A stretch of 35,014 nucleotides of DNA. Origin: Gemmatimonadota bacterium. GTDB lineage: Bacteria > Gemmatimonadota > Gemmatimonadetes > Gemmatimonadales > Gemmatimonadaceae. Positions 1 to 35,014 of the stretch are shown here, one piece after another. A model generated the notes under the pieces. It had not been told where the DNA came from. It ran no database searches and saw only the letters and a list, made by a program, of their open reading frames with translations. The stretch covers positions 1 to 35,014 of the forward strand of contig VHBO01000017.1 in the NCBI GenBank assembly GCA_016871895.1, given 5' to 3'. Made by a program: the position numbers and the translations under genes. The number at the start of each line of letters is the position of its first letter. Within the stretch, counting starts at the first letter, position 1.

Positions 1-50
1 CCAAACCGCGCCTGGTGGACGCGGGCCGCCAGAGCGCCGATGTTCTCGGG

Positions 51-2396
51 ATGCACACACCGACGCCGTCTCACCCCCTCGCGATCCGCCACGGCCACTC
101 GGGCCGTCACCCCCTCCGCACGGCGACGCTGCTCGTCACGCTGATCGGGCTCGCCGCCGCCCCGCGAGGCGCGCACGCCCAGGCGCCCCGCTTCGTCGAT
201 CTCGATCGCGATGCCGGCCGCCACGTCGTCGTCGACCGCGAGGCGGGCCAGTACCTCGGGCACGTCTCCACCATCCTCCTCGGCGACGGCCGCACCATCC
301 TCGCCGCGTATCCGAAGGGCCACGGCGAGGGGGCCATCATCCTCAAGAAGAGCGAGGATGGCGGGCGCACCTGGAGCGAGCGCCTCCCGACCCAGGCCAA
401 CTGGGTGACGTCGAAGGAGACGCCGACCCTCTTCCGCGTCCCCGACCCGGTCACCGGCGGCCATCGCATCCTCCTCTTCTCGGGGCTGCACCCAGCACGC
501 ATCGCCTCCAGCGACGACGAGGGCCGCACCTGGACCCCGCTCGCGGCCATCGGAGACTGGGGCGGAATCGTCGTGATGGGGTCGGTCGTGCCGATGGCCG
601 ATGGATCGATCCTCGCCTTCTTCCACGATGACGGCCGGTTCTTCCGCGCGGGGGGGAAAGCCGAAGGGACGTTCCGACTCTTCCAGGTGCGGTCGCGTGA
701 CGGGGGCCGGACGTGGGAGGCGCCGCGTGAGATCTGGCGCGGCACCGACATTCACCTCTGCGAGCCCGGCGCCGTCCGGTCGCCTGATGGCCGCACGCTC
801 GCCCTGATGCTGCGCGAGAACCGTCGGCGCAGCGAGTCGCATCTGATGGTCACCACCGATGAGGGACGCACCTGGAGCACGCCGCGCCCGATGGACCGTG
901 CGCTCACCGGGGATCGACACACCGCGCAGTACGCCCGGGACGGTCGGCTCGTCGTGACCTTCCGCGATATGGCGGAGGGGAGCCCGACCAAGGGGGACTG
1001 GGTCGCCTGGGTGGGACGGTGGGAGGACCTGATCGCCAGCACGCCGGGCCAGTACCGCGTCCGCATCAAGGACAACACCAATCAGTGGGATTCCACCTAC
1101 CCCGGCCTTGAGCGACTCGGCGACGGCTCGTTCGTGGCCACCACCTACGGGCACTGGGACGCCGGACAGCCGCCGTACATCCTCAGCGCGCGCTTCCGAC
1201 TCGAAGAGCTCGACGCACGGAGCGCCTTCGACGGCGACCGCCTCGCCCGCATCGATCGCTACCTGCAGGAGCAGGTGGACTCGACGCGGATCGCCGGCGC
1301 GGTGGCGATCGTGCTCCGCGACGGTGAGGTCGTCTATGAGCGCGCCGTCGGCTGGGCCGACCGCGAGGCGAACCGCCCGATGCGCCCCGACCACATCTTC
1401 CGCATCGCCTCGCAATCGAAGGCGATCACGAGCAGCGCGATCCTGATGCTCGTAGAAGAGGGCCGCATCGCGCTCGGCGACCCCGTCTCCCGATGGATCC
1501 CAAGCTTTGCGCGCACGAGTGTGGCGAATCCCGCCGATACGGGCCGCACCACGCTCCCGGCGCGCCGGGCGATCACCATCTTCGATCTCCTCACGCACAC
1601 GGCGGGGATCTCCTACGGCACCGAGGGACTCGTCGCGATGCGGTACCGCGCCGCGGGCCTCGGCCCCGCCGCGGGCTTCGGGTGGTACACGGCCGACAAG
1701 GACGAGCCGATCTGCACCACGATGGACCGGCTCGGCACGCTGCCCTTCGTCGCGCAGCCCGGCGACCGCTTCGTCTACGGCTACAACACCGACATCCTCG
1801 GCTGCGTAGTGGAGCGCGCGAGCGGCCTCCCGCTCGATCGGTTCCTGGAGTCGCGGCTCCTCGCGCCCCTCGGGATGCGTGACACCCGCTTCTTCGTCAC
1901 CCCCGCCGACTCCGCGCGGCTCGTGACGGTGTATCGCTCCGACGACGCCGGTCGCGCGGTGCGCGCCGACACCGGCGCGCGCGGTCAGGGGCACTACGTG
2001 AGCGGGCCGCGCCGGAGCTTCGCGGGAGGCGCCGGACTCACCTCGACGGCCCGTGACTACGCGCGCTTCCTCGAAATGCTCCGTCGGGGCGGGGCCATCG
2101 ATGGGCGACGCTACCTCGCCCCGCGCACGGTCGAACTGATGACGACCAACCAGGTGGGCACGCGCTACAGCGCCGACGGGAACGGGTACTCCCTCGCCTT
2201 CTCGACGGTCGACCGCCTCGGTGCGAATGGCTTCGCTTCGGTTGGGAGCTACAACTGGGGCGGTGCGTACGCGAGCAGCTACGCGGTGGACCCGGCCGAG
2301 CGGCTCGTGATGGTGCTGATGTTACAGAACCTGCCAGGGACGCCGGAGGCGCGTGCGCGGTTCGGGACGCTGGTGTATCAGGCGCTGGTGCGGTAG
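51..2396 (+). CDS. Secreted sialidase-like (BNR) / serine beta-lactamase-like fusion
   Basis: An exported two-domain protein of about 781 aa. The N-terminal half is a six-bladed BNR/sialidase-like propeller, recognised by at least four Asp boxes (SEDGGRTW, SDDEGRTW, SRDGGRTW, TTDEGRTW). The C-terminal half, from about residue 405, is a class C beta-lactamase/penicillin-binding-protein-like serine hydrolase. It has SQSK at S454-K457, which supplies the nucleophile and general base, YNT at Y578, and a WGGAYAS segment where the third motif (KTG/HTG) usually sits, so that motif is not canonical. A signal peptide ends near GAHAQA. The ATG at 51 is chosen because it sits in front of the hydrophobic segment, although the frame is open to the window edge and a GTG at 15 is possible. 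Probable role: periplasmic glycan or ester hydrolysis. Substrate unknown; a true sialidase activity is not shown. Confidence 0.85.
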   Translation: MHTPTPSHPLAIRHGHSGRHPLRTATLLVTLIGLAAAPRGAHAQAPRFVDLDRDAGRHVVVDREAGQYLGHVSTILLGDGRTILAAYPKGHGEGAIILKKSEDGGRTWSERLPTQANWVTSKETPTLFRVPDPVTGGHRILLFSGLHPARIASSDDEGRTWTPLAAIGDWGGIVVMGSVVPMADGSILAFFHDDGRFFRAGGKAEGTFRLFQVRSRDGGRTWEAPREIWRGTDIHLCEPGAVRSPDGRTLALMLRENRRRSESHLMVTTDEGRTWSTPRPMDRALTGDRHTAQYARDGRLVVTFRDMAEGSPTKGDWVAWVGRWEDLIASTPGQYRVRIKDNTNQWDSTYPGLERLGDGSFVATTYGHWDAGQPPYILSARFRLEELDARSAFDGDRLARIDRYLQEQVDSTRIAGAVAIVLRDGEVVYERAVGWADREANRPMRPDHIFRIASQSKAITSSAILMLVEEGRIALGDPVSRWIPSFARTSVANPADTGRTTLPARRAITIFDLLTHTAGISYGTEGLVAMRYRAAGLGPAAGFGWYTADKDEPICTTMDRLGTLPFVAQPGDRFVYGYNTDILGCVVERASGLPLDRFLESRLLAPLGMRDTRFFVTPADSARLVTVYRSDDAGRAVRADTGARGQGHYVSGPRRSFAGGAGLTSTARDYARFLEMLRRGGAIDGRRYLAPRTVELMTTNQVGTRYSADGNGYSLAFSTVDRLGANGFASVGSYNWGGAYASSYAVDPAERLVMVLMLQNLPGTPEARARFGTLVYQALVR

Positions 2397-2409
2397 CACA
2401 GGGCGTCGC

Positions 2410-3864
2410 TCACCCCCGCACCACCGCCTCCGCCTCGATCTCCACCAGGTACTGCGCGCCGATCAGTTCGGCGCGCACCAAGGTGTTCGCGGGCCGGATT
2501 GCACCGAACCGCTCGCCGTGCGCCCGCGCGACCGCCTCCCAGTCCTCGATCCGGCTCACGAAAATGCGCGTGCGCACCACATCGGTGAGCGCGCCGCCGA
2601 GGGACTGGAGCGCCCCCTCGATCTTGTCGAAGACGTGGTGGGCCTGCGCGTACGCATCACGCCCGCCCATCGCCCGGTCGCCGTGCGTGGCGGTGGTACC
2701 CGAGACGAGGATGCGATCCCCGGTGCGCACGGCGCGCGCGTATCCCGCCGAGGCTTCCCAGGGCGTACCGCTGAACGCGCGGCGCGTCCCATCCGGCGCG
2801 GTCTCGACGCCGTAGGGCGCGGGGAAGTTCGCCACGTGATGCGAGAGGTCGCCGCTCGCCGTCAGGAAGGGGGGCTTCCGATACTCGTCGCCGCAGTCAC
2901 CCGGCACGGGGGCGAGCGTCGCGAGCGCCGCCGCCACCTCGGCGCGGTCCTCCGCTGTCAAGCGGAGCGCGTCGAGCCGTGCGTTGTCCTCGAAATGCGC
3001 GCGCTCCCCGAGCCGCGCCCCGATGATCACGCCGCCGACGGCGGGCGCATCAAGGATGTACCGCGACGCCACGTTCGCGACGGAGCAGCCGTGCCGGTCC
3101 GCGACGGCCCGCGCGGCGCGCAGGACCCGCTGCAGCGCCTCCCACCCGCCGACGACGCGGATGAAGCGGCCGTACTTCATCTGCGACCAGGTGGCGAGCG
3201 CGCCCCAGTCCGGCTCGGGCGCCCCGAGCCACCGATCGGAGAGGAAACCGCCGGCGAGCGTGCCGAACGCGAGGAGGGCGATCCCCTGCCGCGCGCAGTA
3301 CGCGGCCATCTCTCTGGCCGCGCGCTGGTCGAGCAGCGAGTAGCAAACCTGATTGGTCGCGATCGGGATCCCGCTCTCCACGACGAGCCGCAAGTGCGCG
3401 GTGTCGGTGTTGGTCAGCCCGAGGTGCCCGATCAGCCCCTCGCGCCGGCACTCGTCGAGGTGGAAGAGCGCGTCGAGCCAGGCGGGGTGCGCGTAACTCC
3501 AAGCGTGGAACTGCAGCAGATCGATCCGGTCCACCCGCATCCGGCGCCGCGCGCGGTCCACCGCGGCGCGCACGTCGTCGCGCGTGAGGGGACCAGGCTC
3601 GGGGACCCACTTGGTGAGCAGCTGCGTCACCGGGGCGCCGGGGCGCGTGCGGAAGCACCCGACGACCTCCTCCGACGAGCCGTAGTGATCGGCCATATCG
3701 AAGGTCGTGAACCCCGCAGCGACGTACGGCGCCATCGCGTCCGCGGCGCCCTCGAGGTCACAGGGGCGCCCCTCGCGCTCCTGGTCGGCCATCTGCCAGA
3801 GCCCGGTGAGGATCCGGGCGATCTCGAGGTCGGGGGCGAGTCGGTGTCGGCTGATCGGGGACAT
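2410..3864 (-). CDS. Aldo/keto reductase fused to a RidA/YjgF-like domain
   Basis: A cytosolic protein of 484 aa. Residues 1 to about 335 form an NADPH-type aldo/keto reductase TIM barrel with the catalytic tetrad visible as D56, Y61 (FDMADHYGSS), K85 (LLTKW) and H120 (LLQFHAW). Residues about 355-484 form a RidA/YjgF/YER057c domain (RILVSGTTATHGD through LVEIEAEAV). The arginine that RidA uses for imine hydrolysis, in its PARSTV segment, appears replaced: the matching stretch reads PANTLV. The domain may therefore not be a canonical imine deaminase. The start ATG lies 5 nt after the permease stop, and GAGGAG 8 nt upstream serves as ribosome-binding site inside the end of the permease gene. 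The two genes are thus an operon, and the substrate is probably something the permease imports. The exact reaction is unknown. Confidence 0.88.
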   Translation of the reverse strand: MSPISRHRLAPDLEIARILTGLWQMADQEREGRPCDLEGAADAMAPYVAAGFTTFDMADHYGSSEEVVGCFRTRPGAPVTQLLTKWVPEPGPLTRDDVRAAVDRARRRMRVDRIDLLQFHAWSYAHPAWLDALFHLDECRREGLIGHLGLTNTDTAHLRLVVESGIPIATNQVCYSLLDQRAAREMAAYCARQGIALLAFGTLAGGFLSDRWLGAPEPDWGALATWSQMKYGRFIRVVGGWEALQRVLRAARAVADRHGCSVANVASRYILDAPAVGGVIIGARLGERAHFEDNARLDALRLTAEDRAEVAAALATLAPVPGDCGDEYRKPPFLTASGDLSHHVANFPAPYGVETAPDGTRRAFSGTPWEASAGYARAVRTGDRILVSGTTATHGDRAMGGRDAYAQAHHVFDKIEGALQSLGGALTDVVRTRIFVSRIEDWEAVARAHGERFGAIRPANTLVRAELIGAQYLVEIEAEAVVRG

Positions 3865-3869
3865 CGGGG

Positions 3870-5348
3870 TCACTCCTCGGGGAGGGTGGCGAAGCGTGCG
3901 GCGAGGTCGCCCCCCCGCGCGCGCGACCGCCGGAACTCCACCAAGTGCACCGCAGTCCCCAGCGCCATCACCACGCCCCAGACCGCGAGGGGGCGTTCGT
4001 ACCACACCGCCACCTCGGCCGCGAGCTCGCGACGCACGTGCACGGCGAGGAAGAGCGACAGGAGCGCGACCCCCGCGACGCCGACGACGGTCCGCGCGCG
4101 CGGCGCACGGAGGATGGTCATCCGCGCAGCGAGCTCGGGATTTCGTCCGGGCAGCGCGAGCAGCGCGAGGCACATCAAGAGGAAATTCACGAGCATCGCG
4201 ACGACCATGATGTCGACGCCCTTCGAGAAACTCTTCGCGCCGTGGCTGAGCAAAACGCCGACGGTCGCCATCGCACCGCTGGCGAAGAGCGCCGCGCGCG
4301 GCGTGTGCCGCGTCGGGTGCACATCCACCGCCCACGTGGGGAAGACGCCGTCCCGCGCCCAGGCGAACATCAGGCGCGACACACTGAGCAGCATCCCCGG
4401 GAGATCGTTGATCAACGCGACGGCGGCGCCCGCGGTGATGGCGGCGCGTCCGAGCCGCGAGAGGAACGGCGCCAACAACGCCGAGGCGGTGGGCGTCGGA
4501 TCGGCTGGCAGGGCCGCGACATATTCCCACGGCACCGCGTGGTACACGGCGGCGGTGAAGCTGAAGTAGAACGCCGCGACCACGCCGAAGGTGAGCAGGA
4601 TGGCCCGTGGGAGCGCACGGGCGGGATCGCGCGCCTCGCCGCCGGCCTGCGCGATCGCGTCGAATCCGATGAAACTCGAGAAAAGCACCGCGGCCGCAGC
4701 GATGAAGGTGTCCTTGTCGAAGGGCGCCGCGCGCGGTGCGGGGACCGTGCCCCCGGCGCGCCGCAGCGCATCGGCGAATGCCCCGTGATCCTGCGTCGCG
4801 CCGACGACGATGACGATCGCCCCGAGCGCGAACATCAGGAGCATCAGCGGGATGAGCGTGCGCTCGTACGCCGCGAGGCCGCGGAGGTTGACGCCCACGA
4901 ACCCCCAGACGAGCAGCAGCGCGACGACGAGTCGTCCGGGGCCGGCAAGGAGCGCCGTCGCCACGGCGCCGGCGCCCAGCCCGTCGGCGACGCCGCCGAG
5001 GAAGACGGGGATCACGTAGGCCACCGCGCCGATCACGATCGAGAGCCCCACCCACTGCGAGAACGAGGCGACGAAGCCGAGCGAGGGATGCAGCCCACGG
5101 CTCGCGAAGAGGTAGCTCCCGCCCGCTCGGGGCATCGCGGAGGCCAGCGCCGCATAGGCGAGGGCCGCGAGGAACGCCGGCACCGCCGCGAAGGCGAAGG
5201 CGGGGACCACCCAGGGGCCGATGCCGGGCACCGAGAGCTGGACCAGGAAGGGCATGATGTGGATGGAGGCGCCGACCATCGAACAGATGCCGGTGGCGGC
5301 GAGACCGACGGGCCCGAGGGCGCGATCGAGAGCGGGGCGTGAGGGCAC
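3870..5348 (-). CDS. APC-family amino-acid permease
   Basis: An inner-membrane transporter of the amino acid/polyamine/organocation superfamily, about 492 aa with roughly 12 hydrophobic segments. The first helix carries the family's unwound glycine-rich segment (GICSMVGASIHIMPF), followed by a PRAGGSYLF motif and, near the middle, SSFIGFDAIAQAGGEARDP, both typical of the family. Proton- or sodium-coupled uptake of an amino acid or related amine is likely; the substrate cannot be read from the sequence. The start is uncertain: a GTG at 5348 gives a natural N-terminus (PSRPALDRALG), while a TTG at 5384 would add 12 residues. No clear ribosome-binding site separates them. It is co-transcribed with the downstream reductase-RidA fusion and divergent from the iron operon, with about 100 bp between the start codons. 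Confidence 0.87.
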   Translation of the reverse strand: MPSRPALDRALGPVGLAATGICSMVGASIHIMPFLVQLSVPGIGPWVVPAFAFAAVPAFLAALAYAALASAMPRAGGSYLFASRGLHPSLGFVASFSQWVGLSIVIGAVAYVIPVFLGGVADGLGAGAVATALLAGPGRLVVALLLVWGFVGVNLRGLAAYERTLIPLMLLMFALGAIVIVVGATQDHGAFADALRRAGGTVPAPRAAPFDKDTFIAAAAVLFSSFIGFDAIAQAGGEARDPARALPRAILLTFGVVAAFYFSFTAAVYHAVPWEYVAALPADPTPTASALLAPFLSRLGRAAITAGAAVALINDLPGMLLSVSRLMFAWARDGVFPTWAVDVHPTRHTPRAALFASGAMATVGVLLSHGAKSFSKGVDIMVVAMLVNFLLMCLALLALPGRNPELAARMTILRAPRARTVVGVAGVALLSLFLAVHVRRELAAEVAVWYERPLAVWGVVMALGTAVHLVEFRRSRARGGDLAARFATLPEE

Positions 5349-5417
5349 GGCGGAAAGCAATCGCCCGCGCGCCGCGGGCCGCAAGCACTTGACGGGCGCC
5401 GGTCGCGGGGGGCTGAT

Positions 5418-5431
5418 TTAGGACGTCCTAA
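5418..5431. promoter_or_regulatory. Perfect 14-bp palindrome, candidate DtxR-type operator
   Basis: TTAGGACGTCCTAA is a perfect inverted repeat that ends 16 bp before the GTG of the metal-dependent regulator. Its TTAGG/CCTAA half-sites match those of iron boxes recognised by DtxR/IdeR-type repressors, but only 4 bp separate them instead of 9. A TTGACG element at 5389-5394 could be the -35 of the feo operon; the matching -10 would then fall at about 5412-5421, overlapping the palindrome. Autoregulation by the adjacent gene is inferred from position and half-site identity. Confidence 0.65.
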
Positions 5432-5447
5432 CTTTGACCCCTCCGCC

Positions 5448-6251
5448 GTGATCGCCCCGGGCCCCGCCCTCCTCGTCTTCGCGCTCCTCCTGCTCGGTGC
5501 TGCCGGCATCGCGTGGCCCGTGCACGGCCTCGCCGCCCGCTTCCGACGGGCCCGGCGGGACGCGCGGCGCATCGGCGTCGAAGACACGCTCAAATACCTG
5601 TACCACCGCGAGGCCGAAGGGTTGGCCGTCCACGCCGATGCAATCGCGGGAGCGCTCGGCGTCCGACCGACCGCGGCGCGCGACCTCCTCGAGCGGCTCG
5701 GCGCCGCCGGACTCGTCACCTCAGCCGGCGTGACGCACGCGCTCACCGACCGCGGGCGCCAAGAGGCGCTGCGCGTCGTGCGCACCCACCGCCTGCTCGA
5801 GCAATACCTCGCAGACCGCACCGGCGTCGCCCCCGACGAGTGGCACACGTTCGCCGAGGACGCGGAGCACGACCTCACGCCGGAGGAGGCCGAGGCGCTC
5901 GCCGCGCGGCTCGGCCAGCCGCGATTCGATCCCCACGGGGAGCCCATCCCCACGGCCGATGGCACGCTCCCGGTCACGGCAATCCGCCCCGACGGCCCAC
6001 CGCCGGAGCGCACCCTCGCCGACGCCGCGCCCGGCGAGACGGTGCGCGTGCGGCGTCTCACCGGGGAGTGTCGCGGCCCGCAGCGTCGCCGGCTCCTCGA
6101 CCTCGGGGTGGTTCCCGGCACCACGATCACCGCCGAGCTCTCGAGCCCAGGCGGCGACCCCGTCGCGTACCGCATCCGCGGCGCGCTCATCGCGCTCCGC
6201 CGGCAACAGGCGGCCTGGATCGAGATCGACGGACCCGGGCGGGCCGCGTGA
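5448..6251 (+). CDS. Membrane-anchored DtxR/MntR-type metal regulator with C-terminal FeoA domain
   Basis: A 267-aa protein. Residues 5-25 are a hydrophobic helix followed by a strongly basic stretch (RFRRARRDARR), so the rest should face the cytoplasm. Residues about 45-105 are a winged helix-turn-helix of the DtxR/MntR kind (AIAGALGVRPTAARDLLERL). Residues 105-165 are the metal-binding and dimerisation region, with likely ligands H114, E118, E137, E140 and H141 and the family signature DPHGEPIP. Residues about 187-262 are an SH3-like FeoA domain (LLDLGVVPGTTI). It starts at GTG and overlaps the feoB start by 4 bp (GTGA), so the two are translationally coupled. No separate feoA exists in the operon, so this domain may also serve as FeoA for the transporter. 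The membrane anchor is unusual for this family. Confidence 0.88.
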   Translation: MIAPGPALLVFALLLLGAAGIAWPVHGLAARFRRARRDARRIGVEDTLKYLYHREAEGLAVHADAIAGALGVRPTAARDLLERLGAAGLVTSAGVTHALTDRGRQEALRVVRTHRLLEQYLADRTGVAPDEWHTFAEDAEHDLTPEEAEALAARLGQPRFDPHGEPIPTADGTLPVTAIRPDGPPPERTLADAAPGETVRVRRLTGECRGPQRRRLLDLGVVPGTTITAELSSPGGDPVAYRIRGALIALRRQQAAWIEIDGPGRAA

Positions 6252-8395
6252 CGCCGACGACCTCGATGCGCACGCGCCTCCCGGCGCGCGACGAGTCCTT
6301 CATCCAGCTCGGCGTCCGGTCCGACGGCTTCGATCATCTCGTCGCGCTCGCGGGGAATCCGAACACCGGCAAGAGCACCGTCTTCAACGCGCTCACGGGG
6401 CTGCGGCAACACACGGGGAACTGGCCCGGCAAGACGGTCACCCGCGCGGAGGGCCGCTTCACCGTCGGCGGGGACCGCTGCAAGGTGGTCGACCTCCCCG
6501 GCACCTACTCGCTGCAGGCGGCGAGCACGGATGAAGAGGTCGCGCGGGACTTCCTGCTCTTCGGCGCCCCCGCTGTGACGGTGCTCGTGCTCGACGCGAC
6601 GGCGCTCGAGCGCAATCTCAACCTCGCGCTGCAGGTGCTGGAGATCACGCCGACGGTCGTCGTCTGTCTCAACCTGATGGACGAGGCGCGACGCCGCGGC
6701 ATCGCCGTCGATCCGGAGGCGCTGGCCTCGGTGCTCGGCGTGCCCGTGGTGCCGGCGGCGGCACGCGGCGGCGAGGGGGTCGAGGCGCTGCGCGCGATGA
6801 TCCGGCAGGTGGCGCGCGGCGAGGTGGTCCCGCGTCCGACGCCCCCCGCCCCGTTCGCGCCGGCGGTGGAGGCGCTCGTCCGCGAGGCCGCCGATGCGGT
6901 GCGCGCGGCGGAGCCCGCGCGACCGAACGCGCGCTGGATCGCGCTCCGCCTCCTTGATGGCGACGAGCGGGTGGCGGCGACGATGCCCTCGGACCTCGTG
7001 GATGCGATCGATGCGATCCGCTGGCGGCTCCCCGCCGACTTCCACGACCAGCTCGCCGCCGGCCGGTTCGCGCTCGCCGAGCGCATCGCCCGGGCCGCGC
7101 GCCCGACGGCGGTGGCGACCCTCGGCGCCGCCCTCGACCAGCGGCTCGATCGGTGGCTCACGAGCCCCGCGACCGGCCTCCCGCTGATGGTCGCGATGCT
7201 CGCCGTCGTCTTCTGGCTGACGATCGCCGGCGCGAACGTGCCCTCGGCGATGCTCGCGGACCTGCTGGTCGACCGCGGACACGCCTGGCTCGGGACGATG
7301 GCGACGGCGCTCCACGCCCCCGACTGGCTACGTGGGCTCCTCGTCGACGGCGTCTATCTCGCGACCGCGTGGGTCGTCTCGGTGATGCTGCCGCCGATGG
7401 CGATCTTCTTTCCGCTCTTCACCCTGCTCGAGGACCTCGGCTATCTCCCGCGCGTCGCGTTCAACCTCGACGCCGCCTTCCGCCGCGTCGGAGCGCACGG
7501 GAAGCAGGCGCTCACGATGTGTATGGGGTTCGGCTGCAACGCGGCGGGGGTGGTCGCCACGCGGATCATCGACAGCCCGCGCGAGCGGCTCGTCGCGATC
7601 ATCACGAACAACTTCTCGCTCTGCAACGGCCGCTGGCCGACGCAGATCCTGATGGCGTCGCTCTTCGTCGGCGTCCTCGCGCCGCCGGCCCTCGCCGGCG
7701 TCGTCTCCGCCGCGGCGGTCGTCGGTGTGACGCTGCTCGGCGTCGCGACGATGTTCCTCGCCTCCTGGGCGCTGACGCGCACCGTCCTGCGCGGGGAGGC
7801 GACGAGCTTCAGCCTCGAACTCCCGCCGTATCGTCCGCCGCGCCTCTGGCAGACGCTCTACACCTCGGTGATCGACCGGACGCTGATCGTGCTCTGGCGC
7901 GCGATCGTCTTCGCGGCGCCCGCGGGGGCGGCGATCTGGTTGCTCTCGAACGTGCCCATCGCGGGGGAGCCGGTCGCAGTGCATCTGATTCGCGGCCTCG
8001 AGCCGGCGGGCCTGCTCCTCGGTCTGAACGGCGTGATCCTCCTCGCGTATGTGGTGGCGATCCCGGCGAACGAGATCGTCGTGCCGACGGTGCTGATGCT
8101 GACCGTGCTCACGGGGGGCGCCCCCGAGGCGGGCGCGGGGGCCGGCGTGCTCTTCGAACTCGATCCGGCGGCCGTTGGGACGCTCCTCCGCGCCGACGGC
8201 TGGACGACGCTCACGGGCGTGAACCTGATGCTCTTCAGCTTGCTGCATAATCCTTGCTCCACAACGATCCACACGATCTGGAAGGAGACGGGGAGCGGGC
8301 GCTGGACGGCGGTCGCGACGCTGCTCCCGGTGGGGCTCGGGCTCACGGTCTGCTTCCTCGTCACGCAGGTGGTCCGGCTCCTCACCGGGAGCTGA
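6248..8395 (+). CDS. feoB: Ferrous iron transport protein B
   Basis: A 715-aa inner-membrane Fe(II) transporter. The N-terminal G domain has the P-loop GNPNTGKST (from G36), the G3 motif DLPG with the following TYSL, and NLMD as G4. A linker of about 100 residues follows, then a membrane domain from about residue 310 with two Gate-like regions: LPRVAF/CMGFGCNAAG in the first half and the corresponding NPCSTTIHTI segment near the end. The conserved cysteines of the family are present (CMGFGC, NNFSLCNGRWPTQ, HNPCSTT). The GTG start overlaps the stop of the regulator gene; an ATG 18 nt further in (6266) is an alternative. Operon of two genes, no feoC, and FeoA present only as a domain of the regulator. 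Expression is probably iron-repressed through the upstream palindrome. Confidence 0.95.
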   Translation: MTPTTSMRTRLPARDESFIQLGVRSDGFDHLVALAGNPNTGKSTVFNALTGLRQHTGNWPGKTVTRAEGRFTVGGDRCKVVDLPGTYSLQAASTDEEVARDFLLFGAPAVTVLVLDATALERNLNLALQVLEITPTVVVCLNLMDEARRRGIAVDPEALASVLGVPVVPAAARGGEGVEALRAMIRQVARGEVVPRPTPPAPFAPAVEALVREAADAVRAAEPARPNARWIALRLLDGDERVAATMPSDLVDAIDAIRWRLPADFHDQLAAGRFALAERIARAARPTAVATLGAALDQRLDRWLTSPATGLPLMVAMLAVVFWLTIAGANVPSAMLADLLVDRGHAWLGTMATALHAPDWLRGLLVDGVYLATAWVVSVMLPPMAIFFPLFTLLEDLGYLPRVAFNLDAAFRRVGAHGKQALTMCMGFGCNAAGVVATRIIDSPRERLVAIITNNFSLCNGRWPTQILMASLFVGVLAPPALAGVVSAAAVVGVTLLGVATMFLASWALTRTVLRGEATSFSLELPPYRPPRLWQTLYTSVIDRTLIVLWRAIVFAAPAGAAIWLLSNVPIAGEPVAVHLIRGLEPAGLLLGLNGVILLAYVVAIPANEIVVPTVLMLTVLTGGAPEAGAGAGVLFELDPAAVGTLLRADGWTTLTGVNLMLFSLLHNPCSTTIHTIWKETGSGRWTAVATLLPVGLGLTVCFLVTQVVRLLTGS

Positions 8396-8402
8396 GGTCG
8401 GC

Positions 8403-8431
8403 GAATCTCCCCGCGTGAGTGCGGGGGATTC
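8403..8431 (+). terminator. Hairpin after feoB
   Basis: Arms at 8403-8414 and 8421-8431 pair over 11 bp with one bulged T and a 6-nt loop (GTGAGT). It sits 8 bp after the feoB stop. There is no T-run after it, as is common in such GC-rich genomes, so this is a probable rather than proven terminator. Confidence 0.6.
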
Positions 8432-8498
8432 CCGATGGAACGCGCCTCCGCGACCAGCGACCCTCCGGGCGAACGCTCCCCGGACGCCTGGAGGCGCC

Positions 8499-9607
8499 AT
8501 GCTCGTACCCGATGACCTGCTGCGGTTCGTCCGCGCCCATCACGACGACCCGACGCTCAGCGTGTACGTGGAGGCCGCGCCGCCCGACCCGGCGAGTCGG
8601 CGCGCGTGGCGGGTCCACCTCAAAAAGGGATCCACGTCGAGCGGAAGCGACTCGCGCAGGCGCCGCGCGAGGAGCGCGAGGCCTTCGAGCGCTGCGCGAC
8701 CGAGGTATTGGCACGGATCCCGGATGGCGACACGCCGCCGGCGACCTCGGGGTGGGCCTGCTTCTGCGCCGCGGACGGCGACGTGGTCGCGCGAGCGATG
8801 CCCGAGATCCGCTCGAGTCTCGTGTCGTGGGGCCGTGGCGTGCGGATGGTCCCGTACCTGCGGGTCGCGACGGAGCCGAGCGCGCTCGTCGTGCTGCTCG
8901 ACCGCGAGCACGCGCGCCTCGGTCGGTGGTACGATCTCACCTTCGAACCGCTGGCGACACTGACCGCCGAACCGGTCGTAGGGATCGCGCCGCACACGTC
9001 TCGGCCGCCGCAACCTGGCTTCCACTCGGGGACGCGCGGTGTCACCGGCGCCGACGAGGCGCAGCGCATCCACGTCGAGATGATGGACCGCCTGCTCAGC
9101 CAGGTCCGGCAGAAGCTCCCGATCCTCGCGCACCCCGGGGAGCCGATCCTCGTGGGCGGCGCGACGGAGGCAACGACGATCCTGCTACACAGCCTGAGTC
9201 CTGCCCTCCGCAATCGCTGTCAGGTGCTCCCCGGCGCCCGTTTCGACAGCGATGGTGGCACGCTCGCGAGCGCGTTGCAGCGCGCGATGGCGGAGCGCAC
9301 CGCGGCGCAACGCGAGCAGCGAATCGCGAGTCTCCGCGAGGACGCGCACCCGAACGGGCGCGCCGCGATCGGTCTCGGACCGGCGCAGGCCGCCGCGACC
9401 TTCGGCGCGCTCGCGGAGCTGATCTTCTCCGAGCGCGCCTGGCAGGATCACCCGGAGGCAATCGAGCAGCTGGTGGAGCAGGCGCTCCTCAGCGGCGCGG
9501 CGGTACAGATGGACCTCGCTCCCGGCGCGGTGCTCGACGGGGAGGCGGACGGCGTCATCGCCGGCCTCCGCTTCCCGCTCCCCTCGCTCGTCCCCTCCTC
9601 CCGCTGA
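8499..9607 (+). pseudogene. baeRF family-10-like (bacterial eRF1/Vms1-related) protein, frameshifted
   Basis: A protein of about 370 aa related to the bacterial archaeo-eukaryotic release factor-like families (eRF1 domain 2/3, Vms1-like), a group linked to ribosome-associated peptidyl-tRNA hydrolysis. The reading begins at ATG 8499 after GGAGG, as MLVPDDLLRFVRAH, and runs to HLKKG near 8630. The homologous continuation, IHVERKRLAQAP onwards, is in the -1 frame and ends at 9607. The switch lies in the A5 run at 8622-8626; adding one A restores HLKKGIHVERK exactly. So the gene is broken by a 1-nt deletion, is corrected by slippage, or carries a sequencing error. The C-terminal part has the Rossmann-like PILVGGATEATTILL segment. 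The CBS gene follows after 25 bp, probably in the same transcript. Family assignment is from pattern recognition. Confidence 0.72.
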
Positions 9608-9632
9608 CCCCTCCCCCGCCCCCGAGGTCCCG

Positions 9633-10097
9633 ATGGTCAAGCTCCACGACATCATGACAGCGCCGGTCGTCACCTTCGATCCCGACATCAGCATCCGCGA
9701 GGCCGCCGAGGCGCTCGTGGCGGAGGGGGTCGGCGGCGCACCTACGATGCTCCACGGCGAGCTGCTCGGGATGGTGAGCGCGAGCGACCTCCTCGATTTC
9801 ATGGCCTCGCTACCGGCGGAGCCGGATGAGGTGCGCGACCGCACGGCGCGCGGGATCCTCGACGACCACACGGTGGAGGAGGCGATGTCGCGCACCCCGC
9901 TGCGGACGGCGCCCCCCGACCTCCCCGTCCCGCTCGCGGCGGACATCATGAGCCGCGACGGGTTGCATCGGCTCCCGGTGCTCGACGGCGCCCGCCTCGT
10001 GGGGATCGTCTCCACGTCGAATGTGGTCAGCGCGCTCGCCAGCCGCCGCCTCGACCGGAAGGTGCTCGTCTTCCCGCGACGCAGCCGGACCGACTAA
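9633..10097 (+). CDS. Tandem CBS-domain protein
   Basis: A 154-aa cytosolic protein made almost entirely of two CBS motifs (a Bateman module): IMTAPVVTFDPDISIREAA to LLGMVSASDLL, and VEEAMSRTPLRTAPPDL to LVGIVSTSNVVSAL. Such modules bind adenosyl ligands (AMP, ATP, SAM) and act as energy or ligand sensors. It has no fused output domain. A GAGGT ribosome-binding site lies 4 nt before the ATG. It follows the release-factor-like gene by 25 bp, a pairing that suggests a stress or translation-status role, but that is inference. Confidence 0.9.
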   Translation: MVKLHDIMTAPVVTFDPDISIREAAEALVAEGVGGAPTMLHGELLGMVSASDLLDFMASLPAEPDEVRDRTARGILDDHTVEEAMSRTPLRTAPPDLPVPLAADIMSRDGLHRLPVLDGARLVGIVSTSNVVSALASRRLDRKVLVFPRRSRTD

Positions 10098-10104
10098 GCG
10101 CGGC

Positions 10105-10132
10105 TTGTCAGGGGGCCCCGACACGCTAGCGT
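10105..10132 (+). promoter_or_regulatory. Promoter of ggt, probably leaderless
   Basis: TTGTCA at 10105-10110 and TAGCGT at 10127-10132 are spaced by 16 bp and resemble -35 and -10 boxes. The ATG lies only 7 nt after the -10, so transcription would begin at or next to the start codon. The -10 is embedded in a 10-bp palindrome (ACGCTAGCGT, 10123-10132). Confidence 0.5.
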
Positions 10133-10139
10133 TCGGGGT

Positions 10140-11993
10140 ATGCCCTTCGTCCCCCGTCGCGTCTCTGCTCGCGTCTCCCATCGCGTCTCTCGTCGCGTCG
10201 CACCGCTAGCGCGGCTCCACCCGGTCCGCGCCATCACGCGTCGGACCGCATCCCTCCTCCTCCTGACAGTGGCGGCCTGCCGACCGGCGGCGAGCCCGGC
10301 CCCGACCGCGATCGCCGCGATGAGCGGCAAACGCGCCGAGGGCGCGCAGGGGATGGTGGCGGCCTCGCAGCCGGATGCGGCGGCGGCGGGGGTGGAGATC
10401 CTGCGGGCCGGTGGGAACGCGGCCGATGCGGCCGTCGCCACCGCCTTCGCCCTCGGCGTGACGGATGTCTCGCAGACGGGCCTCGGCGGCGGCGGCGCGC
10501 TCACCTTCTACGACGCCGCCGAGGGGCGCGCGGAGCATCTCTCGTTCTATCCGCGCACCGGTGCGGACACACTCTGGGGGGTGCAGGATACGACCCCGGC
10601 GGGCCGGCGCGCCGGACGTGCCGCCGCGGTGCCCGGGATGGTCGCGGGGCTGCTCGAGGCGCATCGGCGTTTCGGCGTCCTCCCGCTGGCGCGCGTGATG
10701 GCGCCGGCGATCCGGCTCGCGCGCGACGGATTCGTCGTGACACCGCTCCTCGCCCGCACCATCGCGAGCTCGCGCGCGAAGCTGCTCGAAGATCCGGCGG
10801 CGGCGGCGCGCTTCCTCCCGGGCGGTGAGCCACTCCTCCCCGGCGAGCGGCTCGTGCAGCCCGAACTCGCCGCCACGCTCGAGCGAATCGCGGGTGAAGG
10901 GCGCGACGCGTTCTATCGAGGCGACGTTGCGGATCGCCTCTCGGCGGCAGTGCGGGCGCGTGGCGGGTTGATCACCGTGCGGGACGTCGAGGCGTATGCG
11001 CTGACGACGCCGGCCCCCGTTTGCATCCCGTGGCGCGGCCTGACGGTCCTCTCGGCGCCGCCCCCGACCGGCGGCGTGCCCGTGGTGCAGATGCTCACGA
11101 TGGCGGAAGCGGTCGGGCTGACACGCGCCGACGGCTTCACGGAGCACGGGGACGCGGTGGCGACGATGGCGGGGATCATCCGCGTGGCGAACGCCGATGC
11201 CGCGTGGCACGGCGATCCGAACGTGATGCCGGTGCCGATCCGCGGGCTCGCGAGCGCGACCTACGCGCGGCTGCGGGCGAGCGGGGTGGCCGGCGTCGCC
11301 GCCGATACCGTCCGGGCGGGGGATCCCTGGGCCTTCGAGGCCGACGCCACGCCGTCCGTCTGCGCGGCGTACCCGACCCCGGTCGCGACCCGCCCGGCCG
11401 CCATCGCGCCGCCGGAACCCGAACCGGACGCGGCCGCGCCGCTCGCGACCTACGCCGGGAGCAACACCTCCCACCTCGCCGTGGTCGATGCCGCGGGAAA
11501 CGCTGTCTCGGCGACGACCACCGTGGGCGTGCTCTTCGGCTCCGGCGTCTACACGAGCGGGTTCTTCCTCAACTCGTCTGGCGCGAACCTCACCGCGCGG
11601 ACGCGCGGGCCCAACCGGTTCACCAACTCGACGATCGCCCCGACGCTCGTACTCGACGGGCGCGCGGTCCGGCTCGTGGTCGGTGCGGCGGGCTCGCAGT
11701 ACATCCAGCCCGCGGTGGCGCAGGTGACGCTGCGGATGCTCGCCTTCGGCGAAGACCCCGCGACGGCGCTGGCGGGGCCGCGCATCCTCTCGTCGCCGAC
11801 GCGGCGCGAGGTCGAGGTGGAGCCCGGGTTCGGCAGCGAGGTCTACGCGACGCTCATCGCGCGTGGCTACAAGCCGGTCAGCCGCGTCGCTGACATCCAG
11901 TTCGGCGGTGTGCACGCGATCCTCGTGCGGCCTGACGGACGGCGCATCGGTGCCGCGGATCCGCGGCGTGACGGCGCCGCGATCGCGCAGTAG
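10140..11993 (+). CDS. ggt: Gamma-glutamyltransferase
   Basis: A 617-aa periplasmic or lipid-anchored enzyme that removes the gamma-glutamyl group of glutathione and related compounds. The N-terminus is a long basic region followed by a lipoprotein-like signal (SLLLLTVAAC, lipobox Cys about residue 47). The large-subunit part contains AAAGVEILRAGGNAADAAVAT and GLGGGG. Autocatalytic cleavage should occur before T443 in SNTSHLAVVDAAGN, giving the N-terminal nucleophile; most relatives have TTH where this has TSH. The small subunit keeps NSSGANLT, TNSTIAPTLV and GAAGSQYIQPAV, typical of the oxyanion and substrate site. The gene is single, preceded by a probable leaderless promoter, and converges with the hydroxylase gene (4 bp between stop codons). 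Confidence 0.92.
   Translation: MPFVPRRVSARVSHRVSRRVAPLARLHPVRAITRRTASLLLLTVAACRPAASPAPTAIAAMSGKRAEGAQGMVAASQPDAAAAGVEILRAGGNAADAAVATAFALGVTDVSQTGLGGGGALTFYDAAEGRAEHLSFYPRTGADTLWGVQDTTPAGRRAGRAAAVPGMVAGLLEAHRRFGVLPLARVMAPAIRLARDGFVVTPLLARTIASSRAKLLEDPAAAARFLPGGEPLLPGERLVQPELAATLERIAGEGRDAFYRGDVADRLSAAVRARGGLITVRDVEAYALTTPAPVCIPWRGLTVLSAPPPTGGVPVVQMLTMAEAVGLTRADGFTEHGDAVATMAGIIRVANADAAWHGDPNVMPVPIRGLASATYARLRASGVAGVAADTVRAGDPWAFEADATPSVCAAYPTPVATRPAAIAPPEPEPDAAAPLATYAGSNTSHLAVVDAAGNAVSATTTVGVLFGSGVYTSGFFLNSSGANLTARTRGPNRFTNSTIAPTLVLDGRAVRLVVGAAGSQYIQPAVAQVTLRMLAFGEDPATALAGPRILSSPTRREVEVEPGFGSEVYATLIARGYKPVSRVADIQFGGVHAILVRPDGRRIGAADPRRDGAAIAQ
10158..10205 (+). repeat. Imperfect 12-bp tandem repeat in the start of ggt
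   Basis: Four CGCGTC cores recur exactly every 12 nt (10158, 10170, 10182, 10194). They encode VSARVSHRVSRRVA in the basic N-region of the signal sequence. Such a tract could change copy number without breaking the frame. Confidence 0.7.
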
Positions 11994-11997
11994 CGGC

Positions 11998-12825
11998 TCA
12001 GTCCACCAGTCGGCGGGTCCCCTTCCGCAGCGGCATCGTCAGCAATGCACCGACCGACGCGTGCTCGGCTTCGGCGAGGTGCGTGTCGATCCCGTAGGTC
12101 AGCTGGGCCCGGTCGATCGTCCGGAAGGTCCCGAAGAGGCGATCCCACACCGAGAAGACGTTCCCGTAGTTGGAATCGGTGTGTGGCAGCACGTAGTGGT
12201 GGTGCACCTTGTGCATATCGGGCGAGACGAGGAGCCAGCTGATCGCCCGGTCGAGCGCCGCCGGGAGGGCGATGTTCGCGTGGTTGAACTGACTCAGCAC
12301 CACGCTCAGCGACTGATAGAGGAAGACCATCCACATCGGCGCGCCGGTGAGGACCACCGCGGCCAGCGTGAAGCCGAAGCGGACGACGCTCTCACCGGGG
12401 TGGTGCCGGTTGGCCGTCGTGGTGTCGACGTGCCGATCGGAGTGATGCACGAGGTGGAGCCGCCAGAGCATCGGCGTCTTGTGCTGCACCCAATGCGCGA
12501 GCCACGCCGACACGAGGTCGAGGACGAGGAGCCCGACGAGGAGCTGCGCCAGCACCGGGAGGCCAGGCCAAAGGAAGAGCACACCGAGCTCGCGCGCCAC
12601 GGCCCACTCCGACGCCCGGAGCAGCAGGAAGGCGAGCAGGAAGTTCACGACGATCGTCGTCGCGGTGAAGAAGAAGTTCACCAGCGCGTGGCGCCCCTTC
12701 CGATAGTCGGCCCGCACGAGCGGCTCGGCCGTCTCCCAGAGCCAGAAGAGCGCGATGCCCCCGGCGAGGATCAGCGCGCGGTGGCTCGAGGGGATCCCGG
12801 CAAAATAGGCGATGAGGGCGTCCAT
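11998..12825 (-). CDS. Sterol desaturase / fatty acid hydroxylase family protein
   Basis: A 275-aa inner-membrane di-iron enzyme with about four hydrophobic segments. The eight-histidine signature is complete: HWVQHK, then HLVHHSDRHVDTTTANRHH, then HKVHHHYVLPHTDSNYG followed by FSVWDRLFGTF. Members hydroxylate or desaturate sterols, carotenoids or lipid chains using O2; the substrate here is unknown. The start at 12825 puts the first membrane helix near the N-terminus; an upstream extension in the same frame lacks hydrophobic character. It lies 40 bp downstream of the LVIVD gene on the same strand and could be co-transcribed. Confidence 0.9.
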   Translation of the reverse strand: MDALIAYFAGIPSSHRALILAGGIALFWLWETAEPLVRADYRKGRHALVNFFFTATTIVVNFLLAFLLLRASEWAVARELGVLFLWPGLPVLAQLLVGLLVLDLVSAWLAHWVQHKTPMLWRLHLVHHSDRHVDTTTANRHHPGESVVRFGFTLAAVVLTGAPMWMVFLYQSLSVVLSQFNHANIALPAALDRAISWLLVSPDMHKVHHHYVLPHTDSNYGNVFSVWDRLFGTFRTIDRAQLTYGIDTHLAEAEHASVGALLTMPLRKGTRRLVD

Positions 12826-12865
12826 AGGGCGTGTCAGGGGGAGGCGAACGATCCGCTGAGGCCGA

Positions 12866-14905
12866 TCAGGGCACCGGCGGCTTCGGGAGCAACTTCGCCG
12901 CCCAGAGCCCGGAGTTGAAGTCCGTGAAGAGGACGCGTCCCTTCCAGGGCATCGCATTCATCACGAACGGGGCGTTCGGGGTGTAGGCATCCGGGTCGTA
13001 CGGCTTGAAGACCGCGATCTCGCGGTTCTGATCGTAGAGGTTCCCGAGGAGCTCGCCGGAGACATCCACCACGCGGACGCCGCCGTCATAGTACGCCTGA
13101 TACAGGACGTCGTCCTCGACGATGATGTCGTGCGCGCCGTAGTCCTCGAGGTGATACCGCCCCACGGCCATCGGTCGCATCGGATCGGTGAAGTCGACGA
13201 TGTGGGTGTACCCACCGGAGGTCTGCGCGATCCCGTTCCGCGGCGGCTTCCCATCGGGCCCCGAGAGCGAGTACCCCGTCCCCTCCCAGGTGCGCCCACG
13301 CCGGCTCATCTCCTCGTCGCCGATGAACAGGTAGGTGCGACCGGTCCGCTGCTGCACATACGGATAAATCTCGTGGCCCGAGTTCACCGGATAGGTGGTA
13401 ATCAGCTTCGGCTGCTCGATGGTGCCGCCGTACTTCCCATTCCCCACGTCGACGACGACAACCCCCACCCCGCCCTGCGCCGAGTAAGCGATGCCGTCCC
13501 GGACCCAGAGGTCGTGCAGCCGCGCGTTCGGATGCCGGTACTCGCTGACGTACTTCGGCTGATAGATGTCCTTCACGTCGATGATGACGTACTTCGCGCC
13601 GCCCGACACCGCGAAGAGATGGTCGTTGGTGGCGAACATATTGTGGACGCCGCCGGTGAGCTCCTGCGTGAAGGTGCTCGCAATCTTCGGATGCGCCGGG
13701 TCGGCGAGGTCGAGGATCACGACGCCGTTCTGTCGGTTCGAGGCGCCCTCGCGCGAGAGGACGCCGTACCGCCCGTCGGGAGAGACGGTCACGTCATTGA
13801 TCGTCCGCGCGTCCACCCGCACCGAGTCGGTCTTCACGATCCGATCCAAATCGGTGATGTCGAAGACCAGCGCGTAGCCGTCCCCGCCCCAGGTGCCCAC
13901 GAGCACGTAGTCGCGCCCGTCGCGCCCGGTCCAGGGCCAGAGGTCGGAGGTGTGGCTATTCGTGATGCTCCCCCGGCTCGTCACCTGGATCCGCTGACGG
14001 ACGTCACGCGGCACCACCTGCAGCGTGGTCTGCGCGGTCACCCCCGCAGCCTGCGCGAGCAGGGTGTAGCGTCCCGGATAGTTGCCGGCGAAGCGGCCGA
14101 ACTGGACGATCCCGGCGCCCCCGGGCATCCCGGCGGGCGCGATCGAATCATCGGGGGTGTAGATGTAGCTCCACGTGATCGGTGCGTCGGCGACGACGCT
14201 GCCATTCGCGCGCTTGGCCTGCGCGGTGAGGCGGACGACATCGCCGGTGCGCACCTGGGCCTCGGCGACGGTGATCTCGAGTCGCGCGATCGGATTGGCG
14301 ACGACGGTCAGCGCGAGGCGGGCCGTCGCCCCCTCCGCGGTGGCCGTGATCGTCGTGGTGCCGGGGCTGACGGCGGTCACGTCACCGAAGCGGTTCACCG
14401 TCGCGACGCGCGGGTTCGCAGTCGCCCACGTGGTGAGGAGGTTCGGGCGCTCCGTGCCGTCCGCGTGCGTCCCTTTCGCGCGGAGGGGGACGGTGAGGCC
14501 GGTGTACAGCGTCCCCGCCGGACCCGAGACCGTGAGCGCGGTGAGCGCCGGCCACGTCACGGTGACCGGGATCGCGAGCGTGATCGTGCGCCCCTCCGCC
14601 CCCTGCGCGGTCGCGGTCGCCTCGAAGCGCCCCGCCGCGGTGGCGGTGACCGTCGTATCGGAGAACCGCACCGCGCGCGTTCCCGCCGAGACCCGGACGA
14701 ACGGGTTCGGGATCTCGCGCCCATCCGCTGCGTACGCCCGCACCCGGAAGCCCGTGGACTCCCCGGCCTTCAGGACGATCGCCGCCGGTTCCGCGACGAG
14801 TCGCGCGACAGGGACATCGGGCGCGCCCTGCGCACGGAGCCCGAGGGGGAGGGAGAGGAGGAACGCGGCGGTGACGCCGAGGCGGCGCGCGGTTAGACTC
14901 TGCAT
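12866..14905 (-). CDS. Secreted Ig-like (Big2) and LVIVD-repeat beta-propeller protein
   Basis: A 679-aa exported protein. A signal peptide (LTARRLGVTAAFLLSLPLGLRAQ) is followed by about 300 residues of bacterial Ig-like domains; the clearest Big2 unit is VATVNRFGDVTAVSPGTTTITATAEG. From about residue 315 there is an LVIVD-type propeller, with repeated VVILDLADPAHPKIAS, YVIIDVKDIYQPKYVSEY, HIVDFTDPMRPMAVGRY and VRVVDVSGELLG blades. Such proteins are cell-surface or periplasmic, and their ligands are mostly unknown. No enzyme motif is visible. It is divergent from the YncE-like gene with a 48-bp shared region. Confidence 0.88.
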   Translation of the reverse strand: MQSLTARRLGVTAAFLLSLPLGLRAQGAPDVPVARLVAEPAAIVLKAGESTGFRVRAYAADGREIPNPFVRVSAGTRAVRFSDTTVTATAAGRFEATATAQGAEGRTITLAIPVTVTWPALTALTVSGPAGTLYTGLTVPLRAKGTHADGTERPNLLTTWATANPRVATVNRFGDVTAVSPGTTTITATAEGATARLALTVVANPIARLEITVAEAQVRTGDVVRLTAQAKRANGSVVADAPITWSYIYTPDDSIAPAGMPGGAGIVQFGRFAGNYPGRYTLLAQAAGVTAQTTLQVVPRDVRQRIQVTSRGSITNSHTSDLWPWTGRDGRDYVLVGTWGGDGYALVFDITDLDRIVKTDSVRVDARTINDVTVSPDGRYGVLSREGASNRQNGVVILDLADPAHPKIASTFTQELTGGVHNMFATNDHLFAVSGGAKYVIIDVKDIYQPKYVSEYRHPNARLHDLWVRDGIAYSAQGGVGVVVVDVGNGKYGGTIEQPKLITTYPVNSGHEIYPYVQQRTGRTYLFIGDEEMSRRGRTWEGTGYSLSGPDGKPPRNGIAQTSGGYTHIVDFTDPMRPMAVGRYHLEDYGAHDIIVEDDVLYQAYYDGGVRVVDVSGELLGNLYDQNREIAVFKPYDPDAYTPNAPFVMNAMPWKGRVLFTDFNSGLWAAKLLPKPPVP

Positions 14906-14953
14906 CGCGGTCGTGGGGTCGAGGGTCGAGGACGCCTTCAGTCGGAGGGGACG

Positions 14954-16231
14954 ATGCAGGTCGGACGCAGTGCACGCAATGCCACGGGGACGTTCGTCGT
15001 CGCCCTCGCCCTTCCCACGCTCCTCCCGCTCGGGGCCCAACCGCGCCCCGTCACCGTCGCACGCCCGGGGAACGCCAGCGCCGCACCCGCCACACCGTCC
15101 ACGCCCGCCGGCCCGACGTACCACGTCTACGCCGGCGCCGAGAGCGCGGACAAGATCTACCGGATCCGCTTCGATGGCCGCACGGCGACGGTCGAGCGCG
15201 AGATCCCCATCGGGGAGCTCCCTGCCGAGATGGAGGGACCGCACGGCCTCGCGATCTCTGCCGACGGTCGCTTCCTCCATATGACGACGGGGCACGGCTT
15301 CCCTGACGGGAAGTACTGGCAGTTCGTCCTCGGCCCCGACACGCTCGCCGGCCCCGGCCTCCTCCTCGGCACCTTCCCCGCCTCGATCGACGCGACCCCC
15401 GACGGGCGCTACACCTACTCGGTGAATTTCAACCTGCACGGCGATATGGTCCCATCGTCCGTCTCCGTCGTCCACGTCGCGAACCTTGCGGAGGTCGCGC
15501 GCATCGTCACGTGCACGATGCCGCACGGCAGCCGCGTCTCGCCCGATGGGCGCTTCCACTACAGCGCCTGTATGATGGATGACGAGTTGGTGGAGATCGA
15601 CACGCGCACGCAGCAGGTGTCGCGGCGCTTCCACCTGGCGCGCGGCAGCGAGGGGGCCCGCCCCGCCGACGGCGGCGCGATGCTTCAGATGTGGATCGAC
15701 GGTGCCCGTCGCGTCTCCGGCGGCCGCACCGGCGACCCGGCGGAGGTCGGGTACCCGGCGATGGCCGGCCACCAGCACGCGATGACGCCCGCCACCTGCT
15801 CCCCCACCTGGGCGCAGCCGAGCGCGGACAGCCGACGCATCTACATCGCGTGCAACAAGGGGGACGAGATCCTCGAGATCGATCGCGACACGTGGACGAT
15901 CACCCGCCGATTCGCCACCGGCCGTGGCCCCTACAACCTCGGCGTCACGCCCGACGGCACGATGCTCGTCGCGAGCCTCAAGCAGGGGTCACAGATCGAG
16001 CTCTTCGACCTCGCGAGCGGGCGCTCGGTGGCGCGCGTCCCGTCGAGCACGACACTCGCGCACGGCGTCGCGATGTCGACCGACTCGCGCTACGCCTTCG
16101 TGACGAGTGAGGGCGTCGGCGCCGCGCCCGGGAAGGTCGACGTGATCGACCTGCGCGCCCGGGTTAAGGTCGGCACGGTCGATATCGGCCCGCAGGCGAG
16201 CGGCATCGCGTTCTGGAAGGTCACGCCGTGA
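14954..16231 (+). CDS. Exported YncE-like (YVTN) beta-propeller protein
   Basis: A 425-aa exported seven-bladed propeller of the YVTN/YncE or cytochrome-D1-like type. A signal peptide ends near LLPLGAQP. Repeats include GLAISADGRFLHMT, ASIDATPDGRYTYSV, SRVSPDGRFHYSA, YNLGVTPDGTMLVA and GVAMSTDSRYAFVT. No heme or quinone motif (CXXCH) is seen. GGAGGGG lies 3-9 nt before the ATG. The last 4 bp overlap the next gene (GTGA), so it is translationally coupled to the HEAT-cyclophilin. Role unknown; a scaffold or binding function is plausible. Confidence 0.87.
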   Translation: MQVGRSARNATGTFVVALALPTLLPLGAQPRPVTVARPGNASAAPATPSTPAGPTYHVYAGAESADKIYRIRFDGRTATVEREIPIGELPAEMEGPHGLAISADGRFLHMTTGHGFPDGKYWQFVLGPDTLAGPGLLLGTFPASIDATPDGRYTYSVNFNLHGDMVPSSVSVVHVANLAEVARIVTCTMPHGSRVSPDGRFHYSACMMDDELVEIDTRTQQVSRRFHLARGSEGARPADGGAMLQMWIDGARRVSGGRTGDPAEVGYPAMAGHQHAMTPATCSPTWAQPSADSRRIYIACNKGDEILEIDRDTWTITRRFATGRGPYNLGVTPDGTMLVASLKQGSQIELFDLASGRSVARVPSSTTLAHGVAMSTDSRYAFVTSEGVGAAPGKVDVIDLRARVKVGTVDIGPQASGIAFWKVTP

Positions 16232-17676
16232 ACCGGTGCCGCGCGCGCGTCTGGGCCCTACTCGTCGCGTCGCTGACGACTGCCATCACGCCGCTCGCGC
16301 CATCGGCGCAGACGCTCACCCGCGCCGACTCCTCGTTGGTGGGACGCGTGCTCCTCGCGGAGGACCGTCGCGATTCCATCGACCTCGCCTTCGCCGAGGC
16401 GGCGGCGCATCCCGATGCGCGCGTCCGCGCGATCGCGGCGCGCGGGCTCGGTCGCATCCGGGATCCGAAGTTGGTCGCGCGCACCGCGCTCCCCACGGTC
16501 CCACCGGCGCCCCTCTGGGTGGAGCCCGCGTGGCGGCTCCGCTTCCGCGCGCTCGCTGGCCTGCGCGATGACTGCACCGCCCTCCGCCTCGCCCTGATGG
16601 ACAGCGCCTGGGCGGTACGGCTCCGCGCGGCGGACCTCGCCCGGAGCAGCTGCGCGAGCGATGACGTGCTCGTGCAGACCTTCGTCAGGTGGATCGATCG
16701 TCGTCCGTCGGAGACTTCGTCGCGCCGGCGCGGCGAGGTCTCGTGGCACGCCGCCGCGCACGGGCTCGTCGCGCTCGCGCGCCTCCGCCCCGATGCCGCG
16801 CGCGCCGCCCTCCCCGACCTGCTCCGCCATCCACAGCCCGAGCTGCGCCGGTACGCCACGCGCGCGGCGGCGCTGCTCGAGGACACGACCGCGCTCCGGG
16901 CGATGGTCGAGGACATTGACGACAACGTCGCGGAGACGGCGATCGACGCCCTCGCGGCGCGCACCGGCCACGCCGACGACGCCCGCTACGTCGCCGCGCT
17001 CCGTCGCGACGGCGCGCAGGTGGTCCGCGCGGCCGCGGTCGCCCTTCAGGGCACCACGCTCACCGCCGCCGCGCCCGCCGCGCGTCAGACGTTCGAACGG
17101 CTCGTCGCCCGCGAGGACGCCTCCGCCCGCGACGCGCGGGTCGCGCTCCTCGCGGTGCTGGGCCGCCCCGCCACCGACGATCGTCCGCCGGTCGAGCGGG
17201 TCGCACTCCCCCGCGCGGCGGTCCGGCTCGCCCTCGGCGACACCGTCGTCCTCCGTGTGACGCTGGCGAGCACGAGCGGCGGCGGGCGCTTCGACGTGCG
17301 CCTGCGCGGCGATGTGGCGCCGATGATGGCGGCGCGGCTCCTCGCGCTCGCGGAGGCGGGGTTCTATGACGGCCTCACCTGGCACCGCGTCGAACCCGAC
17401 TTCGTGATCCAGGGCGGGAGCCCCGGCGCGAACGAATACGTCGGCTGGCGGGAGACGCTGCGTGACGAACTCGGGACCGTCTCCCACCGCCGCGGCACCG
17501 TCGGAATGAGCACGCGCGGCCACGACACCGGCGATGCGCAATGGTTCGTCAACCTCCGCGACAACGCCCGACTCGACGCCGACTACACCGTCTGGGCCGA
17601 GGTGATCACCGGCATCGACGTCGTCGACGGGATCCTCGAAGGGGACCGCATCCGCTCGATCCGCCGCGTGCGGTGA
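16228..17676 (+). CDS. Exported HEAT-repeat protein with C-terminal cyclophilin-type peptidyl-prolyl isomerase
   Basis: A 482-aa protein. A signal peptide (LLVASLTTAITPLAPSAQ) leads into about 300 residues of HEAT-like alpha-solenoid (HPDARVRAIAARGLGRI, LRHPQPELRRYATRAAALL, DDNVAETAIDALAA). A cyclophilin domain follows from about residue 335: AGFYDGLTWHRVEPDFVIQGGSP, GTVGMSTRGHDTGDAQWFVNL and YTVWAEVITGIDVVDGI. The FHRV-type arginine motif (WHRV) and the QWF segment support isomerase activity. It would help fold envelope proteins after export. The GTG start overlaps the previous stop by 4 bp. It converges with the TonB receptor gene, leaving 1 bp between stop codons. Confidence 0.9.
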   Translation: MNRCRARVWALLVASLTTAITPLAPSAQTLTRADSSLVGRVLLAEDRRDSIDLAFAEAAAHPDARVRAIAARGLGRIRDPKLVARTALPTVPPAPLWVEPAWRLRFRALAGLRDDCTALRLALMDSAWAVRLRAADLARSSCASDDVLVQTFVRWIDRRPSETSSRRRGEVSWHAAAHGLVALARLRPDAARAALPDLLRHPQPELRRYATRAAALLEDTTALRAMVEDIDDNVAETAIDALAARTGHADDARYVAALRRDGAQVVRAAAVALQGTTLTAAAPAARQTFERLVAREDASARDARVALLAVLGRPATDDRPPVERVALPRAAVRLALGDTVVLRVTLASTSGGGRFDVRLRGDVAPMMAARLLALAEAGFYDGLTWHRVEPDFVIQGGSPGANEYVGWRETLRDELGTVSHRRGTVGMSTRGHDTGDAQWFVNLRDNARLDADYTVWAEVITGIDVVDGILEGDRIRSIRRVR

Positions 17677-17677
17677 G

Positions 17678-19750
17678 TCAGAACGTCACCTGCCACGTGG
17701 CGAGGATCGTCGCGGGCGCCACCGGGAACAGATAGCGCGTGGCCCCGTCGGTGTACCCGGCCGCGTAGGCCGTGGCGGAGAGCAGGTTCTGCCCCTGCAC
17801 CCGCAGCTGCTGCCGTCCGACGGGGATTGTGACGCCACCGTCGAGCACCGTGAAGGCGGGGATGGTCAACGCCGCATTCCCGTCATTCGCGAGGAACGCG
17901 CGCCCCACGTGACGGGCGCCGAGGGTCAGCGACCGTCCGCCGCGTCCCTCCCACGACGCCTGCAGGTTTGCGGTCACCGCGGGAGTGAGGAGCGGCGGCA
18001 CATCGCGGTATGTCACCCCCGCCCCCTCGTCCTCGTACTCGGCGATGCGCGCGCGCATCCAGACGACGTTCCCATCGACGCGCCACGCCGTGACGGGCCG
18101 CCAACTCCCCTCGAGCTCGACCCCCGCGCGCGTCGAGCGCGGCACGTTCCGACGCAGCGGGCTCCCCGTGATGGCGAGCGCCCCGATCGCGGCAATCTCA
18201 TCGCGGAATCGCATCGAGAAGAGATTCACCGCAACGGCACCGCGCGCGCCGGCCCGGCGCATCCCGATCTCGACATCGGTGACCTGCTCGGGCCGCACCC
18301 GCGTGAGCGGCAGGACCTCGGCGGCGGTCGCGGCGTCGAGATCGTCCGCGCCGGCGAAGAGATCCACGCGCGTCGGCTCACGAGACGCGCGCCCCACCGA
18401 GGCGTGGAGACTCCGACCGCCCCCCAGCTGCCACGTGCCGCCGAGCTTGGGATTCGCGAAGCGCCAGGTGACCTCCGGCGAGCCGATCGCGACGCCCGCA
18501 CTCGGCGCGTACCGGAAGGTCGCCTGGCGCAGCTGAAGGTCGGCGACCCACTCGAGCGCGCCACGGCGACCCACGGCCTTGGCGAAGGCACTCTGCTCCG
18601 ACTTGTGACCAGTGTTCGCGTACACGTCGGTGGTGAGGACGGGGCGGATGCGCAGGCTGTGCTCGCGCGCGTAGTCGCTCGCGTGGCCACCCACCGACCA
18701 GGCGACCGGGCCGGTGGTCCACGTGGCGGTCGAGAGGAGACCGACCCAGGTGTGGTCGAGCCCGAAGTTCCAGAGATCGTCACCCACGGCGACGTCATAC
18801 GTCCCCGCCGCCGCGTTGCGGTACAGCGTCGTCGTCACGGCACCCGAACGTCCGAGGGTGCGCGTATGCTGGAGGCTCAGCATCGACTGCGAGAAGTCAT
18901 CGCGCTCGTCCGGCGACATCGGGTTGGTGCGCCGGTCGGCGGCGAGGTCGGCCTCGCTGGCCGCGTAGTAGGCGAGCTGCATCCGCGAGCGGCCCGCGAA
19001 GCCAGTGACCTTCACCACATCCCGGTCGCCGAACCACGCTGCGCTCCCGAACGCGGAGCGCGCATCATTCCCCGAGTGGAGGCGATAGCCATCCGTCGTC
19101 TGCGCGGTGGCACGACCATACGCCGCGACGGACCCACGCACCCCACTCGCCGCACCGACGCTCACCCGCCGGGTCCCCCAGCTCCCCGCGGTCACCTCGG
19201 CCTCGCGGAAGGCTGGCGTGGTCGCGAGCGGCAATGATTCGAAGCTCAGCGCCCCGGCGAACCCAGCCGGCCCGAATCCGCTCCCCCCGACGCCGCGCTG
19301 GACGCGCACCGAGCTCATCGAGTGCAGGACGTCAGGGACGTTCGAGAAGTAGAGGACCTGGTCTTCGGGATCATTGAGCGGGACTCCGTCGACGGAGATC
19401 GCGAGTCGCGTCTGGTCGATGCCGCGGAGTCGGAGCGAGCTATAGCCGCTGAATGCCCCCGCGTCCGACGCCGCGGTGACGCCGGTCGCGCCGAGGAGCG
19501 CGAGGGGCGCGTCCTGTCCGACGTAGGTGCGCGCGATGGTGGCACGGTCGATCAGGGTCTGGGAGGTCGGCGGCGCGGCACCGACGCGGGTCGCGCGCAC
19601 GACGACGGCGTCGAGGGTGTCGCGTCGGGCCACGGCGGCGCGACTGGTATCTCGAACGGTCTCCTGCGCGGCGAGGGGGGAGGCGAGAGGCGCCACGAGT
19701 GTCGCGGCGATCGTGGCGGCGAGCGGGACAACGCGCAGGACGGACATCAT
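17678..19750 (-). CDS. TonB-dependent receptor, probable thiamin-type transporter
   Basis: An outer-membrane receptor of about 690 aa. A signal peptide (VVPLAATIAATLVAPLASPLAAQ) is followed by a plug domain (about residues 45-160: SSLRLRGIDQTRLAISVDGVPLNDP, VRVQRGVGGSGFGPAGFAGAL) and a 22-strand barrel ending in TWQVTF with the terminal aromatic residue needed for assembly. The substrate assignment rests on the TPP riboswitch in its leader, so thiamin, a thiamin phosphate or a pyrimidine/thiazole precursor is the probable cargo. Three ATGs compete (19759, 19750, 19747). GGAG lies 6 nt before the last and 3 nt before the middle one. It is a single gene; the matching inner-membrane carrier is not in the window. 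Confidence 0.9.
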   Translation of the reverse strand: MMSVLRVVPLAATIAATLVAPLASPLAAQETVRDTSRAAVARRDTLDAVVVRATRVGAAPPTSQTLIDRATIARTYVGQDAPLALLGATGVTAASDAGAFSGYSSLRLRGIDQTRLAISVDGVPLNDPEDQVLYFSNVPDVLHSMSSVRVQRGVGGSGFGPAGFAGALSFESLPLATTPAFREAEVTAGSWGTRRVSVGAASGVRGSVAAYGRATAQTTDGYRLHSGNDARSAFGSAAWFGDRDVVKVTGFAGRSRMQLAYYAASEADLAADRRTNPMSPDERDDFSQSMLSLQHTRTLGRSGAVTTTLYRNAAAGTYDVAVGDDLWNFGLDHTWVGLLSTATWTTGPVAWSVGGHASDYAREHSLRIRPVLTTDVYANTGHKSEQSAFAKAVGRRGALEWVADLQLRQATFRYAPSAGVAIGSPEVTWRFANPKLGGTWQLGGGRSLHASVGRASREPTRVDLFAGADDLDAATAAEVLPLTRVRPEQVTDVEIGMRRAGARGAVAVNLFSMRFRDEIAAIGALAITGSPLRRNVPRSTRAGVELEGSWRPVTAWRVDGNVVWMRARIAEYEDEGAGVTYRDVPPLLTPAVTANLQASWEGRGGRSLTLGARHVGRAFLANDGNAALTIPAFTVLDGGVTIPVGRQQLRVQGQNLLSATAYAAGYTDGATRYLFPVAPATILATWQVTF

Positions 19751-19788
19751 TCGCTCCATCGGGTCGGCCGGGGCGCACGCGCTCGCGG

Positions 19789-19865
19789 TCGACCGTGGGT
19801 GGGAGGGCGATGCGCGACGGAATGCACGCGCGCGACGGCCACGGTCGATGCCGGACTCATCGCCC
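19789..19865 (-). promoter_or_regulatory. Mutually exclusive inverted repeats in the riboswitch leader
   Basis: Two perfect inverted repeats lie between the TPP aptamer and the receptor start. One pairs 19789-19798 with 19839-19848 (10 bp, TCGACCGTGG/CCACGGTCGA). The other pairs 19805-19812 with 19858-19865 (8 bp, GGGCGATG/CATCGCCC). The arms interleave, so the RNA helices compete or form a pseudoknot. No T-run follows, so control would be translational or Rho-dependent rather than by an intrinsic terminator. Function is inferred. Confidence 0.5.
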
Positions 19866-19868
19866 ACC

Positions 19869-19953
19869 GCGCTCCCTCCGCCGGCATTACCCGGGTCAGG
19901 TTCCAAGGGACTGTCTCAACCCCGCGACGCGGAGTACCCCTGGCGGTCAGCGC
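19869..19953 (-). ncRNA. TPP riboswitch (THI element)
   Basis: Read on the minus strand this is a complete thiamin pyrophosphate aptamer. P1 pairs GCGCU (19949-19953) with AGCGC (19869-19873). P2 pairs CAGGGG with CCCUUG. P3 is a GC-rich hairpin. The conserved elements follow in order: UUGAGA (usually CUGAGA), ACCUGA, GGGUAAUGCCGG forming P5, and GCGGAGGGA closing the aptamer. About 120 nt separate it from the TonB receptor start. High TPP should lower receptor expression. Confidence 0.93.
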
Positions 19954-20075
19954 CGAAGGAGTAATCGTCGGGGCATCGCGCGCGCTAGTCCCCGGCGCGT
20001 CCACCTTGTCGCCCCACCGTCCGCGTGCGAACGTAGCGCATCGTCTCGGCCCCTCACCCCCGACCGCCCCTCCGG

Positions 20076-20657
20076 ATGACGATCACCCGCCGTGCACTCC
20101 TGCAGTTGGCCGGCCTCTCCCTCCTCCCGGCACTCGCCCAAGCCGACGATGCCGCCTTCGACGCCTGGGCCGAGAAGATCCACGCCGCGACGCGGCAACC
20201 CCGTGGCACGAGCCTCACCGCCGACGAGCGCGCGACGGTCGCCGCGATGGTCGATGGGATCCTGCCGCGCACCGACACCCCCGGGGCGCTCGACGTCGGC
20301 GTCCCCGCCTTCATCGACGTGATCGTCGCGGACTGGATGACGGCGGCCGAGCGCGACGAGTTCCGCGCGGGGCTCGCCGCGCTCGATGCGCGCGCTCGCG
20401 CCGCCTACGGACTCCGCTGGTCCGCGCTCGATCCGGTGCAGCGCGACGGCGAACTCGCCTGGGCCGAGCGCCCGGTGGACGCCGCGCACGTCGCCAAGAA
20501 GGCGTACCGTCGCCTCAAGGGCCTCGCCCTGCACGGCTATCTCACCAGCGAGCGCGTGCGGAAGGAGGTGCTCAAGGTGAACATCACCCCCGGGCACTTC
20601 CGCGGCGCGGTCCCCATCACCGCGGCGCCGTCGGCGGGAGGGCACGCCCATGCGTGA
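20076..20657 (+). CDS. Gluconate 2-dehydrogenase subunit 3-family protein (small subunit)
   Basis: A 193-aa small subunit of a periplasmic FAD-dependent sugar/polyol dehydrogenase. It begins with a Tat signal (TRRALLQLAG), and in this family it carries the large GMC subunit across the membrane as a hitch-hiker. The family body is seen from about residue 45 (LTADERATVAAMVDGILPRTDTPGALDVGVPAF) to the C-terminal GHFRGAVPIT, with WMTAAERDEFRAGLAALD in between. It overlaps the GMC gene by 8 bp, so translation is coupled. Confidence 0.9.
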   Translation: MTITRRALLQLAGLSLLPALAQADDAAFDAWAEKIHAATRQPRGTSLTADERATVAAMVDGILPRTDTPGALDVGVPAFIDVIVADWMTAAERDEFRAGLAALDARARAAYGLRWSALDPVQRDGELAWAERPVDAAHVAKKAYRRLKGLALHGYLTSERVRKEVLKVNITPGHFRGAVPITAAPSAGGHAHA

Positions 20658-22374
20658 CGGCCTCCCCACCCTCCTCGGCGCGAACGCGCAGCGCGGCCGC
20701 ACCTTCGACGCCATCGTCGTCGGCTCCGGCATCAGCGGCGGCTGGGCCGCGAAGGAACTCACCGAACGCGGGCTCCGCACCCTGGTCCTCGAAGCGGGCG
20801 GCCCGATCGACCCCGCCCGTGACTACGTGGAGCACGTCCAGCCGTACCAGATGCGCTTCCGCGGCTACGGCGACCGCACCGCCCTCGAGCGCGACCAGCC
20901 GGTGCAGCGCGAGTGCTACGCCTGCGACGAGTGGGGCTCAAAGTTCTTCGTGAACGATCGCGAGAACCCGTACACCACGCCGGACGACGCCCCCTTCCGC
21001 TGGATCCGCGGCCGGCACGTCGGCGGTCGCTCGATCATGTGGGGACGTCAGGTGTATCGGTGGAGCGACCTCGACTTCGAGGCGAACCTGAAGGACGGCC
21101 ACGGGTGCGACTGGCCCATTCGCTACGCCGACCTCGCCCCGTGGTATTCGCACGTGGAGCGGTTCATCGGTGTCTCCGGACAGCCCGAGGGGCTCGCGCA
21201 GCTTCCCGACGGCGAGTTCCTCCCGCCGATGGAGATGACGGTCGCCGAACGGCACGTCCGCGAGAAGGTGCTGAAGGCCTTCAACGGCGAGCGAGTCTGG
21301 ACGATTGGACGCGCGGCGATCCTCACCAAAGATCACAACGGACGCGCCGCCTGCCACTACTGCGGCCCGTGCGAGCGCGGCTGCATCACGCACTCGTACT
21401 TCTCAAGCAACGGATCGACCCTGCCGGCCGCCGAGCGCACCGGCCGGCTCACCTTGCGGCCGTGGAGCGTCGTCAGCGAGGTGGTGCTCGACCCGCGGAC
21501 CGGTCGAGCCAAGGGGGTGCGGGTCATCGACGCACGCACGCAGCAGGAGATGGTCTACGAGGCGCGCGTCGTCTTCCTCTGTGCCTCCGCCTTCGAGTCG
21601 GTCCGCATCCTGATGCATTCCACGAGCGCCGCACATCCGAACGGGATGGGGAACGGGAGCGGGACGCTCGGCAAGTACATCATGGACCACCATATGCTCC
21701 ACGGCGCCGGCGGCATCATCCCGGGCTTCGAGGACTTCAAGACCGAGGGGAGCCGCCCGAACGGGATGTATGTCGCGCGCTTCCGTAACACGAACGGATC
21801 CGCGGCGAGCCGCGACTTCCTCCGCGGCTACGGGATGCAGGGGGGCGCCGGGGGACGTGGGCGCTGGTCCGGGCCCGGCTACGGCGCCGACTGGAAGCAA
21901 AAGGTCCTCACGCAACTCGGCCCCTGGGGCGTGGGCATCAACGGCTGGGGCGAGATGCTCCCCAACGCCGAGAACCATCTCGCGCTCGACGCGAACGTGA
22001 AGGACAAGTGGGGGATCCCCGCGCTCCGCATCACCGCCCGTTGGGGCGAGAACGAGCGCGCGATGATGCAGGATATGGTCACCTCGGCGACCGAGATGCT
22101 CGAAGCCGCCGGCGCGACCAACATCTACCAGAACCGTCCCGACGTCCCCCCGGGGCTCTGCATCCACGAGATGGGGGGCGCGCGGATGGGGCGCTCCGCC
22201 GACGTCTCCGTCTGCGATGGGAACAACGCGCTCTGGGAGGTCCCGAACGTGATGGTCACCGACGGCGCCTGTATGGCGAGCTCGGCGTGCCAGAACCCGA
22301 GCATCACCTATATGGCACTCACCGCCCGCGCCGTCGCGGGCACGGTCGAACGCCTGAACCGAGGTGAATTGTGA
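20650..22374 (+). CDS. GMC-family FAD-dependent sugar dehydrogenase (large subunit)
   Basis: A 574-aa catalytic subunit. The Rossmann FAD motif is VVGSGISGG near residue 25, followed by LVLEAGG. The GMC substrate domain ends with CIHEMGGARMG and the C-terminal CQNPSITYMALTARA that supplies the catalytic His/Asn pair. A cysteine cluster C235-H-Y-C238-G-P-C241-E-R-G-C245 lies where relatives such as bacterial FAD glucose dehydrogenase bind a [3Fe-4S] cluster. There is no signal peptide, so export relies on the Tat signal of the small subunit. Likely oxidises a sugar, sugar derivative or polyol, possibly at C3 of a glucoside; the substrate is not established. No cytochrome c subunit is encoded next to it. 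Confidence 0.9.
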   Translation: MRDGLPTLLGANAQRGRTFDAIVVGSGISGGWAAKELTERGLRTLVLEAGGPIDPARDYVEHVQPYQMRFRGYGDRTALERDQPVQRECYACDEWGSKFFVNDRENPYTTPDDAPFRWIRGRHVGGRSIMWGRQVYRWSDLDFEANLKDGHGCDWPIRYADLAPWYSHVERFIGVSGQPEGLAQLPDGEFLPPMEMTVAERHVREKVLKAFNGERVWTIGRAAILTKDHNGRAACHYCGPCERGCITHSYFSSNGSTLPAAERTGRLTLRPWSVVSEVVLDPRTGRAKGVRVIDARTQQEMVYEARVVFLCASAFESVRILMHSTSAAHPNGMGNGSGTLGKYIMDHHMLHGAGGIIPGFEDFKTEGSRPNGMYVARFRNTNGSAASRDFLRGYGMQGGAGGRGRWSGPGYGADWKQKVLTQLGPWGVGINGWGEMLPNAENHLALDANVKDKWGIPALRITARWGENERAMMQDMVTSATEMLEAAGATNIYQNRPDVPPGLCIHEMGGARMGRSADVSVCDGNNALWEVPNVMVTDGACMASSACQNPSITYMALTARAVAGTVERLNRGEL

Positions 22375-23279
22375 GCCCGTCCCGTCGGGAGGTCCTCCGC
22401 GCCGGGCTCGGCGCGACCGCCGGCGCCGCGCTCGGCGCCGCACTGCCGGCCGAGGCCGCAGCGGCGCCCACCACCACCTCCGACGCCGCCCCCAGCGCAC
22501 CAAACGTGTCGGCGTCGTTCGCGCCCGCCTACCGGCAGAGCGTCGCACGCTGGTGTTTCAGCAGCACACCACTCGACGACCTCTGCCGCGAGGCGAAGCG
22601 CGTCGGGCTGCACGCCATCGACCTCCTCAGCGAGGACGAGTGGGCCGTCCCGGCACGACACGGCCTCGCCTGCGCGATCGCCAACGGCCCCGGGCCCATC
22701 CCCGACGGCTGGAACACCGTCGCCAATCACGACCGCCTCGTCGCAGAAAGCGAACGCCTCCTCCCGAAGATCGCCGCTGCGGGGATCCCACAGATGATCG
22801 TCTTCTCGGGGAACCGGCGTGGGCTCAGCGACGGCGAGGGGATCGCCAACTGCGTGAAGGGCCTCCGCCGGATCCTCCCGCTCGCCGAGCGACTCGGCGT
22901 CACCATCACGATGGAGCTCCTCAACAGCAAGGTCGACCATCGGGATTACCAGGCCGACCGAACCCCCTTCGGCGTGGCGATCGCCGAGGCGCTCGGTTCG
23001 GCCCGGTTCAAGCTGCTCTACGACATCTACCATATGCAGATCATGGAGGGGGATGTCGTGCGTACCATCGAGGCGTACCACCGGTACATCGGGCACTATC
23101 ACACCGCCGGCGTCCCCGGTCGGCACGAGCTCGACACGACGCAGGAGCTCTTCTATCCGCGGATTGCCAAGGCGATCGCCGACACGGGATTCAGCGGCTA
23201 CGTCGCGCACGAGTTCATGCCGACGACGACGGGGTTGGCGACACTCCAGGACGCACAGCGGATCTTCGCCGGCGTCTGA
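22371..23279 (+). CDS. Tat-exported TIM-barrel sugar isomerase (hydroxypyruvate isomerase-like)
   Basis: A 302-aa protein with a Tat signal (SRREVLRAGLGATAGAALGAAL) and an AP-endonuclease-2-type xylose-isomerase-like barrel. The likely metal ligands are E in TITMELLNSK, D in LLYDIYHMQ, H in HYHTAGVPGRHE and E in VAHEFMP. Hydroxypyruvate isomerase is the closest family name, but with a GMC dehydrogenase upstream it more probably isomerises or epimerises the oxidised sugar. The GTG start overlaps the GMC stop by 4 bp. It is the last gene of the operon. Confidence 0.87.
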   Translation: MSPSRREVLRAGLGATAGAALGAALPAEAAAAPTTTSDAAPSAPNVSASFAPAYRQSVARWCFSSTPLDDLCREAKRVGLHAIDLLSEDEWAVPARHGLACAIANGPGPIPDGWNTVANHDRLVAESERLLPKIAAAGIPQMIVFSGNRRGLSDGEGIANCVKGLRRILPLAERLGVTITMELLNSKVDHRDYQADRTPFGVAIAEALGSARFKLLYDIYHMQIMEGDVVRTIEAYHRYIGHYHTAGVPGRHELDTTQELFYPRIAKAIADTGFSGYVAHEFMPTTTGLATLQDAQRIFAGV

Positions 23280-23286
23280 GGGCGTG

Positions 23287-23330
23287 CACGAAGGGGGCGG
23301 GAGCGCCACGGCGCTCCCGCCCCCTTCGTG
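23287..23330. terminator. Perfect 21-bp hairpin between convergent genes
   Basis: Arms 23287-23307 and 23310-23330 are exactly complementary over 21 bp with only 2 nt between them. It sits 7 bp after the isomerase stop and 48 bp before the stop of the convergent BNR gene, so it can end transcription from both sides. There is no T-run. The perfect, nearly loopless arms could also extrude as a cruciform. Confidence 0.85.
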
Positions 23331-23378
23331 TCCCTCATCGTCGCAGGGCACCGTCGGCGCGACGGCGCCACGCATCCA

Positions 23379-26300
23379 TCACGGCACCGGCGTGCACCCC
23401 TTCACCTCCGTGCACTTCGGATCCACCGCCGGGAGCCCGAGCCGCGCGAGCTGCGCGTTCACCGCCGCGAGGTCGCGGCGCCACACCTCCGCCAGCGTCG
23501 CCTCGTACCCCTTCAACTCATCGGAGAGGATGCCGTAGATCTCGGGCATATACGTCGTGGGGCGCCCATCCCCCCGCTCCGCCATCGCGAGGAGGTTCGC
23601 GAGCCGGTTGTTCACCCGGATCGGGAAGTTCAGCGGATCCTGTCCGCTCTGGTTCTTCACCTGATAGACGTCCTGCTCCACCGCCGAGGCGTTGGTGCGG
23701 AGCGTGCCGGCGGCAGCGGTGAGCGGACGATCGTTCGCCCGCGTGAGCCGATCGTCGAGCTGCGCCTTCACGCGACGAATCTCGATCACCGCCTGGTTCG
23801 CCTGCTCGGTGCGGTCCCGCACCATCCGACCGAACTGATACTGTGCGTGCAGGTCGGCATCGGAGACCTCGGGCAGGAGCGGGTTGCGCACGACGGTGAG
23901 CGGCGCCGTGAGCGCCCGCCCGTCGGCGGTGAGCCGAACCGTGTAGCGGCCCGGCGGGACGGCAGGCCCTGCGGTCCCTGCCCCCCAGAGGATCATCCCC
24001 GGGAAGCCCGTGATCGGCGTGGTGCGCAGATCCCACTCGAGCCGCTGCATCCCGGCCGCGAGCGGGATGGTGCTCGCCCCACCCCCGCGCCGGCGCCCAC
24101 CGCCCGCGGCGGGCGTGCGCGCGGTATCCCCCTCCCAGCGCCGGAGCACGGTGCCCGTCGAGTCGAGCACTTCGAGGGCGAGCGCACGCGGCGCGGCGGG
24201 GAGCTGCCAGGTGATCGGCACGTTCAGGCCGGAGCGGACTGCGGTCGGCGGGGTGTAGAGCGTCGCACCGCCCGCCACCGTCGCGGCCGTCGCCTGCCGG
24301 AGCGGCGCGATGTCATCGAGCACCCAGAAGCCGCGGCCGTGGGTGGCGATCACCAGCTCGTTCGCCTCCACGATCAGGTCAGAGACGGGGACGTCGGGCA
24401 TATTGAGCCGCAACGACTGCCACTGCGCGCCGTCGTCGTACGAGACGTACACGCCGTGCTGCCCCGCCGCGTAGAGGAGCCCGCGGCGGGTGGGATCCTC
24501 GCGGACGGCGTGGATGTAATCGTCGGCGCGGATCCCGGTGACGATCTTCGTCCACGTCGCGCCGTAATCCGTCGTGCGGAAGATGTACGGCGCGAAATCG
24601 TTCAGCAGCGGCTTTCGCACGGAGACATACGCCGTCCCCGACGCGAAGGCCGAGGCATCGATCTGGCTCACGCGCCCGAAGGCCGGCATCTCGCGCGGCG
24701 TCACATTCGTCCACGTCTTCCCGCCGTCACGCGTCACGTGCACGAGACCGTCATCCGACCCCGTCCAGATGACGTTCACGTCTTGCTTCCCCGGCGCGAC
24801 GCTGAAGATCGTCGCATACACCTCGGGGCCGTTCATATCCCCCGTGATCGGGCCGCCGGACGGGCCGAGCGTCGTGGGGTCGTGCCGCGTCAGGTCGGGG
24901 CTGAGCACCTGCCACGTCGCGCCACCGTCCTGCGTCATCCAAAGACGCTGTGACGACACGTAGAGACGCGTCGGGTCGACCGTCGAGAAGATGATCGGGA
25001 AGGTCCACTGCCACCGTTCGCGGATCGCCGAGCTCGGCTCCCCAGAGTAGAACCAGGGGTACGGATTCACCTCGCGGGAGAGCCCCGTGCGGCGATTGAA
25101 CTTGTCGACGTAGCCACCGTTGTTAGTCCCAGAGTAGAAGACGTCCGGATCGCGCGGATCGGTGGCGATGTAGCCCGGCTCCCCACCGCCGGCGATGTAG
25201 CTCACCGCCATCCCGCCGGCGGCCGGATCACGGTACCCGGGGCCGGGGCCGCCCGGGACGGTCGCCCGCTCCCCCGCGTACATCGCCACCCCACCGCGCG
25301 CGGCGCCGCGGTTCCAGTTGAATGGGGTGCAGATCGTGCTGTTGTCCTGCTGCGAGCCGCAGACGTGGAACGGCAGATGCTTCGTCGTGATCGCGTGGTA
25401 GAACTGCTCGGTCGGGAAGTCCTGCGCGGTGTACGTCTTCCCAAGGTCGGTCGTGACGGTGCCACCGCCATCGTTCGCCACGACGAGATGGTTCGGATCA
25501 TCCGGATCGACCCACAGATCGTGGAAGTCGCCGTGCGTCCCATTCCCGATGCTCGTCAGCGTCTTCCCGGCGTCGGCCGAGCGGAAGAGCGAGGTGTTCT
25601 GGGCGTAGACCACGTCGGCGTTCTGGTGGTCCGCGAAGAGATGCGTGTAGTAGAAGGCGCGCTGCCGGATCGAGCGATCCGCGTTCATCAGGGTCCAGGT
25701 CGCGCCCGCGTCATCCGACTTGAAGAGGCCGCCGTTCTCGTTCTCCACCAGCGCATACACACGGTTGGGATTCGCCGCCGTCAGGGCGACGCCGATGCGC
25801 CCGATCAGTCCGGCCGGGAGCCCCGGGTTCCGCGTGATCTCCTTCCAGGTCTCGCCGCCGTCCGTGCTCTTGTAGAGCCCCGAGCCCGGCCCGCCCGACG
25901 ACATCTGGTACTCCTTGCGGTACGCCTCCCAGAGCGCGGCGTACATCACATTCGGATTCGTCCGGTCGATGGCGATGTCGATCGCCCCTGACTTCGCATC
26001 ACGGAAGAGGACCCGGCGCCAGCTCCGGCCCCCATCCATCGACTTGTAGACGCCGCGTTCCTCGCTCGGCACGCTGTACTTCCCGAATGAGGCGACGAAG
26101 ACGATCTCCGGATTCGTCGGATGGATGCGGATCTTCGCGATGCCGTGCGACTCGCGGAAGCCGACGTGCGTCCACGTCTTGCCGGCGTCGGCGCTCTTGT
26201 ACACGCCGTCGCCCGGCATGATGTTGCCGCGGATCGCGGTCTCCCCCATCCCGATGTAGACGAGGTCGGGGTTCGTCTCGCTGACTGCCACCGCGCCCAC

Positions 26301-26603
26301 CGACGCCGTGGTCACCTGCCCGTCGGTCACGGGGAACCAGGTCTCCCCGCCGTCCTGCGTCTTCCAGAGCCCGCCCCCCGTGGCGCCGAAGTACGCCTCC
26401 TGACGGCGCCCGCGCACGCCACTCGCCGCGATCGATCGACCGCCACGATCGGGGCCGATGTTGCGCCACCGGTAATTCGCGAGGAAGGCGGAGTCGAGGC
26501 GGGTCGCGGTCGGCGCCTGCGCGACGAGCGGCCGGTCGATGCCAAGCGAGGCGACACCGAGGAGGAGGACCGGGACGAGACGGTGGAGGGGCGTCATGGT
26601 CAT
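23379..26603 (-). CDS. Exported VPS10/sortilin-type BNR propeller protein
   Basis: A 1074-aa exported protein with a signal peptide (VPVLLLGVASLGIDRPLVAQ). The body is a large multi-bladed propeller with about ten Asp boxes (TQDGGETW, SADAGKTW, SMDGGRSW, STDGGETW, SDDAGATW, TQDGGATW, TRDGGKTW, TTDYGATW, SYDDGAQW). A low-complexity Gly/Arg linker near residue 845 precedes a beta-sandwich-like domain and a helical C-terminal region (TEQANQAVIEIRRVKAQLDDRL). Annotated members are often called glycosyl hydrolases, but no catalytic residues can be assigned, so this is a propeller of unknown function. The ATG at 26603 is used; an ATG at 26597 is close. No ribosome-binding site is obvious. Confidence 0.87.
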   Translation of the reverse strand: MTMTPLHRLVPVLLLGVASLGIDRPLVAQAPTATRLDSAFLANYRWRNIGPDRGGRSIAASGVRGRRQEAYFGATGGGLWKTQDGGETWFPVTDGQVTTASVGAVAVSETNPDLVYIGMGETAIRGNIMPGDGVYKSADAGKTWTHVGFRESHGIAKIRIHPTNPEIVFVASFGKYSVPSEERGVYKSMDGGRSWRRVLFRDAKSGAIDIAIDRTNPNVMYAALWEAYRKEYQMSSGGPGSGLYKSTDGGETWKEITRNPGLPAGLIGRIGVALTAANPNRVYALVENENGGLFKSDDAGATWTLMNADRSIRQRAFYYTHLFADHQNADVVYAQNTSLFRSADAGKTLTSIGNGTHGDFHDLWVDPDDPNHLVVANDGGGTVTTDLGKTYTAQDFPTEQFYHAITTKHLPFHVCGSQQDNSTICTPFNWNRGAARGGVAMYAGERATVPGGPGPGYRDPAAGGMAVSYIAGGGEPGYIATDPRDPDVFYSGTNNGGYVDKFNRRTGLSREVNPYPWFYSGEPSSAIRERWQWTFPIIFSTVDPTRLYVSSQRLWMTQDGGATWQVLSPDLTRHDPTTLGPSGGPITGDMNGPEVYATIFSVAPGKQDVNVIWTGSDDGLVHVTRDGGKTWTNVTPREMPAFGRVSQIDASAFASGTAYVSVRKPLLNDFAPYIFRTTDYGATWTKIVTGIRADDYIHAVREDPTRRGLLYAAGQHGVYVSYDDGAQWQSLRLNMPDVPVSDLIVEANELVIATHGRGFWVLDDIAPLRQATAATVAGGATLYTPPTAVRSGLNVPITWQLPAAPRALALEVLDSTGTVLRRWEGDTARTPAAGGGRRRGGGASTIPLAAGMQRLEWDLRTTPITGFPGMILWGAGTAGPAVPPGRYTVRLTADGRALTAPLTVVRNPLLPEVSDADLHAQYQFGRMVRDRTEQANQAVIEIRRVKAQLDDRLTRANDRPLTAAAGTLRTNASAVEQDVYQVKNQSGQDPLNFPIRVNNRLANLLAMAERGDGRPTTYMPEIYGILSDELKGYEATLAEVWRRDLAAVNAQLARLGLPAVDPKCTEVKGCTPVP

Positions 26604-26685
26604 CAGGTGAGAGGGAGCGGAATGAGGGACGAGCAATGGAACAGCGGACCGCGAGAGCACGGCGCACGACGTACGCAGCGGGGGC

Positions 26686-27291
26686 TCAGAGGTCGTCGAA
26701 GGAGACGAGGGTGAAGGCGGACGTCCGACGCCGCACGACGGTCTCGCGCGCGGCGGGGGGGCGGGCGGCGGGACGCTCGTCCGCCGGCCCGAGGTCACGG
26801 ATGGTGTTGACCGTGTTCATATGAACCGCGACATCCGCAACCCCACCCGGGGCCTCGGCGATGGCCACCTCGCGCAGCACCACGAAGTCCTCGGCGCGCG
26901 CGAGGAAGTCACTCACCCGCTGCCCCGCGAGGCAGGTCACGACGCCTTCGAGGTCGGAATGATCATCGAAGGTGATGCGCACCCGCCGGCGCGTCGGTCC
27001 CGGGCCGCGATGCTCGACGGCGAGCGTGCGATCGGGGGACCAGCCGTAGAGCACCGACGCGAGTCGGAGCATCACGTGCGTCGCGGTCGCGGACGCCCCC
27101 ACGCCGGCGGTGGAGGTCAGGGTGAGCAACCCGCCCTTCCGCGACGCCAGGAAGGGGGCGAGGGACTGAATCGTCGGGATGTGAGCATCACCGCTCACCA
27201 TCTCGCCGCCCCGGAGGCGCAGCGCGAGCGGGTGCGGGGCGGTCTTCGGCTGTCCGATCCGGCCGGTGGAGACAGAGGTGGGCGTAGGCAT
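26686..27291 (-). CDS. Small uncharacterised protein with two related repeats
   Basis: A 201-aa cytosolic protein with no signal or membrane segment. I do not recognise a named function. Two stretches share the same pattern of a beta-strand, a gly/asp turn and a helix: about residues 23-60 (LRGGEMVSGD then SLAPFLASRKGGLLTL) and about residues 106-145 (FDDHSDLEG then VSDFLARAEDFVVLREV). This suggests an internal duplication, like small domains called DUF6812 in this lineage. The C-terminal 35 residues are Pro/Arg/Ala-rich and probably disordered. A TAGGTT box ends 8 nt before the ATG. It lies 82 bp upstream of the BNR gene on the same strand. Confidence 0.75.
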   Translation of the reverse strand: MPTPTSVSTGRIGQPKTAPHPLALRLRGGEMVSGDAHIPTIQSLAPFLASRKGGLLTLTSTAGVGASATATHVMLRLASVLYGWSPDRTLAVEHRGPGPTRRRVRITFDDHSDLEGVVTCLAGQRVSDFLARAEDFVVLREVAIAEAPGGVADVAVHMNTVNTIRDLGPADERPAARPPAARETVVRRRTSAFTLVSFDDL

Positions 27292-27299
27292 CGCGCCAT

Positions 27300-27305
27300 A
27301 ACCTA
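27300..27305 (-). promoter_or_regulatory. -10 box of the two-repeat protein gene, leaderless
   Basis: Minus-strand TAGGTT with 8 nt to the ATG at 27291 fits a -10 with transcription starting at or beside the start codon. No good -35 is visible. The rest of 27306-27470 shows no gene, tRNA or clear hairpin. Confidence 0.4.
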
Positions 27306-27470
27306 CGCCGACCGCGCCTCGCGCGCTGGCACCGCGGCTCTCTACGAGGCTCCGCGTGCGTCAGCTCGCCTCAGCGTGCGGGAGCGCGTCCTGACCCAGG
27401 GGTGGGGTCGGCCGCTCGAGCGCGCCCTGGACACAACGCGCCCGGTGACGACGGGAACCGCGAGCGCCCA

Positions 27471-28607
27471 TCAGACCTTGAGGATGATCCCCCGCCGCCG
27501 GAGCGGCTCGAGCAGCATCCACCAGAGCAGTACGAAACACACCGCGAAGGCCAGCGACGCATCACGCGGTTCCAGCCACGACCGGAACGCGGCGCGATAG
27601 ACGACCGCCTGCACCGAGACGAGCTCCCCCGCAACCTCGATCTTCCAGAGCGACCCCATCACCTTCGCCATCAATCCGGACCCGAGGAAGGCGAGGAGGG
27701 GGTTCACCCCGAAGGCGAGCGCGGGGGTCGTCAGTCGACGCAGCAACGGCCCATCGCCCAGCCAAGTGATCGTCGCGATCGCGAGCGCGGCGAGCCCGGC
27801 AGTCAGCAGCACATAGCTTGAGGTCCAGAGCCCCTTGTTGATCGGGAACGACCATCCCCACATCGCCCCGGCCATCGCGGCGAGCGCCCCCGCGGCGAAC
27901 AGTCCATTGAGACGCTCACTCAGCGGTCGGTCACTCGCGAGCCACCGGCCCGCGAAGGTGCCGAGGAGCGCCGTCCCGATGGCGGGGAAGGTCGAGAGCA
28001 CGCCCTCCGGATCCCACGTCTTCGACTGCCGCCAGAGATGCCCGTCGAGGAGCGCGCGATCGACCCACGCCGCGAGGGTCCGCGAGGGATCGTCGAGGTA
28101 GAGGAGGCCGGGTCCCCCCTGCCCGGGGACGGGGAGGAGCGTCATCGCGAACCAGTAGCCATAGAGCAGCGCCACAAGAGTCACCACCTGGCGCGTCAGG
28201 GTGCTGCGTTGGGTGAGCAGGGCGGTCGCGATATACACGACCCCGATGCGCGGGAGCACCCCAGGAATACGGAGCTCCGTCACGCGCGTGAGCGGGACGA
28301 AGGGGAACGCGGCGAGCGCCCACCCACACAGGATGATGACCGCCCCGCGCTGGATGGCCTGCCGCGTGAGCGCCGATTCGCTCGCGCCCCGCGCCCGTCG
28401 CGCCTCGCGGGAGAGGTGCGTCGTCACGCCGACGATGAAGAGGAAGAACGGGAAGATGAGGTCGGTCGGCGTCCACCCGTGCCAGCTCGCGTGCGCGAGA
28501 GGCGGATAGATCGCGGACCAGCTCCCGGGGTTGTTCACGAGGAGCATCCCCGCGACGGTGAGCCCGCGGAAGACATCGAGGGAGCGGAGCCGGTCAGTGG
28601 ATGCCAT
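27471..28607 (-). CDS. NagX/HGSNAT-like membrane acyltransferase (DUF5009)
   Basis: A 378-aa inner-membrane protein with about ten hydrophobic segments. The N-terminal signature RLRSLDVFRGLTVAGMLLVNNPGSW, followed by WHGWTPTDLIFPFFLFIVG, is characteristic of bacterial relatives of heparan-alpha-glucosaminide N-acetyltransferase. These move an acetyl group from cytoplasmic acetyl-CoA to an amino sugar on the other side of the membrane. GAGGGG lies 4 nt before the ATG. Its upstream neighbour is the remnant of a phosphodiester glycosidase, which also acts on N-acetylglucosamine-type linkages, so an amino-sugar recycling role is plausible. The substrate is inferred. Confidence 0.88.
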   Translation of the reverse strand: MASTDRLRSLDVFRGLTVAGMLLVNNPGSWSAIYPPLAHASWHGWTPTDLIFPFFLFIVGVTTHLSREARRARGASESALTRQAIQRGAVIILCGWALAAFPFVPLTRVTELRIPGVLPRIGVVYIATALLTQRSTLTRQVVTLVALLYGYWFAMTLLPVPGQGGPGLLYLDDPSRTLAAWVDRALLDGHLWRQSKTWDPEGVLSTFPAIGTALLGTFAGRWLASDRPLSERLNGLFAAGALAAMAGAMWGWSFPINKGLWTSSYVLLTAGLAALAIATITWLGDGPLLRRLTTPALAFGVNPLLAFLGSGLMAKVMGSLWKIEVAGELVSVQAVVYRAAFRSWLEPRDASLAFAVCFVLLWWMLLEPLRRRGIILKV

Positions 28608-28655
28608 CGATCCCCTCGGACGGGGTGACGAGCGCCCCGGATGGTACCGCGCGAG

Positions 28656-28838
28656 TCAACGCCGCACCACGAGCAGGGCGTTGCCGACCGCGCGCTCCCC
28701 GGTCGGGTCACTCGGGCGATTACGCACGGCCCCGGCGACCCAGAGCGCGGTCGAGCCGCCGCCGTCGAGATTGAGGCCCTCCTCGACCCCGAGCTCACGC
28801 AACAGTGTCGCGAGCTCCACGAACGTCATCCCCACGCT
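28656..28838 (-). pseudogene. C-terminal remnant of a phosphodiester glycosidase (NAGPA/DUF2233)
   Basis: Only about 60 residues remain: GMTFVELATLLRELG, then NLDGGGSTALWVAGAV and NRPSDPTGERAVGNALLV. They match the C-terminal end of the phosphodiester alpha-N-acetylglucosaminidase family, where NLDGGGS is the conserved active-site segment. Upstream of about 28838 the frame stays open but no longer resembles the family, and a normal protein would need 200 or more further residues. The gene was cut by insertion or rearrangement at about 28,840-28,870. Confidence 0.82.
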
Positions 28839-28994
28839 CGCCGCCTGCCCCGCACAGGGGGTAGCCCGGCTGTACGGTGCCTTCCCAGGGCCAAGCCTCC
28901 GCACCGAGGACCCTACCCCTCCCGATGGTCTGTCTCCCTGAAAAAAGGCTAGCCACGCCTTGTGGCGCCCGTGTACCCCTAACCCAAGCCAGCG
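28839..28994. other. Junction segment before the HUH relic, with a small hairpin
   Basis: No gene is seen. Lower GC than the left flank begins here (hand count of 28921-29220: 62%). It holds an A6 run at 28941-28946, the 8-bp palindrome GGCTAGCC (28947-28954) and a hairpin GCCAC-GCCTT-GTGGC (28952-28966). The hairpin lies 28 nt before the HUH gene and could be a remnant replication origin. Confidence 0.45.
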
Positions 28995-29405
28995 ATGCAA
29001 ACCGAAGCTCAGAAATACCGCCAAGCGTGGATAGAACACCTGATGCAGCAGGAGTGGTCACACTCCTTCGACCTGACCACCCGCTTCCCGTACACGCCAG
29101 AGGCTCTCTACAGGGAGTTCGAGCGGTTCCTCAGGCGCCTCTCCAGGGCCACCCAGCGGCCCATACGGGCCTTTCTAGCCCTCGAGCAGACCACGACAGG
29201 CCATCTCCACGCACACGCCCTCCTAGGCTGCACGGAGGCCCTTAAGGCTGATCACCTCAAGCGCACCTGACGTTCGGGCTTCAGTGGGCCAGAGGTCCTC
29301 AGGGACGCTTCAGCAGCTGCCCGATACGCTACGAAGTGGGCGCCGGCCAATGAGGAGACGTACCGGATCTGCGGGCGGGACGAGCTGTGGCGGAGGCCAA
29401 CATAG
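28995..29405 (+). pseudogene. HUH-type rolling-circle replication initiator relic with in-frame TGA
   Basis: Reading from ATG 28995, the frame carries the three motifs of small HUH nickases. Motif I is FDLTTRFP (residues 25-32). Motif II is H72-A-H74-A-L-L. Motif III is Y111-A-T-K114-W. The frame is interrupted by TGA at 29268-29270 (codon 92) and continues in the same frame to a TAG at 29403-29405, 136 sense codons in all. Relatives of this type (G2P/ORF2-like Rep of small phages and plasmids) have a Trp a few residues before the GF segment that follows here (RSGF), so TGG to TGA is the simplest explanation. Without read-through only the HUH half would be made, lacking the catalytic tyrosine. 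Probably the scar of a small ssDNA phage or plasmid. Confidence 0.68.
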
Positions 29406-29542
29406 CGCCGACCAAGCGGGGGGGGTATGTCCGTCCGCTGACAACGGCCACTCGGAAGTACCCCGTCCGTTGGATGGTCCCTCGGTAGATGTCAATGAGG
29501 AGCCTGCGGGATGGTTCTCAGGCCGCCGCAGCATGACATCTC
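29406..29542. other. Remainder of the inserted segment
   Basis: No confident gene. One frame stays open after the Rep stop (… ANIAPTKRGGYVRPLTTATR …) to a TAG near 29488, but it has no start or recognisable family. It ends where the minus-strand MerC fusion gene terminates at 29543. Confidence 0.4.
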
Positions 29543-30880
29543 TCAACGGCCCACGAGGGTGCCCGCGCGGCGCGCGATGAGTGTGGGGCGCGGCGCTTCG
29601 AAGGGATCATCACGCGTCGCGGTGTCGGCGGTGGAGGCAATCCACTCTCGCCAGAGCGCGACGATGCCGTCGCCGTCCTCGACCGCGAAGTGCGCGCGCT
29701 GCTCCCGATAGCGGTGCATGACCACAGCCGCAGCGGCTTCGAGTGCGCTATCGGCCGCGGAAGGCGCAGCGCCCAGCGGCACCGCGTACACGAATGACGA
29801 CAGCGTCGGCGGCTCGCCTTCGCGGGCGGGGAACTTGCGGAAGGTTTCGATGCGTCGGAAGTCGCGGCGCACGAAGGTGCCCGTGCGCACTTGGGATTCG
29901 CCGGCCTCGACGAAAAAGTCCACCGCGGCGTCGGGATAGCCGAAAAGATGTCCGAAGCCGCGCCAGCGTGCGGCACGCGGGGCCGTCTCGACTGCGGACA
30001 GCACGCGCGCTGCGTCGGCGCCGTCCGTCATACCAAGTTGCTGCCAGAAAGCTGCGTGCTGCGTGAGGGTGCGCTGCAGACCGTCGCGATGGACGAGGAA
30101 CACGGACGCGACGCGGTAGCGCGAGCTGTCGGGCCGCGTGTAGGTGGCTGCGTACTCGAGCACGTGCGCGATGACGGGCCCGCAGCGGAGCGCACCGGCG
30201 ACGCGGCGGATGGTCGCGAGCGAATCGAGCGCGACGCTATCCACGGTCGGCGCGACGGTCCACGTGACCGTCAGGAAGTCCGAGCTGACCGGCTTGAGGC
30301 CACCGGCGAGTGTGTACAGCCCCTCGCCGTCGCTGGCCGCACGCAGCATAGCCACGGCGATCGCGCGATCGCGCGCCGGCAGTTGCTCAATGGCAAAGCA
30401 GGACTCGCGAGCCGCGCTATTCTGCGCCGGCAATGCGGACGGCGATGCGAGGGCAGCGAGCAGCACAAGCCCAACGCGCAGCGACGCGCGGCGCAGCATC
30501 TGGATGTTGACGAGATGGGCGAGCACGAGGACCGCGGCTGCCGCGCCGACCGCGAGGCGCTCGGTCTCCTCGGCGAGCTCCGGCCCGAGGCGCGTCACCA
30601 GCAGGCCGACGACTCCGGCCATCAGCAGCGGCAGTGCGCCAGAGCGGCGATGCCAACGCCACCCACTGACGATGGCCGCCGAGCTCGTGATGAGCGAGAC
30701 GACGACCAATGCCCACTCGACCCCCGGATGCTCGATCCATTCAAGGGCGAGCAGGGGTGCCGCGGCCACCAGGAGTGGTCCCGCCATACAATGAAGGGCG
30801 CACACCACCGCGACCACGATGCCCGAGGCATCGCCGGCGCTGCGGCGGATCGGACGGACGAGCAGACCGGATGCTGGCAT
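29543..30880 (-). CDS. MerC-type membrane domain fused to an exported uncharacterised domain
   Basis: A 445-aa protein. Residues about 15-132 are a MerC-like four-helix membrane domain with the CALHC cysteine motif (C27, C31) used by MerC to bind Hg(II) or other soft metals. Residues 128-153 form a second hydrophobic segment that looks like a signal peptide (MLRRASLRVGLVLLAALASPSALPAQ). About 290 soluble residues follow, with ESCFAIEQLPARDRAIAVAMLRAA, EGLYTLAGGLKPVSSDF and a C-terminal MHRYREQRAHF segment; I do not recognise this domain. The fusion is in one uninterrupted frame. Minus-strand TAGCCT lies 6 nt before the ATG, which fits leaderless transcription. It is divergent from the sensor kinase. 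Confidence 0.78.
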   Translation of the reverse strand: MPASGLLVRPIRRSAGDASGIVVAVVCALHCMAGPLLVAAAPLLALEWIEHPGVEWALVVVSLITSSAAIVSGWRWHRRSGALPLLMAGVVGLLVTRLGPELAEETERLAVGAAAAVLVLAHLVNIQMLRRASLRVGLVLLAALASPSALPAQNSAARESCFAIEQLPARDRAIAVAMLRAASDGEGLYTLAGGLKPVSSDFLTVTWTVAPTVDSVALDSLATIRRVAGALRCGPVIAHVLEYAATYTRPDSSRYRVASVFLVHRDGLQRTLTQHAAFWQQLGMTDGADAARVLSAVETAPRAARWRGFGHLFGYPDAAVDFFVEAGESQVRTGTFVRRDFRRIETFRKFPAREGEPPTLSSFVYAVPLGAAPSAADSALEAAAAVVMHRYREQRAHFAVEDGDGIVALWREWIASTADTATRDDPFEAPRPTLIARRAGTLVGR

Positions 30881-30886
30881 CGTTCA

Positions 30887-30892
30887 AGGCTA
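30887..30892 (-). promoter_or_regulatory. -10 box of the MerC fusion gene, leaderless
   Basis: Minus-strand TAGCCT is separated by 6 nt from the ATG at 30880. A weak GCGACA lies 17 bp further upstream. Confidence 0.4.
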
Positions 30893-31046
30893 CGTGCCCA
30901 GTAGGTGGGTGTCGCGCCGCGGCCCGCCAGCGGCCGCTCGGGACCGGCGAGTGGTCCGAACGGACCATTCATCGGCAAATCGCGGCCACTCACCGCCTGG
31001 GGAGACCAGTCAGCCGACGCCGCCCCGGACGGGGCACCAGCCAGGC

Positions 31047-31052
31047 TAATTT
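31047..31052 (+). promoter_or_regulatory. -10 box of the sensor kinase gene, leaderless
   Basis: TAATTT lies 6 nt before the GTG at 31059. This AT-rich hexamer stands out in very GC-rich DNA. No -35 was found; the 178-bp divergent region otherwise shows no feature. Confidence 0.45.
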
Positions 31053-31058
31053 CAGGAT

Positions 31059-32939
31059 GTGCCTACGAACAGCCTGAACACCGTCACCCACCTCGCCGGC
31101 TTCGGCGCGGGTTTGGCACTCTACGGCCTGCTCGCGGTGATGACGCGCCGTGCGCGCCGCGACGGCCAGGAGTTGTTGTTCGCGACGGGCATCCTCGGCT
31201 TGGGGTGGAACGCCGGTGCGCTCGTGATGTTCGGACTGGACGACCTCGCGGGACGCCATGCGCCCGCATGGGTGTCGGTGTTGGCGTACGCAGCCCTCGG
31301 GTTCCTCCCGGCGGTCGCCGTGGCGGCGGCCGGCGCGTACCGCGCGCCGCGGGTGCGGCGCATCCTGGTCGGTGGCGCCTACACGCTCTCGACGCTCGCC
31401 GCACTATGGCATGCGGGAGCGGCCGTCTTCGGGCTCGACGTGCCCGTGCGGACCGCGATGTTGATGCTGACAATCGGCAATCTCGTGCTCGTCGGCGGAC
31501 TCTTCGTTAGTGCGCCTAAGGCCGGCGGCGGACGGCAACTCTCAACGGCAGCGCTCGCCGTGTTCGCGGTGATGGCGCTGCATCTGAGCCAGCATCGCGA
31601 CGGACATGACTCGTGGGTGCTGGCGGTGCTGGGCCACCACGCCTCGTTGCCGCTCGCATTCGTCATTCTCTATCAGGATTTTCGCTTCGCGCTGGCGGAC
31701 GTGTTCCTGAAGCGCGCCCTCGCGTTGCTCGTGACCGCCTCGGCAGCCGCGGTGCTACTCTCGGGCGTGGCGCTGCCCCTGCTCGACGCAGCCGGGAGCG
31801 CCGAGCCCGCGCGCACGGGCGCCGGGCTGCTGGTGCTCGCGCTGTGGACCATCACCGCCCTCGCGTCACCCCTGCTGTTGCGCGCCCTCGACCGCTTCGT
31901 CGATCGCGCCTTGCTACGTCGACGAGAGCGAGAGGACGTACTCGAGCCGTTGGCCGCTGGGCTTCGTGACGCGGAAACGGAAGCGGCCGCGCTGGAGCTC
32001 GGTGCGCAGGTGGCGGGCACGTCGCTGATGGCATCGGTGACCACCTGGCACGCGTCTGCGCAGATCCAGACGCAAGCCGTCGCGCGCTTAGAGACGCAGG
32101 GAACCCGCGCGGTGGTCAGTGTGCCGACGGCCGAGACCCGTAGCTTCGAGCTCGAGGTCGCCAGTCTCGCCGGCGGGCGCCGCATCCTTTCCGAGGATCG
32201 CGCGTTGCTCGAAGCCATTGCCACGTTGGTCGGCCGTCGCGTGGACGCCCTGCGATTCGCCGAGGAGCGCATTGCGCGCGACCTGCGTGAAGAGTCGCTG
32301 CTGCGCCTGACGTCGGAAGCGGAGCTGCAGGCGCTACGCGCGCAGTTGCATCCGCACTTCCTGTTCAACGCGCTCACCACCTTGGGGCATCTCGTGCGGA
32401 CGTCGCCGGAACGTGCGCAGGAGACGTTGTATCGCCTGACGTCGTTGCTGCGTGCGGTGCTGAAGCGCTCGACCAGCGAACTGACGACCCTCGGTGACGA
32501 GCTGGCGTTGGTGAAGGACTACCTCGCGATTGAACGCGAGCGCTTCGAGGAGCGCCTGGAGACGGTCTACGACGTGCCCACGGACCTGAACGACCTTCGC
32601 GTCCCACCGCTCACGCTGCAAACGTTGGTGGAGAACGCCATCAAGCATGGGATCTCGCCGATCGCACGCGGTGGCCGCGTCGTCATCGAAGCGCAGGTGA
32701 CGGCGGGCGAGTTGGTGCTGGTGGTGCGTGACAGCGGGCGCGGGACGGCGACGACGATGTCGGACGTGCCGCAGGGCATAGGCGTCGGCCTCGCAAACCT
32801 CACGCGGCGCCTTGAGCGTCTGTATGGCAACGCGGCGCAGTTGCAGTTCACGAGCGCCCCTGATGTCGGGACCACCGTGACGGTCCGCGTCCCGGTGCGC
32901 CCAGCGGCGCGGACGAACGAATGGCGAGCCGCGTCATGA
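31059..32939 (+). CDS. LytS/YehU-type sensor histidine kinase
   Basis: A 626-aa membrane sensor. Residues 1 to about 290 hold about seven to eight hydrophobic segments, followed by a cytoplasmic region of GAF-like length. The kinase core is the His_kinase/HATPase pair of the LytS family: phospho-acceptor H433 in QLHPHFLFNAL, then LQTLVENAIKHG (N box) and DSGRG followed by GVGLANLTRRLERLYG (G boxes). The signal sensed is unknown. GTG start; the last 4 bp overlap the regulator gene (ATGA), so the two are made together. Confidence 0.93.
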   Translation: MPTNSLNTVTHLAGFGAGLALYGLLAVMTRRARRDGQELLFATGILGLGWNAGALVMFGLDDLAGRHAPAWVSVLAYAALGFLPAVAVAAAGAYRAPRVRRILVGGAYTLSTLAALWHAGAAVFGLDVPVRTAMLMLTIGNLVLVGGLFVSAPKAGGGRQLSTAALAVFAVMALHLSQHRDGHDSWVLAVLGHHASLPLAFVILYQDFRFALADVFLKRALALLVTASAAAVLLSGVALPLLDAAGSAEPARTGAGLLVLALWTITALASPLLLRALDRFVDRALLRRREREDVLEPLAAGLRDAETEAAALELGAQVAGTSLMASVTTWHASAQIQTQAVARLETQGTRAVVSVPTAETRSFELEVASLAGGRRILSEDRALLEAIATLVGRRVDALRFAEERIARDLREESLLRLTSEAELQALRAQLHPHFLFNALTTLGHLVRTSPERAQETLYRLTSLLRAVLKRSTSELTTLGDELALVKDYLAIERERFEERLETVYDVPTDLNDLRVPPLTLQTLVENAIKHGISPIARGGRVVIEAQVTAGELVLVVRDSGRGTATTMSDVPQGIGVGLANLTRRLERLYGNAAQLQFTSAPDVGTTVTVRVPVRPAARTNEWRAAS

Positions 32940-33721
32940 CCTCGCCGCTGCGCGTACTGGTAGCCGACGACGAACGGCCGGCCCGTTCGTTCCTGACGGC
33001 GCTGCTGCGGCAGCGCGCCGAGGTGACAATCGTCGGCGAGGCAGCGGACGGCAGCAGCGCCGTGCGGATGATTGAGGAGTTGCGGCCTGACGTGGCGTTC
33101 CTCGACCTGCAGATGCCTGAACTCGATGGACTCGAAGTCGTGCGGCTCGTGAAGCCCACGGCGATGCCGTTGATCGTCTTCGTCACCGCGTACGACGAGT
33201 ACGCGGTGCGGGCTTTCGAGGCGAACGCGGTGGACTACCTCTTGAAGCCGGTCGAATCGGCACGGCTCGCGGCGACGCTGCAGCGCGTGCAAGAACGCCT
33301 CGAGGGCGATTCCGTGCGCAACCTTCGGCGGCCGCGGGCCGAGTCACCAGTACTGACGGCGGCGGCCGCCGCCGTGGGGCCTGGGTACCTGCGCCGCCTG
33401 CCGGTGCGGCACCACGACGACATCGTGCTACTGCCTGTGGAGCGCATTGCGGCGATCGAAGCCGATGACGAAGCGGTGCGCGTGACGACGGCCGCCAACG
33501 AGCGCTTCGTGGTGAACGTCCGGCTCAAGGACCTCGAAGCACGGCTCGATCCCGCGCGCTTCCTGCGCATCTCGCGAAGCGCCATCTGCAACGGGGAGTT
33601 GATCGTGCGGGTGTCGAGCCTGCCCGGCGGGATGTTGCAGCTGACGCTGGCCACCGGCCTGCGCCTCACCGCCTCACGCATTCGCTCGCGCGAACTGCGC
33701 GACCTGCTGCTGGAGCTCTAG
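32936..33721 (+). CDS. LytTR-family response regulator
   Basis: A 261-aa DNA-binding regulator. The receiver domain has D11-D12, the phosphorylation site D57 (FLDLQMPELDG), T84 and K104. The LytTR DNA-binding domain follows from about residue 160 (IAAIEADDEAVRV, FVVNVRLKDLEARLDPARFLRISRSAICN). The ATG at 32936 is preferred because it gives the usual ATGA overlap; an ATG at 32921 would add 5 residues. Partner of the upstream kinase. The likely target is the ABC operon just downstream, where paired direct repeats of LytTR type are present. Confidence 0.93.
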   Translation: MTSPLRVLVADDERPARSFLTALLRQRAEVTIVGEAADGSSAVRMIEELRPDVAFLDLQMPELDGLEVVRLVKPTAMPLIVFVTAYDEYAVRAFEANAVDYLLKPVESARLAATLQRVQERLEGDSVRNLRRPRAESPVLTAAAAAVGPGYLRRLPVRHHDDIVLLPVERIAAIEADDEAVRVTTAANERFVVNVRLKDLEARLDPARFLRISRSAICNGELIVRVSSLPGGMLQLTLATGLRLTASRIRSRELRDLLLEL

Positions 33722-33780
33722 GCGAATTAAATGATTGCGCGCACCGGTGACCCGGCATGACCGCCGGACCTCCGGAACCG

Positions 33781-33810
33781 ACCGTTCGCCCCCCTGCACC
33801 GCCCGTTGAC
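33781..33810 (+). promoter_or_regulatory. Paired LytTR-type direct repeats before the ABC operon
   Basis: ACCGTTCGC (33781-33789) and CCCGTTGAC (33802-33810) repeat with a 21-bp period and a 12-bp gap. The published LytTR pattern is two 9-mers of the form [TA][AC][CA]GTTN[AG][TG] 12-13 bp apart. The first matches 8 of 9 positions and the second 7 of 9. The second also contains TTGACC, a possible -35. Confidence 0.5.
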
Positions 33811-33855
33811 CGGCAGCAAGGGGCAGAGGCTGACGAAGCCCGGCAGGATTCAGCC

Positions 33856-34584
33856 ATGACCACCGCCACGCCAAGCCCGCTGCTGGAGGCCCGCGGCCTC
33901 ACCAAGCGCTACGGGGACACGCTCGCCCTCGACACCCTTAACCTCAGCGTCGGAGCCGGCGAGGTCTATTGCCTGCTCGGCGCCAACGGCGCGGGCAAGT
34001 CCACGACCATCAACTGTTTCCTCGACTTCGTGCAGCCAGACGCTGGCGAGGCGCTGATCGGCGGCACTGCGGTGGCGCCGGACCCGATCAGCACCAAGCG
34101 TCGGCTCGCCTACATCCCCGAGACGGTCATGCTCTACGGCAACCTCTCGGCGCTCGAGAACCTCGAGTACTTCGCGACGCTGGCGACCGGTAGTCGCCCC
34201 GTCGGGGCCGAGCTCGCGCAGCACCTGCGCACCGCGGGGCTCACTGACGCGCAGCTCAAGCAGCATGTGGGCGGATTCTCGAAGGGCATGCGGCAGAAGG
34301 TCGGCATCGCGATCGCTCTCGCGAAGGGCGCCGATGTGCTGTTGCTCGACGAACCCACGTCGGGACTTGATCCCAAGGCGTCCAACGAGTTTCATCGCCT
34401 ACTCGGGTTGATGCGCGACCGCGGGGCTGCGGTGCTCATGGCCACGCACGACTTGTTCCGCGCCAAGGAGTCCGGCACGCGCATCGGCATTATGAAGGTG
34501 GGTCGCAAGGTGGCCGAGCTGCGCGCTGACGAGATCGGCCACGCCGACCTCGAGCAGCTCTACCTCACCCATATGCACGACTGA
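33856..34584 (+). CDS. ABC transporter ATP-binding protein
   Basis: A 242-aa ATPase. Walker A is GANGAGKST, the signature motif is GFSKGMRQKV in place of LSGGQ, Walker B is VLLLDEPTSGLDP, and ATHD is the switch histidine. The FSKGM signature is typical of export-type ABC-2 systems such as NosF/CcmA-like proteins. The ATG at 33856 is preferred (AGGA 7 nt upstream); an ATG at 33757 would add 33 low-complexity residues. The permease gene follows 9 bp after the stop. Probably under control of the adjacent LytS/LytTR pair. Confidence 0.92.
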   Translation: MTTATPSPLLEARGLTKRYGDTLALDTLNLSVGAGEVYCLLGANGAGKSTTINCFLDFVQPDAGEALIGGTAVAPDPISTKRRLAYIPETVMLYGNLSALENLEYFATLATGSRPVGAELAQHLRTAGLTDAQLKQHVGGFSKGMRQKVGIAIALAKGADVLLLDEPTSGLDPKASNEFHRLLGLMRDRGAAVLMATHDLFRAKESGTRIGIMKVGRKVAELRADEIGHADLEQLYLTHMHD

Positions 34585-34593
34585 GGCCCGACC

Positions 34594-35014
34594 ATGCTCC
34601 GCACGATTGCATCGAAGGAGTACCGCGAGCTGCTGCGGGACGGACGCTTTCGTTGGGCGGGCGGCATTGTCGCCGGATTGTTGCTAGTGGCCGGGCTTGC
34701 GGGCTTCACCGCATGGCGCGAGCAGGCCGCGCAACGTGACGCGGCGCAGGCGACGATGCAGGCTACGTGGTTCAACCAGCCGCCCAAGAACCCGCACTCC
34801 GCGGCGCACTATGGGCTGTGGGCGTTCAAGCCGCAGATGCCGTTGGCCTTCGTGGACCGCGGCGTGGATCCGTACACGGGCACGGCATCGTGGCTCGAGG
34901 CGCATCGCATGAACGAGTTCCGCTTCCGGCCCGCGATGGATGCGACGGCGGCGCAACGCTTCGGCGAATGGACGGCGGCGGGAGTGCTACAGCAGCTGAT
35001 CCCGCTGTTGATCA
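34594..35014 (+). CDS. ABC-2-type permease, cut by the window end
   Basis: The first 140 residues are present. The start MLRTIASKEYRELLRDGRFR followed by the membrane helix WAGGIVAGLLLVAGLAGF is characteristic of ABC-2 permeases with a large extracytoplasmic loop (DUF3526-like). A loop of about 90 residues (FNQPPKNPHSAAHYGLWAFKP) leads into the next helix, where the window ends. GAGG lies 7 nt before the ATG. It forms the exporter with the ATPase upstream. Substrate unknown. Confidence 0.85.
   Translation, partial: MLRTIASKEYRELLRDGRFRWAGGIVAGLLLVAGLAGFTAWREQAAQRDAAQATMQATWFNQPPKNPHSAAHYGLWAFKPQMPLAFVDRGVDPYTGTASWLEAHRMNEFRFRPAMDATAAQRFGEWTAAGVLQQLIPLLI

Follow-up and report, generated by a model that had tools for sequence, protein, structure and literature searches.

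A thiamin pyrophosphate (TPP) aptamer lying directly ahead of a gene for an outer-membrane receptor raises the question of what this receptor brings into the cell and how the cell then uses it. We analysed a 35,014-nucleotide stretch of DNA carrying such an arrangement (the window, contig VHBO01000017.1), which belongs to a Gemmatimonas-like draft MAG of 2.28 Mb in 129 contigs, 96% complete (hereafter G000). Among named records, the closest are Gemmatimonadota MAGs from freshwater and other sources, some of them named Gemmatimonas phototrophica, together with Roseisolibacter sp. H3M3-2; every title that names a group among the best 80 loci of the relatives scan points to Gemmatimonadota. Elsewhere, the window contains a divergent operon unrelated to thiamin (20076–22374, forward strand), encoding a gluconate 2-dehydrogenase subunit 3-like protein and a GMC oxidoreductase, a FeoB-like protein encoded by a single 960-aa ORF (5513–8395, forward strand) in which approximately 270 residues precede the G domain, possibly owing to a fusion or to a start placed too far upstream, and a 445-aa ORF (29543–30880, reverse strand) with an N-terminal MerC-like domain.

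The initial annotation had recognized a full TPP aptamer ahead of the receptor and proposed an Rfam scan to verify it. The covariance model indeed identified a complete TPP riboswitch aptamer (THI element, RF00059) at positions 19855–19951 of the reverse strand, with a score of 62.8 bits for a gathering score of 54.3, covering model positions 1–105 of 105. The optional P3a arm is missing, which is ordinary for TPP aptamers. The genome (2.28 Mb) contains no other RF00059 match, and this one has an E-value of 5e-12. Exactly one TPP match is likewise present in each of the 13 genomes sampled from the same genus, and each of the 17 same-genus leaders read contains the aptamer core ACCTGA no more than 420 nt ahead of the receptor. 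These regularities exclude a chance pairing of aptamer and receptor and confirm that the arrangement is real.

The receptor gene (17678–19759, reverse strand, stop included) encodes 690 residues and begins about 100–105 nt downstream of the aptamer. The TTG at 19906 proposed in the ORF list was rejected as a start, since this position falls inside the aptamer; the true start is likely ATG 19750 or 19747, in a GGAG-CGAATG-ATG context where a Shine-Dalgarno-like GGAG (19754–19757, reverse strand), read from the sequence, stands 6 nt ahead of ATG 19747. The protein is a TonB-dependent receptor, with a signal peptide read at its N-terminus, a Plug domain (19250–19570, reverse strand; PF07715, 35.5 bits) and a large TonB-dependent beta-barrel (17783–19141, reverse strand; PF00593, TonB_dep_Rec_b-barrel, 88.2 bits). 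The AlphaFold (AF2) model obtained with 53 orthologues is a plugged barrel (pLDDT 86.4), for which the best solved fold is that of PqqU (9c4o, TM 0.80). Alignment of 53 orthologues places the motif TLDAVVVRA (residues 48–56; 19592–19618, reverse strand) within a conserved segment of consensus RDxLExVVVRA, and this motif is likely the TonB box.

The rest of a thiamin pathway, which the initial annotation had described as absent from the window, is in fact missing from the whole genome. Family searches detected neither ThiC, ThiD nor ThiG in G000, and no ThiE above the cut-off in G000 or its genus, the best match in G000 (19.6 bits) lying below it. Thiamin pyrophosphokinase (TPK, PF04263) was found in none of the 179 Gemmatimonadaceae genomes of our family sample, G000 included, with control genomes positive. 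ThiL is present (G000:C6:79736-80593; 219 bits for a cut-off of 184). With this gene content G000 looks like a thiamin auxotroph; at 96% completeness any single absence could be an artefact, and the absence of ThiC and ThiE also holds across the genus.

The gene content bears on the substrate, for which the initial annotation had proposed thiamin or a precursor. Uptake of a precursor (HMP or thiazole) to be finished inside the cell would have parallels, as TPP riboswitches also control genes for precursor uptake; a ThiE-family protein also scores above the cut-off in 21 of the 118 receptor-bearing genomes of the family, and a few relatives carry thiMED under a second TPP riboswitch. In G000 itself, without ThiD, ThiG and ThiE, neither precursor could be used, and we rejected precursor import, which we consider very improbable. 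Since ThiC, ThiD, ThiE and ThiG are all missing, the substrate would be thiamin, possibly also its phosphates, so that the first half of the original proposal is supported and the second is not. The presence of ThiL implies a thiamin monophosphate (TMP) intermediate, and imported thiamin would need to be phosphorylated.

The distribution of the receptor across the family points in the same direction. Among the 179 genomes, 118 encode the receptor and 48 encode ThiC: 114 have the receptor only, 44 have ThiC only, 4 have both and 17 have neither (Fisher p 4e-23, a value that ignores relatedness). In the subset of 105 good genomes, the corresponding numbers are 75, 23, 4 and 3. The two genes are thus almost mutually exclusive in the family. 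Receptor-only and thiC-only species coexist within each of four genera (g5, g6, g20 and g21), which implies four or more changes of state, provided that these genera are monophyletic. Regulation follows the same partition: among the 76 TPP matches listed for the family (the best-scoring ones), 46 sit 23–335 nt ahead of the receptor, 22 are ahead of thiC and 8 are ahead of other genes, including thiMED and, in the genome G254, a pair of genes encoding a permease and a kinase that is discussed below.

Some aptamers of the survey precede other targets. In loci L041 and L056 (genomes G068 and G019, both with the receptor and without thiC), a second TPP riboswitch is located ahead of thiE-thiD, with thiM also seen in G068; these genes may provide HMP/thiazole salvage beside thiamin import. 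In L069 (G013), an aptamer of 67.9 bits, from approximately position 1501, directly precedes a zinc-type alcohol dehydrogenase gene, an odd target, and in L075 (G006), from another family of the phylum, the aptamer is ahead of a TENA/THI-4 family gene.

An unbiased tblastn search with the receptor against 7.3 Gb of plasmids gave only three matches, all in Bacteroidota. In the Bacteroides finegoldii plasmid, the gene order is TPP aptamer, receptor, pnuC and thiamine diphosphokinase, and the receptor is 24–25% identical to that of the window over most of the protein. This homologue, in a Bacteroides operon of the TPP-OMthi-pnuT-TPK type, agrees with the earlier remark that riboswitch-controlled receptors of this kind are known from Bacteroidetes-type genomes. 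The two Persicobacter matches present the order pnuT, AAA_28 kinase and receptor, with a TPP aptamer ahead of the receptor in one of them. One could still argue that the window protein takes up siderophores or heme and that its riboswitch is a relic or a chance neighbour, as PhuR is its best sequence match in the PDB and generic siderophore and heme models match it weakly, far below their cut-offs. This is scarcely credible for a receptor that keeps the aptamer ahead of it across the family, takes the place of thiC in both presence and regulation, and has its best plasmid matches in thiamin operons. The window protein is therefore best described as an OMthi-like receptor and very probably functions as a TPP-controlled importer with thiamin as its predicted ligand; together with its riboswitch, it adds a new member to the OMthi-type importers.

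How would thiamin, once in the periplasm, reach the cytoplasm and become TPP? G000 encodes a single PnuC/PnuT permease (G000:C2:134564-135097), at a locus separate from the window and without a riboswitch, directly followed by a NadR-like AAA_28 (PF13521) kinase (G000:C2:134055-134552). Both in G000 (L160) and in G254 (L036/L173), the pnuT and kinase genes abut or overlap each other, and in G254 the pair has its own TPP riboswitch (71.2 bits). The permease is present in 112 of the 118 receptor genomes, at most 20 kb from the receptor in 50 of them, and the kinase in 109 of these 118 genomes versus 10 of the 48 thiC genomes. The kinase lies no more than 300 nt from the permease in 102 genomes and no more than 1.5 kb from the receptor in 41; in three of the latter, the permease is elsewhere. 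In G016, G113 and G368, the TPP aptamer, receptor, permease and kinase form one run. In two genomes of genus g14, pnuT, kinase and receptor form a run in which no TPP aptamer is detectable, and another regulator has possibly replaced the riboswitch there. A long inverted repeat is located just ahead of this run in G048 (L161, 4305–4398); the microRNA-like Rfam matches near the g14 operon were discarded, as they merely reflect the inverted repeat.

The kinase (175 aa) consists of the AAA_28 kinase domain only and does not have the combination of NMNAT and ribosylnicotinamide kinase domains that defines NadR. All 23 distinct kinases in the alignment retain Walker A, a DT motif and a conserved arginine, and the enzyme looks active. 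The title of Jaehme et al. (2018), as cited in PMC7749635, presents PnuT as facilitating the diffusion of thiamin, and a trapping kinase is accordingly to be expected. Since TPK is encoded by no genome of the family, the simplest reading is that the AAA_28 kinase phosphorylates thiamin. A further module was found via the permease on a Sphingomonas plasmid (L263), with the order TPP aptamer, TonB receptor, APH phosphotransferase and pnuC; in a Novosphingobium plasmid (L264), the spacing between TPP aptamer and pnuC equals that of L263. The main argument for thiamin as the kinase substrate is that three different kinase families fill the corresponding place in similar modules. We consider it reasonably probable that the AAA_28 kinase converts thiamin to TMP, which ThiL would then convert to TPP.

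Annotation pipelines now label the pnuT-kinase pair as nicotinamide riboside transport and salvage. If this label were right, only the receptor would serve thiamin uptake and another permease and kinase would perform the remaining steps. The NCBIfam model names the permease PnuC nicotinamide riboside transporter (88 bits, over the PnuC cut-off), an automatic model calls the kinase NadR-like, the closest solved relatives of the latter are NadR proteins, and in G000 the pair, unlinked to a riboswitch, could serve NAD salvage. The WxxWxxxD/N motif, tried as a means to separate PnuT from PnuC, gave no discrimination, as nearly all members carry D, those of thiC genomes included. Several observations speak against nicotinamide riboside salvage. 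In G254 the pair is preceded by a TPP riboswitch of its own, and in G016, G113 and G368 it belongs to a single run with the TPP aptamer and receptor. Its distribution tracks the receptor and avoids thiC, its kinase stands where the Bacteroides operon has thiamin pyrophosphokinase, and ThiL is kept while TPK is found in none of the 179 genomes. We thus regard nicotinamide riboside salvage as unlikely, although not negligible, and favour the thiamin assignment. By extension, the stand-alone NadR-like AAA_28 family may well be an unrecognized thiamin kinase that, with ThiL, replaces TPK in TPP-riboswitch uptake modules of Gemmatimonadota and some Bacteroidota, a generalization we put forward a little more cautiously. 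We found no paper in the open-access literature that assigns a NadR-like or PF13521 kinase to thiamin, and the module with this putative thiamin kinase and ThiL in the place of TPK appears to be new.

The switching itself was approached through the leaders. Among the 32 receptor leaders that are 60 nt or longer, 22 contain a strong hairpin followed by a T-rich stretch 3′ of the aptamer, compared with 15 of 160 shuffles. The 5′ arm of this terminator can pair with the 3′ flank of the aptamer, with duplex energies of −18 to −28 kcal/mol, figures that come without a shuffle baseline; this predicted pairing fits, as expected, terminator/antiterminator switching in the relatives. No intrinsic terminator was found in the leaders of the window and of its nearest relative (G290), while other same-genus relatives have one. 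Folding of the expression platform of the window (19751–19854, reverse strand, from the aptamer to the start codon) suggests an alternative structure in which the 3′ half of the aptamer pairs with CGCAUCGCCCUCCCACC. In both the window and G290, the leader contains the motif CCCUCC, for which the aptamer and the GGAG are possible alternative pairing partners. With the aptamer enforced in the window leader, the ribosome-binding region is predicted to become marginally less accessible (0.51 to 0.45), and we do not claim translation control on this basis. By analogy with its riboswitch class, TPP binding would turn the receptor gene off.

On the directly observed grounds of aptamer, receptor fold and family, gene presences and absences, linkage and co-occurrence, we propose that the locus would act as the outer-membrane entry gate for thiamin salvage in a B1-auxotrophic member of the Gemmatimonadaceae. 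At low cytoplasmic TPP, the leader RNA would, as it is transcribed, permit expression of the receptor gene, and thiamin would then enter the periplasm through the receptor, powered by TonB. The PnuT/PnuC-family permease would carry thiamin, its presumed substrate, across the inner membrane, the NadR-like AAA_28 kinase would trap it as TMP, and ThiL would convert TMP to TPP, whose binding to the aptamer would close the loop by switching the receptor gene off.

This scheme suggests that, as B1 auxotrophy comes and goes among relatives, the same riboswitch can be placed in charge of de novo synthesis (thiC) or of outer-membrane import. The gene located under the TPP switch could thus be a readable marker of auxotrophy for uncultured Gemmatimonadota, whose cultivators should add thiamin. 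Homology and genomic context extend the TonB thiamin importer past Bacteroidetes-type genomes, and they point to a missing step, namely which enzyme phosphorylates salvaged thiamin to TMP when a cell has ThiL and lacks both TPK and ThiE.

Compared with known systems, the window aptamer resembles the RF00059 TPP riboswitch in being complete and above the gathering score; it differs by the absence of the P3a arm and, in its leader, of the terminator platform present in many relatives. The closest solved fold of the receptor, PqqU/YncD of Escherichia coli (TM 0.80), is likewise a TonB receptor whose ligand is a small organic cofactor (PQQ), but the window receptor is only 16% identical to it and its predicted ligand differs. 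The permease and kinase belong to the same families as those of PnuC-NadR nicotinamide riboside salvage, whereas the kinase here is stand-alone, without an NMNAT domain, and the context is that of thiamin (TPP riboswitch, receptor and ThiL). The Sphingomonas L263 run combines the same parts (TPP aptamer, receptor, permease and kinase), but its receptor is distantly related to that of the window and its kinase is of the APH fold. In Bacteroides thetaiotaomicron, OMthi and pnuT deletion mutants without biosynthesis require more thiamin (PMC5613172). The OMthi (BT2390)-PnuT-Tnr3 system of Bacteroides and the system described here share a TPP aptamer directly ahead of a TonB receptor, a PnuT-type permease and a dedicated kinase, with homology established via the similarly arranged B. 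finegoldii receptor rather than via BT2390. In contrast to Bacteroides, the Gemmatimonadaceae have no TPK and instead possess the NadR-like AAA_28 kinase while keeping ThiL, the permease and kinase of G000 are encoded at another locus without a riboswitch, and the receptor appears to replace de novo synthesis instead of supplementing it.
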